DNA from: Candidatus Scatomonas pullistercoris
GTDB lineage: Bacteria; Bacillota; Clostridia; Lachnospirales; Lachnospiraceae
Direction: 5' to 3'
Assembly: GCA_018713515.1 (NCBI GenBank)
Contig: DVOO01000003.1
Coordinates: forward strand, 62,001 to 126,000
DNA length: 64,000 nucleotides
The notes below the pieces were generated by a model. That model saw only the letters and a program-made list of their open reading frames with translations. It had not been told where the DNA came from and ran no database searches. A program made the translations under genes and the position numbers. The first letter of the stretch is position 1. Each line of letters opens with the position of its first letter. Below, piece by piece: positions 1-64,000 of this stretch.

Positions 1-652
1 TGGGCACGGAAACATCTCCTGCGTGCTCCACCGCAAACCGTTTCAGCCCCCGGATATTAATGGGATCATCCACCATAGTGCGGCGGCAGCGCACTTCACA
101 GGGATGCTCACAGATCAGTCCGCAGGTGGCGGGAAGCGGATTATCCTTCCGGATCAGGCGGACGGCATCGTAATACCTTCCCTCATGAATCAGCGCTATG
201 TAGCCGGGGATGTCCACGCCGGCCGGACATTCCGCCACGCAGGGAACCGGCTGGCTTACAACGCCGGAACAGCGCCCGTGCTTGATATGCTCCTCAAAAT
301 CTCCCCGGAATCCCTTTACACCCTTCAGCACCATTCTGGCTGCCTCATAGCCGATGGCACAGTCTGCGGAATAAAAAATACTTTCCGCTGTCTTCTCAAT
401 AACATCGATGGTCTTAAGCTGCGCCTTTCCATCCAGCACAGATTCCATCAGCGCTTCCAGCTGTCCAAGCCCTACACGGCAGGGAACGCATTTTCCGCAG
501 GACTGCGCGTGGCACATCCGCAAAAAAGAAGTTGCCAGGTCCACCGGACATAATCCAGGCGGGCTCGCAACCACCCTGCGTTCCAGATCTTTGTAAAGCC
601 TTTCCACTGTCTTCTGCGCTTCGTTTTGTGTGACAATACTAAGTCTGCTCAT
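1..652 (-). CDS. Iron-sulfur flavoprotein, NuoF-like N-terminus plus glutamate-synthase-type domain (partial)
   Basis: The gene begins at an ATG (650-652) behind GGAGG and runs off the window edge, so only the first 217 residues are visible. Residues about 45-105 carry SCGKCVPCRVG (Cys52, 55, 58) and a later SADC cysteine, which is the 4Fe-4S pattern of the NuoF/HydB C-terminus. From about residue 135 it continues with PCVAECPAGVDIPGY and CGLICEHPCEVRC, the cysteine pattern of the small-subunit glutamate synthase/dihydropyrimidine dehydrogenase iron-sulfur domain. In this family an FAD/NAD(P) oxidoreductase domain follows, which would lie outside the window. The likely role is electron transfer between NAD(P)H and ferredoxin-type partners in the cytoplasm. 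The exact substrate cannot be told. It is divergent to the transposase remnant at 838. Confidence 0.8.
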   Translation of the reverse strand, partial: MSRLSIVTQNEAQKTVERLYKDLERRVVASPPGLCPVDLATSFLRMCHAQSCGKCVPCRVGLGQLEALMESVLDGKAQLKTIDVIEKTAESIFYSADCAIGYEAARMVLKGVKGFRGDFEEHIKHGRCSGVVSQPVPCVAECPAGVDIPGYIALIHEGRYYDAVRLIRKDNPLPATCGLICEHPCEVRCRRTMVDDPINIRGLKRFAVEHAGDVSVP

Positions 653-837
653 CCTAACCTCCGCATTGTTTCATAGAAATACCCTTTTGTTTCTTGTGTA
701 AACCCATCACATATACATTGATTATAATTTAACATACTCTTCTTTTTTAGTCAATCCGTCAATGTTTTTATTTTATATTTTATTTTTCTTTTGCATTTTA
801 TACAAAAAAAGAAGAGGATATCGGGAAGTATTACAAC
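653..837. other. AT-rich spacer upstream of the flavoprotein gene
   Basis: This is strongly AT-rich and much lower in GC than its surroundings. On the minus strand it holds a TATAAT hexamer (721-726) that could be the -10 of the flavoprotein gene, but no convincing -35 lies 16-18 bases upstream of it. The abrupt change to transposase coding sequence at about 800 looks like the broken 5' edge of the insertion element. Confidence 0.4.
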
Positions 838-1329
838 ATGACGTATGCTGTCTTTGAGGATGAGCATTGTTACATCTGCCATGATGGGAGGGAGCTGCGC
901 CATATCCGTACGGAAAGCAAAGAGCTGGACGGCTATACCCAGACGGTGGAAGTATACAGCTGTGCGGACTGCAGCGGCTGTGAGCATAAATCCAAATGTC
1001 TTTACAGATACAATGCGGAAAAGAATCCAGACCGCAATAAAGTCATGAAGATCAACGAACGGTGGGAAGCGCTGCGAGAGGAATCCAACGCTAATATCCA
1101 GAGTGAAGAAGGAATCCTGAAACGGCAGACACGGTCGATCCAGACGGAAGGGCACTTTGGAGATATCAAAGAGAATGAAAAATTCCGGCGTTTTAATTAC
1201 CGTTCAGAGGAAAAAGTGTATAAAGAGTTCATGCTGTATGCAATCGGCCGGAACATCCTAAAATACCACCGGTTCTTGCATCATGAGATCGAGAAATACG
1301 AAGGAAAAAAGGAGCAGAAAGCCGCTTAA
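838..1329 (+). pseudogene. IS1182-like transposase, C-terminal remnant
   Basis: The frame encodes about 163 residues matching the C-terminal part of IS1182-family DDE transposases: a cysteine cluster (CADCSGCEHKSKC), then QTEGHFGDIKENEKFRRF and YAIGRNILKYHRFL near the end. Full-length relatives are about 450 residues or more, so the N-terminal two thirds are missing. The same frame stays open a little upstream of the first ATG, with transposase-like residues (EEDIGKYYN), so 838 is not a true start and the element was truncated near 800. No ribosome site precedes it. It is followed 60 bases later by a palindromic repeat that may be the element's right end. It is very unlikely to be active. Confidence 0.75.
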
Positions 1330-1390
1330 CGGATGGAGCGCCCCTTGCAATCCAGAAGAGGGGGCATTTGCGCCCTAAAATACGAGGTAT

Positions 1391-1500
1391 AAAAAGAAAG
1401 AGACAGTCCGACAGAGAATTCGGTTCCTAAAAAAATCCGAATTCTCTGGGATTGTCTCTTTCCTACGTGTCAGGGGTTAAAATTCGGTATTAACCGACTT
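1391..1500 (-). repeat. Palindromic dispersed repeat, copy A
   Basis: A segment of about 110 bases is nearly identical, by eye, to 60592-60712 in the opposite window orientation. It contains a long imperfect hairpin (arms 1398-1422 and 1435-1461, sharing GAGAATTCGG/CCGAATTCTC and AGAGACA/TGTCTCT) and, on its outer side, the shared string ACCCCTGACAC. Read on the minus strand the hairpin is followed by CTCTTTCTTTTT, so it could also terminate transcription of the binding-protein gene that stops at 1523. Because it directly follows the transposase remnant, it may be the terminal region of that insertion element. Confidence 0.75.
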
Positions 1501-1522
1501 CCCCCCCATTTATGAAGAAAGT

Positions 1523-2605
1523 TTAGTCAGCAGCCGATCCCATCACTTCTTTATAGTTTTCCGGCGTTACCACCTCCGCGCTTACTGCGGTTTCCATGGG
1601 CGGTTCCTCCCCGTTGATGAGCTGCATCAGCACATCTATGGAACCTTCACCCACCTGGGTCTCCGAAAAATATGTGGATGCCTTCATGCAGGTTCCATCA
1701 GCACCCTTGTCATTCCACTCATCCTTTGCCATATAGGCGCCAAGTCCTACCACGCAGGCTTCCGCATCCAGCCCGGCGCTCTCCAGCGCGCGCACAGCTC
1801 CGATGCAGCACTCTTCATTCGCGCCTGTTACCATCCATTTTTTAATTTCCGGATGAGCGGTGATTACCGCAGTTGCCGCGGTATTTCCTTTATCGGTGGT
1901 TCCGTCGTTATCCGCCCGGAAGATCCGGCTTTCATCAAAGTTCGGCACCAGCTCCGTAAACTTCTCCAGCTCTCCGTCAATACGGGGCACACAGCTGGAT
2001 ACGGTGTCAATCGTCATAAGCAGCAGACCCACCTCCGGATCTTCCGCCAGGTTATTTTCATTCACATAATTTGCCAGCCACTCGCCGTTGGCCTGGCCGA
2101 TGGAATACCCATCGATACATACCCAGGGAGCCAGCTTTTCCCCGTCATCCGTCTCCAGAGGATCATCGCAGGCCACAACCGGGATTCCCGCTTCATTACA
2201 CTTATCGACCACAGCCTGAGAAGTTGTCTGCTCAGGTGTACAGGTTACGATGCCATCCGCCTGATTCGCAATGGCGTTGTCAATGGCAGTCAGATACTTG
2301 TTGGAATCCAGCGCCACATCCACATAGATAAAGGTACCGCCCAGCTTTTCCACTGCTGCCTGAGCCGCCGCTCCTTCATTCAAAAACCAGGTCTGATCGC
2401 CGGATTTATAAATGCCGTAAATCAGAAGATCGCCGTCTTCTCCGGTCCCCGTTTCGGAGCTTCCGGATCCGGATGACGAGGTCTCTGCCCCGGATCCGGA
2501 AGAGGCGGAGTTGGATGAGGCGTCCGTTCCGCCGGATCCGCATCCAGCCAGCAGGCTGGCTCCCATAGCTGCCGTCAAAAACATAGCTACTACTTTTCTT
2601 TTCAT
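1523..2605 (-). CDS. Sugar-type ABC transporter substrate-binding lipoprotein (orphan)
   Basis: A 360-residue extracellular binding protein. Residues 1-21 are a lipoprotein signal peptide ending in LLAG, with the lipidated cysteine at 22, followed by a Gly/Ser-rich linker to about residue 58. The rest has the periplasmic-binding-protein type I fold typical of the arabinose/ribose family (GIPVVACDDPLET, GANEECCIGAVRALESAG), which binds a sugar-like ligand between two lobes. The start is set by AAGGAGG six bases upstream. It is the last gene of the AraC/UroD unit, 56 bases after the AllA-like gene. No permease or ATPase is nearby, so it either shares a transporter encoded elsewhere or works as a sensor. 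The ligand is unknown. Confidence 0.88.
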   Translation of the reverse strand: MKRKVVAMFLTAAMGASLLAGCGSGGTDASSNSASSGSGAETSSSGSGSSETGTGEDGDLLIYGIYKSGDQTWFLNEGAAAQAAVEKLGGTFIYVDVALDSNKYLTAIDNAIANQADGIVTCTPEQTTSQAVVDKCNEAGIPVVACDDPLETDDGEKLAPWVCIDGYSIGQANGEWLANYVNENNLAEDPEVGLLLMTIDTVSSCVPRIDGELEKFTELVPNFDESRIFRADNDGTTDKGNTAATAVITAHPEIKKWMVTGANEECCIGAVRALESAGLDAEACVVGLGAYMAKDEWNDKGADGTCMKASTYFSETQVGEGSIDVLMQLINGEEPPMETAVSAEVVTPENYKEVMGSAAD

Positions 2606-2661
2606 TTTCTTCCTCCTTAACTTAAATTGTATTTTTCAAATGTGCTGCCACATTTGTATAC

Positions 2662-3081
2662 TCATGGAAGGGGATGAAGGTTTGCTCCCCACGCCTTTTC
2701 CAGCCGGTAAAATTCTGTTTCCACGTGATAATTTTCTGTAATTTTTACCACCGCGGCTTCTGACAGGGCAAGCACCTGATGCCAGATTCCTTTTTTCAGT
2801 GATACTGCCTGATCCAGAAGAAAACAGCGGAAATCTTCCGGTGCCTCCCCGGATGCGACCAGCAGCAGCGCCGTGCCCTGCAGGGGCTCAAAGGTTTCCT
2901 TTGTGTTGGGATGCCGCTCCAGTACATCTGTCTTTTTGTCGGAGAAACGGAAAAGCGCTGTTCTCCAGGGAGACTCTTCATCCTGATCCACAATATAAAA
3001 GGCTTCTCTGCTGTCCCCGGGAAAGGCAAAGATAACTCCGTAATTCTGAAAGGTATCTTCACGGATCGTTTCTATTTTCAT
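2662..3081 (-). CDS. Ureidoglycolate lyase (AllA)-like cupin protein
   Basis: 139 residues resembling the ureidoglycolate lyase family, a cupin-like fold. The supporting stretches are HPNTKETFEPLQGTALLL (residues about 57-74) and LKKGIWHQVLALSE (about 95-108), which match the family's HP..F.PL and G.WH..L.AL patterns. AllA itself splits ureidoglycolate to glyoxylate and urea in allantoin breakdown, but no other purine-catabolic gene is present, so the substrate is open; a sugar-acid or hydroxy-acid lyase is possible. The gene starts six bases after the first UroD-like gene stops, so the two are almost certainly co-translated. Confidence 0.65.
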   Translation of the reverse strand: MKIETIREDTFQNYGVIFAFPGDSREAFYIVDQDEESPWRTALFRFSDKKTDVLERHPNTKETFEPLQGTALLLVASGEAPEDFRCFLLDQAVSLKKGIWHQVLALSEAAVVKITENYHVETEFYRLEKAWGANLHPLP

Positions 3082-3087
3082 CTGCTT

Positions 3088-4266
3088 TCATTCTCCCTTT
3101 GCTATCTTCAGGGCCGTCCTGGCATAGGCCTCCACATTTTCCATGGGGGTCCCGTATTCCAGGAAATCTACGTTCTGCATAATAAAGCTCTTGAATTTTT
3201 TCCCCTTCTCCATGGTTTCCGCGGTGACCCGCTCCACTTCCTCCACCGTTCCCTGCTGCAGCACATGCACCTGATCCACGCCGCTGGTCACGGAAAATTC
3301 CCCGTTCAGAATGGAACTTAATTCATTTAAATCTGTATTGCCCAGCGGTTTCGGAGAAAAGGGCTCAATATTCATGGCGCCCATTTTTTTGTAGGCCGGA
3401 ATCAGCTCCATGGCTCTTCCGCAGTTGTGGTAAATAACGGGATTTCCCTTCCTCTGGCAGTAGGCTATATACTCTTTTTCGTAGGGCAGGATATACTGCT
3501 CAAACATGTTGTTGCCCAGGAAGCCTCCGGCCACATTGCCGGCCACACAGAGGGCGTCCACGCCGGAATCCAGCAGGGCGTCCGTATAATCGTACACGCG
3601 TTTTCTGGCGAACTCCATCAGCTTCCCGTAAAACTCCGGATCCGTCAGAAACAGGGCGTACAGCTCCGTCTGATCAATCAGCGCTGACACATTATTAAAC
3701 AGGCCGCCGTTTCCCCAGGCGGAAATAATGCCGTCTTCTCCCAGATACTCCCGGATTATCTGAACATTTTTCTTCATTTTTTCCTTTATTTCCGGCGCGT
3801 AGGGTGGCTCGTACTTCATAGCCAGCTCCAGATCCCTCTCCGTTTTAATCGGAGGTTTTGTACAGGCATACATAAAAATTCCCGGACGCTCTTCATTGAT
3901 ACTGAACGTTTCCTCCAGATCGCCTTCCGGCGTATGGATCGTATAGTTGAAGCAGCGGCTGGAACCGTTCTGTACTTCTTCTTTCTCAACTTTCCATGTG
4001 TCTGTCTCGGTCTGGAAATTCAGCAGATCAAAATGCGCGTAAACCGGCTCATAGGGATTAAAGAACAGCATTCTCACATGTACATCCAGCCCCAGGCTCC
4101 GCTGATAATCAATGATGCTTTTCTGGGTTTTTTCAAAATTCCAGGGATCATATTCCGGATCCAGCTGCACTGCGAAATGTCCCTGGGACTGTATAAACAA
4201 AGTAACCGGAATCCGGTCTGTCTCTTCCCCCTTCAGCGCCTTCAGCAGTCTTTCCCTTCCTGTCAT
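3088..4266 (-). CDS. Uroporphyrinogen decarboxylase-family protein, copy 1
   Basis: A 392-residue TIM-barrel protein of the UroD/MtaA/CmuA family. It opens MTGRERLLKALKGEETDRIPV, the usual start for the non-haem branch, and carries VIYHNCGR near residues 275-281; in the methyltransferase branch the His and Cys of this motif help bind zinc. True HemE proteins are shorter (about 350) and lack this N-terminus. Members of this branch move methyl groups or act on unknown substrates. No corrinoid protein gene is nearby, which is unusual for a MtaA-like methyltransferase. It is about two thirds identical to the next gene upstream, and is separated from it by 21 bases. Confidence 0.85.
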   Translation of the reverse strand: MTGRERLLKALKGEETDRIPVTLFIQSQGHFAVQLDPEYDPWNFEKTQKSIIDYQRSLGLDVHVRMLFFNPYEPVYAHFDLLNFQTETDTWKVEKEEVQNGSSRCFNYTIHTPEGDLEETFSINEERPGIFMYACTKPPIKTERDLELAMKYEPPYAPEIKEKMKKNVQIIREYLGEDGIISAWGNGGLFNNVSALIDQTELYALFLTDPEFYGKLMEFARKRVYDYTDALLDSGVDALCVAGNVAGGFLGNNMFEQYILPYEKEYIAYCQRKGNPVIYHNCGRAMELIPAYKKMGAMNIEPFSPKPLGNTDLNELSSILNGEFSVTSGVDQVHVLQQGTVEEVERVTAETMEKGKKFKSFIMQNVDFLEYGTPMENVEAYARTALKIAKGE

Positions 4267-4287
4267 CCTCTTTTCCCTCCTTATTAT

Positions 4288-5469
4288 TTATCTGTATTTC
4301 TCACTCAGGCTCAAGGCCGTATCCGCATAAACCTTTATGTTTTCCATGGGAGTCCCGTATTCCAGAAAATCCACATTCTGCATAATGAAGCTCTGGAAGT
4401 CTTTTCCCTGTTCCATCACTTTTTCCACCGCCTTCGCCGTCATTTCCGGCGTTCCGCTCTGCAGGATGTGTATCTGATCCACTCCGCTGGTCACCGAAAA
4501 TTCCCGGGCAAGCATGCCCTTCAGCTGCCGCAGGTCTCCATTTCCCAGAGGTGCCGGAGAAAACGGCTCGATATTCTTTGCGCCCATCTTCAGGTAGGAA
4601 GGCACAAGCTCCATGACGCGGCCGCAGTTGTGGTAAATAACCGGGTTCCCTTTCCGCTGGCAGTAGGCTATATATTTCTGTTCATAGGGAAGCACGTATT
4701 TCTCAAACATCGGGTTTCCCAGGAACCCTCCGGCGGCATTGCCGCTGAGGCATATGGCGTCCACGCCCGCCTCCAGAAGTATATCCGTATAATCGTAAAC
4801 CCGCTTCTTGGCAAAGCTCATCAGCCGGTCATAGAATTCCGGGTCTGTCAGGAACAGCGCGTACAGCTCTGTCTGATCAATCAGGGAAGAAATATTGTTG
4901 AACAGGCTTCCGTTGCTCCAGGCTGACACAATTCCGTCTTCTCCCACATAGTCCTTGATGATTTTTACCTGCTCCGCCATCTTTCTTCTGACGCTCTGAC
5001 TGCAGAAGGGTTCATATTTTTCCGCCAGCTCCAGATCTTTCCGGGTCCGGATCGGCGCCTCCGTACAGGCGTACATAAAGGTTCCCTTCTGAATCTCGTT
5101 CACGGTAAATGTCTGGTGAAGGTTTCCCTCCGGCGTATGGATGGTCTGGCGGTATCTGCGGCTGTATCCATCCTCTTCTTTTTCCACGGTCACTTTCCAG
5201 CACTCTGTCTCCGTCTGCGCATTCAGTCCCTGAAACACTGTAAGAACCGGCTCATAGGGATTAAAGAACAGCATCCTGGCATGTACGTCCAGGCCTAGGC
5301 TCCGCTGATAATCAATGATGCTTTTCTGGGTTTTTTCAAAATTCCAGGGATCGTACTCCTCATCCAGCTGCTTCGCGAAATGCCCCTGAGACTGTATAAA
5401 CAATGTTACCGGTATCCTGTCCGCTCCGCGCCCGTTCAGGGTATTCAGAAGCCTTTCTCTTCCATTCAT
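4288..5469 (-). CDS. Uroporphyrinogen decarboxylase-family protein, copy 2
   Basis: A 393-residue tandem paralogue of the gene at 3088-4266, with the same opening (MNGRERLLNTLNGRGADRIPV), the same VIYHNCGR motif near 275-281 and the same ending pattern (QNVDFLEYGTPMENI). The frame extends upstream to 5610, but the start is placed at 5469 because its opening then matches copy 1 and a GGGGGAAAGG ribosome site sits just upstream; a longer start would overlap the AraC gene. The pair may form a heterodimer or act on two related substrates. The divergence is spread along the protein rather than clustered, suggesting an old duplication. Confidence 0.85.
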   Translation of the reverse strand: MNGRERLLNTLNGRGADRIPVTLFIQSQGHFAKQLDEEYDPWNFEKTQKSIIDYQRSLGLDVHARMLFFNPYEPVLTVFQGLNAQTETECWKVTVEKEEDGYSRRYRQTIHTPEGNLHQTFTVNEIQKGTFMYACTEAPIRTRKDLELAEKYEPFCSQSVRRKMAEQVKIIKDYVGEDGIVSAWSNGSLFNNISSLIDQTELYALFLTDPEFYDRLMSFAKKRVYDYTDILLEAGVDAICLSGNAAGGFLGNPMFEKYVLPYEQKYIAYCQRKGNPVIYHNCGRVMELVPSYLKMGAKNIEPFSPAPLGNGDLRQLKGMLAREFSVTSGVDQIHILQSGTPEMTAKAVEKVMEQGKDFQSFIMQNVDFLEYGTPMENIKVYADTALSLSEKYR

Positions 5470-5494
5470 ATCATACCTTTCCCCCGTCACCTGA

Positions 5495-6400
5495 TTATTC
5501 TGTCTGCTCCGTTCCTTCTCTGTACTTCCTGCGGAATTCTCCGGGAGATATCCCGGCAAATCTGCGGAAGACATTCCCAAAATACTGGGAACTGCTGTAG
5601 CCCACCGCAAAAGCTATTTCTGTAATGCTTTTCTTTGTCCTCCACAGCATCTGCTTCGCCTTTTCCATCCGGAGCATGGTGATATAGTCCGTACAGCTCA
5701 TCCCCACATGCTCTGCGAAAAACTTGCGGATATACCGGGAACTGACGCCGAAGCTTTCTGCGAGACTTTCTATATTGATCTTTGTATCATAGTTCTGATT
5801 GATATACTGCAGCAGTCCTGCGTCCTTTTTCGGTTCATTCTGACGCATGGACTTCTGAACTTCCCCCGGCTTTGAACCGCGCTCTTCCCCTCTCTCCTGC
5901 AGTACGCTGGCCAACACCCAGTACAGCTGCGCAAAACCCAGCTCCAAAAATGTCTTCCGGCAGGCCTGCTGTACTTTTTCATGGTAGCTGTGGTAAAGAG
6001 TTTCAATGGTTCCCCGGATCATGCCGCAGCTTCTGATCTGTTCAAACCTGTGTTTTCCCTGCAAAAACTGAAAGGAAGCCGGTATCTTCTGCGGCAGTCC
6101 CATGTCATATTCCAGCTGTGTGATATCACATCCCCGCTGAAATTCCATCATAAATGAATGGGAGACACCCGGAGAAACAATTATGCAGTCCCCCTGGCAC
6201 AGAGAAATAAAACTTCCCTCTATTTCCATCACACAGAGTCCAAAATTTATGTAATTCAGCTCATAGCCTCTGTGACAGTGCAGCTCACTTTCATACCTGT
6301 TCCCGCTTCGAACCTGAAATTTACACGCTTCTGTAATTGTAATGTCAAATTCCAGATCATTCCAAATATCCAGCAATTCTTTTTTGAGTTGCTCCTTCAT
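5495..6400 (-). CDS. AraC-family transcriptional regulator
   Basis: 301 residues: an N-terminal cupin-like sensor domain (residues about 20-150, ELNYINFGLCVMEIEGSF) and a C-terminal double helix-turn-helix (about 195-295, with ESFGVSSRYIRKFFAEHVG and ITEIAFAVGYSSSQYFGNVF). It is the first gene of the five-gene unit and lies 25 bases ahead of the second UroD-like gene, so it probably controls its own operon. The cupin domain of such proteins usually binds a sugar or small metabolite, which fits the sugar-type binding lipoprotein at the far end of the unit. Confidence 0.9.
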   Translation of the reverse strand: MKEQLKKELLDIWNDLEFDITITEACKFQVRSGNRYESELHCHRGYELNYINFGLCVMEIEGSFISLCQGDCIIVSPGVSHSFMMEFQRGCDITQLEYDMGLPQKIPASFQFLQGKHRFEQIRSCGMIRGTIETLYHSYHEKVQQACRKTFLELGFAQLYWVLASVLQERGEERGSKPGEVQKSMRQNEPKKDAGLLQYINQNYDTKINIESLAESFGVSSRYIRKFFAEHVGMSCTDYITMLRMEKAKQMLWRTKKSITEIAFAVGYSSSQYFGNVFRRFAGISPGEFRRKYREGTEQTE

Positions 6401-6619
6401 GATAGGTATTTTACCCCTGAAACATGGTGTTGTCTGTCAACATTTGAAGAATTCCCACTTATTTTTTTGTAAAATTCGGAACCGAATATTAACAAATTTT
6501 TTAGTATGATTTTAGTATTAATGCCTAGAATTTTTTCACTGTTTATCCCTTTTCAGTAAAAAAGAGCCATGCCCGGCTAAAAACTTTCGGGCACAGCTCT
6601 TTACTTTTATTCTTATATT
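6401..6619. other. Intergenic region between hydrogenase and AraC genes
   Basis: Apart from the hydrogenase terminator this 219-base spacer is AT-rich and must hold the AraC-unit promoter. A minus-strand TTGACA lies at about 6435-6440, but the best downstream -10-like string (TAAAAT) is 21 bases away, too far for a normal SigA promoter. A direct repeat of TTTTAGTAT is present near 6499-6520. The promoter may need an activator. Confidence 0.3.
6557..6602 (-). terminator. Rho-independent terminator after the hydrogenase gene
   Basis: Read on the minus strand, AAGAGCTGTGCCCG pairs with CGGGCATGGCTCTT, followed by a run of six T. It lies 17 bases past the hydrogenase stop codon, and separates that gene from the AraC unit downstream. 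Confidence 0.85.
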
Positions 6620-8140
6620 TTAGTTCAGCTCTATTTCTCTCAAATCCTCCGGAGGAAGCTGCCGGAGGGAGGCTTCTTTAAATTTTTTCAGAGCCGCCTG
6701 GGCATTTTTTACCGGAATGTTCGTGCCGGCTCCCGCCACGCAGCCTCCCGGGCATCCCATCCCCTCGATCAGACAGCCCTTCATCTTTCCCGCCTTGGCC
6801 AGGGTCAGAACTTTTCTGCACTCAGCCAGGCCCTCCGCATGTTCAATGCGCACCGGCACATCCGGATAATAAGCCTTCAGGCATTTTTCCACTGCTTCCG
6901 CCACGCCTCCGGACACCGCATAGCCCCGTCCGGCTGCCGTGGCGTCCTGAAAATCGGATGCCTCCCCGCACTGCTCCGGATCGATCTCCCTGGCGTCAAA
7001 CATTCCCTGCAGTTCCTCAAAAGTAATGACAAAATCCACATCGCTGCGCACTGTCCTCCGGGAGGCTTCCAGTTTTTTGGAGGCGCAGGGCCCGATAAAT
7101 ACCACATGGGCATCCGGATGCTCTTTTTTAATGCTTCTGGCGGTAGCTACCATGGGCGTCAGCTCCCGGGACACACTGTCCACCAAATCCGGAAAATAAA
7201 CCTTTGCCAGCATGGACCAGGAGGGGCAGCAGGAAGTAAGCAGAAAGGGCAGTTCTCCTGTGGCAACCTTCTCCGCATAGTGATGAGCCTCCGCCACCGC
7301 TCCGATATCCGCTCCCAGAGCCACCTCATAAACATCTTCAAATCCCAGTTCCAGAAGTGCTGCTTTGAACTTCTGCGGAGTAACCTTCGGACCAAACTGG
7401 CCGATAAAGGCCGGCGCCACTTCCGCAATGATTTTCTGCCCCTCCCGCAGGGCCCGGGAAAGCTGAAAAATCTGAGATTTATCAGAGATAGCTCCAAAGG
7501 GGCAGCTGACCATGCACATCCCGCAGGATACGCATTTTTCCGGATTAATCACAGCCCTGCCCTGCCCGTCGCTCTCAATGGCGTTTACACCGCAGGCCCG
7601 GGCGCAGGGCCGCTCCATGTGAGAAATGGCGTCATAGGGGCAGACCGATTTGCACTTGCCGCAGCGGATGCATTTTTCCTGATCAATAATGGATTTCCCT
7701 TTTTTGATGGTGATGGCCCCCTTGGGACAGACCTGCCTGCAGGGATGCGCCACACAGCCCCGGCACATGTCGCTGACCATGTACATGTTCGGTTCGCACG
7801 CATCACAGGCAGAGGGAATCACCTGCATCAGCGGCGGCTCATAATACTTTTCATCGATGTTGCTGGCCTCCATGCCGGCGGTAATATGGACCGCCTTGTT
7901 TTCCGGACGCAGGGACATTCCCATGGCCAGACGCACTCTCTCGCTGGCCACCGCCCGCTCCCGGTAAATACTTTCCCGGTAGGTGGCGCGTTCCCGGACA
8001 ATCTCGTAGGGGATCGCCTCAATCCTGTCCTGAAAATTCTCCTCGGTTGACTCAAAGGCCACCTTTGAAATTTCCTTAAATACTTCTCTCCTGATTTTCT
8101 TAACCGGTGTGTCAACGCCTCTCATACTCTTGTAACCCAT
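6620..8140 (-). CDS. Monomeric [FeFe] hydrogenase, group B type
   Basis: A 506-residue cytoplasmic hydrogenase that would reversibly reduce protons with ferredoxin electrons. The N-terminal half holds clustered cysteines of 4Fe-4S domains: CDACEPN (about 111), CIRCGKCKSVCP (about 156) and CVSCGMCMVSCP (about 202). The H-cluster motifs follow: L1 TSCCPSW (about 301), L2 GPCASKKLE (about 347) and L3 EGMGCPGGCVAGAG (about 456). Gly instead of Met before the L2 Pro-Cys and the cluster arrangement fit group B rather than the well-studied group A enzymes. It stands alone; no hydEFG maturation genes or NuoE/F partners adjoin it. It has its own terminator downstream. Confidence 0.9.
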   Translation of the reverse strand: MGYKSMRGVDTPVKKIRREVFKEISKVAFESTEENFQDRIEAIPYEIVRERATYRESIYRERAVASERVRLAMGMSLRPENKAVHITAGMEASNIDEKYYEPPLMQVIPSACDACEPNMYMVSDMCRGCVAHPCRQVCPKGAITIKKGKSIIDQEKCIRCGKCKSVCPYDAISHMERPCARACGVNAIESDGQGRAVINPEKCVSCGMCMVSCPFGAISDKSQIFQLSRALREGQKIIAEVAPAFIGQFGPKVTPQKFKAALLELGFEDVYEVALGADIGAVAEAHHYAEKVATGELPFLLTSCCPSWSMLAKVYFPDLVDSVSRELTPMVATARSIKKEHPDAHVVFIGPCASKKLEASRRTVRSDVDFVITFEELQGMFDAREIDPEQCGEASDFQDATAAGRGYAVSGGVAEAVEKCLKAYYPDVPVRIEHAEGLAECRKVLTLAKAGKMKGCLIEGMGCPGGCVAGAGTNIPVKNAQAALKKFKEASLRQLPPEDLREIELN

Positions 8141-8235
8141 TCCTTTCTTCTCTATACAGATGCCAGTGTCAAAAGCCCCCCAGCCGGGATGCCTGCGGAT
8201 TGTTCCGTGCCGCGCACTCCCACAATCCTATATAT

Positions 8236-8270
8236 GAAAAAAGGGCGGAAGGAACCATGTCCTCCGCTCT
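8236..8270 (-). terminator. Terminator after the oadB/oadG-like pair
   Basis: On the minus strand GAGCGGAGGA pairs with TCCTTCCGCCC across a short loop and is followed by a T run. It lies 16 bases beyond the stop of the 42-residue OadG-like gene. Confidence 0.75.
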
Positions 8271-8285
8271 TTTCCCATTTTCTCT

Positions 8286-8414
8286 TTATTTTTTTCTGCC
8301 CAGCCTGCCCATGATCCACACGCAGACTACGATGATCGCGATGGTCACGAAAATTCCGCCCATTCCCTGACCCATCATCTCAAAAGCATGTTCAATATTC
8401 TCTATTCTGTCCAT
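8286..8414 (-). CDS. OadG-like 42-residue membrane protein
   Basis: A 42-codon frame begins at an ATG (8412-8414) behind GGAGG, whose ribosome site overlaps the oadB stop codon; the gap is nine bases, which implies translational coupling. The protein has a short acidic N-terminus (MDRIENIEHAFEMM), then MGQGMGGIFVTIAIIVVCVW, a single membrane helix, and a basic MGRLGRKK tail. The GMG..F helix followed by a basic patch resembles the N-terminal anchor of the oxaloacetate decarboxylase gamma chain, which normally has 60-100 residues with a zinc-binding tail that is absent here. It probably stabilises OadB. This gene falls below usual length cut-offs. Confidence 0.75.
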   Translation of the reverse strand: MDRIENIEHAFEMMGQGMGGIFVTIAIIVVCVWIMGRLGRKK

Positions 8415-8423
8415 AGTACCTCC

Positions 8424-9560
8424 TTACAGGAACTGGCTGACCAGATTGATGACAAGGCCGCCGGCGATAACGGAAGCAATCTGTCCGGATACGTTGGCCC
8501 CCGCCGCGTGCATCAGAATAATATTGCTGGGATCCTCCTTCATGGCCATCTTCTGGATAACCCGGGATGACATGGGGAATGCCGAAATACCGGCCCCGCC
8601 GACCATGGGATTGATCTTCTTCTTCAGGAACAGATTCAGGAACTTGGCCAGCAGCACGCCGCCGATGGTATCCATGATAAAGGCAAACAGGCCGATGGCC
8701 ATAATCATCAGCGTAGCCGGCTGTACAAACTTGTCCGCCACCATGCTGAAGGAGATGGTGATTCCCAGCAGCAGGGTGATCAGGTTGGCCAGATTATTCT
8801 GGGCCGTATCCGAAAGCGTCTGCAGAACCCCGCACTCCCGGATCAGATTTCCGAACATCAGGAAGCCCACCAGCGCCACTGACTGGGGCGCCACAAAGCC
8901 GACGATAATCGTAACCACAATGGGGAAGGCGATCCGCATGGGCTTTGATACAGACTGGGGATTGTACTCCATATGAATTCTGCGCTCTTTCTTGGTGGTA
9001 ACCAGCTTGATGGCAAAGGGCTGCACAATGGGCACCAGCGCCATGTACGAGTAGGCCGCCACGGCAATCGCTCCCACGTACTGGGAACCAAGCATCTGGG
9101 ACACCAGGATAGATGTGGGGCCATCCGCCGCGCCGATGATGCCGATGGAAGCCGCGTCCCGCAGATCGAAGCCCAGGGCAGCCGCCAGGACAATGGCCGC
9201 GAAAATGCCGAACTGAGCGCCGGCTCCGAACAGGAACATGATCGGGTTGGACAGCAGCGGCCCAAAGTCAATCATGGCTCCAATTCCGATAAACAGAAGA
9301 ATCGGCATCACCTCGGACGCCTCAATCCCCACATTATACAGCCACTCAATAATGCCGGGAGTATTTCCCACGCCCTCCAAAACCTGGTCAATCACGCCGG
9401 AAAGCGGCAGATTTACCAGAATTGCTCCGAAGCCCATGGGCAGCAGCAGGGAAGGCTCATATTCCTTCTTGATAGCAAGCCAGATCAGCGCAATGCCAAT
9501 CACGTACATGACTCCCTGCTGCCAGGTTACATTCCGGAACCCGTCAATCAAAAAATCCAT
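8424..9560 (-). CDS. oadB: Sodium-pumping decarboxylase beta subunit
   Basis: 378 residues with about ten hydrophobic segments, belonging to the OadB/GcdB/MmdB family. The beta subunit couples decarboxylation of carboxybiotin to export of Na+ across the membrane. The family's key aspartate lies in GIIGAADGPTSILV near residue 141, and AFPMSSRVIQ and LMHAAGANVSGQIASVIAGG in the C-terminal part are typical. Which decarboxylase it serves (oxaloacetate, methylmalonyl-CoA or glutaconyl-CoA) cannot be decided, since no carboxyltransferase alpha or biotin subunit is in the window. A consensus promoter lies upstream at 9623-9652. Confidence 0.92.
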   Translation of the reverse strand: MDFLIDGFRNVTWQQGVMYVIGIALIWLAIKKEYEPSLLLPMGFGAILVNLPLSGVIDQVLEGVGNTPGIIEWLYNVGIEASEVMPILLFIGIGAMIDFGPLLSNPIMFLFGAGAQFGIFAAIVLAAALGFDLRDAASIGIIGAADGPTSILVSQMLGSQYVGAIAVAAYSYMALVPIVQPFAIKLVTTKKERRIHMEYNPQSVSKPMRIAFPIVVTIIVGFVAPQSVALVGFLMFGNLIRECGVLQTLSDTAQNNLANLITLLLGITISFSMVADKFVQPATLMIMAIGLFAFIMDTIGGVLLAKFLNLFLKKKINPMVGGAGISAFPMSSRVIQKMAMKEDPSNIILMHAAGANVSGQIASVIAGGLVINLVSQFL

Positions 9561-9622
9561 TTACTTTTCCTCCAGGGTATTTTCTTTTTCTTTCCTTCCG
9601 CGTAAGCCGCAGATGCGTTCTG

Positions 9623-9652
9623 ATTATACGTCATAGTCCGGCCCTGTGTCAA
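9623..9652 (-). promoter_or_regulatory. Consensus SigA promoter of oadB, with flanking repeats
   Basis: On the minus strand a perfect TTGACA (9647-9652) and a perfect TATAAT (9623-9628) are separated by 18 bases. The -35 box is flanked by two direct copies of GGGCCGG. It lies about 60 bases upstream of the oadB ATG. The direct repeats could be an operator. Confidence 0.85.
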
Positions 9653-9662
9653 GGCCGGCCCG

Positions 9663-9989
9663 TCAATCCAGAAGAATCAGCGCCATAAATACAAGATCTG
9701 TCTCACCGGTATTGGCCAGTCCATGGCTGTGGCCGCTGGGGGTCACTGTCACATCCCCCTGTTTTACCGGGCGTTTTGCGCCGTCATCGTCATATTCTCC
9801 CTGTCCCTTCAGAATATAGTAGGTTTCACATTCTCCCCTGTGCTCATGAACTCCCAGGGAACAGCCCGGCTCCAGGGTCACCTCCGCATACATCCTGCAT
9901 TTTTCTCCCAGCTGCTCCTGCTCCAGGATATCCCGGATCACCACATGGCCTTTTCCTCCGGCCATATTTTCCACTCTTCTTACCTTCAT
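9663..9989 (-). CDS. Small cupin-domain protein
   Basis: 108 residues forming a single cupin barrel. The metal-binding pattern is visible: GVHEHRGECETYYILKGQG (motif 1, residues about 46-64) and PSGHSHGLANTGE (motif 2, about 88-100). Such proteins are often sugar isomerases, dioxygenases or small-molecule sensors, and nothing here singles one out. It starts 22 bases after the tcdA stop, so it is probably in the same transcript. Its 3' end abuts the oadB promoter. Confidence 0.8.
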   Translation of the reverse strand: MKVRRVENMAGGKGHVVIRDILEQEQLGEKCRMYAEVTLEPGCSLGVHEHRGECETYYILKGQGEYDDDGAKRPVKQGDVTVTPSGHSHGLANTGETDLVFMALILLD

Positions 9990-10011
9990 TTTCTCTTCTC
10001 CTTTTCCTCTT

Positions 10012-10728
10012 TCACGTGTCCCGGCCCAATCCCGCCAGATCCCGGATCACCTGTCCGGCCAGAAGAAGGCCTGCTGCCGAGGGCACAAAAGCCGTGCTGC
10101 CCGGCACAGGCTTCCCGCCCCTCTCCGGGCCGCCCCGAGGCTTCAGGGGCGCTTCTTCCGAATAGACCACCTTGACGCCGGTAATCCCAAGTTTCTTAAG
10201 CTCTCTGCGCATTACGCGCGCCAGGGGACAGACAGAGGTCTTCTCAATTTCCGCGATCCGGAACAGCTCCGGATGCAGCTTATTGCCCGCGCCCATGGCG
10301 CTGATCACCGGAACACCCGCCTCTCTGGACCTGCGTATGATCAGCAGCTTCGCTGTCACATTATCCACCGCGTCCACCACATACTGATACTGGCTGAAAT
10401 CGAATTCCTTTTCATTTTCCGGCAGGAAGAAACATCTTCTTGCCTCCACCCGCACCCGGGGATTGATCTCCAGTGCTCTCGCTCTCATCACATCCACCTT
10501 GTACTGTCCCAGCGTTCTGTGGGTAGCGATAATCTGACGGTTGATATTTGACAGGGACACCGTATCGTAGTCCACAAAAACAAGGGAACCAACCCCGCTC
10601 CGGACCAGTGCCTCCGCGGCATGGCCTCCCACGCCTCCGATCCCGAAAACCGCCACTTTTGCTCCGGCCAGGCGTTCCATGGCCTCCGCTCCCAGCAGCA
10701 TCTCTGTTCTGGAAAATTCTTCTCTCAT
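10012..10728 (-). CDS. tcdA: tRNA threonylcarbamoyladenosine dehydratase
   Basis: A 238-residue E1-like (ThiF/MoeB fold) enzyme that uses ATP to cyclise t6A37 in ANN-decoding tRNAs to ct6A. The nucleotide-binding loop AVFGIGGVGGHAAEALVRSG is near residues 30-49, followed by the acidic FVDYDTVSLSNINRQ, and later DAVDNVTAKL. KTSVCPLARVMRRELKK matches the TcdA-specific region with its catalytic cysteine. The length is normal for TcdA (about 240-270) and there is no rhodanese or ubiquitin-like extension, which argues against ThiF or MoeB. A promoter lies just upstream. Confidence 0.9.
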   Translation of the reverse strand: MREEFSRTEMLLGAEAMERLAGAKVAVFGIGGVGGHAAEALVRSGVGSLVFVDYDTVSLSNINRQIIATHRTLGQYKVDVMRARALEINPRVRVEARRCFFLPENEKEFDFSQYQYVVDAVDNVTAKLLIIRRSREAGVPVISAMGAGNKLHPELFRIAEIEKTSVCPLARVMRRELKKLGITGVKVVYSEEAPLKPRGGPERGGKPVPGSTAFVPSAAGLLLAGQVIRDLAGLGRDT

Positions 10729-10757
10729 GCGGTATATCCCCTTCCCATATCTTTTAT

Positions 10758-10786
10758 ATCATAACACAGGCCCGGCGGCATGGCAA
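10758..10786 (-). promoter_or_regulatory. Probable SigA promoter of tcdA
   Basis: Minus-strand TTGCCA (10781-10786) and TATGAT (10758-10763) are 17 bases apart, 30 bases ahead of the tcdA start. Confidence 0.65.
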
Positions 10787-10873
10787 CCGACAGAAAGCAG
10801 GAGATTTTTTATCGAATTTGAACTGTCACTTTGCATTTTCTGGATTTAAAACAGTTTCTTTTTTTTAGAAAAT

Positions 10874-10901
10874 GTATTATGATAATAAGTATTATTGATA
10901 C
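10874..10901 (+). promoter_or_regulatory. Tandem/inverted repeat upstream of the XRE gene (candidate operator)
   Basis: Two related 13-14-base half-palindromes, GTATTATGATAATA and GTATTATTGATAC, stand in tandem 15 bases apart, ending 19 bases before the XRE gene. The first contains TATTAT-G-ATAATA, a dyad. Their position fits an autoregulatory operator for the helix-turn-helix protein and they overlap any -10 region. Confidence 0.45.
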
Positions 10902-10919
10902 GCACAGGCGGAGGTTTTT

Positions 10920-11165
10920 ATGGATAGAAAGCGCCAGCAAGCACTTCGTATGCTTGGCATTACCATTTCTTATTACAGGCGGGCAAAAGGCTATACGCAG
11001 GCGCAGCTCGCCAAAGAGATCCATGTCAGCCGGACGCATATCAGCAATATCGAAGCACCTAATGCCAAGACTTCTGTCTCTATTACCCTCCTGATGGATA
11101 TTGCGGACGCCCTCGACATCCCTCTTACATATTTATTTGATTTTCACGACCAGATTCCAGATTGA
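10920..11165 (+). CDS. Small XRE-family transcriptional regulator
   Basis: 81 residues consisting almost entirely of one helix-turn-helix domain of the Cro/CI (HTH_3) type: YYRRAKGYTQAQLAKEIHVS (residues about 18-37) and RTHISNIEAPNAK (about 38-50), then a helix ending in IPLTYLFDF. There is no sensor domain, so it probably acts as a simple dimeric repressor. The ribosome site GCGGAGG is eight bases upstream of the ATG. It is followed 26 bases later by the PHP phosphoesterase gene on the same strand; these two are an isolated plus-strand pair among minus-strand genes. Confidence 0.85.
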   Translation: MDRKRQQALRMLGITISYYRRAKGYTQAQLAKEIHVSRTHISNIEAPNAKTSVSITLLMDIADALDIPLTYLFDFHDQIPD

Positions 11166-11191
11166 TGCAGAAAAAATGTGAGGACTGAAGA

Positions 11192-12034
11192 ATGGAAGCC
11201 AGAATTGATTTACATGTTCACTCAAACTGTTCCGATGGTACCTATACGCCGGAAGAGCTGGTTCTTTACGCCCTGCGGAAGGGCCTTTCGGCCTTTGCCC
11301 TCACCGATCACGATACTGTGGACGGTGTCAGGAGGGCGCAGCAGGCTGCCAGCGGTACCTCGCTTACCGTTATCCCCGGCGTAGAGCTGTCTTCGGACTA
11401 TAAAGGCCGCGATATCCATGTGCTGGGGCTCGGGGTCCGCATGGAGGATCCCGGTTTTTCCGCTTATCTGGAGCAGTTCCGCCGGGCCAGGGATGTGCGC
11501 AACCAGAAGATGCTGCAGAAGCTCCGGGACAGGGGCATCTCCATTTCCGAAGAACAGATGCTTTCGGAATTCCCCGGCTGCGTCTGGACCCGGGCCCACT
11601 TCGCCCGCTTTCTGAAGGATCACGGCTATGTACAGGATATGCAGGAAGCTTTTAAAAAATATGTGGGAGACCATGCTCCCTGCTTTGTTCCCAAAGAACA
11701 GATCTCTCCCTTCGAGGCCGTCCGTCTTCTCCTGGATAATGGCGCCCATCCGGTTCTGGCCCACCCGCTGCTCTATCATCTCGGGCCGTCCGAACTGGAG
11801 AACCTGGTGGACCAGCTCTGCGTATGCGGCCTCCAGGGGCTGGAGGCTGTCTATTCCACCAACCGTTTCTCCGATGAATCCGCCATGAAGCAGCTGGCTC
11901 TCCGCCACGGTCTGTGCGTCACGGGCGGGTCGGATTTTCACGGTTCCAACAAGCCGGACATTGATCTCGGCACAGGGCACGGCAATCTGAATATTCCCTG
12001 TTCCCTGTGGGAAAAGTTAAGAGGATGCAGCTGA
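11192..12034 (+). CDS. PHP-domain phosphoesterase (RNase AM/YciV-like)
   Basis: 280 residues of the PHP superfamily. The metal-binding motifs are in order: DLHVHSNCSDG (residues about 5-15), ALTDHDTVDG (about 37-46), GVELSS (about 63), HPVLAHPLLYH (about 185-195) and GGSDFHGSNKP (about 248-258). This short stand-alone type matches the TrpH/YciV family, which in E. coli trims 5' ends of RNA and hydrolyses 3',5'-nucleoside bisphosphates. The start ATG follows GAGGACTGAAGA. The stop codon falls inside the hairpin of a shared terminator. Confidence 0.85.
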   Translation: MEARIDLHVHSNCSDGTYTPEELVLYALRKGLSAFALTDHDTVDGVRRAQQAASGTSLTVIPGVELSSDYKGRDIHVLGLGVRMEDPGFSAYLEQFRRARDVRNQKMLQKLRDRGISISEEQMLSEFPGCVWTRAHFARFLKDHGYVQDMQEAFKKYVGDHAPCFVPKEQISPFEAVRLLLDNGAHPVLAHPLLYHLGPSELENLVDQLCVCGLQGLEAVYSTNRFSDESAMKQLALRHGLCVTGGSDFHGSNKPDIDLGTGHGNLNIPCSLWEKLRGCS

Positions 12035-12053
12035 GAACTTCAGCGCATCCTCT
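12020..12053. terminator. Bidirectional terminator between PHP gene and ppk1
   Basis: AGAGGATGC-AGCTGA and TTCAGC-GCATCCTCT form a long stem with one bulge, with TTTATT on the plus side and a T-rich side on the minus strand. It sits between two convergent genes and includes the PHP gene's stop codon. Confidence 0.8.
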
Positions 12054-12062
12054 TTATTCTTC

Positions 12063-14219
12063 TTATTCTGAAACCGGTTCGGCCGGAACGAATACCCGCC
12101 GGTCCAGCGCAGCCTTCTTGCCGGAAGCCCTTTCCGTTGCCTCCTGACAGAAATAATCCTGGGCGCAGACAGGCACTTTCCCCCTGCGGTCCGGTTTCAC
12201 ATACGTTCCGTCCGGCTGCAGCACGTGAGCCTTCATGTTGTCCTCCAGCTGGATCTTCAGGATATTCATCACTTCTTTTTTTATGTCCGGATCCTCCACC
12301 GGGAACACGATCTCCACCCGCTTGTCAAGATTTCTCGGCATCCAGTCCGCACTTCCCATATACACCTCTTCATTTCCGTTGCTGTAGAAATAGAAGATTC
12401 TGGCATGCTCCAGGAAATTTCCCACAATGGAGCGCACGGTAATGTTCTCGCTGATCCCCGGGATACCGGTGATCAGGCAGCAGATTCCGCGCACAACCAG
12501 ATCGATCTTTACACCTGCGGCGGAGGCGCTGTACAGGGCCGCTATGATCTCCTGGTCACAGAGAGAATTGATCTTGGCCACGATTCTTGCCTCCTGGCCG
12601 TTTCTTGCATGTTCCTCCTCCATGCGGATCATGTGCAGGAAACGGTTCCGCATCCAGATCGGCGCCACCACCAGCTTATTCCAGGTACTGGGCTCCGAAT
12701 ATCCGGACAGCATGTTGAACACGGCTGTGGCGTCCTCGCCGATTTTGGCGTCGCAGGTGAGGATGCCGCAGTCTGTATACTGCTTGGCCGTAGAATCATT
12801 GTAATTTCCGGTACCCAGATGCACATACCGGCGTATGCCTTCCTCCTCTCTGCGGACCACCAGCGTGATCTTGCTGTGAACCTTCAGGCCCAGCAGTCCG
12901 TAGATCACATGGCAGCCGGCCTTCTCCAGCATCTTCGCCCAGACAATGTTGTTTTCCTCATCGAACCTGGCCTTCAGCTCCACCAGAACGGACACCTGCT
13001 TTCCATTTTCCGCCGCCTGGGCCAGCGCCGCGATAATGGGGGAATTGCCGCTTACCCGGTACAGCGTCTGCTTGATAGCAAGAACCTGGGGATCCTTTGC
13101 CGCCTGCCGGACAAAATCCACTACCGGGTCAAAGCTCATGTAGGGATGGTGCAGCAAAATATCTTTTTTCCGGATATTCGCAAAAATATCATCCTCGTTC
13201 TGCAGGGCGGGAACGGGGGCCGGGGTATATTTGGGAACCTTGTAGGCTGCATATCCCTCCAGGCCGTACATCTTCATCAGGAATGTCAGATCCAGAGGTC
13301 CCGGAATGAAAAACAGGTCTTCGTCCTTGATGTTAAATTCCGTCTTCAGTATCTTCAGCAGGCGCTTATCCATCTTATCCTCCACCTCCAGGCGGATGAC
13401 TTCGCCCCACTGGCGTTTCTTCAGCTGCTTCTGGATCTCGATCAGAAGATCCGCGGCCTCATCCTCGTCGATGGTCAGATCCGCATTCCGCATAATCCGG
13501 TAGGGATGGGCGCAGACCACATCGTAGCTTAAGAAAAGCTTTCCGATGTTCCGTTCAATGATCTCTTCCAGAAGGATCAGAGAATGACTTCCATCCTCCC
13601 CGGCCGGAAGCTGCACAAACCGCGGGAGCACCGCCGGAACCTGCACCGTGGCAAATTCCAGATTCTCTTTTCCCTTCTTGCCATCTTTCTGCTTCTTCTC
13701 ATCCTTTTTGGAAATCAGGGCGCCGATATTCAGCGTCTTGTTCCGGATCAGCGGGAAGGGCCGGGAGGAATCCATGGCCATGGGTGTCAGGACAGGATAT
13801 ACATTTTCCTCAAAATATTCGTCCACATAGGCGGCCTGCTCCCTGGTAAGCTCCTCATGGGAACTTACAATATGCAGGTTGATATGCTTCAGGGCAGGTA
13901 TCAGGGAACGGTTGTACGTTCTGTACTGCTGTGCCACCAGCTCATGAGTGCTGGCAGAGATGGCCTTCAGCTGATCCCTGGGAGTCATCCCGGCAATATC
14001 CGGCTTGTTGTACTGGGTATGCACCATATCCTTCAGAGAAGCCACCCGGATCATATAGAATTCATCCAGATTTGACGCGGTAATGCTCAGGAATTTCAGC
14101 CGCTCAAACAGAGGGATATTCTTATCCCTGGCTTCGCTTAAAACTCTCTCATCAAAACTGATCCAGGAAAGCTCCCGGTTTCTGTAATATTCTGGTTTCA
14201 TGTAAGCGGAATAATCCAT
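12063..14219 (-). CDS. ppk1: Polyphosphate kinase 1
   Basis: 718 residues, normal for PPK1, the enzyme that builds polyphosphate from ATP. The N-terminal domain opens with YYRNRELSWISFDERVL. The catalytic C-terminal domains contain LLGLKVHSKITLVVRR, whose His (about 447) corresponds to the autophosphorylated histidine of the E. coli enzyme (His435), and LEHARIFYFYSNG, with the second conserved His near 604. YVHLGTGNYN and GSADWMPRNLDKRVE are further signature regions. It follows the ppx gene by 13 bases, so synthesis and breakdown of polyphosphate are co-transcribed. Confidence 0.96.
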   Translation of the reverse strand: MDYSAYMKPEYYRNRELSWISFDERVLSEARDKNIPLFERLKFLSITASNLDEFYMIRVASLKDMVHTQYNKPDIAGMTPRDQLKAISASTHELVAQQYRTYNRSLIPALKHINLHIVSSHEELTREQAAYVDEYFEENVYPVLTPMAMDSSRPFPLIRNKTLNIGALISKKDEKKQKDGKKGKENLEFATVQVPAVLPRFVQLPAGEDGSHSLILLEEIIERNIGKLFLSYDVVCAHPYRIMRNADLTIDEDEAADLLIEIQKQLKKRQWGEVIRLEVEDKMDKRLLKILKTEFNIKDEDLFFIPGPLDLTFLMKMYGLEGYAAYKVPKYTPAPVPALQNEDDIFANIRKKDILLHHPYMSFDPVVDFVRQAAKDPQVLAIKQTLYRVSGNSPIIAALAQAAENGKQVSVLVELKARFDEENNIVWAKMLEKAGCHVIYGLLGLKVHSKITLVVRREEEGIRRYVHLGTGNYNDSTAKQYTDCGILTCDAKIGEDATAVFNMLSGYSEPSTWNKLVVAPIWMRNRFLHMIRMEEEHARNGQEARIVAKINSLCDQEIIAALYSASAAGVKIDLVVRGICCLITGIPGISENITVRSIVGNFLEHARIFYFYSNGNEEVYMGSADWMPRNLDKRVEIVFPVEDPDIKKEVMNILKIQLEDNMKAHVLQPDGTYVKPDRRGKVPVCAQDYFCQEATERASGKKAALDRRVFVPAEPVSE

Positions 14220-14232
14220 GCTCTGCCACCTC

Positions 14233-15774
14233 CTATATCTGTCTTTTGATTTTGATCACAGGCTTTACGCTGAAAACCTCATAGAAAAACGCAGCTTTAT
14301 CCTCCAAAAGTCCCTGTTCCAGTGTAAAATCCCGGTTCACCTCCAGGGAGAGCCTCAGCTCCTGCTCCCGGAGAGCCGCGCGCACGGCCTGGATCTTCTG
14401 CATATGGCTCCGGTCCAGAGCATTGGCATACCTGACAATGGCCGTCAGCTCCGCCACCAGCAGATACTGACGCTCGTCAATGCTGATATCCTGAACCAGC
14501 TCTTCAAAGGAAGGCAGCTCCTTCGTATTGTATCGGGCAATCAGCGCGATCGTCTCTCTTTCTTCGTGGGAGAGGCCGATGATCTCATTGCTCATAATGA
14601 TATTGTAGGAACACTCGGCTACGGCGTTCATGCTGATATACTTGCCCACATCGTGAAGCATGACCGCGATACGGAGCAGCAGCCGCTCCCTTTCCCCCAA
14701 TCCGTAAACCCGCCGCATGGCGTCAAAGATGGCCATGGAGGTCATCTCCATATTCTGTATATGGGGACGATTGACCGCATATCTCTTCCCTATATTTTTT
14801 GCCGCCATGATAATATCATTTTCAAAATCATGTTTTACCTTCAGGAGCTTTTTCTGCTCCGCATACTCATAAGCCAGTCCCCGGGCCAGATGCGTACCCG
14901 GCGTCCAGATCATGGCCGCGTCCATTTCCTCAATCAGCCGGTGATAGATAATCGCCGAGGGACGGAGGAGGGAGGCGTACTCCACGGGCACATCCAGGCT
15001 GACAGCCAGCTCCATGGTAGAATGGCCCACGATATTCTGATACCAGGCCTCAAAATCCTTCCGGGATATGGTGCGGCTGGCTCTGTCTTCCGTATTCCGG
15101 AATATGGTGTCTGTAAGGAAATCGCCGATCAGCATAATATTTTCAATTTTCCTGTCCTTCAGATACATCCGCTTAAAGCTGATGATCTCGTTCTGCAGCA
15201 GTTCCTCCGCCAGCCGCTCATAGTTGGCTGTATTATTTTTCAGCGGCTGCAGCCGCTCACGGATCCGCAGATTTCCCATGCGGATATTCTGGGTTGTCAC
15301 CAGAGCATCCTTGTCAAAAAGTGAGATCTGAATACTTCCGCCGTCCACATCCACTACAGCCGTTCCCTTTTCTATCATCTTGTTAAAACGGCTTTCAATA
15401 GAAGCGATCGCCTTGTAGCTCAGAAAACGCTGTTCGGAATTGCTTAAAACCTCCACGTGCAGCCCGGTGGCCTGACGGATCTTGCCCAGAACGAACAGAG
15501 CATTTTCCGCCTCCCGCAGAGCGCTGGTGGCAATGGCCCGGTAATTTTCCACCTTGTAGCCGTCCATAATCCTGACAAAGTCCTTAAGCACCAGACAAAG
15601 CTCTTCCTCCATGGACGGCCCCAGTTTTCCGTTGGCGTAGGTGTCCGTACCCAGTTCCAGACGGTGGCGGACTGTGTCAATGCTCTTGATTCCGGATTTT
15701 CTCGATATTTCAAATATTTCCAGTGTGACATCGTACGTTCCGATGTCGATGGTCGCAAATGTTGCTGGCTGCAT
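14233..15774 (-). CDS. ppx: Ppx/GppA phosphatase with C-terminal HD domain
   Basis: A 513-residue protein of the exopolyphosphatase/guanosine pentaphosphate phosphatase family. The ASKHA ATPase-fold domain opens with ATIDIGTYDVTLEIFEI, includes ATSALREAENA (about 86-96) and the phosphate loop VVDVDGGSIQISLF (about 138-151). After residue about 310 an HD-type domain follows, with VMLHDVGKYISM near 369-380 carrying the metal-binding His-Asp. Placement directly before ppk1 favours polyphosphate as substrate over pppGpp, though both are possible in this family. Confidence 0.9.
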   Translation of the reverse strand: MQPATFATIDIGTYDVTLEIFEISRKSGIKSIDTVRHRLELGTDTYANGKLGPSMEEELCLVLKDFVRIMDGYKVENYRAIATSALREAENALFVLGKIRQATGLHVEVLSNSEQRFLSYKAIASIESRFNKMIEKGTAVVDVDGGSIQISLFDKDALVTTQNIRMGNLRIRERLQPLKNNTANYERLAEELLQNEIISFKRMYLKDRKIENIMLIGDFLTDTIFRNTEDRASRTISRKDFEAWYQNIVGHSTMELAVSLDVPVEYASLLRPSAIIYHRLIEEMDAAMIWTPGTHLARGLAYEYAEQKKLLKVKHDFENDIIMAAKNIGKRYAVNRPHIQNMEMTSMAIFDAMRRVYGLGERERLLLRIAVMLHDVGKYISMNAVAECSYNIIMSNEIIGLSHEERETIALIARYNTKELPSFEELVQDISIDERQYLLVAELTAIVRYANALDRSHMQKIQAVRAALREQELRLSLEVNRDFTLEQGLLEDKAAFFYEVFSVKPVIKIKRQI

Positions 15775-15822
15775 ACCTGCCTCCTTCCTGTCTTTCTTTT
15801 CCGGATTCTCTCCTGTTTCTGT

Positions 15823-16956
15823 TCAGTAGCTGCCCAGAAAACGCAGAGAAACAGCCTCCGCCGCAATTCCTCTCAGGGCATTGCGCACCGCGGGTTCCTG
15901 CAGATTTCCGGAAAAATCTATAAAAAACCGATACTCCCAGGGCCGGTCCGGGATGGGCCTGGACTCGATTTTCGTCATATTCAGATCATTGTAGTCAAAA
16001 TGCGCGAGAATGTTGTGGAGGCTTCCGCACTGATGGGGAAGCTCCAGGCAGATACTGATCTTGCCCGCTGAAGCGGCAAAGCGTTTCTGCCTGGAAAGGA
16101 TCACAAAACGCGTGGAATTACAGTCCATGGAGAGTCCGTTCTCCTCCAGGAGCTGCAGGCCGAAATGCTCTGCCGCATAACGGCTGGCAATGGCTGCCTG
16201 GCTTCTGTCCCTGTCCGCAGCCACTTTTTCTGCCGCCATGGCTGTATTGGGCATCTTTACCTGCTTCCATTCCGGATGTGCCTCCAGATAACGCCGGCAC
16301 TGGGACAGGGCCTGGGGATGGGAGTAAACGGTGCGTATTTCAGAAAGATCTGTGCCCGGAATGGCCATAAGGGTATGCCGTATTTCCAGAATTTCCTCTC
16401 CCACAATGTAATTCGGATACTCCAGCATCAGATCATAAATATCCAAAACGCTTCCCGCCGTGGTATTTTCTATCGGGAGCACCGCGTAATCGGCACTTCC
16501 CTCCGCCACCTGCTCCATGGCTTCCTTCCAGGTCTCCACGTGGGTGCTGCTGATGGCGTCCCCGAAAAACTGCTTCATGGCCGCAAAACTGTAGGCCCCC
16601 TCCACGCCCTGAAACACTACCCGGGCTCCGTCTGTGGGAAGCTTTTCAATTGTAGCATAATCCTCCAGCACATCGGCAATCCCCCGTCCGGCCATCAGCT
16701 GATACTGACGCATTCTGCTGATGGCCATAATGTGCCGGAACAGCTCTTCCACTCCGTGGGCGTTGAAGGAACCGGTGGCCGCCTCCCGGAGCACCTTCAG
16801 CTTTTCCTCCTCCCGTTTTCTGTCAAATACGGGCTTTCCCGCCCCGATCTTGTAGGCGGCCACCTGTTCCGACAGATGCATTCTCTCCTCAAACAGCCGC
16901 AGAATTTCCGCGTCCCTCTGATCAATCTCCTTCCGTATCTCTGTCAAATCCATCAT
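15823..16956 (-). CDS. pheA: Bifunctional chorismate mutase/prephenate dehydratase
   Basis: 377 residues with three parts: an AroQ-type chorismate mutase helix bundle (1-90, RKEIDQRDAEILRLFEERM), the prephenate dehydratase domain (about 108-290, VVFQGVEGAYSFAAMKQFF, PIENTTAGSV and STRFVILSR, the last holding the catalytic Thr), and a C-terminal ACT domain (about 300-377, CLELPHQCGSLHNIL and IESRPIPDRPWEYRFFIDF) that senses phenylalanine. It makes phenylpyruvate from chorismate. Its ATG overlaps the folC stop codon by four bases. Confidence 0.95.
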   Translation of the reverse strand: MMDLTEIRKEIDQRDAEILRLFEERMHLSEQVAAYKIGAGKPVFDRKREEEKLKVLREAATGSFNAHGVEELFRHIMAISRMRQYQLMAGRGIADVLEDYATIEKLPTDGARVVFQGVEGAYSFAAMKQFFGDAISSTHVETWKEAMEQVAEGSADYAVLPIENTTAGSVLDIYDLMLEYPNYIVGEEILEIRHTLMAIPGTDLSEIRTVYSHPQALSQCRRYLEAHPEWKQVKMPNTAMAAEKVAADRDRSQAAIASRYAAEHFGLQLLEENGLSMDCNSTRFVILSRQKRFAASAGKISICLELPHQCGSLHNILAHFDYNDLNMTKIESRPIPDRPWEYRFFIDFSGNLQEPAVRNALRGIAAEAVSLRFLGSY

Positions 16957-18248
16957 CTGTTCTTCTCCCTGTATTCTGAAACCAGCCTGGTCAGCTCCCC
17001 CAAAAAGGACAGCGATCCAAAAGCCAGTATTACATCCCCTTTTCCGGCTGTTTTCTCCGCTTTTTCAACCGCTTCCCCGATGCTCCTGCATGGATGGACA
17101 TGGGGGTTAAAGCCGCGGATCACCCGGGCCAGCTCCCCGGCCGGCAGCGCCCGGTCATTGCCGGGCGTCTCAATGGTAAAAATCACATCCGCCAGGGGGG
17201 CCGTCTCCGCCGCCACGCTTCGGTAATCTTTATCCTTTAATACGCCGTTTATAAAAATCAGCCGCCTGCCGGCGAAATATTTTTGAATGGAAGCCCGCAG
17301 CTTTCTGGCCGCATCCGGATTGTGCGCGCCGTCCACGTAAAAAAGCGGCTGCTCCTGAATGCGCGTAAAGCGTCCGCTCCAGGTCGCTTCCCGCATTCCC
17401 TCCAGGATCTGCCGGTCTGTGATCTGCCATCCCCGGTCCCGGAGAGCCCGGAGCGCTTCAAAGGCCGTCACCGCATTTTCCTTCTGGCAGCTTCCCGCCA
17501 TGGAAATTTCCAGTCGGCTGCCGTGATACAGAAACGTCTGGCCCTCCAGACTGTCCCGCAGCGTTTCCGCATCCTCCGGCCTGCCCTGAATCAGCGGTAT
17601 ATTTTTCTCCCGGCATACCCTCTCCAGCACCTTCCCGGCCGCCGGATCCTGGGTGCCTGTCACGGCCCATGCGCCTTCCTTCAGAATGCCGGCCTTGACC
17701 GACGCGATCTCTTCCAGAGTATTTCCCAGAAACTGCGTATGATCCAGGCTGATGGACGCAAACACGCACAGCTCCGGAGCCGGGATCACATTCGTTGCGT
17801 CGTCTCTGCCGCCCATTCCGCATTCCAGCACCACGATATCGCACTTCTGCTCCAGAAAATACAGAAAACAGAGGGCCGTCTCCAGTTCAAAGGGCGTGGG
17901 CTTATATCCGCCCCCGGCTTCCAGCGTTTCCACAGCCCCGCGGATTCTCTCCACCATGCGGATATAAGCCTCCCTGGAAATAATTTTCCCATTGATCTGA
18001 AACCGTTCCCGGTAATAGTACAGCGTAGGAGAAATATAACGCCCCACCCTGTAGCCGGCACGGGTCAGGGACGCAGACAGATAGGCCAGAATACTTCCCT
18101 TTCCATTCGTCCCCGCAATATGGATAAACCGGAGCTTTCGCTCCGGATTTCCAAGTATTTTAAGCAGTGCCTGCAGCTTTTCGAGGCCCATATCCTGGCC
18201 GTACCGCTGCTGGTCTTCCATATACGCTCTCGCTTCTCTATAGTCCAT
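16953..18248 (-). CDS. folC: Folylpolyglutamate synthase/dihydrofolate synthase
   Basis: 431 residues of the Mur-ligase fold. The ATP loop is HIAGTNGKGSILAYL (about 43-57), followed by YISPTLYYYRERFQING, the substrate region, and ECGMGGRDDATNVI (about 138-151). It adds glutamates to reduced folates and may also make dihydrofolate; one FolC often does both in Firmicutes. FYVDGAHNPDAARKL (about 303) is the C-terminal domain signature. It overlaps pheA by four bases, while the DUF815 ATPase gene ends 74 bases upstream. Confidence 0.94.
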   Translation of the reverse strand: MDYREARAYMEDQQRYGQDMGLEKLQALLKILGNPERKLRFIHIAGTNGKGSILAYLSASLTRAGYRVGRYISPTLYYYRERFQINGKIISREAYIRMVERIRGAVETLEAGGGYKPTPFELETALCFLYFLEQKCDIVVLECGMGGRDDATNVIPAPELCVFASISLDHTQFLGNTLEEIASVKAGILKEGAWAVTGTQDPAAGKVLERVCREKNIPLIQGRPEDAETLRDSLEGQTFLYHGSRLEISMAGSCQKENAVTAFEALRALRDRGWQITDRQILEGMREATWSGRFTRIQEQPLFYVDGAHNPDAARKLRASIQKYFAGRRLIFINGVLKDKDYRSVAAETAPLADVIFTIETPGNDRALPAGELARVIRGFNPHVHPCRSIGEAVEKAEKTAGKGDVILAFGSLSFLGELTRLVSEYREKNR

Positions 18249-18322
18249 GATACCTGCTGCTCCTCACAGAGTAAAGTAAAATCTATGTAAAATCTCCGGG
18301 TTTAATACGTTTGAACCCGCTT

Positions 18323-19633
18323 TTAAAGCTTTTGCTGTCCCTGCAGATACGTAATAAACTGCTGGGCCGTCCTTCCGGAAATTCCCCCGTGACTCAGCTC
18401 CCACTGGTTGGCTTCCCGGCGGAGCTGCTCTGCCTCCATGGTGATTCCCGCCTTTTTGGCCAGCTCCTCCACAATGTGAAAATACTCTTTCTGACTTGGC
18501 TTCGCATAGCAGATGGTGACGCCGAAACGGTTTACCAGAGACAGCTTTTCCTCCATGGTATCCGAACGGTGAATACCCGCTCCCGTCTCCATATCATCCC
18601 GATCGCTCCAGTTCTCCTTGATCAGATGCCTGCGGTTGGAGGTGGCATAGATCAGCACATTCTCCGGCTTCGTCTCCACTCCGCCCTCGATGACTGCCTT
18701 CAGGAACTTATATTCAATTTCAAACTCCTCAAAGGACAGATCATCCATATAGATAATAAATTTGTAATTCCGGTTCTTAATCTGCGCGATCACATTGGAC
18801 AGGTCCTGGAACTGATGCTTGTAAATCTCAATCATCCGCAGGCCCTGGGGATAGAATTCATTGACAATCGCCTTAATGCTGGTAGATTTTCCCGTGCCGG
18901 AATCGCCGAACAGAAGACAATTGTTGGCCTTGCGTCCCTCCACGAAGGCTCTGGTGTTATCCACCAGCTTTTTCTTCTGGATTTCATATCCCACCAGATC
19001 CGAAAGCATCACCCGGTCCATATTGTTGATGGCGTGGAAGACAACCCGGCCTCCTTCTGAGGAAGCGATCCGGAAGGCTTTGTTCAGACCGAACATGCCC
19101 ACGCCGAAATCCCTGTAAAAGCCGGTCACGCAGTCAAAAAAGCTTTCCTCATCCAGGGCGGCATCCAGCTTTTCGCTGAGGGCCCGCACCTTTTCACTGA
19201 CATTTCTGTTATACATAAGCTCCGGCTTGCCAATGGCCTTATAATGTGTAAGCCGGCTGAAGCAGTCCACGGAGAGTTCCTCCTCCAGCCAGCGGAAGTC
19301 GTAGTGAAACAGCTCCCGGAATGCGTTGAAATCCTGCTTGGCAAAATAGTTCACGCTCCCCTCCTGGGCTCCTGTCTTCTCACAAGTCAGGCTGAAGGGA
19401 TTTTCATCCGTCATCAGCAGAAAGGTCAGATAATTCTGCCAGAGATTCCTGTCAAAGCCATAGTCCGTGGCAACCACAAGAATTCTTTTTACCTGCCGGA
19501 AAACGCGGGCGATCAGTTCATCTTTGCTCTGGGTATGTTCTCTCGCCTGCCTGCAGATGTCCCCCATCTGCATCAGGATGCTGTCCTCCGGAAGATCTCC
19601 GTAGATCAGCAGTTTCGATATAATATGGTCCAT
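18323..19633 (-). CDS. DUF815-family AAA+ ATPase
   Basis: About 436 residues. The Walker A loop LLFGDSGTGKSTSIKAI lies near 241-257, and a Walker B-like FIIYMDDLSFEEFE near 288-301, with YATSNRRHLIKE (sensor 1) after it; together these define the DUF815 group of AAA+ ATPases, of unknown cellular role. The frame is open to 19729, but a start there would lie inside pyrI; MDHIISKLL at 19633 fits family length better. The ribosome site ahead of it is weak (AGGAAG is 20 bases away), so the start is uncertain. It follows pyrI by 37 bases and is probably read through from pyrBI. Confidence 0.85.
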   Translation of the reverse strand: MDHIISKLLIYGDLPEDSILMQMGDICRQAREHTQSKDELIARVFRQVKRILVVATDYGFDRNLWQNYLTFLLMTDENPFSLTCEKTGAQEGSVNYFAKQDFNAFRELFHYDFRWLEEELSVDCFSRLTHYKAIGKPELMYNRNVSEKVRALSEKLDAALDEESFFDCVTGFYRDFGVGMFGLNKAFRIASSEGGRVVFHAINNMDRVMLSDLVGYEIQKKKLVDNTRAFVEGRKANNCLLFGDSGTGKSTSIKAIVNEFYPQGLRMIEIYKHQFQDLSNVIAQIKNRNYKFIIYMDDLSFEEFEIEYKFLKAVIEGGVETKPENVLIYATSNRRHLIKENWSDRDDMETGAGIHRSDTMEEKLSLVNRFGVTICYAKPSQKEYFHIVEELAKKAGITMEAEQLRREANQWELSHGGISGRTAQQFITYLQGQQKL

Positions 19634-19670
19634 GTTTTTGCTTCGGCCTGCGGCCGGCTTCCTTTCTGTT

Positions 19671-20108
19671 CTATTTTTTGCGGCTGCCGTGATATTTTTC
19701 TTCACAGTATTTGCAGCGGTAAACTTCATTTTCCGGATCGGTCAGCACAAACACCTGATCCAGCTCCTGTTCGATGGAGGTAATGCAGCGGGGGTTCTTG
19801 CAGCGGATCACATTCACCACCTGCTTCGGAAGCATCAGCTTCTTTTTCTCCACAATTTCTCCATGCTCGATCACATTGACGGTAATATTATGGTCAATGA
19901 AGCCCAGAATATCCAGATCCATGGTATCCACCGGGCACTCCACTTTAATAATATCTTTTTTCCCCATCTTGTTGCTTCTGGCGTTTTTTATGATGGCCAC
20001 ACAGCAGTCCAGCTTGTCCAGCTTCAGATCATGGTAGATCGTCATGGCCTTTCCAGCCTTAATATGATCCAGAACGAATCCCTCTTCCAGTGCTCCTACA
20101 TTTAACAT
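19671..20108 (-). CDS. pyrI: Aspartate carbamoyltransferase regulatory subunit
   Basis: 145 residues, as expected for the PyrI chain that confers allosteric control (CTP/ATP) on PyrB. The N-terminal nucleotide-binding part includes [19 protein letters not shown]. The C-terminal zinc domain has the four cysteines in CKNPRC and [12 protein letters not shown]. It overlaps the pyrB stop by seven bases (ATGTTAA), so the two subunits are translated together. Confidence 0.96.
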
Positions 20109-21022
20109 ACCTTCACCTCCAGCAGTGTCAGAATCAGCGCCATCCGGATATAAACCCCATACTGAACCTGTTTAAAATAGGCGGCCCTGGGATCGCTGTC
20201 CACCTCCACGGAAATTTCATTGACCCGGGGCAGCGGGTGCAGCACATACATATCCGGTCTGGCCAGCTCCATTTTGGCTTTGTCCAGGATATAGAAATCC
20301 TTCATCCTTACGTAATCTTCCTCATTAAAAAAGCGCTCCTTCTGCACTCTGGTCATATACAGGATATCCAGCTTCGGCAGGGCATCCTCCAGGCGGATCA
20401 CCTCTTCGTACTCTGTGTGGCTCGCGTCCAGCACATCCTCCCGGATATAGGAGGGCACCCGCAGCTCTTCCGGGGAAATCAGGACAAATTTAACGCCGGT
20501 ATAGCGGACCAGCGCGCTGATCAGAGAATGCACCGTGCGGCCGAACTTCAGATCGCCGCAGAGGCCAATGGTCAGATGATCCAGACGGCCCTTCAGGGAA
20601 CGGATTGTCAGAAGATCCGTCAGGGTCTGGGTGGGATGCTGGTGTCCGCCGTCCCCGGCATTAATCACAGGAATGGAAGAAGCCTGGGAAGCAACGAGAG
20701 GCGCCCCCTCCTTCGGATGTCTCATGGCACAGATATCGGCAAAGCAGCTGATTACCCGTATGGTATCAGAAACACTTTCTCCCTTGGCCGCGGAGCTGGA
20801 ATCCGCAGAGGCAAAACCGATGACAGAACCTCCAAGATTCAGCATGGCTGTCTCAAAGCTTAAGCGTGTCCTGGTGCTAGGCTCATAAAATAAAGTAGCA
20901 ATTTTTTTGCCGTCGCAGGCATGTGCGTATTTTTCCGGATGTTTTTCGATGTCTCCGGCCAGATTCATCATCTGATCCAGCTCTTCCACGGAAAAATCCA
21001 GAGGGCTCATGATGTGTCGCAT
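20102..21022 (-). CDS. pyrB: Aspartate carbamoyltransferase catalytic subunit
   Basis: 306 residues. It condenses carbamoyl phosphate with aspartate, the first committed step of pyrimidine synthesis. The carbamoyl phosphate loop [16 protein letters not shown] is near 49-64, followed by [12 protein letters not shown] (about 80-91), [17 protein letters not shown] (about 127-143) and HPLPRVNEI (about 262-270). The start follows GGGAGG by seven bases. A SigA-type promoter lies just upstream; no PyrR-type attenuator is evident. Confidence 0.97.
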
Positions 21023-21059
21023 AAATTACCTCCCGTTGTCTTCAATTTTTCTGAGTATC

Positions 21060-21088
21060 ATCATATACCAAAAAAGAGCAGATTGCAA
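21060..21088 (-). promoter_or_regulatory. Probable SigA promoter of pyrBI
   Basis: Minus-strand TTGCAA (21083-21088) and TATGAT (21060-21065) are 17 bases apart, about 38 bases before the pyrB ATG. The short leader leaves no room for a classic attenuator. Confidence 0.65.
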
Positions 21089-21121
21089 GGGTGACCGCTT
21101 GTGCAGGCACAGCGGTCACCC
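21089..21121. repeat. Perfect 15-bp stem hairpin upstream of the pyrB promoter
   Basis: GGGTGACCGCT and AGCGGTCACCC are perfect complements and the interior GTGC/GCAC extends the stem, leaving only a two-base loop and one bulged T. It directly abuts the pyrB -35 box. On neither strand is there a T run, so it is not an ordinary terminator. Confidence 0.7.
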
Positions 21122-21138
21122 TCCGGGCGCACCGCGCG

Positions 21139-21169
21139 AAAAAAAATGCCGGGATCTTGTGTCCCGGCA
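21139..21169 (-). terminator. Terminator after dnaK
   Basis: Minus strand TGCCGGGA-N8-TCCCGGCA followed by eight T; 16 bases past the dnaK stop. It separates dnaK from the pyrB promoter. Confidence 0.92.
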
Positions 21170-21184
21170 CCTTTCTTCCCAGCC

Positions 21185-22933
21185 TTATTCTCCTCCGGTC
21201 ATGGCTTTCAGCCTGCCGGTCTGGGCCTCGATGGCATCCGCCTCCGCGTCCGTCATCTTTTCTGCTTTTTTCCCTCTCAGCATTTTCTGGAGAGCTGCTG
21301 TTTCCTCCTTAATATTCTTCTTTTGTTCCTTGCTCAGCGTCTTTTTGTTCTGCGCCAGATACTGCTCCGCCTTCACTGTCTGATTCTGGGCCTGATTCAG
21401 TACGTCCCAGCGGTGCTTGCGGCTGGTGTCCTCCCCCGCGAACGCCTCCGCGTCCCGGATGGCCTGTTCGATCTCATCCTCGGACAGCTTGGAGCGCGCC
21501 GTGATGGTGATCTGTTTCTGTTTTCCCGTCCCCAGATCCTTCGCCGAAACATTGACAATACCGTTGGCATCAATGTCAAAGGTAACCTCAATCTGCGGAA
21601 CGCCGGCCGGCGCCCTCTTGATGCCGCCCAGACGGAAGGTTCCCAGAAGGGTATTGTCTTTGGCAAACTGCCGCTCTCCCTGAAGAACCTTGATCTCCAC
21701 AGAGGTCTGGAAATTGGCCGCCGTGGAAAACACCTGGCTGTGCCGGGTGGGAATGGTCGTATTCCTGTCGATGATCTTGGTGGCGATCCCGCCCACCGTC
21801 TCGATGGCCAGGGACAGCGGCGTTACGTCCATCAGAATAATCTCCGCAGCATTGCCGGTGGTAATCTCTCCGCCCAGCTTTCCGCCCTGAACAGCGGCTC
21901 CCAGAGCCACGCATTCGTCCGGATTCAGACTGTGGGAAGGCTCTTTTCCGGTAAGCTGGCGCACCTTCTCCTGCACAGCCGGTATTCTGGTGGAACCGCC
22001 CACCAGCAGCACCATTCCCAGTTCGGAAATGCTGACGCCTCCGTCATTTAACACCTTCCGCACCGGGGCTTCTGTCCGGTCCACCAGATCTCTGGTCAGT
22101 TCATCAAATTTACTCCTGGTAATCTCCATCTCCAGATGGACCGGATCCCCTTTCACAGTAGCCACAAATGGGAGATTGATGTTGGTAACGCTCTGGGAGG
22201 ACAGAGCCTTCTTTGCCTCCTCCGCCGCTTCCCGGATCCGCTGCATGGCCACTGGATCCTTGGCAAGATTGATCCGGTTTGTGCGGATATATTCCTGTAC
22301 AATATATTCTGTCAGCCTGGCATCGAAATCATCGCCGCCCAGACGGTTGTCTCCGGCGGTGGCCAGCACCTCGATCAGATTGTCACCGATTTCAATCAGA
22401 GAGACATCGAAGGTGCCTCCGCCCAGGTCATACACCATGATTTTCTGGGGCGCCCCGTGATCCAGGCCATAGGCCAGAGCCGCCGAGGTGGGCTCGTTGA
22501 TGATCCGGAGCACATTCAGCCCTGCGATCCGTCCCGCATCCTTGGTAGCCTGCCTCTGGGCGTCATTAAAATAGGCAGGAACCGTGATCACCGCCTCGCT
22601 GACCTGCTCTCCCAGATAATCCTCTGCATCCTTCTTCAGCTTTCTCAAAATAAAAGCGGAGATCTCCTGGGGCGAAAAGTTCTTTCCATCTATCTTAATC
22701 CGGGTATCCGTTCCCATCTCTCTTTTAATGGATGAGATGGTGCGGTTCACATTGGTGGCTGCCTGCCGCTTGGCCACATCTCCCACCAGAAGATCGCCGC
22801 TCTTTGCGAAAGCCACCACGGAGGGAGTGGTCCGCATTCCCTCCGCGCTGGGGATCACCACCGGCTCGCCGCCCTCCAGTACGGCCACACAGCTGTTGGT
22901 TGTCCCCAAATCAATTCCTATTACTTTGCTCAT
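21185..22933 (-). CDS. dnaK: Short DnaK-type Hsp70 chaperone
   Basis: 582 residues. The nucleotide-binding domain opens with [18 protein letters not shown] and includes [18 protein letters not shown] (about 139-156), [17 protein letters not shown] (about 172-188) and [13 protein letters not shown] (about 312-324). The peptide-binding domain ([14 protein letters not shown], then [11 protein letters not shown]) follows from about 360. Typical DnaK has 610-640 residues ending in an acidic tail; here the lid is short and ends MTGGE with no EEVD-like or long acidic tail. No grpE, dnaJ or hrcA adjoins it and no CIRCE operator is seen, so it may be a second, specialised Hsp70 paralogue. Confidence 0.88.
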
Positions 22934-22990
22934 TTCTGTTTATTTTCCTCCATCTACGACTGTTTCCGGCATCTGTCTCTGCCTCTTTTT

Positions 22991-23019
22991 CACTATACAG
23001 CCGCAAAAACGGCCAGTCA
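22991..23019 (-). promoter_or_regulatory. SigA promoter of dnaK inside the mtnK terminator
   Basis: Minus-strand TTGACT (23014-23019) and TATAGT (22991-22996), 17 bases apart. The -35 box lies in the loop-side part of the terminator stem at 23004-23037. It is about 58 bases before the dnaK ATG. Confidence 0.75.
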
Positions 23020-23037
23020 ATACGACCGGCCGTTTTT
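23004..23037. terminator. Terminator after mtnK (symmetrical)
   Basis: AAAACGGCCAGTC and GACCGGCCGTTTT pair with one mismatch, with T runs on both sides; 20 bases beyond the mtnK stop. Confidence 0.88.
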
Positions 23038-23057
23038 TAATTCTTTCTTTAGAAAAA

Positions 23058-24284
23058 TCAGCTGTGTTTTCTTACAGCTCTTTCAATGGCAGCCACATAA
23101 TCGGCGCCGCAGATAAAGCTGTTCCGGTTCAGGATACAGTCCTTGGCGAAGGACACAACGATGCGCTCCGCCCGGGTCCTCTTTCCGACGTCTTCTATGG
23201 ACGTAATATCCTTTACATTCGCCATTCCGTGAATTCTCCGAAGCCCTTCGGTTCCGGCATACCCTGCCGTATCCGCCAGGATTCCCGACAGATACCAGGA
23301 CTTAAATCCCGGCATTTTCGCCATGGGTTCTGTCACATACGCATCGAAAACACGATCATATTTCTGCACAAACAGATCCACCGTATCCGCGATGGTATCC
23401 ATGCACCAGTCCAGAAAGTCTTCCCTCTTCCGTCCCTCTTCCATTTCGGCCTCCCCATTGCACCAGGCAAAGAAAAGGTTCATAACCATATTTCCAATAT
23501 CATACCCCATGGGCCCGAAGAAAGCAAATTCGGGGTCAAACACAAAGGTGTGTTCCTGATTGATGAATATGGAGCCTGTATGGAGATCTCCGTGGATCAG
23601 GGCCTGGGGATTGTTCATAAAGTTAAATTTCAGTTTTGCCGCCTCCAGGCAGAGCGCCTGATCCCCGTAAACCTCTTTCTGTATAAACTCCTCGTTGGGA
23701 GGATAGACATGATTCCTGTGAAAGCAGTCGGTGTACGGCTCCATGAGGACCAGATCTTCTGTAATCCCGCAGAGATCCGGATTGGTAAAAGCCTTCACCA
23801 GCTCTTTTTTCTCCTTGTGGTCCATGACCAGATCCGAGGTGCGGATCAGACAGCCTGCCATAAAGGTGGTAATATCCTCCGCGAACTCCGGATACGTCTC
23901 GTGCTGCAGAAGCCCGGTCCGCATCATGGTGTGGCCCACCATATCTTCCATAATCATCGCGCACATAACTTCATCGTACAGATAAATCTCCGGAACCAGT
24001 CCCGGCGCGAAGTTGCTCTGCAGCTTCAGGATCTCCGCCTCAATCCTTCCCCGGTCCCGGGACACTCCCAGATCCGGCTCGATCCTGGTGGTCGGCCCGG
24101 CCTGTTTTACAATAATGGATTTTCCGCTGTCCCGGTCCGCAACCCGGAATACGTAATTGATATTCCCATCGCCGATCTCCTGTCCGGAAAGCTTCGCCCC
24201 CTCCGGAAAAAAGTGCAGTTTTGCCTGCACATAGTCCGGCACCTCTTCCGGCTTCATCAGAAAATAGCTGCTGTAATCCCCCAT
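23058..24284 (-). CDS. mtnK: S-methyl-5-thioribose kinase
   Basis: 408 residues, family length. It phosphorylates 5-methylthioribose in the methionine salvage path. The kinase-fold motifs visible are GDGNINYVFRV (about 38-48), IHGDLHTGSIFIN (about 230-242, catalytic Asp) and FVFDPEFAFFGPMGYDIGN (about 247-265, metal-binding Asp). The length and the GPMGYDIGN string separate it from choline and homoserine kinases. No mtnA or other salvage gene is adjacent. It follows the DUF308 gene by 18 bases. Confidence 0.9.
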   Translation of the reverse strand: MGDYSSYFLMKPEEVPDYVQAKLHFFPEGAKLSGQEIGDGNINYVFRVADRDSGKSIIVKQAGPTTRIEPDLGVSRDRGRIEAEILKLQSNFAPGLVPEIYLYDEVMCAMIMEDMVGHTMMRTGLLQHETYPEFAEDITTFMAGCLIRTSDLVMDHKEKKELVKAFTNPDLCGITEDLVLMEPYTDCFHRNHVYPPNEEFIQKEVYGDQALCLEAAKLKFNFMNNPQALIHGDLHTGSIFINQEHTFVFDPEFAFFGPMGYDIGNMVMNLFFAWCNGEAEMEEGRKREDFLDWCMDTIADTVDLFVQKYDRVFDAYVTEPMAKMPGFKSWYLSGILADTAGYAGTEGLRRIHGMANVKDITSIEDVGKRTRAERIVVSFAKDCILNRNSFICGADYVAAIERAVRKHS

Positions 24285-24302
24285 AGCTTCCTACCTCCTT
24301 TT

Positions 24303-24914
24303 TCATCTGTGCTCATCATCTATTTCTCTGGCATGGCCTTCAATCATCCGGTCCGTATTGTACCTTTTCTTCAGAGAAACCACCCGCAGCGCCAGATACA
24401 GTTCGGAAATTCCGTCCAGAACAAGGAAGATCCCCGCAATCCGCATCATCAGCGCCGCGCTGTCAAAGGGAAGGAGCAGGACGACCAGACCCATGAGAAA
24501 GGTGACTGCGGCACAGAGAAGACTGACCCACCAGCGGCTGTAGCCCATCTGTTTTAAGGTAATCATCTCCCGCAGATCTCCGATGCCATGTACAAACAGA
24601 ACCACCGCGAACAGGACGCCGGCAAATCCCACCACCACGCCGGGGCGGAATACAATAAACAGCCCCAGAGCCAGCAGGATAATCCCCAGCACGGTGAGGA
24701 AAATATCCAGTCCGTTTCCCCTCTCCACCCCCTGCCGGTTATTCAGGGACATCAAAAGAAGCACCAGCCCGGTAATGCCCAGAATGACGCCTGAGAGCCG
24801 GCAGACCAGAAGAACCGCTTCTCCGGGATTTACAAGCAGCAGAATACCCAGGACAATCATCAGAACGGCAACCAGTTCTGTCATCAGCTTTGTGCGCTCC
24901 AGAAAATCTTTCAT
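24303..24914 (-). CDS. DUF308 (HdeD-like) membrane protein
   Basis: 203 residues with about six hydrophobic helices, arranged in repeated pairs with DUF308-like turns (LMIVLGILLLVNPGEAV, LLALGLFIVFRPGVVVG, MGLVVLLLPFDSAALM), and a charged cytoplasmic tail. E. coli HdeD, a member, is linked to acid resistance, but the biochemical role of the family is unknown. It is 13 bases after coaX and 18 before mtnK, so it lies in the same transcript. Confidence 0.8.
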   Translation of the reverse strand: MKDFLERTKLMTELVAVLMIVLGILLLVNPGEAVLLVCRLSGVILGITGLVLLLMSLNNRQGVERGNGLDIFLTVLGIILLALGLFIVFRPGVVVGFAGVLFAVVLFVHGIGDLREMITLKQMGYSRWWVSLLCAAVTFLMGLVVLLLPFDSAALMMRIAGIFLVLDGISELYLALRVVSLKKRYNTDRMIEGHAREIDDEHR

Positions 24915-24927
24915 ACTGTTTCCTCTC

Positions 24928-25698
24928 TCAAATACCGTTATTTTTTCTGTAAATCAGAGCCATACCTCGAAGCAGAAGGCCATCATCTCTTATAATCCTC
25001 CTCCTGCAGTAAGGAATCACTTTCTCCGCCAGTCCCCCGGTGGCCAGAACGGTGGTCTTCTGCCCCAGTGCTTCCTCCAGACGGTCTATAATCCCGTCCA
25101 CGGCGGCAGCATTGCTGTAGATGATCCCGCTCTGCATGGCTTCCGCCGTATTTTTCCCGAAAATATTCTCCGGTGCCTCCAGATTTACCGCTCCCAGCTG
25201 GGCCGCCCGGGCCGTCAGGGAATCCAGCGCCACCTGCAGTCCGGGATAAATCATTCTTCCCTGAAATCTCTTTTTTTCATCCACAATGGAAACGGTGGTG
25301 GCAGTCCCAAAATCAAAGATCAGCAGAGGCGCCGGATAATCTGCCACGGCAGCCACTGCGGCCACCACGAGATCGCTGCCCAGCTGCGTCGGGTTGTCCA
25401 CCTGAATATCCAGCCCGGTTTTTATCCCGGCCCCCACTACAAGAACATCCTTCTTGATGATTTTTTCCGTGGCCCTCTTCACCGTTCTGGTTACCTGGGG
25501 CACCACCGAGGCCAGTATGCCTCCCTCAATCTCTTTTCTGGAAATTCCGTACATGGCCAGGGCGTTCCGGAAATCCACCGCGTACTCCAGCTCCGTCTTT
25601 CTCAGGTCTGTGGACAGGCGTTCCTCAAAAACGCAAGTATCTCCGTCTGTGCAGCCTATCACAATGTTCGTGTTTCCTATATCAATCGCCAGTATCAT
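24928..25698 (-). CDS. coaX: Type III pantothenate kinase
   Basis: 256 residues of the ASKHA fold. LAIDIGNTNIVIG opens the protein (phosphate loop 1), GADLVV-like GSDLVVAAVAA is near 107, and IFDFGTATTVSIVD (about 127-140) is loop 2. CoaX phosphorylates pantothenate in the first step of coenzyme A synthesis and is not feedback-inhibited. Its ATG overlaps the stop of the upstream ECF transporter gene by four bases. The neighbouring coaBC makes this a local coenzyme A group. Confidence 0.95.
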   Translation of the reverse strand: MILAIDIGNTNIVIGCTDGDTCVFEERLSTDLRKTELEYAVDFRNALAMYGISRKEIEGGILASVVPQVTRTVKRATEKIIKKDVLVVGAGIKTGLDIQVDNPTQLGSDLVVAAVAAVADYPAPLLIFDFGTATTVSIVDEKKRFQGRMIYPGLQVALDSLTARAAQLGAVNLEAPENIFGKNTAEAMQSGIIYSNAAAVDGIIDRLEEALGQKTTVLATGGLAEKVIPYCRRRIIRDDGLLLRGMALIYRKNNGI

Positions 25699-26375
25699 TT
25701 CGCTACTCCCAGATTTTTTTTCATCCGTCCTCTCAGCAGCACCTTGCCCAGGGCCAGAGTCAGAACTCCTGCCACAATAGCCTCCGGGACTCCGTTCGTG
25801 CCGATTACCGTCAGGATAAATCCGTACACGGCCCGAACCGTCACCTCATTGGCCGCCGCGTAGGCTTCCCGGAAAAACACAAAAATAAGATTCATCACCA
25901 GAAGCGTGTTGGTCAGGGAGCCTCCAATCCCCGCCAGAATCAGCCCAGCTCCCGAGGTCCCCTCTTTTTTGCTGCATTTCTTTACAAGCTTGTAAATGCA
26001 CCAGGGAATGACTCCCACCAAGATTCTGGGCACAAAGCAGATCAGAAGACTGGCCGGCCCTCCGCTGAACTCTCCCAGACTGTAGAAGGGTGAAAAGACA
26101 AAGGACGTAGCTGTGGGATTGACCGTATTATTGATAAAACTGGTCAGCCCGAAAATCCCTCCCAGCAGGGCTCCCTTTCCCGGCCCCAGCATCAGTGAGC
26201 CCAGGATCACCGGAATGTGAATGGTGGTGACCCTGGTAAATCCCAGGGGTATATACCCGAGAAAAGGCGTAAATGCCATAATAAAAATGACGGCGGCAAA
26301 CAGCGCTGTCTGCACCATTCCTCTGACCTTCGCGCCTGCGGCGCTTCTTTCCGTTCTCTTATTCTCTTTTTTCAT
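25695..26375 (-). CDS. ECF transporter S component, probably PanT-like
   Basis: 226 residues with about six membrane helices. After a basic N-terminus, QTALFAAVIFIMAFTPFLGY and the helix-breaking IPLGFTRVTTIHIPVILGSL followed by PGKGALLGGIFGLTSF are characteristic of energy-coupling-factor substrate-binding (S) components. Its stop overlaps the coaX start, and coaBC lies upstream, so pantothenate or a precursor is the likely substrate. The shared energising module (EcfA, EcfT) is not in the window. Confidence 0.85.
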   Translation of the reverse strand: MKKENKRTERSAAGAKVRGMVQTALFAAVIFIMAFTPFLGYIPLGFTRVTTIHIPVILGSLMLGPGKGALLGGIFGLTSFINNTVNPTATSFVFSPFYSLGEFSGGPASLLICFVPRILVGVIPWCIYKLVKKCSKKEGTSGAGLILAGIGGSLTNTLLVMNLIFVFFREAYAAANEVTVRAVYGFILTVIGTNGVPEAIVAGVLTLALGKVLLRGRMKKNLGVAK

Positions 26376-26439
26376 TTCCCTGTCTCCTTGTTATTATTCT
26401 CCTGCGAGATACAATACATTCTGACATGCAATTCTGTAC

Positions 26440-27630
26440 TTACATTCTTTTCACGATTTCATCCAGAATTCTTCCGGCTGTTTCCTCTTTCGTCATTTTC
26501 CCGAGTGAAACTTCCCCATCCCCGGTGATAATCGTTACTACATTGGTATCTCCGGCAAAGCCGGCGCCCTCCACCTTCAGATTGTTGGCCACGATCATAT
26601 CCGCGTTCTTGGCCTGCAGCTTCTTTCTGGAATTTTCCAGAAGGTTTTCCGTTTCCATGGAAAATCCGCACAGAAACTGGTTTCTTCTTTTATGAGCGCC
26701 CAGATACTTCAGGATATCTTCCGTGCGCTCCAGCGCAAGCTCCAGCCCTCCTTCCTTTTTCTTAATTTTTTCTCCGCTTACGGTCCGCGGCCGGTAATCC
26801 GCCACGGCCGCCGCTTTTATGATAATGTCCTGCTCCGGCGCCCGCCGCGTCACCTCCCGGAACATATCCTCCGCGCTGACGACCGGGATCAGCCGGACAC
26901 CGGCCGGGGGCTCAAGCGCCACAGGACCGCTGACCAGCGTCACGTCGGCGCCTCTTCTGGCGCCCGCCGCGGCCAGGGCATATCCCATCTTTCCGCTGGA
27001 ATGGTTTGTGATAAAGCGGACCGGATCCACCGCTTCCCGGGTCGGCCCCGCCGTCACCAGCATCCTCTTTCCCGCCAGATCCTTCCTGCAGGCCAGGCGC
27101 AGCAGAATCACCTGCAGCAGATAATCCGGCTCCGGCATCTTGCCGGCCCCCGTGTCCCCGCAGGCCAGATACCCTTCTTCCGGCTCCAGAATCTCGCACC
27201 CATACCCGGCAAGCTTCCGAAGATTGTCCTGCAGAACAGGATTCTCGTACATTCTCGTGTTCATGGCCGGCGCCAGCAGCTTCCCGCAGGTACATGCCAT
27301 GAAGGTCGTCGTCAGCATATCATCCGCTATCCCATTGGCCAGCTTGCCGATTACATCCGCGCTGGCCGGGGCCACCAGAAAAAGGTCCGCTCTCTTGGCC
27401 AGAGACACATGCTCCACCTGAAACTCAAAATTCCTGTCAAAGGTATCCACCAGGCACTTGTTTCCTGTCAGGGTTTCAAAAGTAATGGGATTGATAAAAT
27501 ATTCGGCATTGCGCGTCATCAGCACGTGAACATCCGCATGCTGCTTCTTCAGCGCGCTGGCCAGATATGCCGCCTTGTATGCCGCAATGCTCCCCGTCAC
27601 TCCCAGCAGGACCGTTTTTCCCTTCAGCAC
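26440..27630 (-). CDS. coaBC: Bifunctional phosphopantothenoylcysteine decarboxylase/synthetase
   Basis: 396 residues. The flavin-binding CoaC half (1-185) has GVTGSIAAYKAAYLASAL, EHVSLAKRADLFLVAPASAD (His about 74) and MNTRMYENPVLQ. The CoaB half (about 190-396) has VTAGPTREAVDPVRFITN and NHSSGKMGYALA, then KKEGGLELALERTEDIL. The protein joins cysteine to phosphopantothenate and decarboxylates the product. It overlaps maf by seven bases and precedes the PanT-like and coaX genes, making it part of the coenzyme A group. Confidence 0.95.
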   Translation of the reverse strand: MLKGKTVLLGVTGSIAAYKAAYLASALKKQHADVHVLMTRNAEYFINPITFETLTGNKCLVDTFDRNFEFQVEHVSLAKRADLFLVAPASADVIGKLANGIADDMLTTTFMACTCGKLLAPAMNTRMYENPVLQDNLRKLAGYGCEILEPEEGYLACGDTGAGKMPEPDYLLQVILLRLACRKDLAGKRMLVTAGPTREAVDPVRFITNHSSGKMGYALAAAGARRGADVTLVSGPVALEPPAGVRLIPVVSAEDMFREVTRRAPEQDIIIKAAAVADYRPRTVSGEKIKKKEGGLELALERTEDILKYLGAHKRRNQFLCGFSMETENLLENSRKKLQAKNADMIVANNLKVEGAGFAGDTNVVTIITGDGEVSLGKMTKEETAGRILDEIVKRM

Positions 27631-28217
27631 AGGCGCAGCGCCTCCTCTCCAAACATATTCTTCATTTCCTGGTAAACCCGCGCCACCGGCAGGCCTACCA
27701 CATTATTGTAATCTCCGTCAATTTTCCGCACAAACCTGGCAAATTTTCCCTGGATGCCGTAAGCGCCCGCCTTATCCATGGGTTCTCCGGAACGCACGTA
27801 GGCTTCCAGTTCCTCTTCCGTCAGCGCATACAGGGAAACGTGGGTTTCCTCAAAAAATGTTTTCTGCCGCAGCAGCGCTCCCTCTGCCGTCTCCGCCAGT
27901 GTCACCCCCGTCAGCACCCGGTGTTCCCGTCCGGAAAGCATACGCAGCATTTCCCTGGCTCTCTCTTCTGTTCCAGGCTTTCCAAGCACCGCGTTTTCCA
28001 GGGCCACCACCGTGTCGGCTCCCAGCACCAGGCAATGCTCCCGGAGCCTTCCCGCCGCCGCCAGGGCCTTTCTGCGGGAGAGCTCCTCCACCAGCCTGTC
28101 CGGTAAAGTTTCGTCCATAGTTTCATCGGCCTCACTGGGAAAGACCTCAAAAGGCAGCTCGATCTGCCTCAGGAGTTCTCGCCTTCTCGGTGAAGCCGAT
28201 GCAAGTATCCATCTCAT
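27624..28217 (-). CDS. maf: Maf-family nucleotide pyrophosphatase
   Basis: 197 residues. WILASASPRRRELLRQI at the start is the family signature, and VLGADTVVALENAVLGKPGT (about 66-85) holds the catalytic Asp-Thr region. Maf proteins hydrolyse dTTP, UTP or modified nucleotides and overexpression blocks septation. EPMDKAGAYGIQGKFARF is the second conserved stretch. The gene lies directly downstream of rnpB and overlaps coaBC. Confidence 0.92.
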   Translation of the reverse strand: MRWILASASPRRRELLRQIELPFEVFPSEADETMDETLPDRLVEELSRRKALAAAGRLREHCLVLGADTVVALENAVLGKPGTEERAREMLRMLSGREHRVLTGVTLAETAEGALLRQKTFFEETHVSLYALTEEELEAYVRSGEPMDKAGAYGIQGKFARFVRKIDGDYNNVVGLPVARVYQEMKNMFGEEALRLC

Positions 28218-28235
28218 ATTCCGTTTCCTCTCATC

Positions 28236-28591
28236 TGATCTGCGAGCAGAGCGATAAGCCGGGTTATGTCGTGTGCGGCCATCTATCTAGGGCTGCCGTT
28301 ACCGGCAGCCTCAAGCAACCTACCTGAGAGCGTGACGGGCAGTCACATAGCTCTGCATTTGGTCTTGCTCCGGATGGGGTTTACATATGCCTGTTCTGTT
28401 ACCAGCACAGCGGTAGTCTCTTGCACTGCCTTTCCACCCTTACCCGCAGAGAGCGGGCGGTTTATTTCTGTTGCACTGTCCCTGGAGTCGCCTCCGCCGG
28501 ACGTTATCCGGCATCCTGCCCTGTGGAGCCCGGACTTTCCTCGCCTGGCCCCTTTCGGTCCTGCCAGCCGCGGCCGCATACTCTGCTCGCA
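28236..28591 (-). ncRNA. rnpB: RNase P RNA
   Basis: The catalytic RNA of RNase P, which trims tRNA 5' ends. The conserved core GAGGAAAGTCCGGGCTCC occurs on the minus strand near the 5' end, and AGGTAGGTTGCTTGAGG-like and CATAACCCGGCTTATCG-type 3' strings near the other end. The ten-base P1 helix is visible: GCGAGCAGAG (28581-28590) with CTCTGCTCGC (28242-28251). ACAGAAATA and GTAAGGGTGGAAAGG are further conserved core elements. The ends are set by P1 and by the promoter. Confidence 0.95.
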
Positions 28592-28597
28592 CTGTTC

Positions 28598-28627
28598 ACT
28601 ATACCATGTTTCGCCTCTGTTCGTCAA
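28598..28627 (-). promoter_or_regulatory. Promoter of rnpB
   Basis: Minus-strand TTGACG (28622-28627) and TATAGT (28598-28603) are 18 bases apart. Initiation seven bases further on places the RNA start at about 28591, which agrees with the base of helix P1. Confidence 0.85.
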
Positions 28628-28635
28628 TCCGCCTC

Positions 28636-30294
28636 TCAGAAGCAGCTTCCTCCAATAAACTCCCGGAGGATAGAATTCTGGGGAACCGTGTCCGAGGGCA
28701 TGCCGATAAAATAATCCAGAAATTTCAGAAGTCTCCGCGCCTCCGGATATTCCGGCGCGTCCTCCGGCACCTGAAACAGAACCGGTTCCGCGTACAGCTT
28801 CAAAACGGCAAATTCGTAGATCAGGGCAGAGTTAAACAGGGCATCCGCCTGATCCTGGAAGGGAAAGATATACTTCTGTTCTCCCCTCCGCACCGAGGGC
28901 CACATGGCAATGGTCTCCCGGGCAGAGGTGCTTCTTGTCAGATAATCCCGGACAATCCGGCGGATCAGGCGTCCGTCTGTGGTGGGAATCCGGTTGTGCT
29001 CATCTATGTTCAGCTGGGTCAGCGCGCTGATATAGATCTTGAACTTGCTCCCGGCAGGCAGCATAAAGCTCAGCTGATCATTCAGGCCGTGTATTCCCTC
29101 CAGAATCAGAATATCCCCCGGCCCCAGTTTCAGATAGTCTCCGCGAAACTCCCGCCTTTTCGTGTGAAAATTAAAGCAGGGAAGTTCTACCCGCTTTCCC
29201 TTAAGCAGAGACTCCATCTGCTGCTGAAACAGGGCAATATCCAGGGCTTCCACGCATTCAAAATCATAATTTCCATTTTCGTCCCTGGGGGAATCCGCGC
29301 GGTTCAGGTAATAATTATCGAGACTGACCGTATGCGGACGCAGGCCTCTCGCCGTCAGCTGGATAGCCAGACGTCGGGAAAAAGTGGTTTTTCCGGAGGA
29401 GGAGGGGCCGGCAATCATCACGAATTTTGTTTCCGGGCGCCCGGCGATCTCCGAAGCGATCTCCGAGATCCGGCTTTCCTGCAGCGCTTCCGCCACCAGC
29501 ATCATGCGGCCGTTTTCTCCCCGGCTGATGCATGCGTTCAGATCACCCACCCCGTCAATTTCCATCTGTTCTCCCCAACGCTCGGATTCCTGCTGAATCC
29601 GGAACACCTTCTCCGAGGGAAGGAAGGGCGGGACCATCTCCGGCTGATCCATCTCCGGCAGAAGAAGCACAAAACCCTCATCATACAGACAGAGATCAAA
29701 GTATTTCAGATATGACGTATTCCAGACCATATAGCCGTAAAAGTAGTCTTCATAATCTTCCAGCCGGTAGAGATTCACCCTGGAAACCCTGCGGAACCGG
29801 AAAAGTTTTTCTTTATCTTCCATCCCCCAGGCGGCAAAAAGCTTTCTGGCCTCCGCCGTATTCACACTGCGCTTCTGAATGGGGAGCGCGCGTCCTGACA
29901 GTTCCTGCATGCACGCCTTCACTCTGTCCAAAAATTCCTGATCCAGCTTCTGTTCTCCCCGGATCGTGAAATAATAGCCGCAGCCCACCGAATAATGCAG
30001 CACGGCCTTTTCCACCCTCCTTCCGGCTGTCCGGCGCACCGCGTCCAGCAGCAGCAGAATCATGCTGCGCCTGTAAGTGTGAAAGCCCAAAGGCTGACCC
30101 GTGGTGATCAGCTGCAGTGCACAGTCCCGCTCCAGCTCCTTGTGAAGCTCCCGGATTCTGCCGTCCGCGCTGACCAGCACCACCGGATATCCGTCGGGCG
30201 ACGGAAAATCCTTCACGATCTCTCCGTATTTTGTCCCGGCCGGGTAACTGGCCCGCTTCCCAGCAGCCTCAACCTGAAAATACGCTTTTTCCAT
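28636..30294 (-). CDS. Nucleoside (uridine) kinase-like protein with threonyl-tRNA-synthetase-like N-terminus
   Basis: 552 residues. The C-terminal half is a uridine kinase-type P-loop NTPase with MIAGPSSSGKTTFSRRLAI (about 294-312) and DILILEGIHGLND (about 392-404). The N-terminal 200 residues resemble the TGS and second additional domains of threonyl-tRNA synthetase (YPAGTKYGEIVKDF; then VLHYSVGCGYYF). This two-part architecture is common in Clostridia and its physiological substrate is not well established; nucleoside phosphorylation is the inference. It ends the dgt-dnaG-rpoD transcript, 13 bases after nif3. Confidence 0.85.
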   Translation of the reverse strand: MEKAYFQVEAAGKRASYPAGTKYGEIVKDFPSPDGYPVVLVSADGRIRELHKELERDCALQLITTGQPLGFHTYRRSMILLLLDAVRRTAGRRVEKAVLHYSVGCGYYFTIRGEQKLDQEFLDRVKACMQELSGRALPIQKRSVNTAEARKLFAAWGMEDKEKLFRFRRVSRVNLYRLEDYEDYFYGYMVWNTSYLKYFDLCLYDEGFVLLLPEMDQPEMVPPFLPSEKVFRIQQESERWGEQMEIDGVGDLNACISRGENGRMMLVAEALQESRISEIASEIAGRPETKFVMIAGPSSSGKTTFSRRLAIQLTARGLRPHTVSLDNYYLNRADSPRDENGNYDFECVEALDIALFQQQMESLLKGKRVELPCFNFHTKRREFRGDYLKLGPGDILILEGIHGLNDQLSFMLPAGSKFKIYISALTQLNIDEHNRIPTTDGRLIRRIVRDYLTRSTSARETIAMWPSVRRGEQKYIFPFQDQADALFNSALIYEFAVLKLYAEPVLFQVPEDAPEYPEARRLLKFLDYFIGMPSDTVPQNSILREFIGGSCF

Positions 30295-30307
30295 CCGCTG
30301 TCCTCCT

Positions 30308-31090
30308 TTATATCACTGAAAAAGGCTGGCGGATCTCCATCCCCTTCACCTGGCAGCCGGGCAGAAGGTTCGTCAGCTTCTGCGCCATATAGGGTATGAA
30401 AACGGATTCTGTGCCGTAATGGCCAGCATCCAGAATAAGCAGTCCCTGGGCTGCCGCGTCGATGGCCGTATGGTAATCAATATCCCCGGTAATCAGCACT
30501 TCCGCTCCGGCTCTTACCGCATCCGCCACCACGCTTTTCCCGGAACCTCCGCTGACGGCTGCTCTGCGTACGACCTGTTTCTCGTTCCCGTAGCAGCGCA
30601 GCGCCGGCAGGCCCATGGCCTTCTTAACCAGCCCGGACAACTCCCCGAGACGCATCGGCCGGGGCAGTTCTCCCACGCGGCCGATTCCCTCCGGACAGCC
30701 ATCCCGCTCCCCGGTTACCAGAAGCACCTGCGCATTCTGCAGGCCCAGCTGCTGGCTGTTTAGATCCGCCATCCCCCGCACATCAAAATTTGTATGCATG
30801 GCATAGCAGACGATTCCCCGTTCCGCCAGAGTCAGAATCCTTCTCCCGATAAAATTTTCGTCATTGATTTTCCTGATTTCTCCGAAGATCAGAGGATGAT
30901 GGGAAATAATCATATCCGCGCCCCAGGAAACCGCTTCCTGCACCGCCTGGTCCGTAACATCCAGACTGACCAGGAGCTTCCTGACCTCCCGGTCCCGGCG
31001 GCCCACCAGAAGCCCAGGGTTATCCCACTCTTCCGCACAGGACAGGGGATACTCCTCTTCCAGCAATCGTATAATTTCTTCACTTTTCAT
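30308..31090 (-). CDS. Nif3-like dinuclear metal centre protein
   Basis: 260 residues of the NIF3/YqfO family, hexameric proteins with two metals per site. Metal ligands are in MIISHHPLIFG (about 61-71) and later GHYGTESVFI (about 222-231), and the opening IIRLLEEEYPLSCAEEWDNPG is typical. The function is unsettled; GTP cyclohydrolase-like activity has been proposed for relatives. It lies directly after trmK with an 11-base overlap, as in many Firmicutes. Confidence 0.9.
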   Translation of the reverse strand: MKSEEIIRLLEEEYPLSCAEEWDNPGLLVGRRDREVRKLLVSLDVTDQAVQEAVSWGADMIISHHPLIFGEIRKINDENFIGRRILTLAERGIVCYAMHTNFDVRGMADLNSQQLGLQNAQVLLVTGERDGCPEGIGRVGELPRPMRLGELSGLVKKAMGLPALRCYGNEKQVVRRAAVSGGSGKSVVADAVRAGAEVLITGDIDYHTAIDAAAQGLLILDAGHYGTESVFIPYMAQKLTNLLPGCQVKGMEIRQPFSVI

Positions 31091-31775
31091 AATATGCCAA
31101 CGCTCTGCGGATCACCCGCAGTTCCTCCTGAATTTCTAAATATCTTTCCCGGCTTCTGTTTTCCCCGCGGGCAGCCAGCGCCTGCAGCAGCTGCCCCAGC
31201 TGTTTCTCTTCCTTTTTCAGAGATTCCAGCAGCACAGGATGGCCTTCCCGCAGCAGGCAGGGCCCATACTTCAGTTCCTCCGTCTCCAGCTCCCGGCCGC
31301 TTCCCGGCACTCCGCGGATAACCGGGTAAAATTTCCCCGCCTCCCGGACCATGTTCTCCCGGACAATCTGAAATCCAAGCCCGGACAGACAGCGGCGGAC
31401 TTCCCCCGCCTCTGACTGAGGTTCCAGCACCAGCTCTTTTACAGAAACCAGAGGGCGCTTCCCCTCCCGGAGAATCCGGCTCATAAGTCTCCCGCCCATT
31501 CCGGCGATCACCACCGTATCCGCTTCCCCCGGCTCCAGAGACGCAAGTCCGTCTGACAGCCGCGTTTGTATGTATGCTTCCAGGCCCCGGGCGGCAATAT
31601 TCTGTCTGGCCGCGGACAGCGGGCCCGGATTTACGTCCAGGGCCAGAGCCGATGGAACAATTTTCTCGGCGCAGAGCCAGATGGCCAGATATCCGTGATC
31701 ACAGCCCACATCTGCCACCCGGTTCCCGGGCGTAACAAATGCGGCCACCGCGCGCATTCTTTCTGACAGCTGCAT
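31080..31775 (-). CDS. trmK: tRNA (adenine-22-N1)-methyltransferase
   Basis: 231 residues with an N-terminal Rossmann methyltransferase domain and a C-terminal coiled-coil. The AdoMet loop is NRVADVGCDHGYLAIWL (about 18-34), followed by ALDVNPGPL and the catalytic-region VVIAGMGGRLMSRIL (about 92-106). It methylates A22 of tRNAs such as tRNA-Ser. The position after rpoD and before nif3 is the family's usual context and supports the assignment. Confidence 0.93.
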   Translation of the reverse strand: MQLSERMRAVAAFVTPGNRVADVGCDHGYLAIWLCAEKIVPSALALDVNPGPLSAARQNIAARGLEAYIQTRLSDGLASLEPGEADTVVIAGMGGRLMSRILREGKRPLVSVKELVLEPQSEAGEVRRCLSGLGFQIVRENMVREAGKFYPVIRGVPGSGRELETEELKYGPCLLREGHPVLLESLKKEEKQLGQLLQALAARGENRSRERYLEIQEELRVIRRALAYYEK

Positions 31776-31781
31776 AGGCGC

Positions 31782-32924
31782 TTAATCCAGATAATCTTTC
31801 AGCTTCCGGCTCCGGCTGGGATGGCGCAGCTTCCGCAGCGCCTTGGCCTCAATCTGACGGATCCGCTCTCTGGTAACGTTAAATTCCTTTCCTACCTCCT
31901 CCAGCGTGCGGGCCCGGCCGTCATCCAGGCCAAAGCGGAGACGCAGAACCTTCTGCTCCCTGTCCGTCAGAGTGCTGAGAACATCTTCCAGCTGCTCCTT
32001 CAGCATGGTGAAGGCCGCCGCGTCTGCGGGCACGGGAACATTATCGTCCTGGATAAAATCTCCCAGATGGCTGTCTTCCTCCTCGCCGATGGGCGTTTCC
32101 AGCGACACCGGCTCCTGGGAAATCTTCAGGATCTCCCGGACGCGCTCCACCGACATGTTCATTTCCTCGGCGATCTCCTCCGGTGAGGGTTCCCTGCCCA
32201 GCTCCTGCAGCAGCTGCCTGGAAACACGGATCAGTTTATTGATAGTTTCCACCATATGCACCGGAATCCGGATGGTCCGCGCCTGGTCCGCGATGGCTCG
32301 GGTGATGGCCTGGCGGATCCACCAGGTGGCATAGGTGGAAAACTTGTATCCTTTGCGGTAGTCAAATTTTTCCACCGCCTTAATCAGCCCCAGATTTCCC
32401 TCCTGAATCAGATCCAGGAACAGCATGCCCCGGCCCACATACCGCTTGGCAATGGAAACCACCAGGCGCAGATTTGCCTCGGCCAGCCGTTTCTTGGCGC
32501 TCTCATCTCCCTGTTCCATGCGCTGGGCCAGCTCTATCTCCTCCTCCGCGGACAGAAGGGGAACCTTTCCGATTTCTTTCAGGTACATACGGACAGGATC
32601 CTCTATGCTGATACCTTCCGGCACTGACAGGTCCAGATTCTCCATATCCACTTCTTCTTCATCTTCCAGATTTATATCATCATCGCTGAGAAGTAGCAGC
32701 GAATCCACATCCGACTCATTTTCCGAAATTCTCAGGACATCGACTCCATGGCCCTCCAGATACTGATAAACCTTCTCCATCTGCTGGTCCGTCAGGGGCA
32801 TATCCTGAAAATAATCCTTTACCTCCTGGTTTTCCAGCACATTTTTTTTCTTTTTTGCCAGTTCTACCAGCCCTTTCAGTTTTTCCATGAATTTTTCTCT
32901 ATCCATCTCCATAGATTTGTCCAT
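31782..32924 (-). CDS. rpoD: Primary sigma factor SigA/RpoD
   Basis: 380 residues, the Firmicute SigA length. Region 1.1 is at the N-terminus (1-80). Region 1.2 to 2 includes [51 protein letters not shown] and [15 protein letters not shown], which recognise the -10 box and open DNA. Region 4 near the end has [20 protein letters not shown], for -35 recognition, and the protein closes on [14 protein letters not shown]. The many TTGACA/TATAAT promoters seen in the window match this factor. It follows dnaG by 50 bases. Confidence 0.98.
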
Positions 32925-32974
32925 CCTTTCATTGTCTATGTGTATTTTATCCCTGTGTACTGTCCGGTAAACTT

Positions 32975-34759
32975 CTACCGGGGCAGAATATCCGCCGGCA
33001 GACCGGTCTCCCGCAGTGTTTCCAGCTGCTTCTTTTCCTCCATCAGCCTCTGCAGGCCCTGCATGTCCTCCGGGGACAGATGGGAAATCCGGTAATTCAG
33101 GCTGCTCTCCTTCATATTGCAGATAACATCCTCCAGCGCTTTTCTCTGTTCCTCTCTGTTTTCCAGGGACAATTTCGTATTAAAGAGCTCGGCCACCTGG
33201 CTCTGCTGACTCCCATCCTCAAACCGGCTGATAATGCGCGCAGGGTTTACCTCTCCCTCCCGGTACTGTTCCTCCACCATTTCCGCTACTTTCCGGAAAA
33301 GAGGCGTCACAAAATCCCGGCTGGTGATGCAGCGGGACAGTCCCGGAAGGATCTCCGGATAACTGGTCATCCAGGTGAGCATCAGCTTCTGGGCTTTCTG
33401 AATCCCGTCTTCCTTTTCCTTCTTTCCCTCAGGCGGACCCGCAGGCTTTTCCCGGGGTTCCGCCCCGATCCCCTTCAGGGCCAGACGGTTTACCAGCTTC
33501 CGCAGAGCCCCGGTTTCGATTCCGTAGGTTCTGGATACAGCCTCCAGATAGCTGTTCCTCTCTATCTCGTCCTCGAATTCCAGCAGTCTGGACGCAGCCG
33601 CGTGGAAAAAGTCACTTTTCCCCTGGGGATCGCTCATATTGTACTTCTGCTGCAGGATCCGTATCTCATACAGAAAGCTGTTCTCTGCTTCCTGAAGCCG
33701 CTCCTCAAAGGCCTCTGTTCCCTCCGCCTGAATGAATTCATCCGGATCCTTATGGGGCTTCAGATTCACAACACGGGTGGAGAGGCCCGCTCCGCGCAGC
33801 ATGGGGATGGCGCGCAGCGCAGCCCTGACTCCTGCCTCATCGCTGTCGTAAATAACCAGCACTTCCTCCGTATACCGCTTCAGGAGACTTGCCTGCTGGG
33901 ACGTAAGCGCCGTTCCCAGAGAAGCTACCGCATTGGTGAATCCTGCCTGATGCATGGAAATCACATCCATGTATCCCTCACAGATAATCAGATTTTTTCT
34001 TCTGGAGCTGCGCGCCGCGTGAAGGCCGTACAGGTTCCGGCTTTTGTCAAAAATCAATGTCTCCGGTGAATTCAGATATTTGGGCTTTGCGTCTCCCATG
34101 ACCCGTCCGCCGAACCCGATCACCCGGCTGTTGGCATCCATGATGGGATAAATGACCCGGTTCCAGAATTTATCGTAAATGCCCCGCTTTTCATCCATAT
34201 TAAAAAGGCCGGATTCCATCAGAACCTCATCCGTATATTTTTTCTGCTTCAGATAGCGGTAAAGCTGGTTATGAAACCGGTCCGAATAGCCCAGGCCAAA
34301 TTTCCGGATCGTCTCATCACTTAACCCCCGGCCCTTCAGATATTCCATCGCCCGGGTCCCCTCCGGAGACCGCAGCTTTACATAAAAATATTTGGCCGCT
34401 TCTTTATTGATTTCCAGCAGCAGAGCCCTTCGGTCCGCCTGTTCTCTGGCTTCCTTTGTGTATACAGGCTCCGGCAGAGCAACGCCTGCCCGGTCGGCCA
34501 GAAATTTCAGTGCTTCCTGAAACGTATAATTTTCATACTCCATCAGAAAGGTAAATACATTACCCCCCGCCCCGCAGCCAAAGCAGTAATACATCTGCTT
34601 CCCGGGGCTGACTGAAAAGGAAGGGGATTTTTCATTATGAAAAGGGCACAGTCCAAAATAGGAACTTCCTTTCCTCTGCAGCTTTACATAGCCTCCTATC
34701 AGATCTACAATGTCATTTTTTGAGCGGACTTCTTCAATGATATCTTCCGAATACCGCAT
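32975..34759 (-). CDS. dnaG: DNA primase
   Basis: 594 residues. The N-terminal CHC2 zinc ribbon spans about residues 36-66 ([15 protein letters not shown], then [13 protein letters not shown]). The catalytic core has the TOPRIM motifs in [10 protein letters not shown] (about 262-271) and YDSDEAG (about 312-318). The C-terminal domain, which contacts the replicative helicase, is from about 440. It makes RNA primers at the fork. It starts 13 bases after the dgt stop and precedes rpoD, the macromolecular synthesis order typical of Firmicutes. Confidence 0.97.
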
Positions 34760-34772
34760 ACTTCCTCCCGTC

Positions 34773-35780
34773 TTAATAAACCGCCCACGCTTTGGGCACG
34801 AATATTTCCTGGAATTTATGAATCGAGTACTGATCCGTCATGCCCGATATGTAGTCACAGACCACCCGTTCCTTCTTTTCACCTCTGGCAATCAGCTCCT
34901 GGTATTCCCGCGACAGCTTGTCAGGATTTTTACTGTAATATTCGTACAGTTCCTGCAGCATGCGCTTCGCCTTGATCTCTTCATGCTTTGCCATGGGATT
35001 TGTATATACATTGTCGAACATCAGCTTCCGCAGGGTCATCATCGCCTCGTGTATTTCCTCTGACTGGATAATCTGATCTTTTCCGTAGCTGTTTGCCACA
35101 ATATCATGAATCAGCGTATTCAGCCGCTCTCTGGTGGTTCCTCCCAGCACCACCCGCAGGGTAATGGGAATATCGTCCTCACTGATGATTCCGGCCCGCT
35201 CCGCATCATCCATGTCATGGTGGATATAAGAGATTTTGTCGCAGAGCCGTACAATCTGTCCCTCCAGGGTACTGGGCCGTCCGGCCGTCCGATGGTTCAG
35301 AATCCCGTCCCGGACTTCCCAGGTAAGATTCAGGCCCCGTCCATTCTTCTCCAGTATCTCTACGACCCGGAGGCTCTGCTTATAATGAGCAAATCCCTCC
35401 GGACAGACCTCGTTTAAAGCTGCCTCTCCCGCGTGCCCGAAGGGGGTGTGTCCCAGATCATGGCCCAGGGCGATGGCCTCCACCAGATCCTCATTCAGCT
35501 CCAGCGCCTTTGCTATGGTCCGGGCCGTCTGGGAAACCTCCAGCGTGTGTGTCAGACGGGTGCGGTAGTGATCCCCCTGGGGGGCCAGAAACACCTGCGT
35601 TTTATCCTTCAGGCGGCGGAAGGCCTTGGAATGCAGGATCCGGTCCCTGTCCCGCTGATACACAGTACGGATATCACATTCCGGCTCCGGAACTTCCCGC
35701 CCCCGGGAATTCCTGCTGTGAGAAGCGTAAGGACTCAGATCCTGAAACTCCTTCTCTTCAAAACTTTCCCGTATATTCAT
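34773..35780 (-). CDS. dgt: dGTPase-like deoxynucleotide triphosphohydrolase
   Basis: 335 residues of the HD superfamily, the shorter Dgt type 2. [15 protein letters not shown] (about 51-65) and [16 protein letters not shown] hold the first His, and [16 protein letters not shown] (about 107-122) is the HD core. It hydrolyses dGTP or other dNTPs to nucleoside and triphosphate and thereby may tune the dNTP pool, which fits its position ahead of dnaG. A TATAAT sits about 40 bases upstream but without a good -35 box. Confidence 0.93.
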
Positions 35781-35978
35781 TTCTCACCTCCGCACTGTAC
35801 GTATAAAAACATGCTCCTATTTATTATATACGACACACTTTCCGTTTTTCCTTTTTCATTTTTTAAAACCCCCTCCAAATTCTGCACGCGCAGGTACGGC
35901 GGCTGCCGGCCGGGCGGACCGCGCAAAAAAAATCAGCCGGACACAGATGTCTGCGTACGGCTGTATGGATCTGTTTTT
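35781..35978. other. Spacer between carD and dgt
   Basis: A TATAAT-like box lies on the minus strand near 35823-35828 (candidate dgt promoter with a weak -35). A GC-rich inverted segment at about 35888-35924 (GCGC-GGTACGGCGG...) precedes the carD terminator. No open frame is convincing. Confidence 0.4.
35925..35963 (-). terminator. Terminator after carD
   Basis: On the minus strand CAGCCGTACGCAGAC and a partner ending GTCCGGCTG form a stem, followed by eight T. It lies just beyond the carD stop. Confidence 0.85.
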
Positions 35979-36494
35979 CTAAGCTTTTTCCGCATATCCC
36001 TGCAGGCAGGCGGCTATGAAATCTTCCATCTCTGATTTCTGCTTTCCGAGAGCCATGGCCAGCTCACTGTAGAGATATTCCTCCGTTCTCCGAAAATACC
36101 TCTCATCTGTGGCCGTTACCTTCTTGCCCTGTATCAGGCGGCTCCTTCTTCTCCGGCGGAGGGTCTTCAGCATGCTGGCCCACTGCCGGCAGTCCAGGGA
36201 ACGCAGCGCCGCCTTATAGGTTTCTTCCCTCAGTTTTTCCTGGGGCACCGCCAGCTCCGAAAGCTCCGGGAGCTCCTCAATTAATTTCATCGCCTCATTC
36301 TTATTCATGGGTCTCCGCAGAGGAACCTTCTCATTATCTACCGGACAGTAGATTTTCGTGTCCCGCTCCCCCAGCGGAATCAGGATATAATAAAGTTTGT
36401 TCTTGTCCGCTCCTCTCAGTTCCAGGTGGGTCGTCCCGTCCACTTCACAGATTCCTTTTTCTCCATAGACGACCAGTTCACCCTTTTCCAGCAT
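35979..36494 (-). CDS. CarD-family transcriptional regulator
   Basis: 171 residues. The N-terminal RNA-polymerase-interacting Tudor-like domain opens with FEKGELVVYGEKGICEVDG-like sequence (LEKGELVVYGEKGICEV) and includes YYILIPLGERDTKIYCPVDN; it resembles CarD/CdnL and the matching domain of Mfd. The C-terminal helical part (about 75-171) would contact DNA near the -10 region. CarD proteins stabilise open complexes, often at rRNA promoters. The gene stands alone with its own promoter and terminator. Confidence 0.9.
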   Translation of the reverse strand: MLEKGELVVYGEKGICEVDGTTHLELRGADKNKLYYILIPLGERDTKIYCPVDNEKVPLRRPMNKNEAMKLIEELPELSELAVPQEKLREETYKAALRSLDCRQWASMLKTLRRRRRSRLIQGKKVTATDERYFRRTEEYLYSELAMALGKQKSEMEDFIAACLQGYAEKA

Positions 36495-36641
36495 GACGCC
36501 TCCTCCTTTCCCGGTTTTAACTTTAAGAAACGTGTCCCTGTATTCGGACGAAAAAGAAGATGCGAAGCTGCCCGCTTTCCGTCAGTGCAAACAGCTCCTC
36601 ATCTTCCATTACATCGGGGGTCCGATGCCTAACTTAATTTA

Positions 36642-36670
36642 ATTATACCCCAAAATTTCCCATTTAGTAA
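36642..36670 (-). promoter_or_regulatory. Probable promoter of carD
   Basis: Minus-strand TTACTA (36665-36670) and perfect TATAAT (36642-36647) with a 17-base spacer. The transcript would have a leader of about 140 bases. The -35 matches four of six. Confidence 0.55.
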
Positions 36671-36761
36671 GTATTTTTTCTAATGTATGAATCCCTATTT
36701 TCTCCCTTCTGATGACCAGTCACTGCAGTTGTGTAAATAAAAATATGCAAACCCCGGGGAC

Positions 36762-36790
36762 TTGCACATTTTTACGGGTTATTATATACT
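36762..36790 (+). promoter_or_regulatory. Possible promoter of the hicB-like gene
   Basis: Plus-strand TTGCAC (36762-36767) and TATACT (36785-36790), spaced by 17 bases, 30 bases before the start codon. The -35 box is weak. Confidence 0.5.
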
Positions 36791-36819
36791 GTTTTAATGA
36801 GAATGAAGGGAGGAAAATC

Positions 36820-37098
36820 ATGAAATTCATTTATCCCGCCGTTTTCCGCAGAACAGAAAACGGCGGCTACAGAGGATACTTTCCGGACCTGGAATGCTGC
36901 GAAGCTTTCGGCGATACGCTGGATGAGGCAGTGGAAAACGCCAACGCCGCCGCCTGCGACTGGATCCAGGTGGAACTGGAAGAGGAGGAGCCGAAGCTCC
37001 CCCCCGTGTCAGACATCAGCGATCTTGCTCTGGAAGAGGACGCTGTAGTCCGCAATATTTCCGTTAATATCCGCTTCTATGAGGGCTGGGACGAGTAA
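36820..37098 (+). CDS. HicB-family antitoxin-like protein (orphan)
   Basis: 92 residues. The partial RNase H-like HicB fold is recognisable from YPAVFRRTENGGYRGYFPDL, then CCEAFGDTLDEAVENANAA; the body is acidic, as usual for HicB. The open frame extends upstream to 36712, but the start at 36820 has GGGAGG seven bases before it. HicB normally silences a HicA toxin from an adjacent gene, but neither flank holds a HicA-sized frame: upstream is the carD promoter and downstream, 22 bases on, mutM ends on the opposite strand. No DNA-binding C-terminus is visible. It may be a stand-alone regulator. Confidence 0.8.
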   Translation: MKFIYPAVFRRTENGGYRGYFPDLECCEAFGDTLDEAVENANAAACDWIQVELEEEEPKLPPVSDISDLALEEDAVVRNISVNIRFYEGWDE

Positions 37099-37120
37099 CG
37101 GTTTCTTGATCGGCCAATAT

Positions 37121-37948
37121 TTATCTTTTCTGACAAACCGGGCAGTGCACGCTGCTCCTGCCGCCGATCACAGTGCGGCAGAGAATTTCTCCGCAGACTG
37201 GGCAGGACTCGCCGCCGTGTCCATAGACCTGTAAAAACGGCGTGTTGCGGTAGTCCCGCCCCTTTGACTCCAGATATTCCTCCGGTGTGGCCTCATTCTT
37301 TTCGATAAAGAAGGCAAGCCGCTCCGGAATCACCGAAGCGAGACGGTTCCATTCCTCGGCTGTCAGCGTGTTGGCGGGCCGGGCCGGGTGGATGCGGGCT
37401 GCAAACAGAATTTCGTCGGCATAGATGTTTCCGATCCTGGCAAGCACACTCTGATCCAGCAGGCATTCCTTGATAGCTTTCTTTCGTTTTTCCAGGCGTG
37501 CAGACAAGTATTCCCCGGAAAAACTGGAATCAAAGGGTTCTCTTCCCAGCTTCTCCATCCCAGTATATGTATCTGTTTCTCCCTGCCGCAGCAGCCAGAA
37601 ACGCCCAAACCGGCGTGTATCGGAGAAACGCAGTTCCCTGCCGTCTGATAGATGGAAAACAAGGTGGGTATGCTTTTCTTCCGGGTAATCTGCCGGTGTC
37701 ACCAGCAGGCAGCCGGTCATCCGCAGGTGCAGGACTACTTTATCACCGCTGCTGAGGCAGAGAATCAGAAATTTTCCTCTGCGGACGATCTCGGTGAAAA
37801 ACTGACCGGTAATTCGAGTACAGAATTTCTCAGAAGATGGGTGCGCAATCACTTCCGGCCTGTTGACCGTGATCTGCGCAACCGCAAGTCCTTTTATCTG
37901 CGGTTCAATCACCCGTTTGATCGCTTCTATTTCCGGTAATTCAGGCAT
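37121..37948 (-). CDS. mutM: Formamidopyrimidine-DNA glycosylase
   Basis: 275 residues. The start at 37948 gives MPELPEIEAIKR, which exposes the catalytic Pro2 and Glu3 that this family requires; a longer reading would bury them. LKRGKF-like RRGKFLILCL (about 56-65) and NIYADEILFAARIHPA (about 166-181) are family regions. The C-terminal zinc finger is CPVCGEILCRTVIGGR followed by CPVC. It excises 8-oxoguanine and nicks the backbone. The gene shares eight bases with a preceding short open frame. Confidence 0.95.
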   Translation of the reverse strand: MPELPEIEAIKRVIEPQIKGLAVAQITVNRPEVIAHPSSEKFCTRITGQFFTEIVRRGKFLILCLSSGDKVVLHLRMTGCLLVTPADYPEEKHTHLVFHLSDGRELRFSDTRRFGRFWLLRQGETDTYTGMEKLGREPFDSSFSGEYLSARLEKRKKAIKECLLDQSVLARIGNIYADEILFAARIHPARPANTLTAEEWNRLASVIPERLAFFIEKNEATPEEYLESKGRDYRNTPFLQVYGHGGESCPVCGEILCRTVIGGRSSVHCPVCQKR

Positions 37949-38040
37949 GACTGTCACCACCTTTCTTTGCAGACTTTATGATCTGCTCATGATAAAAATA
38001 GTTTGCAATGACCGGACGCGCGTCAAATGACCGTTTCATG
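37941..38040 (-). other. Short open frame overlapping the mutM start (uncertain)
   Basis: A 32-residue frame (MKRSFDARPVIANYF..., ending GGDSHA) runs into the mutM start with an eight-base overlap, so it could couple mutM translation. No good ribosome site precedes its ATG, and the frame is open further upstream, so it may be the tail of a decayed gene. I do not recognise it. Confidence 0.3.
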
Positions 38041-38194
38041 CTGTCATCATATAATTTACTTTTAACTCCACCTTGCGTTGGGGATCTTCCGCTACAGGGT
38101 GGATGTTGGACTTGAAATATGTATCATCAAGCACGATGATAAAAGCAGCAGCCTCGTTCCCGATGCCATCACCTTTATAGATTCGTATTTCTAG
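38037..38194 (-). pseudogene. Unrecognised coding remnant
   Basis: An open frame of about 52 codons with protein-like composition (it includes AAAFIIVLDDTYFKSNIHPV and EDPQRKVELKVNYMMTA) but with no start codon near its 5' end, where it is closed by a stop at 38195. It looks like the tail of a larger gene that has lost its front. The family is not recognised. Confidence 0.4.
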
Positions 38195-38383
38195 TTATTA
38201 ATCTCTATTTCCAAGTGTCTTTATTGGATTTTCCGTCCAGCCATTCCTGCGCCGGATCAGCTATTAAGTCCCAACCGGACGCAACGAATCAGTCCAAATC
38301 TTACTGCTAAAAAGGGGAGCAACAGCCAAAAACCATTCACTTTATTTCATCTCCGCAACTTCCAATTTGTTACTATATGTATT
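38195..38383. other. Degenerate stretch
   Basis: Broken frames only. One, on the minus strand ending at 38205, reads DLIADPAQEWLDGKSNKDTWK and looks like the C-terminus of a lost gene; a stop codon interrupts it near 38290. No ribosome site or promoter was seen. Confidence 0.35.
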
Positions 38384-38640
38384 CTATCCCTTCAAATTCT
38401 CTAAGGCAGACGGATTATTTTCTAAGATTGCTCCAACAGTGGGGCAGGTTTCTATTTCAGAACAATCACCGCAGGTGGATACGCCTTTTTCCAAAGCACA
38501 TTTCCGGGTTTCGCACATATGCTCACAAAATACCGTTTTTGCTCCGTCCGCACGACAGCCCTCGCAGTTAATATGTTCCGGCAGAATCGGAGCATTATTT
38601 AACTCTGCCCACAGTTTCGCTGTCGTTTACGGTGAAATAC
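38384..38640 (-). pseudogene. DUF3795-like protein, 5'-truncated
   Basis: Minus-strand frame of about 80 codons with the cysteine spacing of DUF3795 proteins: NCEGCRADG, VFCEHMCETRKCALEKG, VSTCGDCSEIETCP, then AILENNPSALENLKG at the end. DUF3795 proteins usually have a further N-terminal CG.C..C region, which is missing. The 5' end runs into the reading frame of the lipoprotein gene at 38595-38843 and has no start codon, so a deletion seems to have fused the two. Confidence 0.65.
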
Positions 38641-38843
38641 GAATCCAGCAAATTAGATTCTGTGCTTGCCTGAGAAGCATCCTCAGCCTCGGAAGATGCT
38701 TCTGTTTCTACATTAGGAGCTGTCTCTGCGTTCGTGTTGGACTGCACCACATCATCACTGTCACCTGTGCCACCACATCCGTACAAGCAAAGAACCAATG
38801 CGCTCGACAACAGCAGTGCGGTCCATTTTTTTCTTGTCTTCAT
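38595..38843 (-). CDS. Truncated lipoprotein
   Basis: 82 residues: a lipoprotein signal (ALLLSSALVLCLYGC, lipidated Cys about 23), then an acidic Ser/Glu/Thr-rich linker and FTVNDSETVGRVK before the stop. Clostridial lipoproteins with such a start usually carry a folded domain after the linker; here it is missing, and the last codons overlap the truncated DUF3795 frame. It is best read as the 5' fragment of a gene whose body was lost. Its start follows GGGGAAAG. Confidence 0.55.
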   Translation of the reverse strand: MKTRKKWTALLLSSALVLCLYGCGGTGDSDDVVQSNTNAETAPNVETEASSEAEDASQASTESNLLDSYFTVNDSETVGRVK

Positions 38844-38867
38844 TTCTTTCCCCGTTTCTTTAGGGAC

Positions 38868-38897
38868 AAAAAATGAGCAACCTGACCCGGTTGCTCA
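38868..38897 (-). terminator. Terminator after tRNA-Leu
   Basis: Minus-strand TGAGCAACC-N6-GGTTGCTCA followed by six T, about 70 bases past the tRNA. Confidence 0.9.
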
Positions 38898-38968
38898 CTC
38901 TATAAAATGTACTTGTCAGCCCACAGCAAAATTTTTTGCCCGCGCAGGTTTAAGTACGGCTATTCTAC

Positions 38969-39052
38969 TGCGGAAGATGGGACTTGAACCCACACGACAT
39001 TGCTGCCACAAGATCCTTAGTCTTGCTCGTCTGCCAGTTCCGACACTTCCGC
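38969..39052 (-). tRNA. tRNA-Leu (anticodon AAG)
   Basis: 84 nt with an acceptor stem GCGGAAG/CTTCCGC and discriminator A. The anticodon stem CAAGA/TCTTG encloses the loop CTAAGGA, so the anticodon is AAG and the codon read is CTT (CTC and CTA as well if A34 is deaminated to inosine). A long variable arm, as in all tRNA-Leu, is present, and the T arm has GTTCAAGT. CCA is not encoded. Confidence 0.95.
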
Positions 39053-39089
39053 ATGCTGTCCCGGGATTCACACCCCGACAACAAAAAGT

Positions 39090-39118
39090 ATTATACCATC
39101 AGAATTATCTTTCGTCAA
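39090..39118 (-). promoter_or_regulatory. Promoter of tRNA-Leu
   Basis: Minus-strand TTGACG (39113-39118), a 17-base spacer and a perfect TATAAT (39090-39095), about 38 bases before the mature tRNA. Confidence 0.85.
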
Positions 39119-39184
39119 CTCTTTTTCATGCGGCTCCGATATTTTTTCAGCTTCTCTGACGTTCCCCGAAGCCGGAGGGAAAAT

Positions 39185-39213
39185 CCGTCCCACAGTCCCG
39201 TTCTGTGGGGCGG
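39185..39213 (-). terminator. Terminator after the ABC fusion gene
   Basis: Minus-strand CCGCCCCACAG and CTGTGGGACGG pair across a seven-base loop, followed by ATTTT. It begins just past the stop codon. Confidence 0.65.
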
Positions 39214-39220
39214 TCTGCCT

Positions 39221-42200
39221 TTATTCCACCCGGAGCGCGGTCACCGGATCGCTCTTGGCCGCTTTCCTGGAAGGAAGCAGGCCGCTGATCAGCGTCAGCA
39301 CAATGCTGAGGGCAATCAGGATAAGGGCCCCGGATACCGGAAGTCTTCCGCTGATCTCATCCGTGCCGGCAAAGTAATGAATGGCTGCATTGCCCGGTAT
39401 CAGCAGAAGCAGCGTTGCCCCGATTCCCAGAAGCCCCGCGCAGGCGCCTATAATAAACGTTTCCGCGTTGAACACCTGGGATACATTCCTCTTGGACGCG
39501 CCGATGGCCCGCAGAATACCGATCTCCTTCCGGCGCTCCAGCACGCTGATGTAGGTAATCACTCCGATCATAATGGAGGATACCACCAGCGAAATAGCCA
39601 CGAAGGCAATCAGCACATAGCTGATAATATTAATAATTTCCGTCACGGAGGACATCAGAGAACCGACCATATCCGTATAGGAAATAACCTGTTCCTCTTT
39701 TCCTTCTTCCTCCATGCGGCTGTTGTAATCATTCAGAATCGAGACGATGCCATCCTTGCTTTCAAAGTCTTTTGGATAAATATCAATCTGGCTGGGAGCG
39801 TCAAAATCCGCGTAGCCAAGTGCCTCCAGATTATCCTCCAGGGTTGCGTCCGCCGCCGCATTCATGGACATCATTAATTCTGTTAGCTGATCCCCGCTGA
39901 GATTAAACTGAAAGGCATCGGCAAAGGCTTCCCCGTCGATATGCATGGCGGCCTCCAGCTGATCCCCGAGGCTTCCAAAGGCCTGGGCCACAGCCGCCTC
40001 CATACTGGAGGCCATCTGCTCCATCAGCTGGCTCACGGCAGACTGTACCTGGCTCTCCAGCGCCTGGCCGAGTCCGGATGTGAAAGAGCCCATGGCAGAA
40101 GCCATATAATTCTGCAGCGCCGTTCCAATCTGCTGCTCCAGACTTCCGGTGTCGATCATTTCCGCCATAGAGGCGGCCAGAAGATTCTGCGCCGGCTCCG
40201 TCTGCAGATAGGCGGTAAAATATTCGCCCATCCGGCTGAGATCCGGCAGTCCGCTCTCTTCCGCGTAAGCCAGATAGCCGTCAAAAAGGTCTCCCGCCAG
40301 TGCTTCCAGCTGCTCAGTGGTCACCACCGGCCCGGACTCCGGAAACACCTCCTGGGCCCACTGGGAAAGCACCTCTTCCGCCTCACTCGTCTGCAGATAT
40401 TCCAGCAGGTATTCATCAAAGCGGTCCGGATCCGTGTAGCCGTTGGCCGCCGCGTAGGCCCGATAGCCGGTCATCACACGGCTGATTAAATCCTGCAGTT
40501 CTTCTGTGGAAACAGAGTAATCTCCGCTGCTCTCCAGAATTTCCTGCACATGCTTCTCCAGAATCCCTCTGGCCTGCTCCGTTTGAAAATAATTCAGCAG
40601 ATTTTCTCCCAGGCCGGAGTAATCCGCCTCCGGATGTTCCTTCGCGTACGCCTGGTATCCCTCCAGAAGGCTTCCCGCCATGCGGGTCAGAGAATCCATG
40701 GAGATATTCAGTTCCAGGCTCCCCATGAATTCTTCAAGGCTAAGAGACGGCACGTCCGGAAGCTCCAGCTGTATACTGCCCAGATCCGCCAGGGCGGACA
40801 GATCCAGGGAATTCCCCGCCTGGCTGAAAGCGTCCGACAGATCCAGGGAGGAGGAAAGCGCTTCTGTCAGCGTCTCTTCGTCCACCTGGAACAATTCCGC
40901 CAGCGCCTCCTCGTCCACCGTAATCAGAGAATCCATGTCAAAACTGCTCTCGTCACTCTCCTGGCCAAAGGCTTCCCCGGAAAAAATATTTGTATCCGGA
41001 TTAGCCAGCTGTTCTTTTACAATCGCGCTTTCTGCCGCCTCCTCCGCCACATGTTCCGTCAGAGAAGCGTGGTAGGCAATGCCGGATCCCAGAACAAAAC
41101 CGTTGGCATCCCCGGAGGGCTGAACGACCCCGACAACGGTAATATCTTCTCCGCTGTCCACCAGTTCTTTCATATACTCTGCATCGTCCCGCTTATCCGT
41201 CCACACCTGATACTGGCTGTCATAGACATAGTAATCCGAGCTGTTCACAAGCTTAAAGCGGATGCCCAGGAGATCCTCGTATGTATAGCTCCCGTAATCC
41301 TCCGGTATCTTCACAGGCACCTCATCGATAAATTCCTGGATCATCTCGTCCAGCTCCAGTGAATCTCTCAAGCCCAGGATGTACAGCATAAAATCGCTGA
41401 TGCTGCCGTCATCCGTAAGCACTACCACGCATTCCCGGTAATTCTCCGGCCACCGTCCCGCCTTCACATCGTACTGGGTTTCATAAAGAGAGGTTTCTTC
41501 CGGCATCTGATAAAAAACATCCGTGCTCATCATGGAGGACATAAGGCTGTTGGAACTGTTTCCCGACCCCAGGCCCAGAGCGCTGAAGGAAGAATCCGGA
41601 TGTACCTGACGGATGCTCTCCGCATCCTGCCTGTATATCTGTGGTGTCACGCTGTAGGAATATTCAATGGCATTCGCATACTCCTCAATTCCGCTGCCGC
41701 CGCTGTCCAGGAACGCCTTCAGAGCCGCCAGATCGTTGGAATCTGTGGAAGACACCAGATTGGTCAGCATCTCAAAAACACCCACCTCCTGATCCGCATC
41801 TCCGTCGCCGCCTCCTCCGGATCCCATGCTCAGCATAGATGTAAAGTCAAGTCCCGTACTCTGAATCTGTACCGGATATTCCGCCAGTGTCTCCTCCTCC
41901 AGCCCGTCAATGTACGCGTTGGCTCCTGTGGACACCGCAAGGATCAGGGCAATTCCGATAATTCCGATGGAACCGGCAAAGGACGTCAGCAGCGTCCTGG
42001 CCTTTTTTGTCTTCAGATTGTTAAAGCTTAAGGACAGGGCGGTAAGAAAAGACATGGACGCTTTTCCAAGCTTCCGGTGCACCGGCTCGCGCAGAGCGCC
42101 TGCATCCACCTGGAAAGGATTGCTGTCCGCCTGGATTCGTCCGTCACGCAGGCGGACAATCCGGGTGGCATATTCCTCCGCCAGCTCCGGATTGTGGGTA

Positions 42201-42787
42201 ACCATCACCACCAGACGGTCCTTTGCCACCTGCCGGAGCAGCTCCATAACCTGCACGCTGGTTTCGCTGTCCAGAGCACCCGTCGGCTCATCCGCCAGCA
42301 GGATATCCGGATCGTTGACAAGAGCCCTGGCTATGGCCACCCGCTGCATCTGCCCGCCTGAAAGCTGGCTGGGAAGCTTGTGCACCTGGTCTCCCAGGCC
42401 AACCTGCGCCAGCGCCTCCCGGGCCCGCCTTCTTCGCTCTCCTTTGCTGATGCCGGCTATGGTCAGCGTCAGTTCCACATTGGACAGAATCGTCTGATGG
42501 GGGATCAGGTTGTAGCTCTGAAACACAAAGCCGATGGTATGATTTCTGTAGGAATCCCAGTCTCTGTCCCTGTATTTTTTGGTGGAAACCCCGTTGATGA
42601 TCAGATCTCCGCTGTCATAGCTGTCCAGCCCGCCGATCACGTTCAGAAGCGTCGTTTTTCCCGAGCCGCTGGGCCCCAGGATCGCCACGAACTCACTGTC
42701 CCTCAGATTCAGACTCACGTGGTTCAGCGCCTTCTGAACCAGATCGCCGGTACGGTATTCCTTACAGATTTCTTTAATTTGCAGCAT
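39221..42787 (-). CDS. MacB/FtsX-type ABC transporter, ATPase-permease fusion with large ectodomain
   Basis: About 1188 residues. The ATPase domain (1-230) has Walker A AILGPSGSGKTTLL, signature QLSGGQMQRVAIARAL, Walker B DILLADEPTGALDSET and a His loop. After residue 250 a first membrane helix (LLTSFAGSIGIIGIALIL) opens a permease of the FtsX/MacB class, followed by an ectodomain of roughly 700 residues and three closing helices near the end. The ectodomain holds three tandem repeats of about 64 residues (709-875). The start is placed at MLQIKEICKEY because the ten extra residues of a longer reading lie in the ribosome-site region. It follows the zinc-ribbon gene by 55 bases. Such transporters move lipids, peptides or toxins, or transmit force; the substrate is unknown. 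Confidence 0.9.
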   Translation of the reverse strand: MLQIKEICKEYRTGDLVQKALNHVSLNLRDSEFVAILGPSGSGKTTLLNVIGGLDSYDSGDLIINGVSTKKYRDRDWDSYRNHTIGFVFQSYNLIPHQTILSNVELTLTIAGISKGERRRRAREALAQVGLGDQVHKLPSQLSGGQMQRVAIARALVNDPDILLADEPTGALDSETSVQVMELLRQVAKDRLVVMVTHNPELAEEYATRIVRLRDGRIQADSNPFQVDAGALREPVHRKLGKASMSFLTALSLSFNNLKTKKARTLLTSFAGSIGIIGIALILAVSTGANAYIDGLEEETLAEYPVQIQSTGLDFTSMLSMGSGGGGDGDADQEVGVFEMLTNLVSSTDSNDLAALKAFLDSGGSGIEEYANAIEYSYSVTPQIYRQDAESIRQVHPDSSFSALGLGSGNSSNSLMSSMMSTDVFYQMPEETSLYETQYDVKAGRWPENYRECVVVLTDDGSISDFMLYILGLRDSLELDEMIQEFIDEVPVKIPEDYGSYTYEDLLGIRFKLVNSSDYYVYDSQYQVWTDKRDDAEYMKELVDSGEDITVVGVVQPSGDANGFVLGSGIAYHASLTEHVAEEAAESAIVKEQLANPDTNIFSGEAFGQESDESSFDMDSLITVDEEALAELFQVDEETLTEALSSSLDLSDAFSQAGNSLDLSALADLGSIQLELPDVPSLSLEEFMGSLELNISMDSLTRMAGSLLEGYQAYAKEHPEADYSGLGENLLNYFQTEQARGILEKHVQEILESSGDYSVSTEELQDLISRVMTGYRAYAAANGYTDPDRFDEYLLEYLQTSEAEEVLSQWAQEVFPESGPVVTTEQLEALAGDLFDGYLAYAEESGLPDLSRMGEYFTAYLQTEPAQNLLAASMAEMIDTGSLEQQIGTALQNYMASAMGSFTSGLGQALESQVQSAVSQLMEQMASSMEAAVAQAFGSLGDQLEAAMHIDGEAFADAFQFNLSGDQLTELMMSMNAAADATLEDNLEALGYADFDAPSQIDIYPKDFESKDGIVSILNDYNSRMEEEGKEEQVISYTDMVGSLMSSVTEIINIISYVLIAFVAISLVVSSIMIGVITYISVLERRKEIGILRAIGASKRNVSQVFNAETFIIGACAGLLGIGATLLLLIPGNAAIHYFAGTDEISGRLPVSGALILIALSIVLTLISGLLPSRKAAKSDPVTALRVE

Positions 42788-42842
42788 TTTCCTTCTGTGT
42801 CCTCCTTGCTGTCTCACTCTCTCCCCGGATTCTGCTTTCTAT

Positions 42843-44396
42843 CTAATCATAGAGAGACCACTGGCCTCCCCATCCATCTGTCACCTGGCCGGTTTCCGTA
42901 TTCACGGTCACATCGGTGGCCAGCTGATTGGCAGAACTGCCTCCCTGGTATCGGAGGATCATCCAGTATCCCGTATCTGTCTCTCTGCATTCAGATTCAA
43001 ATACGACATAAGAAGAACCATTGCCGATCTCCGCTGTATAATATTCGCCTACACGGCGGCAGATTTCCTCCAGCGTCCATTCCGCGGAACCTGTCTGTCC
43101 CTGTGATTCCTGCTCTTCACCGGACATTTCATAAGAGTAGTCTCCCAGATTTACGCGAAATTCTGCATAGCCTGGCCCGGAAGGCGTTCCTTCCATGCTG
43201 ACGGTCGCGTACGCCCCTTCCACCTGCAGCCCATAGGCCCAGTAGTAATCAGAAGAAAAGGAATCAATTTTTACCAGCGTATTCCCCTCCGCGTCTATGC
43301 CGAAGAAATCGGGTCCGAAGTAACCGCAGAGATACAGGTTTCCTTCCTCATCCAAATCAAAACTTACGGCAGCTCCGCCGAATTCCGAATTTCTCCACAG
43401 TTCAGATCCGTCCGAAGCTCTCAGCGCCACAACATCTCCGTCTTCTACATAGTAATAAACTTCTCCGTACAATCCCACAGATGCCAGTCTCTCCAGCTGG
43501 GCCTGCGCATATCTCCCCGTGGTGACAGACCAGAGTTCTTCCCCCGCGCCATCGACGGCAGTAATTACTCCATACTCCTCATAATTTTCATAGAAGATCT
43601 CCATCTGCACAGTGGCTGGAGCCGCACTCTGCTGATACTCTTCGTATTCCTGCTGGATTTCTTCTTTTTTATCCGTCAGCTCCTCATCCTCTTCCAGAAT
43701 GGTCAGTCCATGGTCCACCTCCCGGACTGCCTCTTCATATTCCTGTTTTTCCACCAGTTCCTCTGCTGTTTGGATTACCTGTTCCCGATATTGTCCGGAT
43801 GCTTCCTCCAGCCCTTCTTTCGCCGGCTCCAGCTCCGGATTATACTCCAGAGCCAGCCGGTATTCCTCCACTGCCGGTTCATAGGCTGACTGCTTCATAT
43901 TCTCATCACCGCTGACCAGACACATCATCCCGCCAACCTGGCCTGACAGATCCTGAATCTCCGAAAATCGTCTCAGAAGTTCTTCGGTTTCCGCATGTTC
44001 CCGCTGGCCTGAATCATACTCCCCATAGATCTGTGTCAGAACGTCTGTAAGTTCTGTCAGCATTTTAGCGGACAGGCCCTTTTCCTGCTCTTCTCCGGCA
44101 ATTTTCAGAACCGTCTCATAATCTCCCTTCCCGGCTGCCCGCTCCATCCTGGCCGGTGGCGTACTGCGCAAAAGCAGAAAAATTACCAGTACCACGACAG
44201 CAGCAGCGGCGGCAGCGGCCAGAATGTATTTTTTTCTGTTTTTTCCGGGCGATCTGCCAGAAACAGTCTGCCCCGGACCGCCTGCGGCAGGCTTTCGGAC
44301 TTCTGCCGGCCCTGCTTTGCGGATCAGCGGACTGCCGCAGTATCTGCAGAACTTTTCCCCGTCCCCCGCAGGTTTTCCGCACTTATCACAAAACAT
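42843..44396 (-). CDS. Zinc-ribbon membrane protein with TPR-like and propeller-like regions
   Basis: 517 residues. It starts with a double-CxxC zinc ribbon (MFCDKCGKPAGDGEKFCRYCG), a Pro/Gly-rich linker and one membrane helix (residues about 52-70, AAAAAAAVVVLVIFLLL), which puts the rest outside. Next comes a helical repeat region (about 85-225), then beta-rich segments such as DVVALRASDGSELWRNS and EEGNLYLCGYFG, typical of PQQ-like beta-propeller blades (about 240-380), and a last domain ending in VTVNTETGQVTDGWGG. It shares a promoter with the downstream ABC fusion, so it may be a sensor or accessory for it. Confidence 0.8.
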   Translation of the reverse strand: MFCDKCGKPAGDGEKFCRYCGSPLIRKAGPAEVRKPAAGGPGQTVSGRSPGKNRKKYILAAAAAAAVVVLVIFLLLRSTPPARMERAAGKGDYETVLKIAGEEQEKGLSAKMLTELTDVLTQIYGEYDSGQREHAETEELLRRFSEIQDLSGQVGGMMCLVSGDENMKQSAYEPAVEEYRLALEYNPELEPAKEGLEEASGQYREQVIQTAEELVEKQEYEEAVREVDHGLTILEEDEELTDKKEEIQQEYEEYQQSAAPATVQMEIFYENYEEYGVITAVDGAGEELWSVTTGRYAQAQLERLASVGLYGEVYYYVEDGDVVALRASDGSELWRNSEFGGAAVSFDLDEEGNLYLCGYFGPDFFGIDAEGNTLVKIDSFSSDYYWAYGLQVEGAYATVSMEGTPSGPGYAEFRVNLGDYSYEMSGEEQESQGQTGSAEWTLEEICRRVGEYYTAEIGNGSSYVVFESECRETDTGYWMILRYQGGSSANQLATDVTVNTETGQVTDGWGGQWSLYD

Positions 44397-44426
44397 ATTC
44401 CGTCCTCCCTCTTTTTCATAGTTTTT

Positions 44427-44455
44427 ATCATATCCGCCCCCGGGATATCTGTCAA
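44427..44455 (-). promoter_or_regulatory. SigA promoter of the zinc-ribbon/ABC operon
   Basis: Minus-strand perfect TTGACA (44450-44455), 17-base spacer and TATGAT (44427-44432), about 30 bases before the start codon. Confidence 0.85.
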
Positions 44456-44650
44456 CCCAAAGGGCGCTTGTAATTTCCCCGGTTCCGCATTATAATAAAT
44501 CTGTCGCCAGTTCCGGGAGGAGTGCGGCTCTCCGCCGTATCTGCGGTGTCCGGTCTCACCTTAGCAAATCCCGTGGAACACGCGCAGGCTGGCGGCGTTA
44601 AAAAGGAAGGGGCCGCACGTTCTGCAGTCTCTTCTTTTCTTCGGATACAG

Positions 44651-44681
44651 AAAAAAGTGGATCCGCTTATCCGGAATCCAC
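44651..44681 (-). terminator. Terminator after the SpoIID-like gene
   Basis: Minus-strand GTGGATTCCG and CGGATCCAC with a six-base loop, followed by six T. Confidence 0.85.
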
Positions 44682-44736
44682 CTTTATCACAGCCATCCAT
44701 TTTATGGTTCCACAGGCTTTCTTTTACATATACGTT

Positions 44737-45996
44737 TCATGTCAGTTCCGCAATTCTGGTGACCGCCACATAAATTTCCTGGATCTTATACCAGGTGGGA
44801 TAATCCACAATTCCGCTGGCCGGAAGGCCGAATACATTCTGAAAAGCCCGCACGGCCTCCTTCGTTGCTTCCGAGAATACCCCGTCCACGGAGGTAGGCG
44901 GTATGGAAGGATATGCCTCCCCAATGGCGTTTAACTGCTCCTGAACCTGACGGACCTTGCTGCCGGAGGAACCGATATCCAGGTTGCTTCCCGGCCAGGA
45001 GGCGGGAATTCCAGCGATTTCCTCGGCCGTATTGATATACATATCCTGCCCGTAATAATACCGGAGAATCTGGATCGGTGAATATCCCTGATCCGCCAGG
45101 CTCTTGCTGCCCCACTGGCTCATCCAGTCCGGGCAGGCAGTTCTTTTCCCGTCACAGTACTGGGTAAGAATCGGCTGCCTCACATTCGGCCTGGACAGAT
45201 AATCCGAAAAAATTTCATCTACCACCTGAGAAATACTGTCAAAAATATTCCGTCCATAGATCCACTTGTGATCATAAGCCGTGGAAGAAGTAATGGTAAA
45301 CGAATATCCTTTGTTTCGGTACCATTCGGTATACACCCGGTTCAGCGTAAAGGACATGATAGCCAGCACATTGGCGCGGATGGCCGCATCCGGCCAGGTG
45401 GCGTAGATTTCACTGCTGGCCACATTTTTCACATAATCCCGGTACCGGACGTAATAATCCATGGCGGTGGTATCTGTGGGAGCGCCGTCATGTACCACCA
45501 CATATTCCGGCACCACCACCCGGCTCAGCACAATTTCCCCCGTGTCCGTCACCGGCTTGATCTCGTCCTCAGGAATCTTTTCCGGATAATTGCCAAACAG
45601 CGTATGGGCCGGAATTACAATATCCCTGTACTGATCCTCCGCTGTGGCCCGCTCCAGCACCGCCTGCTGTCTGGAGGTCTGTCCCGGCAGCAGCTCTGAT
45701 CCGGTGATGACCACTGGCGCAAAGCCCTGGGCCGTAACTCTCACCGTATATTCCGAATAGGGCTGATCTGCCTCCGGCTCCATACTGTATTCCAGGGGAG
45801 GCGCCGGAAGCTCCACTTCCGGAGTTCTGCCGTCCCCGTCTGTCCTCAGTTCTTCAATGGGAGTTCCCGGATCTCCCGTATAGGAGATGGATACGCGGGC
45901 GTCCGGAACGGGCCGCCTCTGCCCGCCGGTGTAGACCTGCACCTGGAGCTTTCCCCTTTCCTCCGTCTGCATGGAATGCATTTCCGCTCTGCTCAA
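44737..45996 (-). CDS. SpoIID-like protein with peptidoglycan-binding domain
   Basis: About 419 residues with no signal peptide visible. Three parts: a carboxypeptidase-regulatory-like beta sandwich (about 12-105), a central domain resembling SpoIID (ASSEIYATWPDAAIRANVLA at about 195-214; in SpoIID the Glu of this region is catalytic for lytic cleavage of glycan strands; ITSSTAYDHKW and SPIQILRYYYG follow), and a C-terminal PG_binding_1 domain (about 338-405, IGSSGSKVRQVQEQL and GVFSEATKEAVRAFQNVFG). It probably remodels the cell wall, perhaps in sporulation. The start is unclear: 45996 is TTG, and ATG codons at 45981 and 45972 are alternatives, none with a strong ribosome site. It follows rseP by 60 bases. 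Confidence 0.75.
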   Translation of the reverse strand: MSRAEMHSMQTEERGKLQVQVYTGGQRRPVPDARVSISYTGDPGTPIEELRTDGDGRTPEVELPAPPLEYSMEPEADQPYSEYTVRVTAQGFAPVVITGSELLPGQTSRQQAVLERATAEDQYRDIVIPAHTLFGNYPEKIPEDEIKPVTDTGEIVLSRVVVPEYVVVHDGAPTDTTAMDYYVRYRDYVKNVASSEIYATWPDAAIRANVLAIMSFTLNRVYTEWYRNKGYSFTITSSTAYDHKWIYGRNIFDSISQVVDEIFSDYLSRPNVRQPILTQYCDGKRTACPDWMSQWGSKSLADQGYSPIQILRYYYGQDMYINTAEEIAGIPASWPGSNLDIGSSGSKVRQVQEQLNAIGEAYPSIPPTSVDGVFSEATKEAVRAFQNVFGLPASGIVDYPTWYKIQEIYVAVTRIAELT

Positions 45997-46056
45997 TGGG
46001 CTGCACCTGCCTATTACCTTTTCTGCCCATTATATGCGGATGCTTCCGCAGATATG

Positions 46057-47346
46057 TCAGAAAATTCTTCTCACATCATTAAAGGCTACATAAACCATCA
46101 GGATCATCAGCAGCATCATGCCGGCGAAATGAATCATCCCCTCCACATTCCTCTTGATGGGTTTCCTGCGCACAGCTTCGATCAGAAGGAAGACCAGCCT
46201 TCCTCCATCCAGCGCCGGCAGGGGCAGCAGATTCATGACGCCCAGGTTGGCTGACAGAAGAATCAGCATGTTCAGAAGACTCATGCCCATAATCACGGTC
46301 CCCGCATCCCTGGTTTCATCCACCACCTGATCGATGGCGTCTACCACGCCGATGGGTCCGGACAGATCATTGATGGTAAAATGGCCCTGCAGAAGACTGA
46401 TCACAGACTTTACGGTCAGATGAACCCAGTAGTTCATCTCTCCCGCGCTGTACTTCAGAATATTTAAGGGGGACATCTTCTCCCTGGCTAGATTAAAATC
46501 AAAGCCCAGTACTGCTGATGTATCGCTGACCGGAGTCAATTCTGTCTGAAAGCTCTGCCCGTTCCGGGTTACCGTCATGGCGACGGCGCTTCCGTCCATG
46601 GCATGCTCCGTCCAGTATTCCGCCAGCTCCCGGGAACTGGCGATGGCCGTCCCGTTGATCTCCGTAATGATATCTCCGGCCTGCAGACCGGCCGCTTCCG
46701 CCGGATAGCCTTCCATCACCGATGTAATCTCCGCCGGCCCGTCGTCATCCGGCGTATAATAATATCCCGCCAGATAGCGGGTAACCGTTTCCGGCACATA
46801 GGAAATTTTATAATTTTTTCCATCCCTCCGGTACGTAATTTCAATGGAGTCCATCGGAATGCCGTCCATATCAATATCTGTGGACAGCTCACGGCCGTTG
46901 GCGATACCGTTGCCCTCATAGCGGACAATCAGATCTCCTTCCTGCAGCCCCGCTTCCGCCGCCGGCGAATCCGCCGGTACGCTGGTCACCCTGGCCGGAT
47001 CCGAACCGACCACGCAGATCACAATAATAGAGACCAGAAAAGCCAGAATAAAATTAAAGACAGGGCCGGCCGCCACAATGACGATCCGCCTCCAGACGGA
47101 AGCCTTCGTAAAACTCCCCTCCGCATCCTCTTCCTCATCCTCTCCCAGCATGGAGCAGAAACCGCCGAAGGGCAGGAGTCTCCAGGCATAGGTGGTGTCC
47201 CCTTTTTTAAAGGAGAGGAGTCTCGGGCCGAGACCAAAGGCAAACTCTGTCACCACCACATGATTTGCCTTGGCCATCAGGAAGTGCCCCAGCTCATGAA
47301 AGAAAATCACCGCGCTCAGGATCAGGATCGCGATCACTATTGTCAA
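46057..47346 (-). CDS. rseP: Site-2 metalloprotease RseP
   Basis: 429 residues of the M50 family. The zinc-binding HELGH is at 17-21 in the first membrane helix (VIFFHELGHFLMAKA). Two PDZ-like regions follow (about 115-170 and 195-260), and the third zinc ligand is in LLPLPALDGGRLVFLL near 380. It cuts within the membrane, for example anti-sigma factors or signal peptide remnants. It starts three bases after dxr, so the two are translated together; this order is typical of Firmicutes. Confidence 0.95.
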   Translation of the reverse strand: MTIVIAILILSAVIFFHELGHFLMAKANHVVVTEFAFGLGPRLLSFKKGDTTYAWRLLPFGGFCSMLGEDEEEDAEGSFTKASVWRRIVIVAAGPVFNFILAFLVSIIVICVVGSDPARVTSVPADSPAAEAGLQEGDLIVRYEGNGIANGRELSTDIDMDGIPMDSIEITYRRDGKNYKISYVPETVTRYLAGYYYTPDDDGPAEITSVMEGYPAEAAGLQAGDIITEINGTAIASSRELAEYWTEHAMDGSAVAMTVTRNGQSFQTELTPVSDTSAVLGFDFNLAREKMSPLNILKYSAGEMNYWVHLTVKSVISLLQGHFTINDLSGPIGVVDAIDQVVDETRDAGTVIMGMSLLNMLILLSANLGVMNLLPLPALDGGRLVFLLIEAVRRKPIKRNVEGMIHFAGMMLLMILMVYVAFNDVRRIF

Positions 47347-47349
47347 ATT

Positions 47350-48492
47350 CTACCACCTGCTTTCAATCCATTCATACGTGTCCGCCTCCGCCTCCAGAAT
47401 CTCCTCCAGATCCGGATGCTCTGTCTTCCTGTGCTGTTCCATGGCTCCCTCTATGATTTCGTATATATCGAGAAAACGGATTTTCCGTTCCAGGAATTTT
47501 GCCACGGCCCGCTCATTGGCTGCGTTAAAGACCGTGGGCATAGTACCCCCCGCCCTGGCGGCCCCGAGAGCCAGAGGCAGGCCCCGAAAAGTCTCTGTAT
47601 CCGGCTTTTCAAAAGTAACCGCAGCCAGAGCGGCAAAGTCCAGACGCTCCCCCGGAAGGGGCAGACGATGGGGATAGTACAGGGCATACTGGATCGGGAG
47701 ATGCATATCCGGCGTGCCCAGCTGGGCCAGTACGGCTCCATCCTGAAATTCCACCATGGAATGAATCACGCTTTTCGGCTGCACCAGCACCTGGATCTGA
47801 TCCAGTTCCACACCGAACAGCCACCGCGCCTCCATAACCTCCAGACCCTTATTGACCAGGGTGGCGGAATCAATGGTAATTTTCCTCCCCATGGACCAGT
47901 TGGGATGCTTCAGCGCGTCTTCCACCGTTACATCTTTCAGTTCTTCGGTTGTACGGCCCCGGAAAGGTCCGCCGGAAGCCGTTATCAGCAGCCGGCTCAC
48001 CTCTTTTCCGGATTCTCCGTGAAGGCACTGGAACACAGCACTGTGTTCGCTGTCCACCGGCAGAATCCGGGCGCCCCGCTCCGCGGCCAGAGGCATGATC
48101 AGATGTCCCGCTGTAACCAGCGTTTCTTTATTGGCCAGGGCGATATCTTTCCCTGCCTCCAGGGCCGCCATAGTGGGACGTATACCGATCATCCCCACAA
48201 TAGCGGTAACCAGCAGCTCCGCTTCCGGGAGCACCGCTGCCTCCAGGAGCCCCTCCATGCCCGCCGTTACCCGGGTGTCCGTGTCAGCCACTCTTTCTTT
48301 CAGTTCCTTCGCCTTCTCTTCCTCCCATACGGCTGCGAGACGAGGCTTAAATTCTCTTATCTGCCGTTCCAGCAGATCGATATTTTTTCCGGCGCTGATG
48401 GCGCCTATCCGGATATCTCCGTGTTCCCGCACAATATCAAGTGTCTGTGTGCCGATGGAACCCGTAGACCCAAGGACCGATATGGTTCTCAT
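47350..48492 (-). CDS. dxr: 1-deoxy-D-xylulose 5-phosphate reductoisomerase
   Basis: About 380 residues. The NADPH loop SVLGSTGSIGTQTLDIVREH opens the protein; LLITASGGPFRG (about 162-173), PNWSMGRKITIDSATLVNKG (about 195-214) and the metal ligands near it define the catalytic core. It forms methyl-erythritol phosphate in the non-mevalonate isoprenoid route. The start at 48492 is preferred over 48498 because the GGGGAGG ribosome site is correctly spaced only for the former. Confidence 0.96.
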   Translation of the reverse strand: MRTISVLGSTGSIGTQTLDIVREHGDIRIGAISAGKNIDLLERQIREFKPRLAAVWEEEKAKELKERVADTDTRVTAGMEGLLEAAVLPEAELLVTAIVGMIGIRPTMAALEAGKDIALANKETLVTAGHLIMPLAAERGARILPVDSEHSAVFQCLHGESGKEVSRLLITASGGPFRGRTTEELKDVTVEDALKHPNWSMGRKITIDSATLVNKGLEVMEARWLFGVELDQIQVLVQPKSVIHSMVEFQDGAVLAQLGTPDMHLPIQYALYYPHRLPLPGERLDFAALAAVTFEKPDTETFRGLPLALGAARAGGTMPTVFNAANERAVAKFLERKIRFLDIYEIIEGAMEQHRKTEHPDLEEILEAEADTYEWIESRW

Positions 48493-48538
48493 ACACATTC
48501 CTCCCCTGTGCTTTGCCTCCGCGGCGTAGGGCCTTCTT

Positions 48539-49327
48539 TCAGGTCAGAAGCAGAGCCAGATAGTAAATAACGGGCGCTGTAAAGATCACACTGTCAAAAC
48601 GGTCCAGAATTCCCCCGTGCCCGGGGATCAGCTTTCCGTAATCCTTAATACCCATATTTCTCTTAATCGCCGAGGCCGCCAGATCTCCCACCATAGAGAT
48701 CAGCGCTCCGACGCCGCAGATCAGGGCGTATTCCAGCAGAGGGCCTCTGGTGGCCGCCCCGAAAATAATCCCCAGCAGCATGGCCCCCGCGACACCGCCC
48801 ACAGCTCCTTCCACAGATTTCTTCGGGCTCAGGACGGGAGCCATCTTATGTTTCCCGAACAGCATGCCCACGCAGTAGGCACACGTATCGCAGCCCCAGG
48901 AAGCCAGAAAGATCAGCCAGACATGGAAATGGCCCCCGGGAAGCATCCTGGCCTGATAAATACAGGAAAGCATAACCCCCACGTAGACGACGCCGAAAAA
49001 GGCCGCTGTCAGCTGGTGGGCATGGAATCTCGGATACCCGAATACATAGATGAACATCAGGATCACAAGGCCCGCCAGAACTGCCGCCAGATGAAATTCC
49101 GCATCCAGGAAGCCCAGACTCAGGTAGTACAGCAGGATTCCCGCGTAGCCTCCCAGTTCCAGGGCGGAGAACCGCTCTCCATGCACCTTCATGGCTTTGT
49201 AGAGCTCTCTTGCGCCGATCAGAGAGACAATAAGCAGCGTCGCGAACAGCACCCAGCCCCCCAGGCCGATGGTGATCAGCGCCACAGCCACCAGCACGAT
49301 GCCGCTGATCAATCTTGTAACAAACAT
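48539..49327 (-). CDS. cdsA: Phosphatidate cytidylyltransferase
   Basis: 262 residues with about eight membrane helices. The signature near the C-terminus is KDYGKLIPGHGGILDRFDS (about 229-247), whose aspartates bind metal. It makes CDP-diacylglycerol, the precursor of acidic phospholipids. KKSVEGAVGGVAGAM (about 159) is the second conserved stretch. It begins 12 bases after uppS and precedes dxr. Confidence 0.95.
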   Translation of the reverse strand: MFVTRLISGIVLVAVALITIGLGGWVLFATLLIVSLIGARELYKAMKVHGERFSALELGGYAGILLYYLSLGFLDAEFHLAAVLAGLVILMFIYVFGYPRFHAHQLTAAFFGVVYVGVMLSCIYQARMLPGGHFHVWLIFLASWGCDTCAYCVGMLFGKHKMAPVLSPKKSVEGAVGGVAGAMLLGIIFGAATRGPLLEYALICGVGALISMVGDLAASAIKRNMGIKDYGKLIPGHGGILDRFDSVIFTAPVIYYLALLLT

Positions 49328-49339
49328 CGTTCTTCCTCC

Positions 49340-50053
49340 TTAAGCCTTCTGGCCCCTGACACCGCCGTAACGTCTGTCTCTGCCATTATATTTTTCTATA
49401 GCCTTGACCAATTCCTCCTGATTAAACGCGGGCCAGGGCACATCGGTAAAATAGAACTCCGTGTAGGCCAGCTGCCAGAGCAGAAAATTGGAAATTCTCT
49501 CCTCGCCGCTGGTCCGGATCATCAGATCCGGATCCGGAATTCCCGCCGTGTCCAGATAAGACTCAAAAACCTGCTCCGTCACCTTTCCCCCGGGAAGCCG
49601 TCCGGATCTGGCGTCTCCAGCCAGGCGGGTTACCGCCCGGAGTATTTCGTCTCTGCCCCCGTAGTTCAGCGCAATCTGAAAAAACATCCGGTCATAGCCG
49701 GCCGACATTCCCTCCAGTTCCTCAATACTCTCCTGGATATCCGGATCCAGCCCTGACCGGTCTCCGATGATGCGCACCCGCATCTGATTTTTTCTGGCGC
49801 TCCGCTCGCAGCGCTTCAGATACCGGCGGAACAGATTCATCAGCACCTTGATCTCCTGCTGGGAGCGTTTCCAGTTTTCCGTAGAAAATGCATAGACCGT
49901 CAGATATTTTACTCCCATATCGCAGATAATATTGCACATCTTTTCCAGATTATCGCAGCCCACCACATGGCCATAACTCCGCGGCATTCCCTTGGCTTTT
50001 GCCCAACGGCCGTTGCCGTCCAGGATGATCGCAATATGATTCGGCATATTCAT
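49340..50053 (-). CDS. uppS: Undecaprenyl diphosphate synthase
   Basis: 237 residues. IAIILDGNGRWAKAKGMPRS (about 6-25) holds the catalytic Asp and the diphosphate-binding residues, and the C-terminal MIRTSGEERISNFLLWQLAY contains the conserved RTSGE. It builds the C55 lipid carrier for cell-wall precursors. An upstream in-frame start at 50140 would add 29 residues with no family match; the start at 50053 has AAAGGAGG nine bases ahead. A terminator-like hairpin lies between it and frr. Confidence 0.95.
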   Translation of the reverse strand: MNMPNHIAIILDGNGRWAKAKGMPRSYGHVVGCDNLEKMCNIICDMGVKYLTVYAFSTENWKRSQQEIKVLMNLFRRYLKRCERSARKNQMRVRIIGDRSGLDPDIQESIEELEGMSAGYDRMFFQIALNYGGRDEILRAVTRLAGDARSGRLPGGKVTEQVFESYLDTAGIPDPDLMIRTSGEERISNFLLWQLAYTEFYFTDVPWPAFNQEELVKAIEKYNGRDRRYGGVRGQKA

Positions 50054-50097
50054 GTACAAGGCCCTCCTTTTTGACCCCTTCAGAATTTTCCCGGCAA

Positions 50098-50132
50098 CAA
50101 AAGAAAGGCTGTTACACTCACTGCAACAGCCC
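50098..50132 (-). terminator. Internal terminator between frr and uppS
   Basis: Minus-strand GGCTGTT-N11-AACAGCC followed by TTTCTTTT, 14 bases past the frr stop. Within an operon this probably attenuates rather than ends transcription. Confidence 0.65.
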
Positions 50133-50145
50133 CCCCTCAAGGCTT

Positions 50146-50697
50146 TTATACCGTCAGAATCTCTTTTGATTTTTCTTCCACGCTCTTGTCGATCTCCTTG
50201 ATGCGCTTGTCCGTCAGCTTCTGAATCTCTTCTCCCAGCTTCTTGATCTCATCCTCGGAGACATCTTCCTTCTCAAGTTTCTTAAACGCCTCATTGGCAT
50301 CCCGGCGGATATTGCGGATGGCAACCTTTGCTGCCTCCCCCTTCTTCTTCACATCCTTCACCAGTTCTTTTCTGCGCTCCTCGGTCAGCTCCGGAAAAAC
50401 AAGACGTACTACTTTGCCGTCTGTGTTGGGATTGATCCCCAGATCCGACATCTGGATTGCCTTGCAGATATCCTTGATGAGCGAAGCCTCCCAGGGCTGA
50501 ATCTGGATCATTCTCGCCTCGGGCACGGTGATATTCGCCACCTGCTGCAGCGAAGTAGGCACTCCGTAGTAATCCACTGTAATCCGGTCCAGCACATGGG
50601 GATTGGCCCGGCCTGCCCGGATGGTGCCCAGCTCGCTGCTTAAGTTGGCCAGGGTCTTCTCCATCTTCCCGTCATATTTCTTCACTCTTTCGTCCAT
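50146..50697 (-). CDS. frr: Ribosome recycling factor
   Basis: 183 residues, the usual RRF size. It opens [42 protein letters not shown] and [14 protein letters not shown] are typical of domain I/II, and the helix-rich C-terminus has [20 protein letters not shown]. It splits terminated ribosomes together with EF-G. An upstream GTG at 50718 would add seven residues, but GGAGG lies too close to it. It follows pyrH by seven or so bases. Confidence 0.96.
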
Positions 50698-50724
50698 AAA
50701 AGTAAGATCCTCCTTCACACATCC

Positions 50725-51423
50725 TTATTCTACTGTCACTCTCGTGCCCGTGACAATCCCATGGGCCGCATTGACAATACTGTTTTTTTCATTCAGACCG
50801 AATACGATCATGGGCATCTTCTGCTCCATGCACAGGATGGAGGCGGTCAGATCCACCACCTGAAGCTTCCTGTCGATCACTTCCTGGATGGAAACCTCCG
50901 CATACTTCTTCGCGTCCGGATTATCCTTGGGGTCGCTGTCATAGACCCCGTCCACGGCCTTGGCCAGCAGGATCGCGTCCGCCTCAATCTCCACCGCCCG
51001 AAGAACAGCCCCCGTGTCTGTGGAAAAGTACGGATGGCCTGTACCTCCGGCAAAAAATACCACCATATTGTGAGCGAAATATTTGTTGCTTCTGTCTTTG
51101 GAAAATGTTTTTGTAAACTCCCCGCAGACAAAGGGCGTAAGCACTGAGGTCATCATGCCCTGGGAGCGGAAAATCTCCGATACGTAGATGCAGTTCATCA
51201 CCGTTGCCAGCATTCCGATCTGATCTGCCTTGGTCCGGTCAATGTTTTTGCTGCTTCTGCCTCTCCAGAAGTTGCCGCCGCCGATCACGATCCCCACCTG
51301 GATCCCTTCGTCCACCAGCACCTTCACCTGCCTGGCTACGCCGGTAACAACTTCCTCATCAAAACCTGTCCCCTTTTCTCCTGCCAGTGCCTCTCCGCTG
51401 AGCTTCAACAATATTCTTTTCAT
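50725..51423 (-). CDS. pyrH: UMP kinase
   Basis: 232 residues of the amino-acid-kinase fold. The opening RILLKLSGEALAG and GIVIGGGNFWRGRSSK (about 44-59) are the phosphate-binding segments, and AVDGVYDSDPKDNPDAKKY (about 157-175) the nucleotide region. It makes UDP and is hexameric in bacteria. It is the first gene of a pyrH-frr-uppS-cdsA-dxr-rseP operon, preceded by a clear promoter. Confidence 0.97.
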   Translation of the reverse strand: MKRILLKLSGEALAGEKGTGFDEEVVTGVARQVKVLVDEGIQVGIVIGGGNFWRGRSSKNIDRTKADQIGMLATVMNCIYVSEIFRSQGMMTSVLTPFVCGEFTKTFSKDRSNKYFAHNMVVFFAGGTGHPYFSTDTGAVLRAVEIEADAILLAKAVDGVYDSDPKDNPDAKKYAEVSIQEVIDRKLQVVDLTASILCMEQKMPMIVFGLNEKNSIVNAAHGIVTGTRVTVE

Positions 51424-51507
51424 CCGGCTTTTCCTCGTTCCTTTTGTATTTTCACTGTTCGCAAGCCCTGCATCGGGAGCGCATGGCCTCGTCCGGGCTT
51501 TTATTGG

Positions 51508-51536
51508 ATTATATCATACTTTCCCGCAAATGTCAG
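51508..51536 (-). promoter_or_regulatory. Promoter of the pyrH operon
   Basis: Minus-strand CTGACA (51531-51536), a 17-base spacer and perfect TATAAT (51508-51513); the -35 box overlaps the end of the aspartokinase gene's 3' flank. The leader is about 80 bases. Confidence 0.8.
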
Positions 51537-51543
51537 GAGCTTT

Positions 51544-52866
51544 TTACAGCTGCGAAATCACGAATATATCGTAGATGGCACGGATGGCTGTCTCAAAATC
51601 CCGGTTCTCCACGCCGATGATAATGTTCAGCTCCGAGGATCCCTGATCGATCATCTTCACATTCACATGGGCATGGGCCAGGGCAGCAAAAATACGGCCT
51701 GCTGTTCCTCTGGTGCGGCGCATGCCGCGGCCCACTACGGCAATCAGGGCCAGATCCGATTCCAGCTCGATAAGATCCGGCTGCACGGCCCGGTGCAGGC
51801 CCGCGATCACCTGCTGCTCCTTTTCCTCAAACTCCGCCTGATGCACATAGACCGTGAAGGTATCAATGCCGGAAGGTGTATGTTCAAAGGACAGGCCGTT
51901 CTCCTCAAATACCTGCAGCACTTTTCTTCCAAAACCAATCTCGGAATTCATCATGGCTTTCTCTATAGTGATGGATGCAAAGCCCTTCTTGCCGCCGATG
52001 CCGGTAATGGTGTATTTTGGCTTATTGCAGGTGCTTTCCACAATCATTGTACCCGGATCCTCCGGCCGGTTGGTGTTGCGCACATTGATGGGGATTCCCT
52101 CCTGGCGCAGAGGGAAAATAGAATCTTCGTGGAGCACTGTAGCGCCCATGTAGGAAAGCTCCCGCATCTCCCTGTACGTGATGGTGGAGATAGTCACCGG
52201 ATTCTCCACCACATGGGGGTCCGTCATCAGAAAGCCGGATACATCGGTCCAGTTTTCATACAGGTCCGCGTGAACGGCCTTCGCCACCAGAGAGCCGGTG
52301 ATGTCAGAGCCTCCGCGGGAGAAGGTTTTCACGGATCCGTCCGGCCGGGAACCGTAAAAGCCCGGCACTACCGCCTGTTCGCAGGCGTTCAGCCGTTCCG
52401 CCAGCAGCCTGTCCGTTTTGGCTCCGTCCAGCTTTCCTTCCTCATCAAAGGCGATGACTTCCGCCGCGTCCACAAATTCACATCCAAGATAATCCGCCAT
52501 CACGATGCCGTTCAGATACTCGCCGCGGGAAGCCGCGTAATTCTCCCCGGCCTTTTCTTCAAAGTTTCCGGCAATTGTGTCAAACTCCGCATCCAGCGAA
52601 AGAGAAAGCCCCAGACCGCTGATAATTTCCTGATATCTCTCCTGAATCTTCTTCAGAGCGCCCCTGAAATCTCTGCCCTGCTCCGCCATGCGGTAGCATG
52701 CGTACAGCATGTCCGTCACCTTGGTATCTCCGTCAAACCGTTTGCCCGGAGCAGACGGCACGACATATCTTCTTCCCTCTTCCGCGCGGATAATCGCCCC
52801 GACCTTCCGGAACTGTTCTGCGCTGGCCAGAGAGCTGCCTCCAAATTTCACAACCTTTTTCATCAT
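51544..52866 (-). CDS. Aspartate kinase
   Basis: 440 residues. KKVVKFGGSSLASAEQF at the start and FSRGGSDITGSLVAKAV (about 190-206) are the kinase motifs; two ACT-type regions (about 300-440) hold SIEKAMMNSEIGFG-like and VVGRGMRRTRGTAGRIFAAL stretches that bind amino-acid effectors. It commits aspartate to lysine, methionine and threonine. The tandem ATG ATG start follows GAGGTGA; an earlier GTG at 52878 is less likely. The 3' end lies eight bases before the pyrH promoter. Confidence 0.93.
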   Translation of the reverse strand: MMKKVVKFGGSSLASAEQFRKVGAIIRAEEGRRYVVPSAPGKRFDGDTKVTDMLYACYRMAEQGRDFRGALKKIQERYQEIISGLGLSLSLDAEFDTIAGNFEEKAGENYAASRGEYLNGIVMADYLGCEFVDAAEVIAFDEEGKLDGAKTDRLLAERLNACEQAVVPGFYGSRPDGSVKTFSRGGSDITGSLVAKAVHADLYENWTDVSGFLMTDPHVVENPVTISTITYREMRELSYMGATVLHEDSIFPLRQEGIPINVRNTNRPEDPGTMIVESTCNKPKYTITGIGGKKGFASITIEKAMMNSEIGFGRKVLQVFEENGLSFEHTPSGIDTFTVYVHQAEFEEKEQQVIAGLHRAVQPDLIELESDLALIAVVGRGMRRTRGTAGRIFAALAHAHVNVKMIDQGSSELNIIIGVENRDFETAIRAIYDIFVISQL

Positions 52867-52961
52867 TAGACGTTTCACCTCTATTCAAGAATGCGCCGGC
52901 CGCAGACGCGTGCCGACGCTATTAATGTATCCTAAATTCCCTGCTCCGTCAAGACGGAACC

Positions 52962-54137
52962 TTACGCCCGGCGGCGAAATATGCCGCTTTTTTCCATTCT
53001 CCCAATCGCCTCCGAAAGCTCCTCCTCATCCTTTACCAGGGCCACTCTCACGTATCCCTCCCCGGACTTTCCAAAAGCGCTGCCCGGAGTTACCAGGACC
53101 CCTGCCCGCTCCAGCAGATCCTGAACGAACGCTGCGGAAGAATCGTACGTCTCCGGTATTTTTGCCCACACGAACATGGTCCCCGGACACCGCTCCACCG
53201 GCCAGCCGATGGCCGTGCAGCCGTCACAGAAGCAGTCTCTCCGCCTGCGGTAGGCCTCCCGGGTAGATGATACGCAGGACTGGTCTCCGGTAATGGCCGC
53301 AATAGCCGCCTTCTGCACCGGAAGGAAAATTCCGTAATCCATATTTGATTTCAGCTCCGCCAGCTTTTCCACCATCTCGGCGTTGCCGATGCAGAAGCCG
53401 ATCCGGGCGCCTGCCAGTCCGTACGTCTTGGACAGGGAATTGAATTCCACTCCCACCTCCCGGGCGCCCGGATGGGCGAGAAAGCTTCCCGTCGGTTCCC
53501 GGTCAAAAACCAGCTCGCTGTAGGCATTGTCGTGGAGAACCATGATCTGATGCTCCCGGGCAAAAGCTATGCATTCATCGTACCACCAGTCCGGCGCCAG
53601 CGCCGTGGTGGGATTATTCGGATAGGATACCACCATCAGCTTCGCACGGTCAGCCACCTGCTGCGGTATCTCGTCAAAATCAATCAGATACTCCTTCTCC
53701 CTGCGCAGAGCCATGGGGTACAGCTCTGCTCCCGCTATGGACGGCCCGTCGCCGAATATGGGATAGCAGGGATCCGGCACCAGGACAATATCTCCCGGAT
53801 CCGTGACTGCCAGCGCAATATGGGCCAGGCCTTCCTGGGATCCCAGAAGGCCCACCACCTCCCGGTCCGGATCGATCTCCACTCCGTACCGGCGCCGGTA
53901 CCAAATGGCTACCGCCTGGTGAAGCTCGTCCAGATCCTTAATGGCGTAAACATAGTTTTTCTCATCAGCCGCCGCCTCCAGAAGCGCTTTCCGGATATGG
54001 GGCGCAGGGGGGATATTCGGCGTCCCGACGCTCAGATCCGTCACCTTCTGCCCCCGTCCCTCCAGCACCAGTTTCTTGTTCAGCAGCGCTGTAAATATAC
54101 TTTCCCCGAAATGTTCCATCCGTTTGGAAAACTGCAT
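52962..54137 (-). CDS. Aminotransferase class I/II, LL-diaminopimelate aminotransferase-like
   Basis: 391 residues of fold-type I. The PLP lysine is in SLSKTYGLAGARIGF (about 237-251), and VSYPNNPTTALAP (about 171-183) with the SHDNAYS-like VLHDNAYSELVF region fits the DapL/alanine aminotransferase branch. Placement 96 bases upstream of the aspartokinase gene suggests a role in lysine/diaminopimelate synthesis, possibly DapL, but a glutamate-pyruvate type cannot be ruled out. GEGYVRVALVKDEEEL closes the protein. Confidence 0.8.
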   Translation of the reverse strand: MQFSKRMEHFGESIFTALLNKKLVLEGRGQKVTDLSVGTPNIPPAPHIRKALLEAAADEKNYVYAIKDLDELHQAVAIWYRRRYGVEIDPDREVVGLLGSQEGLAHIALAVTDPGDIVLVPDPCYPIFGDGPSIAGAELYPMALRREKEYLIDFDEIPQQVADRAKLMVVSYPNNPTTALAPDWWYDECIAFAREHQIMVLHDNAYSELVFDREPTGSFLAHPGAREVGVEFNSLSKTYGLAGARIGFCIGNAEMVEKLAELKSNMDYGIFLPVQKAAIAAITGDQSCVSSTREAYRRRRDCFCDGCTAIGWPVERCPGTMFVWAKIPETYDSSAAFVQDLLERAGVLVTPGSAFGKSGEGYVRVALVKDEEELSEAIGRMEKSGIFRRRA

Positions 54138-54139
54138 AG

Positions 54140-54679
54140 TTACTTTCCTTCCTTTAAAAATATGTCTTTTATATAACGGAGCGTCTTTTTCTCCCCTTTT
54201 TCCGCCAGCATGCCCAGCAGAAATTCCAGCTGCGCCTTCGTCTCCTCGTGGACAAACCAGAGATGTCCCCGCCCCCGCATATAATAATCATAGGGCGCCC
54301 GGTCCGTATAGGCTTTTCCCAGATATACCCGGGAAGCGCTGATCCGGTCCATGATCATCTCCGCCACATATTTTCTTGGCACCTGCACTCCCTGGATAAC
54401 TGTGTCGCAGCCAATGCCGTAATCAATCCAGTACTCAAAATGGTGTTTATTTCTCCCTTTATGGTGAAGCCAGGCCAGCGAAACGCCTGTGTCTTCCCTC
54501 TCCGCATTATTTGGACTTCTGTTTCCCTGCCAGTACCGGCATCCCTTTGAAAATTCTGTCCAGGAATATTTGGACAGATCATGGGCCAGCCCCTGCCGGT
54601 ACAGACCGATCCGGAAACAATAACGCATCACCAGCAGCTTATGGCTGGTGATGGTTTTAAAATGCCTCCATATATGCAT
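54140..54679 (-). CDS. DUF5662 family protein
   Basis: 179 residues, His- and Trp-rich. HKLLVMRYCFRIGLYRQGLA (about 13-32), then HDLSKYSWTEF, LAWLHHKGRNKHHFEYW (about 67-83) and HLWFVHEETKAQLEFLL are conserved features of this Firmicute family of unknown function. The repeated His/Asp pattern (HD, HHKGRNKHH) suggests a metal-binding, HD-like helical enzyme; that is inference. It starts three bases after the GH13 gene stops. Confidence 0.8.
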   Translation of the reverse strand: MHIWRHFKTITSHKLLVMRYCFRIGLYRQGLAHDLSKYSWTEFSKGCRYWQGNRSPNNAEREDTGVSLAWLHHKGRNKHHFEYWIDYGIGCDTVIQGVQVPRKYVAEMIMDRISASRVYLGKAYTDRAPYDYYMRGRGHLWFVHEETKAQLEFLLGMLAEKGEKKTLRYIKDIFLKEGK

Positions 54680-54682
54680 GAT

Positions 54683-56539
54683 TTATTCCTGCTTTCCTAT
54701 CAAGATCATCACAGACCGGCCCTCCGCCATAATTTTCTTCTCCTCGTCCGGACAAACGGCTTTTTCCTTTCCCGTCTCCCAGAAGCCTTCCTCCGATGCC
54801 GTATCGGCCTTCAGATACCAGCGCATCCCCTCAGGCAGATCCGGAAGCGCAAAGGCGTGGGGCTCCCAGTGCATATTGTAAATCATGTAAACCGTGTCAT
54901 CGGGATTTCCGTCCCTGCGGCTTGCGTACGCGCCGCAGTACATGATCCCGAGCCGCCTGCTGCCGTTTTCCAGGTCTGCCACCCAGGCTCTCTGGCTGTG
55001 GTAGGACAGCTCCGGCAGGCCCACATTTTTGTGGTCCGTCTCCTTTAAAGCGCCGACCCGGTGCAGCACCGGGTGCTCCTTACGGAAAGCCAGCGCCTGT
55101 TTTACAAAGGCGGTCATCTGCTCTCCGGCCGCCTGTCTTTTCCAGCTGACCCAGCCCACCTCGTTGTCCTGGCACCAGGCATTGTTATTGCCGCCCTGGG
55201 AATTCAGAAATTCATCGCCGCCATAGATCATGGGGGTCCCCTGGCTGGTCAGCAGAATCAGGAACGCATTCCTGAGCAGGCGGAGACGCAGTTTCCGCAC
55301 GGAATATTTCCGGCTGGGTCCTTCTGTTCCGCAGTTCCATGTATAATTTGTATTGCAGCCGTCCCGGTTATCCTCTCCGTTCTCCTCATTATGCTTCTGC
55401 TCATAGGACACCATGTCCGCCATGGTAAAACCGTCATGGTCCGCAAAGTAATTGATGTACGCGTGGGTATCACTGTTCCGGCGCAGCATCCAGGCTGCCT
55501 GGGCCAGACAGCCCCCGTCGCCCTTCAGAAACTGACGCATGGTCTCCTCATATGCCAGGTTATACTCTCCCAGCACGCGCCTGGACCCGCTCCCTGAGAC
55601 GCAGGCATCTTCGGAAAACCCCAGATACAGAATCTTTGTTTTCCCAAACAGGGGTTCTCTGGCCACAGCCTCCGCCCAGGCGCCATCCCCCAGCAGATGA
55701 AACCCGTCCACATGGTACGTAATCAGCCAGTAGGACAGGATATCAATCACATCCCGGGCTCCGGCGGAGGCGTCAAAATAAAACTCCAGCATACATTCCA
55801 GCCCCGCCTCATGAAGCGCGTCCACCAGATGAGCGAATTCTTCCGCAGGCTTTCCCTCCGCGCTGTAGGCGGCCTTCGGGGCCAGATACAGGGCCTTCTC
55901 ATACCCCCAGTAGTTGATTCTCTCCGGCTGCTTCTCCGTACTTTCCCCGGCGGAAGCTATTCTCTTTTCCCGCGGGGCGGGGAGCTCGTCAAACTCACAG
56001 ACCGGCATCAGAAGCAGCGTGGTAATGCCCAGTTCCTTCAGATACGGAATCTTCTCCTCTATTCCCCGGAAAGTTCCCCGTTTTTTTACCTTCGATGCGC
56101 TCTGCTCCGTAAAGCCCCGCACATGGACTTTATAAATCACGCAGTCTTCATAGGGAATACCCAGGGGATGCGTCTTAAGCTCCGGTTTCCGGATCAGGCG
56201 GCCGCGGACCTGCTCTCCGCCGCGGCGGCCAAAATGCGTTCTGCCGGTAATCTCCAGCGCCCGCGGATCCACCATCCGCCTGCCGTCTATCTGATACCGG
56301 TATTCCCATTCCCCGGGTTCCAGAGGGCTTACATGCACGGCGCCAACCCGGCCGGTCCGCTCCGCTTCCGGAAGAGGAACCTTCAGAGCCGACTTCTGCT
56401 CTCCGGCTCTGTACAGAACCAGAGAGGCCTCCGCGCCTTCCGGAAATACTGCAGCAAAGTTATATCCGCCATTCTCCGGAAATGCCCCGAGCCTCGAGGG
56501 ATTCCCCGCCGTTATTTTCCATTCCGTATTTTCCCGCAT
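54683..56539 (-). CDS. GH13 isoamylase/GlgX-like protein with degenerate active site
   Basis: 618 residues. The N-terminal CBM48-like domain (about 1-105) precedes an alpha-amylase-type barrel with TTLLLMPVCEFDELP (about 196) and FADHDGFTMADMVSYEQKHNEE-type sequence (about 367-387), as in glycogen debranching enzymes. In an active enzyme the strand-4 motif GFRxD holds the nucleophile; here it reads VDGFHLLGDG. The strand-3 motif DVVYNHT is replaced by EFYFDAS. The acid/base glutamate is hard to place. It may be a non-catalytic glycan-binding relative. It lies between xth and DUF5662. Confidence 0.8.
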   Translation of the reverse strand: MRENTEWKITAGNPSRLGAFPENGGYNFAAVFPEGAEASLVLYRAGEQKSALKVPLPEAERTGRVGAVHVSPLEPGEWEYRYQIDGRRMVDPRALEITGRTHFGRRGGEQVRGRLIRKPELKTHPLGIPYEDCVIYKVHVRGFTEQSASKVKKRGTFRGIEEKIPYLKELGITTLLLMPVCEFDELPAPREKRIASAGESTEKQPERINYWGYEKALYLAPKAAYSAEGKPAEEFAHLVDALHEAGLECMLEFYFDASAGARDVIDILSYWLITYHVDGFHLLGDGAWAEAVAREPLFGKTKILYLGFSEDACVSGSGSRRVLGEYNLAYEETMRQFLKGDGGCLAQAAWMLRRNSDTHAYINYFADHDGFTMADMVSYEQKHNEENGEDNRDGCNTNYTWNCGTEGPSRKYSVRKLRLRLLRNAFLILLTSQGTPMIYGGDEFLNSQGGNNNAWCQDNEVGWVSWKRQAAGEQMTAFVKQALAFRKEHPVLHRVGALKETDHKNVGLPELSYHSQRAWVADLENGSRRLGIMYCGAYASRRDGNPDDTVYMIYNMHWEPHAFALPDLPEGMRWYLKADTASEEGFWETGKEKAVCPDEEKKIMAEGRSVMILIGKQE

Positions 56540-56681
56540 GCCACGCCCTCCTTATCTGTTCCGGCATCTTTCAAAATCTTCCGCCTCTTGCGGATGCTTC
56601 TGCCGCGGACAGGGCTTCCCTGTTCCGGCCTGCACCCTGATTTTATCATACCATATTTCTGCTGATAAGGACAGCAAAAAC

Positions 56682-57434
56682 TCAGATGTTCAGATCCAGT
56701 TCCACCGGGCAATGATCCGATCCCATGATCTGTGTGTGTATTTTTGCATCCTCCAGCTTGTCTTTCAGCGCTTCCGAGATCAGGAAATAGTCAATCCGCC
56801 AACCTGCGTTCTTCTCCCGGGCCCGGAAGCGGTAGGACCACCAGGAATACTCAATCTTTTCCGGATACAGGAAGCGGTAGGTATCAATAAAGCCGCTGTC
56901 CAGAAGCCTGGAAAATTTTTCTCGTTCCTGATCTGTAAAGCCGGCATTCTTCCGGTTGGTTTTCGGATTCTTCAGATCTATCTCACAGTGCGCCACATTC
57001 AGATCCCCGCAGACAGCCACCGGCTTCTTCTCTTCCAGCGTTTTCAGGTAGGCCAGGAAATCCTCCTCCCATTTCATCCGGTAGTCCAGCCGGGCCAGTC
57101 CGTCCTGGGAATTGGGCGTGTAGACAGTCACCAGGTAAAACGGTTCATACTCCAGAGTAATCACTCTCCCCTCCCGGTCATGCTCCTCCCTGCCTATCCC
57201 ATAATGAACAGAAAGAGGATCCAGCCTGGAAAAAACCGCCGTTCCCGAATACCCTTTTTTTTCGGCATAATTCCAGTACTGGCGATAGCCCTCTGTGGGG
57301 AGCTCAATCTGTCCCTCCTGCAGCTTTGTCTCCTGAACGCAGAAAATATCCGCGTCCGCCTCCCGGAAATAATCCAGGAACCCTTTTCCAACACAGGCTC
57401 TCAGCCCGTTTACATTCCATGAAATCAGCTTCAT
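56682..57434 (-). CDS. xth: Exodeoxyribonuclease III
   Basis: 250 residues of the endonuclease/exonuclease/phosphatase fold. The metal-binding motifs are [16 protein letters not shown] (about 4-19), [11 protein letters not shown] (about 33-43), [14 protein letters not shown] (about 141-154) and [10 protein letters not shown] (about 238-247). It cuts at abasic sites and repairs 3' ends, complementing MutM upstream in function. It follows the decarboxylase gene by 14 bases. Confidence 0.95.
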
Positions 57435-57448
57435 CTCTGTCTCCTTAT

Positions 57449-58900
57449 TTATATGATGCGGAAGGTCTTAAGCTGCGGCGAAGCGGGCCCATGCAGGGAA
57501 ATTCCCTCCCTTCTGCACCGCTCCAGTTCTTCCCACACGTCCTGTTCCAGCACTTCTCCGGGGCAGACCAGCGGAATCCCCGGCGGGTACGGCGCTGCCG
57601 ACTCCCCGGCAGTCTCTCCGGCCGCATTCCTCCAGGACACTTTTCTTTTTGGCCTGAAATACGCTTCTCTGGGAGGAATCGCCATCTCCGGCAGATCGGA
57701 AAACTGGAAATTTCTGCGGAGCAGCGGCTGTCTCTTTCCGGCCTCCGCCCTGGCGATCGATTCCGCCCCTTTTATCAGCCTGTCCAGATCCTCCGGACGG
57801 TTTCCCCAGGTAACCACAGCGATCACATTCTCATGGTCTGCCATCTCCAGGCTGATTCCCGCCTCTCTGTACATCCGTTCCTGCAGCTCATAGCCGGCAA
57901 GCCCCAGATCCCGGGCGGAAAAAACCAGCCGGGCCGGATCCAGCCCGCGGATCCCGCAGGTTCCGGAGAGGTTTTGCTCCATGACCCGGAATCCTTCTAT
58001 CTGCGCCAGACGCTCTCCGGCCTGCCGGGCCATTCGGGCGGCCTCCTCCATCATCTCTTTTCCCCGCAGCGCCAGCTGCTGCCTGGCAGCATCCAGGGAT
58101 GCCATCAGAAGGTAGCTGGGACTGGTGCTCATCACCAGCTTCAGATTTTCATCCACCCGCTCCGGATCTGCCAGGTTTCCCTGCAGATGGAGCAGCGAGC
58201 TCTGGGTCAGGCTTCCCGCGGTTTTGTGGGTGCTCTGGGCACACAGGTCCGCTCCCTGCCGCAGCGCTCCGGGGGGATACTGCTCCGAAAAATACAGATG
58301 TCCCCCATGGGCCTCGTCTACCAGGAGCATTGCTCCGTGGGCGTGACAAATGTCGGCAATCGCCTGTATATCGCTGCAGATACCGTAATAGGTGGGGCTG
58401 ACGAGAAATACTGCGCGGCAGTCCGGCTCCCGGCGGAAGCCTTCCTCCACCGTCTCCGGGCGGATCCCCCCGAAAGCGCCCCATTCCCCGCAGTATTCCG
58501 GCATGATCCACACCGGAATGGCCCCGCTTAAGATCAGCCCCATCATAGCTGATTTATGAGCATTTCTGGGAACCATAATCTTCTCCCCCGGCCCCACGGC
58601 TGACAGAATCATGGCCTCGTTCCCGCAGGTGGTGCCGTTTACCAGAAACCAGCAGCGCCGGGAACCGTACAGCTCTGCGGCCAGCTGCTCTGCCTCCAGA
58701 ATTGCCCCCGCCGGATGGTGCAGGTCGTCCAGGCCCTCCGCCTCTGTCAGGTCGCAGGAAAACATCTTTTCCCCGGCAGCCTCCAGAAATCCGGGGTTAA
58801 CCCCTCTGGAAAACCGGTGTGCCGGAATCCTGAAATAAGCAGGCTTCTGTCCCGCAAATCTTTCCACTGCCTCCAGCAGAGGCATTCTGCTCTGATCCAT
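57449..58900 (-). CDS. Orn/Lys/Arg decarboxylase-family PLP enzyme
   Basis: 483 residues, the short SpeA/YaaO-like type. The PLP lysine is in [16 protein letters not shown] (about 218-233); [14 protein letters not shown] (about 67-80), [11 protein letters not shown] (about 192-202) and PAHRFSRG (about 25) are family features. It would decarboxylate an amino acid such as arginine, lysine or ornithine for polyamine synthesis; the exact substrate is not decided from sequence. It heads a run of genes to DUF5662. Confidence 0.88.
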
Positions 58901-58933
58901 AAAGTCCTCCTGTCAAATTCTCTCCCGCGTCAG

Positions 58934-58977
58934 AAAAGGCGGAAATAATCCCTTTTCTTCAAGATTATTCCGCCTTT
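58934..58977 (-). terminator. Terminator after ilvE
   Basis: Minus-strand AAGGCGGAATAATC and GATTATTTCCGCCTT with an A-rich loop, followed by TTCTG. It lies 23 bases past the ilvE stop. Confidence 0.8.
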
Positions 58978-58999
58978 CCCTTTATGATTTACGGTTCAG

Positions 59000-60025
59000 T
59001 CACTTAATTTCCCGGATCCATCCCTCCGGCGCCTTAATCCGGCCCATCTGGATGCCCGTCAGGGTATCATAGAGCTTCTGGGTCACCGGTCCCATCTTCT
59101 CCATGCCGCTGGGGAAGCAGATTTCTTTTCCATGGTCAACAATTTTTCCTACCGGAGAAATGACAGCCGCGGTGCCGCAGAGACCGCACTCCGCAAAGTC
59201 TTTCACTTCATCGAAGTACACTTCCCTCTCCTCTGCCTCCAGTCCGAGATAATTTCTGGCCACATCCATCAAAGATCGGCGGGTGATGGAGGGAAGGATA
59301 CTGTTGGATTTCGGGGTGACTACCTTCTGATCCCGGGTCACAAAGATAAAGTTTGCGCCGCCGGTCTCCTCCACCTTGGTCCGGGTGGCCGCATCCAGAT
59401 ACATATTTTCATCGTACCCTTCTCTGTGGGCCTCCATGATGGCGTACAGGCTCATGGCATAGTTGAGTCCTGCCTTGATATGTCCGGTTCCGTGGGGCGC
59501 CGCCCGGTCATAGTCACAGACACGGATGGTAATGGGTTTTGCTCCGCCCTTGAAGTACGGGCCCACCGGCGTGGCAAACAGCCGGAACTGATATTCATGG
59601 GAGGGCTTTACGCCAATCACCGCATCGCTGCCGAACATGTAGGGGCGCAGATACAGGGTAGCCCCGGAACCGTAGGGCGGCACATAGGCGGCATTGGCAG
59701 ACACTACCTGATCCACTGCCTCCAGGAAGCGCTCCTTGGGAAATACGGGCATCTCCAGCCGTCTGGCGGAATCCTCCATGCGCTCGGCGTTCAGATCCGG
59801 GCGGAAAGTCACGATCCGGCCGTCCTCTGTGGTGTATGCTTTCAGCCCCTCAAAGCAGGACTGGGAATACTGCAGCACGCCGGCGCACTCCGTGATAACT
59901 ACATTCGCGTCGGAGGTCAGGCAGCCCGCATCCCAGGCCCCGTTTTTATAATTCGATACATACCTCTTATCGGTCTGCATATAGTCAAACCCCAGGCTGC
60001 CCCAGTCAATGTTCTTTTTTTCCAT
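59000..60025 (-). CDS. ilvE: Branched-chain amino acid aminotransferase
   Basis: 341 residues of fold-type IV. SNYKNGAWDAGCL at the start, YGSGATLYLRPYMFGSD, GTGHIKAGLNYAMSL (PLP lysine near 182) and VEETGGANFIFVTRD (about 214-228) match BCAT class IIa. It makes leucine, isoleucine and valine. The frame extends to 60076, but GGAAAGGAG lies eight bases upstream of the ATG at 60025 and the extra residues do not resemble the family. Confidence 0.95.
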   Translation of the reverse strand: MEKKNIDWGSLGFDYMQTDKRYVSNYKNGAWDAGCLTSDANVVITECAGVLQYSQSCFEGLKAYTTEDGRIVTFRPDLNAERMEDSARRLEMPVFPKERFLEAVDQVVSANAAYVPPYGSGATLYLRPYMFGSDAVIGVKPSHEYQFRLFATPVGPYFKGGAKPITIRVCDYDRAAPHGTGHIKAGLNYAMSLYAIMEAHREGYDENMYLDAATRTKVEETGGANFIFVTRDQKVVTPKSNSILPSITRRSLMDVARNYLGLEAEEREVYFDEVKDFAECGLCGTAAVISPVGKIVDHGKEICFPSGMEKMGPVTQKLYDTLTGIQMGRIKAPEGWIREIK

Positions 60026-60067
60026 AATAATTCTGCTCCTTTCCACAGGCATATAAAAACTTTTTTT

Positions 60068-60096
60068 ATTATACACCCTATTTCCCTATTTTCCAA
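60068..60096 (-). promoter_or_regulatory. Promoter of ilvE
   Basis: Minus-strand TTGGAA (60091-60096), a 17-base spacer and perfect TATAAT (60068-60073), about 43 bases before the start. No leader peptide or T-box was seen. Confidence 0.75.
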
Positions 60097-60217
60097 CGCT
60101 TTTTCTTTATCCATTGCTTTTTTTCTCAGCTTTTGATAGAATAATCATGTAAATTTTCCGGCCCCGGGCCGAAGATGCCGAAAGCCTGAAGGCTGCAGGC
60201 GTGGAAAGGATAAACGT

Positions 60218-60577
60218 ATGAGTGAAGAATTCAATGCGAGCGCTGACTGCAGCGGCGACTGCAGCTCCTGCGGAAGCGACTGCGGCGGGAACGTGGATCT
60301 GAGCCAGCCCACCGTTACCCTGACCCTGGATGACGATACAGATGTGACCTGCGCGGTCATTAATATTTTCCCGGCCGGGGACAGGCAGTACATCGCCCTG
60401 CTTCCCCTGGATGAGAACGGTGAGAACCAGTCCGGCGAGGTTTATCTGTACCGCTTCTATGAGGACGAGCACAACAACCCCAATCTGGACAATATTGAAA
60501 CGGACGAGGAATACCAGACGGCCGCCGATGCCTTCAACAAGCTGGCACAGTCGGGCGAACTGGATGAGGAGGGCTGA
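60218..60577 (+). CDS. DUF1292 protein with cysteine-rich N-terminus
   Basis: 119 acidic residues. The body resembles DUF1292 (TVTLTLDDDTDVTCAVINIF, YIALLPLDENGENQSGEVYLYRF, DIETDEEYQTAADAFNKL), a small Firmicute family of unknown function. An extra N-terminal stretch (residues about 10-25) packs six cysteines as CSGDCSSCGSDCGG-type spacing, which could bind a metal or cluster. The start follows GGAAAGGA. It is followed by the palindromic repeat that gives it a terminator. Confidence 0.85.
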   Translation: MSEEFNASADCSGDCSSCGSDCGGNVDLSQPTVTLTLDDDTDVTCAVINIFPAGDRQYIALLPLDENGENQSGEVYLYRFYEDEHNNPNLDNIETDEEYQTAADAFNKLAQSGELDEEG

Positions 60578-60591
60578 TCTCCGAAAATAGG

Positions 60592-60712
60592 GTCATCGGT
60601 TCATAGCGGATTTGACCCCTGACACACGGAGAAGAGACAATCCCGGAGAATTCGGACTTTTTTAGGAGCTGAATTCTCTGCCGGACTGTCTCTTTCTTTT
60701 TTCAGGGCACAA
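60592..60712 (+). repeat. Palindromic dispersed repeat, copy B
   Basis: Second copy of the element at 1391-1500. Shared parts, read on the plus strand: GACCCCTGACAC, then AGAGACAATCCC, GAGAATTCGGA, TTTTTTAGGA, GAATTCTCTG, CGGACTGTCTCTTTCTTTTT. The hairpin (60633-60693) ends in a T-rich tail and should terminate DUF1292 transcription. No transposase is present at this site. Confidence 0.8.
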
Positions 60713-60747
60713 AAAATCCCTGCAGCAGATAAATCAGCTTATAAATG

Positions 60748-60769
60748 CAGGGCGGAATTTTCCGCCCTG
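60748..60769. terminator. Small hairpin after dut
   Basis: CAGGGCGGAA and TTCCGCCCTG are perfect complements with a two-base loop, about 60 bases past the dut stop. The T tail on the minus strand is weak. Confidence 0.45.
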
Positions 60770-60828
60770 TAAATACAATACACCGATAGTCCTCTGATTA
60801 AAACTCTCTATTTCCCCTCAGATCCTTT

Positions 60829-61260
60829 TTAGTTTTTTCCTGTACTCCCAAAGCCGCCCCTGTTTTCTCCGGCAAGCTTCTCTTCCTGAAATGCAATCTC
60901 CGGCTGATGGCGCATCAGACGGAACTGGCAGATTCTGTCATTGACGCGGATCACCGTATCCCGGAGCGCGTAGACCGGCATCCTCCACCAGTCCTCCGGC
61001 CCGCAGTAGCTTTCATCAATAATTCCCATGTGGTTTGTCTGAATGATGCCAAAGTTCTTAAAGGTGCTGCTGCGGGGCACAATGTGAGCCTCATACCCCT
61101 CCGGCAGTTTCATGGCCACCCCCAGGTGGATCATGGCAAAATCACCCTTTTTCAGCTCCACCTCCTCCGCGGCCCGCAGGTCGATCCAGTCAGATTTGCC
61201 GTCAATATAGCGGAGTCTCTCAACTTTATCATTCAGATACTGAATTCTTATCTTCTCCAT
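60829..61260 (-). CDS. dut: dUTPase
   Basis: 143 residues, trimeric dUTPase type. Motif 2-like [11 protein letters not shown] (about 62-72), motif 3-like [15 protein letters not shown] (about 78-92) with the catalytic Asp, and a C-terminal NRGGFGSTG (about 132-140), the P-loop-like motif 5, are visible. It breaks dUTP to dUMP and keeps uracil out of DNA. It follows nrdG by 20 bases, joining dNTP supply functions. Confidence 0.9.
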
Positions 61261-61280
61261 GAAAATTCCTTCCTTTCTCT

Positions 61281-61769
61281 TTATACAAGCAGAACAATCT
61301 GTCCCAGCTCACGGGTCTTCGGGACATCGATGACCCGCTGATTGGCGCTTCCCCTCCACTCCAGCGTAATGTCCCGCTCCTCCTGGATATAGCGGCCGTC
61401 CACTACCACATCGATGTCGCGGATCACTTCCAGATCCCGGATTTCCTCCCAGCGGTAGCCGGTGTACAGCCAGATGGTTTTTTTAGGATACCGGCTTTTC
61501 ACCTTCCGGACCAGCTCCGTCACCGCCTCCCGGTTGCCCTCGTACAGCGGATCGCCACCGGACAGAGTGAGCCCCGAAATATACTCCTGCTCCAGCTGCC
61601 CGAAGATCTCCTCCTCCGCAGCCCGGTCAAAGGGAAGCCCGTCCTCCGGATCCCAGGTCACCGGGTTCTGGCAGCCCGGACAGTGGTGGGAGCAGCCCGC
61701 CACCCACAGCACTACCCGGAGGCCGTCGCCATTTTTCATATCGTCCTTTGTAATATCATGATACCTCAC
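61281..61769 (-). CDS. nrdG: Anaerobic ribonucleotide reductase activating protein
   Basis: 162 residues, a radical SAM enzyme. [12 protein letters not shown] (about 30-41) holds the CxxxCxxC cluster motif, followed by [13 protein letters not shown] (about 92-104, AdoMet contact) and [11 protein letters not shown]. It installs the glycyl radical on NrdD. nrdD itself is not in the window, so the pair is split or nrdD lies elsewhere. It is preceded by pnp and its terminator. Confidence 0.94.
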
Positions 61770-61804
61770 AGCAGATCTCCTTTTCTGCAGATTCTGTGGT
61801 TAAA

Positions 61805-61833
61805 ACGGGCAGAAGCCTGCCGGCCTCTGCCCG
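61805..61833 (-). terminator. Terminator after pnp
   Basis: Minus-strand ACGGGCAGA and TCTGCCCGT form a stem with a GC-rich loop, followed by TTT. It lies 12 bases beyond the pnp stop. Confidence 0.75.
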
Positions 61834-61844
61834 TATCTTTTTCC

Positions 61845-63980
61845 TTATTTCTGATCAGCCGGAACATCCTTCATGCTGAAGCTAATCCTGCCCAGCTTAT
61901 CCTTGCCCAGGCAGACAACCTTCACTTTATCTCCCAGAGTCAGAACATCCTCCACCCGGTTAATGCGCTCCTTGGCGATCTTGGAGATATGAACCAGTCC
62001 TTCCTTGCCGGGAGCAAATTCCAGGAAAGCTCCAAACTCTTTGATGCTCACAACCTTTCCCGTGAAAATCTGTCCCGCCTCAAAATCTGTGGTAATAATC
62101 CGGATATAGTCCACCGCCTTGTCCATCATCTTCTGGTCTGTACCGCAGATGGATACGGAACCGTCATCCTCAATATCAATCTTGACTCCCGTCTCGTCGA
62201 TGATAGCGTTGATGGTCTTTCCTCTCTGTCCCACCACATCGCCGATCTTCTCCGGATCAATCTGGATCTGGATGATCTTGGGCGCGTACTCGTTCACTGT
62301 GGGGCGGGGCTGCGCAATAGTCTTCTCCATAACCTCTGTCAGAATATACTCTCTGGCATCCTTGCACCTGGCAATGGCTTCCTCCACAATGGGTCTGGTC
62401 AGACCGTGGATCTTTATATCCATCTGGATAGCAGTAATTCCCTCATGGGTACCCGCCACCTTAAAGTCCATATCGCCGAAGAAATCCTCCAGCCCCTGAA
62501 TATCCGTCAGCACCAGGTAGTCATCATCGGTGTCGCCCGTTACCAGACCGCAGGAGATGCCTGCCACCGGTTTTTTAATCGGCACGCCCGCCGCCATCAG
62601 CGCCATGCAGGAAGCACAGACGGACGCCTGAGAAGTGGAGCCGTTGGACTCAAAGGTCTCGGATACGGCGCGGATCGCATAGGGGAATTCCGCCTCCGTG
62701 GGCAGCACAGGGATCAGCGCCCGCTCAGCCAGAGCGCCGTGTCCGATCTCCCGGCGTCCCGGACCTCTGGATGGCTTTGTCTCCCCGACAGAATAGGATG
62801 GGAAGTTATAATGATGCATGTAGCGCTTGCTGGTCTCATTTTCATCCAGACCGTCCAGTCTCTGGGATTCAGACAGCGGAGCCAGCGTCACCACATCGCA
62901 GATCTGGGTCTGCCCTCTGGTAAACATGGCCGATCCGTGTACCCGCGGAATGATATCCACTTCTGCGGCCAGGGGACGGATCTGACGGATGGCACGGCCG
63001 TCGGGACGCTTGTGGTCCTTGAGGATCATCTTGCGGACCGTCTTCTTCTGATACTGGTAAACAGCTTCGGAAAGCACGGCCAGCCAGTCTTCCTTCTCGG
63101 CAAAAGCCTCCTCCAGCTTCTCCGTAATCTGGCGGATATTCTCCTCCCTTACCTGCTTCTCGTCTGTGAAAACCGCCTCTTCCATCTCGGCCGGCGGAAC
63201 GATCTCCCGGATAGCCGCGAAGAGCTCTTCCGGAACCGCACAGCTCTCATAGGCATGCTTCGGTTTTCCGCACTCTTCCACAATTTTATCAATGAACCGG
63301 ATGATCTCCCCGTTCACCTCGTGCGCCTTGTAAATCGCCTCGATCATTTTATCCTCCGGCACTTCATTGGCACCGGCCTCAATCATGATCACTTTGTCAC
63401 GGGTGGAGGCAACCGTAAGCTTCAGATCAGAAACAGCATTCTGGGCCAGCGTGGGATTTACAATCAGCTCCCCGTCAATCATGCCGATCTGGGTGGCCGC
63501 GCAGGGACCATCAAAGGGAATATCCGAAATACAGGTGGCGATGGCGGAGCCCAGCATGGCCACTACCTCCGGATTGCACTCCGGATCCACAGACATGACC
63601 ATATTGTTCAGCGTCACATCATTTCTGTAATCCTTGGGAAACAGCGGGCGCATGGGCCGGTCAATTACCCGGGAGGTCAGCGTGGCGTGCTCACTGGCCT
63701 TTCCTTCTCTTTTATTGAAGCCGCCGGGAATCTTTCCCACTGCATACATTTTCTCTTCATACTCCACAGACAGCGGGAAGAAATCAATGCCTTCCCTGGG
63801 CTTATCGGAGGCAGTTGCCGTACACAAAAGCGTCGTATCCCCGTAATGCATAAACGCGCAGCCATTGGCCTGCTTGCCGACTCTTCCGATATCCACGGAC
63901 AGCTTTCTGCCGGCCAGATCCATGGAATATGTCTTGTACTCATTCACCAGCGGTGTGGAAAATGTCTTGTTGTCTTCCAT
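61845..63980 (-). CDS. pnp: Polynucleotide phosphorylase
   Basis: 711 residues. Two RNase PH-like domains (about 10-235 and 320-555, the second holding GRREIGHGALAERAL) frame a helical linker, then a KH domain (about 558-615, KIGDVVGQRGKTINAII) and an S1 domain (about 625-695, GKVVSIKEFGAFLEF) follow. It degrades RNA phosphorolytically from the 3' end. The AAAGGAG ribosome site is six bases before the ATG. It is normally preceded by rpsO, which would lie beyond the window. Confidence 0.97.
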   Translation of the reverse strand: MEDNKTFSTPLVNEYKTYSMDLAGRKLSVDIGRVGKQANGCAFMHYGDTTLLCTATASDKPREGIDFFPLSVEYEEKMYAVGKIPGGFNKREGKASEHATLTSRVIDRPMRPLFPKDYRNDVTLNNMVMSVDPECNPEVVAMLGSAIATCISDIPFDGPCAATQIGMIDGELIVNPTLAQNAVSDLKLTVASTRDKVIMIEAGANEVPEDKMIEAIYKAHEVNGEIIRFIDKIVEECGKPKHAYESCAVPEELFAAIREIVPPAEMEEAVFTDEKQVREENIRQITEKLEEAFAEKEDWLAVLSEAVYQYQKKTVRKMILKDHKRPDGRAIRQIRPLAAEVDIIPRVHGSAMFTRGQTQICDVVTLAPLSESQRLDGLDENETSKRYMHHYNFPSYSVGETKPSRGPGRREIGHGALAERALIPVLPTEAEFPYAIRAVSETFESNGSTSQASVCASCMALMAAGVPIKKPVAGISCGLVTGDTDDDYLVLTDIQGLEDFFGDMDFKVAGTHEGITAIQMDIKIHGLTRPIVEEAIARCKDAREYILTEVMEKTIAQPRPTVNEYAPKIIQIQIDPEKIGDVVGQRGKTINAIIDETGVKIDIEDDGSVSICGTDQKMMDKAVDYIRIITTDFEAGQIFTGKVVSIKEFGAFLEFAPGKEGLVHISKIAKERINRVEDVLTLGDKVKVVCLGKDKLGRISFSMKDVPADQK

Positions 63981-64000
63981 TCTTCTTCTCCTTTATCTTT

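Follow-up and report, generated by a model that had tools for sequence, protein, structure and literature searches.

The window, by which we mean the whole 64,000-nucleotide stretch of DNA that was analysed, encodes a 618-amino-acid protein that is, with strong support, a GlgX/isoamylase-type relative of the GH13 enzymes lacking a catalytic centre. A preliminary description of this gene had suggested such a loss from two unusual motifs at strands 3 and 4. Our analysis bears out that claim and shows that it understated the change, since the acid/base Glu is lost and two loops are deleted as well. The same dead copy is carried by most genera of the family to which the window belongs, where it is kept under purifying selection.

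Loss of the catalytic centre

The open reading frame starts with an ATG at 56539 on the minus strand, and its features are collected in Table 1. The best NCBIfam model for the protein was TIGR02100 (GlgX), with 321.3 bits, which is half of the curated cut-off of 640.9, and a six-frame search of the protein's own genome gave nothing that reached this cut-off. Pfam assigned Alpha-amylase with 38 bits, and by sequence the closest solved relatives were TreX/GlgX and the plant and algal ISA1. Of the CBM48-like domain described earlier, what stands is a beta-domain at the N-terminus, seen in the model and in the alignment with GlgX/ISA chains; a Pfam CBM48 match to the protein was absent at E<=1, a range in which the program filters drop most matches above 0.1.

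Table 1. Features of the dead GlgX-like gene and its neighbours (positions in the window; residue numbers of the 618-amino-acid protein unless stated)
Feature	Position	Strand	Basis
Catalytically dead GlgX/isoamylase-type protein P0001, 618 aa	54683..56539	minus	ORF, TIGR02100 score, structure model
Shine-Dalgarno-like AAGGAGG, 7 bases before the ATG	56547..56553 (56553-56547)	minus	sequence
Beta-domain at the N-terminus (residues 8-114), where GlgX has its N-domain	56198..56518	minus	model secondary structure and GlgX/ISA chain alignment
W211-G-Y213 (E. coli W219, Y221), -1 subsite residues, retained	55901..55909	minus	alignment; S. venezuelae contacts
Region I remnant EFYFDAS (252-258) replacing D-V-V-F-N-H-T; following loop shortened	55766..55786	minus	sequence alignment
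Region II remnant GFHLLGDG (279-286); the deletion takes out the nucleophile Asp and some 14 residues	55682..55705	minus	alignment
Leu306 at the acid/base Glu position	55622..55624	minus	alignment to E. coli GlgX
Region IV HDGFT (368-372), still present in this protein	55424..55438	minus	alignment
Strand 7 loop KHNEENGEDNRDGCNTNYTWNCGTEG (382-407), retained GlgX signature, Glu389 = E. coli E463	55319..55396	minus	alignment
Strand 8 loop GDEFLNSQGGNNNAWCQDN (441-459), retained, Asn453 and Trp455 = E. coli N527, Y529	55163..55219	minus	alignment
DUF5662 gene, a conserved neighbour separated by 3 bases on the downstream side	54140..54679	minus	Pfam PF18907
Exodeoxyribonuclease III-like gene (Pfam Exo_endo_phos), upstream	56682..57434	minus	Pfam

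With E. coli K-12 GlgX as the residue reference, a single member of the catalytic triad was found to be present, namely D443, which aligns with Asp369. The nucleophile D336 is deleted (an ungapped reading would put Leu283 in its place), the acid/base E371 aligns with Leu306, and the Asn-His pair of region I is gone. In the structure model the remnant EFYFDAS lies on and after barrel strand 3 (residues 248-254) and GFHLLGDG on and after strand 4 (279-283), so that the confident model agrees with the places proposed for these motifs in the preliminary description. Two deletions are common to all 125 members that were aligned first: regions I and II are 25-29 residues apart (median 26) as compared with 70-72 in GlgX (median 70), and regions II and III 24-25 residues (median 25) as compared with 37-39 (median 39).

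Members were read as sets of 105, then 125, then 229 distinct sequences (233 aligned rows less 4 duplicates), plus 11 more; the first 125 are a non-random choice made up of the closest 80 of 560, relatives, and 20 picked as long or low-scoring. The nucleophile column of the 229 members shows a gap in 228, Asn in one and Asp in none, and Asp is also absent at the aligned position in 11/11 further members, giving 0/240 in total. Nucleophile and acid/base Glu together were kept by 0/229, while all 18 motif-intact GlgX controls, E. coli included, retain the three catalytic residues. The number of members with the acid/base Glu depends on the alignment, because this column is a gap in 33/229, the later members having been added to a fixed alignment. 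An intact Asp and Glu were looked for both by sequence alignment and by comparison of the whole fold with GlgX and isoamylase, and were not found. The HDGFT motif, reported earlier as kept, is indeed present in this member but not generally so across members, where its Asp place holds Asp in 91/229 and Asn in 91/229.

Retained residues and fold

The structure model, built from 62 sequences (pLDDT 89.9, pTM 0.92), has the three-domain fold of GH13_11, and its best fold matches were ISA1, E. coli GlgX and TreX (Z 41.6). Rice ISA1 matched with a Z of 47.0 and an rmsd of 2.4 over 577 residues, and E. coli GlgX with a Z of 43.3 and an rmsd of 2.7 over 540 residues; both matches are nearly full-length. 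With GlgX and TreX (CAZy GH13_11, TIGR02100) the protein has in common the whole fold, the three domains and the signature loops of strands 7 and 8, but it differs from them by the missing nucleophile, acid/base residue and two loops, and by the halved TIGR02100 score.

To describe which parts were retained, we took the 136 positions that are invariant in 17 motif-intact GlgX and scored them in 125 dead copies. Fifty-four were kept in at least 90% of the copies and 34 in fewer than 10%. The positions of the latter class comprise 23/32 of those around regions I-II and 7/23 of those around region III (30/55 together); in the segment that runs from region IV to the end of the strand 8 loop, 0/37 were lost to this degree and 27 were kept. 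As described in passages of PMC9530166, S. venezuelae GlgX in complex with acarbose touches the -1 sugar through W222, Y224, H271, D342, E378, W380 and H449, and contacts the remaining sugars through R212, E470, N534 and Y536. Transferring these contacts to E. coli numbering by inferred number offsets, we found W222 (E. coli W219) kept in 228/229 members, Y224 (Y221) present as Tyr or Phe in 229/229, E470 (E463) kept in 210/229, N534 (N527) in 229/229, and Tyr or Trp at position 536 (529) in 229/229. H271 (H266) and D342 are lost in members and E378 is mostly lost; W380 (W373), in 53/229, and H449 (H442), in 80/229, are partly kept. The outer sugar contact R212 had no assignable place in the members' alignment. 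Such a pattern is expected of a groove that may hold a chain but is unable to cut it. Because the sugar-contacting residues outside the cleavage core are mostly retained, binding of alpha-glucan by the protein is plausible from its sequence. Of the non-catalytic, glycan-binding relative proposed in the preliminary description, the catalytic loss is strongly supported and the glycan binding plausible; the alternative suggestion of a regulatory role is speculative.

In the model the retained loops of strands 7 and 8, which are the two best conserved ones, have a lower confidence, 61-74 in their cores, and might be loops that become ordered upon ligand binding. At E. coli position 463, 11/17 motif-intact GlgX have Trp and 109/125 dead copies have Glu; the Glu of the dead copies may be the older state.

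Distribution, history and gene neighbourhood

We surveyed 200 genera of the family, called Lachnospiraceae from the names of relatives, with one genome of at least 90% completeness for each. Searching these related genomes for the same changes revealed the dead copy in 161/200 genera; all 161 (22 + 20 + 108 + 11 by origin) were read as sequence, and the nucleophile is missing from the aligned position in 161/161. Motif-intact GlgX (E<=1e-150) was rarer, occurring in 62/200: 58 genera have both, 103 the dead copy without GlgX, 4 GlgX only and 35 neither, with matches considered down to E 1e-40 for these 35. Type I pullulanase (E<=1e-110) was found in 45/200 genera and was not associated with the dead copy (39/161 vs 6/39, p 0.29). 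At these two thresholds the dead copy is unaccompanied by GlgX or type I pullulanase in 76/200 genera, the window's own among them. Co-occurrence of the dead copy with glycogen metabolism gives no contrast, because GlgA is present in 198/200. A scan of species genomes yielded 560 relatives, and the best-scoring 80 were taken further; records bearing a name include Blautia, Fusicatenibacter, Eubacterium and Lachnospiraceae bacterium. Among 61 related genomes, 37 gave a match of some kind at E<=0.001. In two genomes of the window's genus the protein is identical to that of two Candidatus Scatomonas records, so that the window probably derives from this genus. In 392 genomes of the class, a search at E<=1e-66, a threshold that more distant dead copies would escape, gave two matches outside the family, and both were motif-intact.

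In the window's own genome we found GlgA, two GlgB-like proteins and further members of GH13, among them an oligo-1,6-glucosidase-like protein of 559 aa; the GlgB-like proteins and the last-named protein were identified by reading their sequences. It gave no GlgX over the cut-off, no type I pullulanase and no GDE_C (PF06202) match. The GlgB-like branching enzymes are located on contigs C11 and C8 (L162:5858-7774 and L163:5393-7699). On contig C31 of the same genome a 188-aa ORF (L165:6067-6633) has a start that by eye resembles a sugar phosphotransferase EIIB domain and an end resembling the C-terminal portion of a GH13 catalytic domain, and looks like two genes fused via a deletion or an assembly error.

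In a tree of 99 rows, obtained by a quick search without bootstrap and with three long branches flagged, the 82 sampled dead copies formed one side of a branch with an SH-aLRT of 100, opposite 17 motif-intact GlgX, and the group adjoining them consists of 13 motif-intact GlgX (11 of this family and 2 others). The catalytic centre was probably lost once, near the base of the window's family. Of 54 candidate pairs we took the 30 closest, and these gave a dN/dS of 0.036-0.171, with several dS values above 1; the dead-copy protein is under purifying selection, i.e. constrained.

Among homologous loci with enough flank, a DUF5662 gene follows in the same orientation at a distance of no more than 100 bases in 81/122 and is missing from the fetched stretch in 32/122, and the exonuclease III gene adjoins upstream in 52/117. 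DUF5662 occurs in 171/200 genera, and its co-occurrence with the dead copy (140 genera with both, 21 with the dead copy alone, 31 with DUF5662 alone and 8 with neither) was not significant (p 0.31), so we rejected it as an obligate partner. The DUF5662 protein, possibly a metal-binding one, has conserved His/Asp/Asn-rich motifs (HDLSKYS; HHKGRNKHH-EYW). Its model is mostly helical (pLDDT 86.9) and matched nothing in the PDB at E<=0.001; the weak structure matches to HD-type hydrolases and ferritins do not amount to evidence, and the open-access literature yielded no mention of DUF5662. With E. coli queries, relatives of glgP, glgA, glgC and glgB were absent from 124/125 dead-copy loci, and a glycogen operon around the dead copy was rejected in view of a single GlgB-like ORF in the 125 loci. 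The missing operon says little, because motif-intact GlgX loci are equally poor in glycogen genes (glgP in 1/16).

Possible functions and their meaning

A known isoamylase that does not cleave is plant ISA2, a paralogue whose catalytic residues, the nucleophile included, were lost in an ancestor and which selection has conserved; glucan-binding sites are the proposed means by which its complexes act (both from passages of PMC12510319). The dead copy is like ISA2 in having lost the GH13 catalytic residues with the nucleophile and in being a paralogue retained under selection. However, ISA2 has an extra N-terminal beta-sandwich before CBM48, which is absent here, the domain that begins at residue 8 being the one that aligns with the N-domain of ISA1/GlgX, and it has ISA1 as partner, whereas the dead copy is without a general active partner (GlgX unmatched in 103/161 genera). 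Because the family profile gives 380 bits for ISA1 and a much lower 209 bits for ISA2, the dead GlgX family likely arose independently of plant ISA2; the 99-row tree contained no ISA2. The dead-copy family is not ISA2 itself but a bacterial form of non-catalytic isoamylase. Another comparison is offered by GlgD, the regulatory subunit beside the catalytic GlgC in the bacterial glycogen pathway according to part of a review (PMC10395257). The likeness lies in a bacterial glycogen-pathway subunit that is described as regulatory beside a catalytic partner. GlgD has another fold and belongs to another step of the pathway. In the open-access literature we found neither a bacterial dead GlgX nor GlgX treated as a pseudoenzyme; "catalytically inactive" GlgX led only to maize ISA and Chlamydia ClpC contexts, and no glycoside hydrolase pseudoenzyme of Lachnospiraceae was found.

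We lean towards the view that the protein is a pseudo-GlgX, a debranching-enzyme paralogue in which catalysis was lost once and which has been kept as a non-hydrolytic, putative alpha-glucan-binding protein. A paralogue of the glycogen debranching enzyme would have lost its catalytic centre and remained as a non-hydrolytic protein, which would bind short alpha-1,4-glucan chains or branch ends via the retained loops of strands 2, 7 and 8 and the N-terminal domain. Once bound, it may shield, tether or organise glycogen, or may modulate glycogen-building and -degrading enzymes, similarly to what is proposed for ISA2 and plant starch. Against binding it can be held that the retained loops could serve folding alone, that the other -1 contacts are lost (H266) or partial (W373, H442), that the two retained loops are modelled less confidently, and that conservation is lowest in the N-terminal domain (mean top-residue share 0.41), which is odd for a carbohydrate-binding domain under selection. 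The more specific proposal that the family is an independently arisen bacterial counterpart of ISA2, acting as a lone glycogen-binding organiser or brake in about four fifths of the family's genera, we regard as having somewhat less than an even chance.

A role apart from glycans, for example as a protein scaffold with the operon neighbour DUF5662, would fit the frequent adjacency of DUF5662 and exonuclease III genes and the near lack of glycogen-gene neighbours, but it leaves the retention of sugar-contact residues unexplained, and the 32 loci without DUF5662 in the fetched stretch and a co-occurrence that does not exceed expectation speak against it; we hold it to be unlikely. We think it distinctly unlikely that the protein is a regulatory subunit that joins the cell's own catalytic GlgX in a heteromer, in the manner of ISA2 and ISA1, although the plant ISA1-ISA2 heteromer is a solved precedent (passages of PMC3787081) and motif-intact GlgX is commoner in genera with the dead copy (58/161 vs 4/39, Fisher p 0.0017, uncorrected for ancestry). 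The extra N-terminal domain of ISA2 is absent, and such a heteromer as the universal mode is rejected because 103/161 dead-copy genera, that of the window included, have no GlgX match at E<=1e-150; 76 of these 103 also lack type I pullulanase at E<=1e-110.

Could the protein still be catalytically active, either through acidic residues that have moved or through another chemistry? The region IV Asp in 91/229 members, an acidic residue 252 in 84% (Glu in the 618-aa protein, where the enzyme has the region I Asp) and the 76 genera, the window's own among them, that at the thresholds used have no other GlgX- or type I pullulanase-like debrancher would suit this idea. A conserved acidic residue was sought near strands 3-5 and none was found in strands 4-5, the top share being 0.42 (positions 281-292 and 303-315). 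Two of the 229 members (L026 and L267) have Asp at the nucleophile place in an ungapped reading, but they are without the region I pair and the region III Glu, and the own genome has other GH13 proteins, such as the 559-aa one; continued catalysis therefore appears very improbable to us. That the gene is merely a decaying pseudogene, for which the loss of the catalytic residues might be taken to speak, is contradicted by the dN/dS values, by the prevalence of the gene and by reading frames that stay open over a similar length in most of the 161 genera (contig ends cut a few), and we give it practically no weight.

For the pseudo-GlgX that we favour, there are consequences for how genomes of this family are read. 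Dead-copy homologues could easily pass as glycogen debranching enzymes in counts, and part of a review lists two glgX homologues for Blautia obeum (PMC10395257). The debranching capacity of gut Lachnospiraceae may be overstated, because dead copies could be counted as debranching enzymes. The 76/200 genera with the dead copy and without GlgX or type I pullulanase at our thresholds raise the question of how their glycogen branches are opened. The family offers a bacterial, genetically simple setting for the function of non-catalytic isoamylases, a question shared with plant ISA2. If it is indeed an independent bacterial counterpart of ISA2, convergent loss of catalysis in the isoamylase fold would be a general way of controlling branched glucans; in this large gut family the dead isoamylase outnumbers its motif-intact counterpart.
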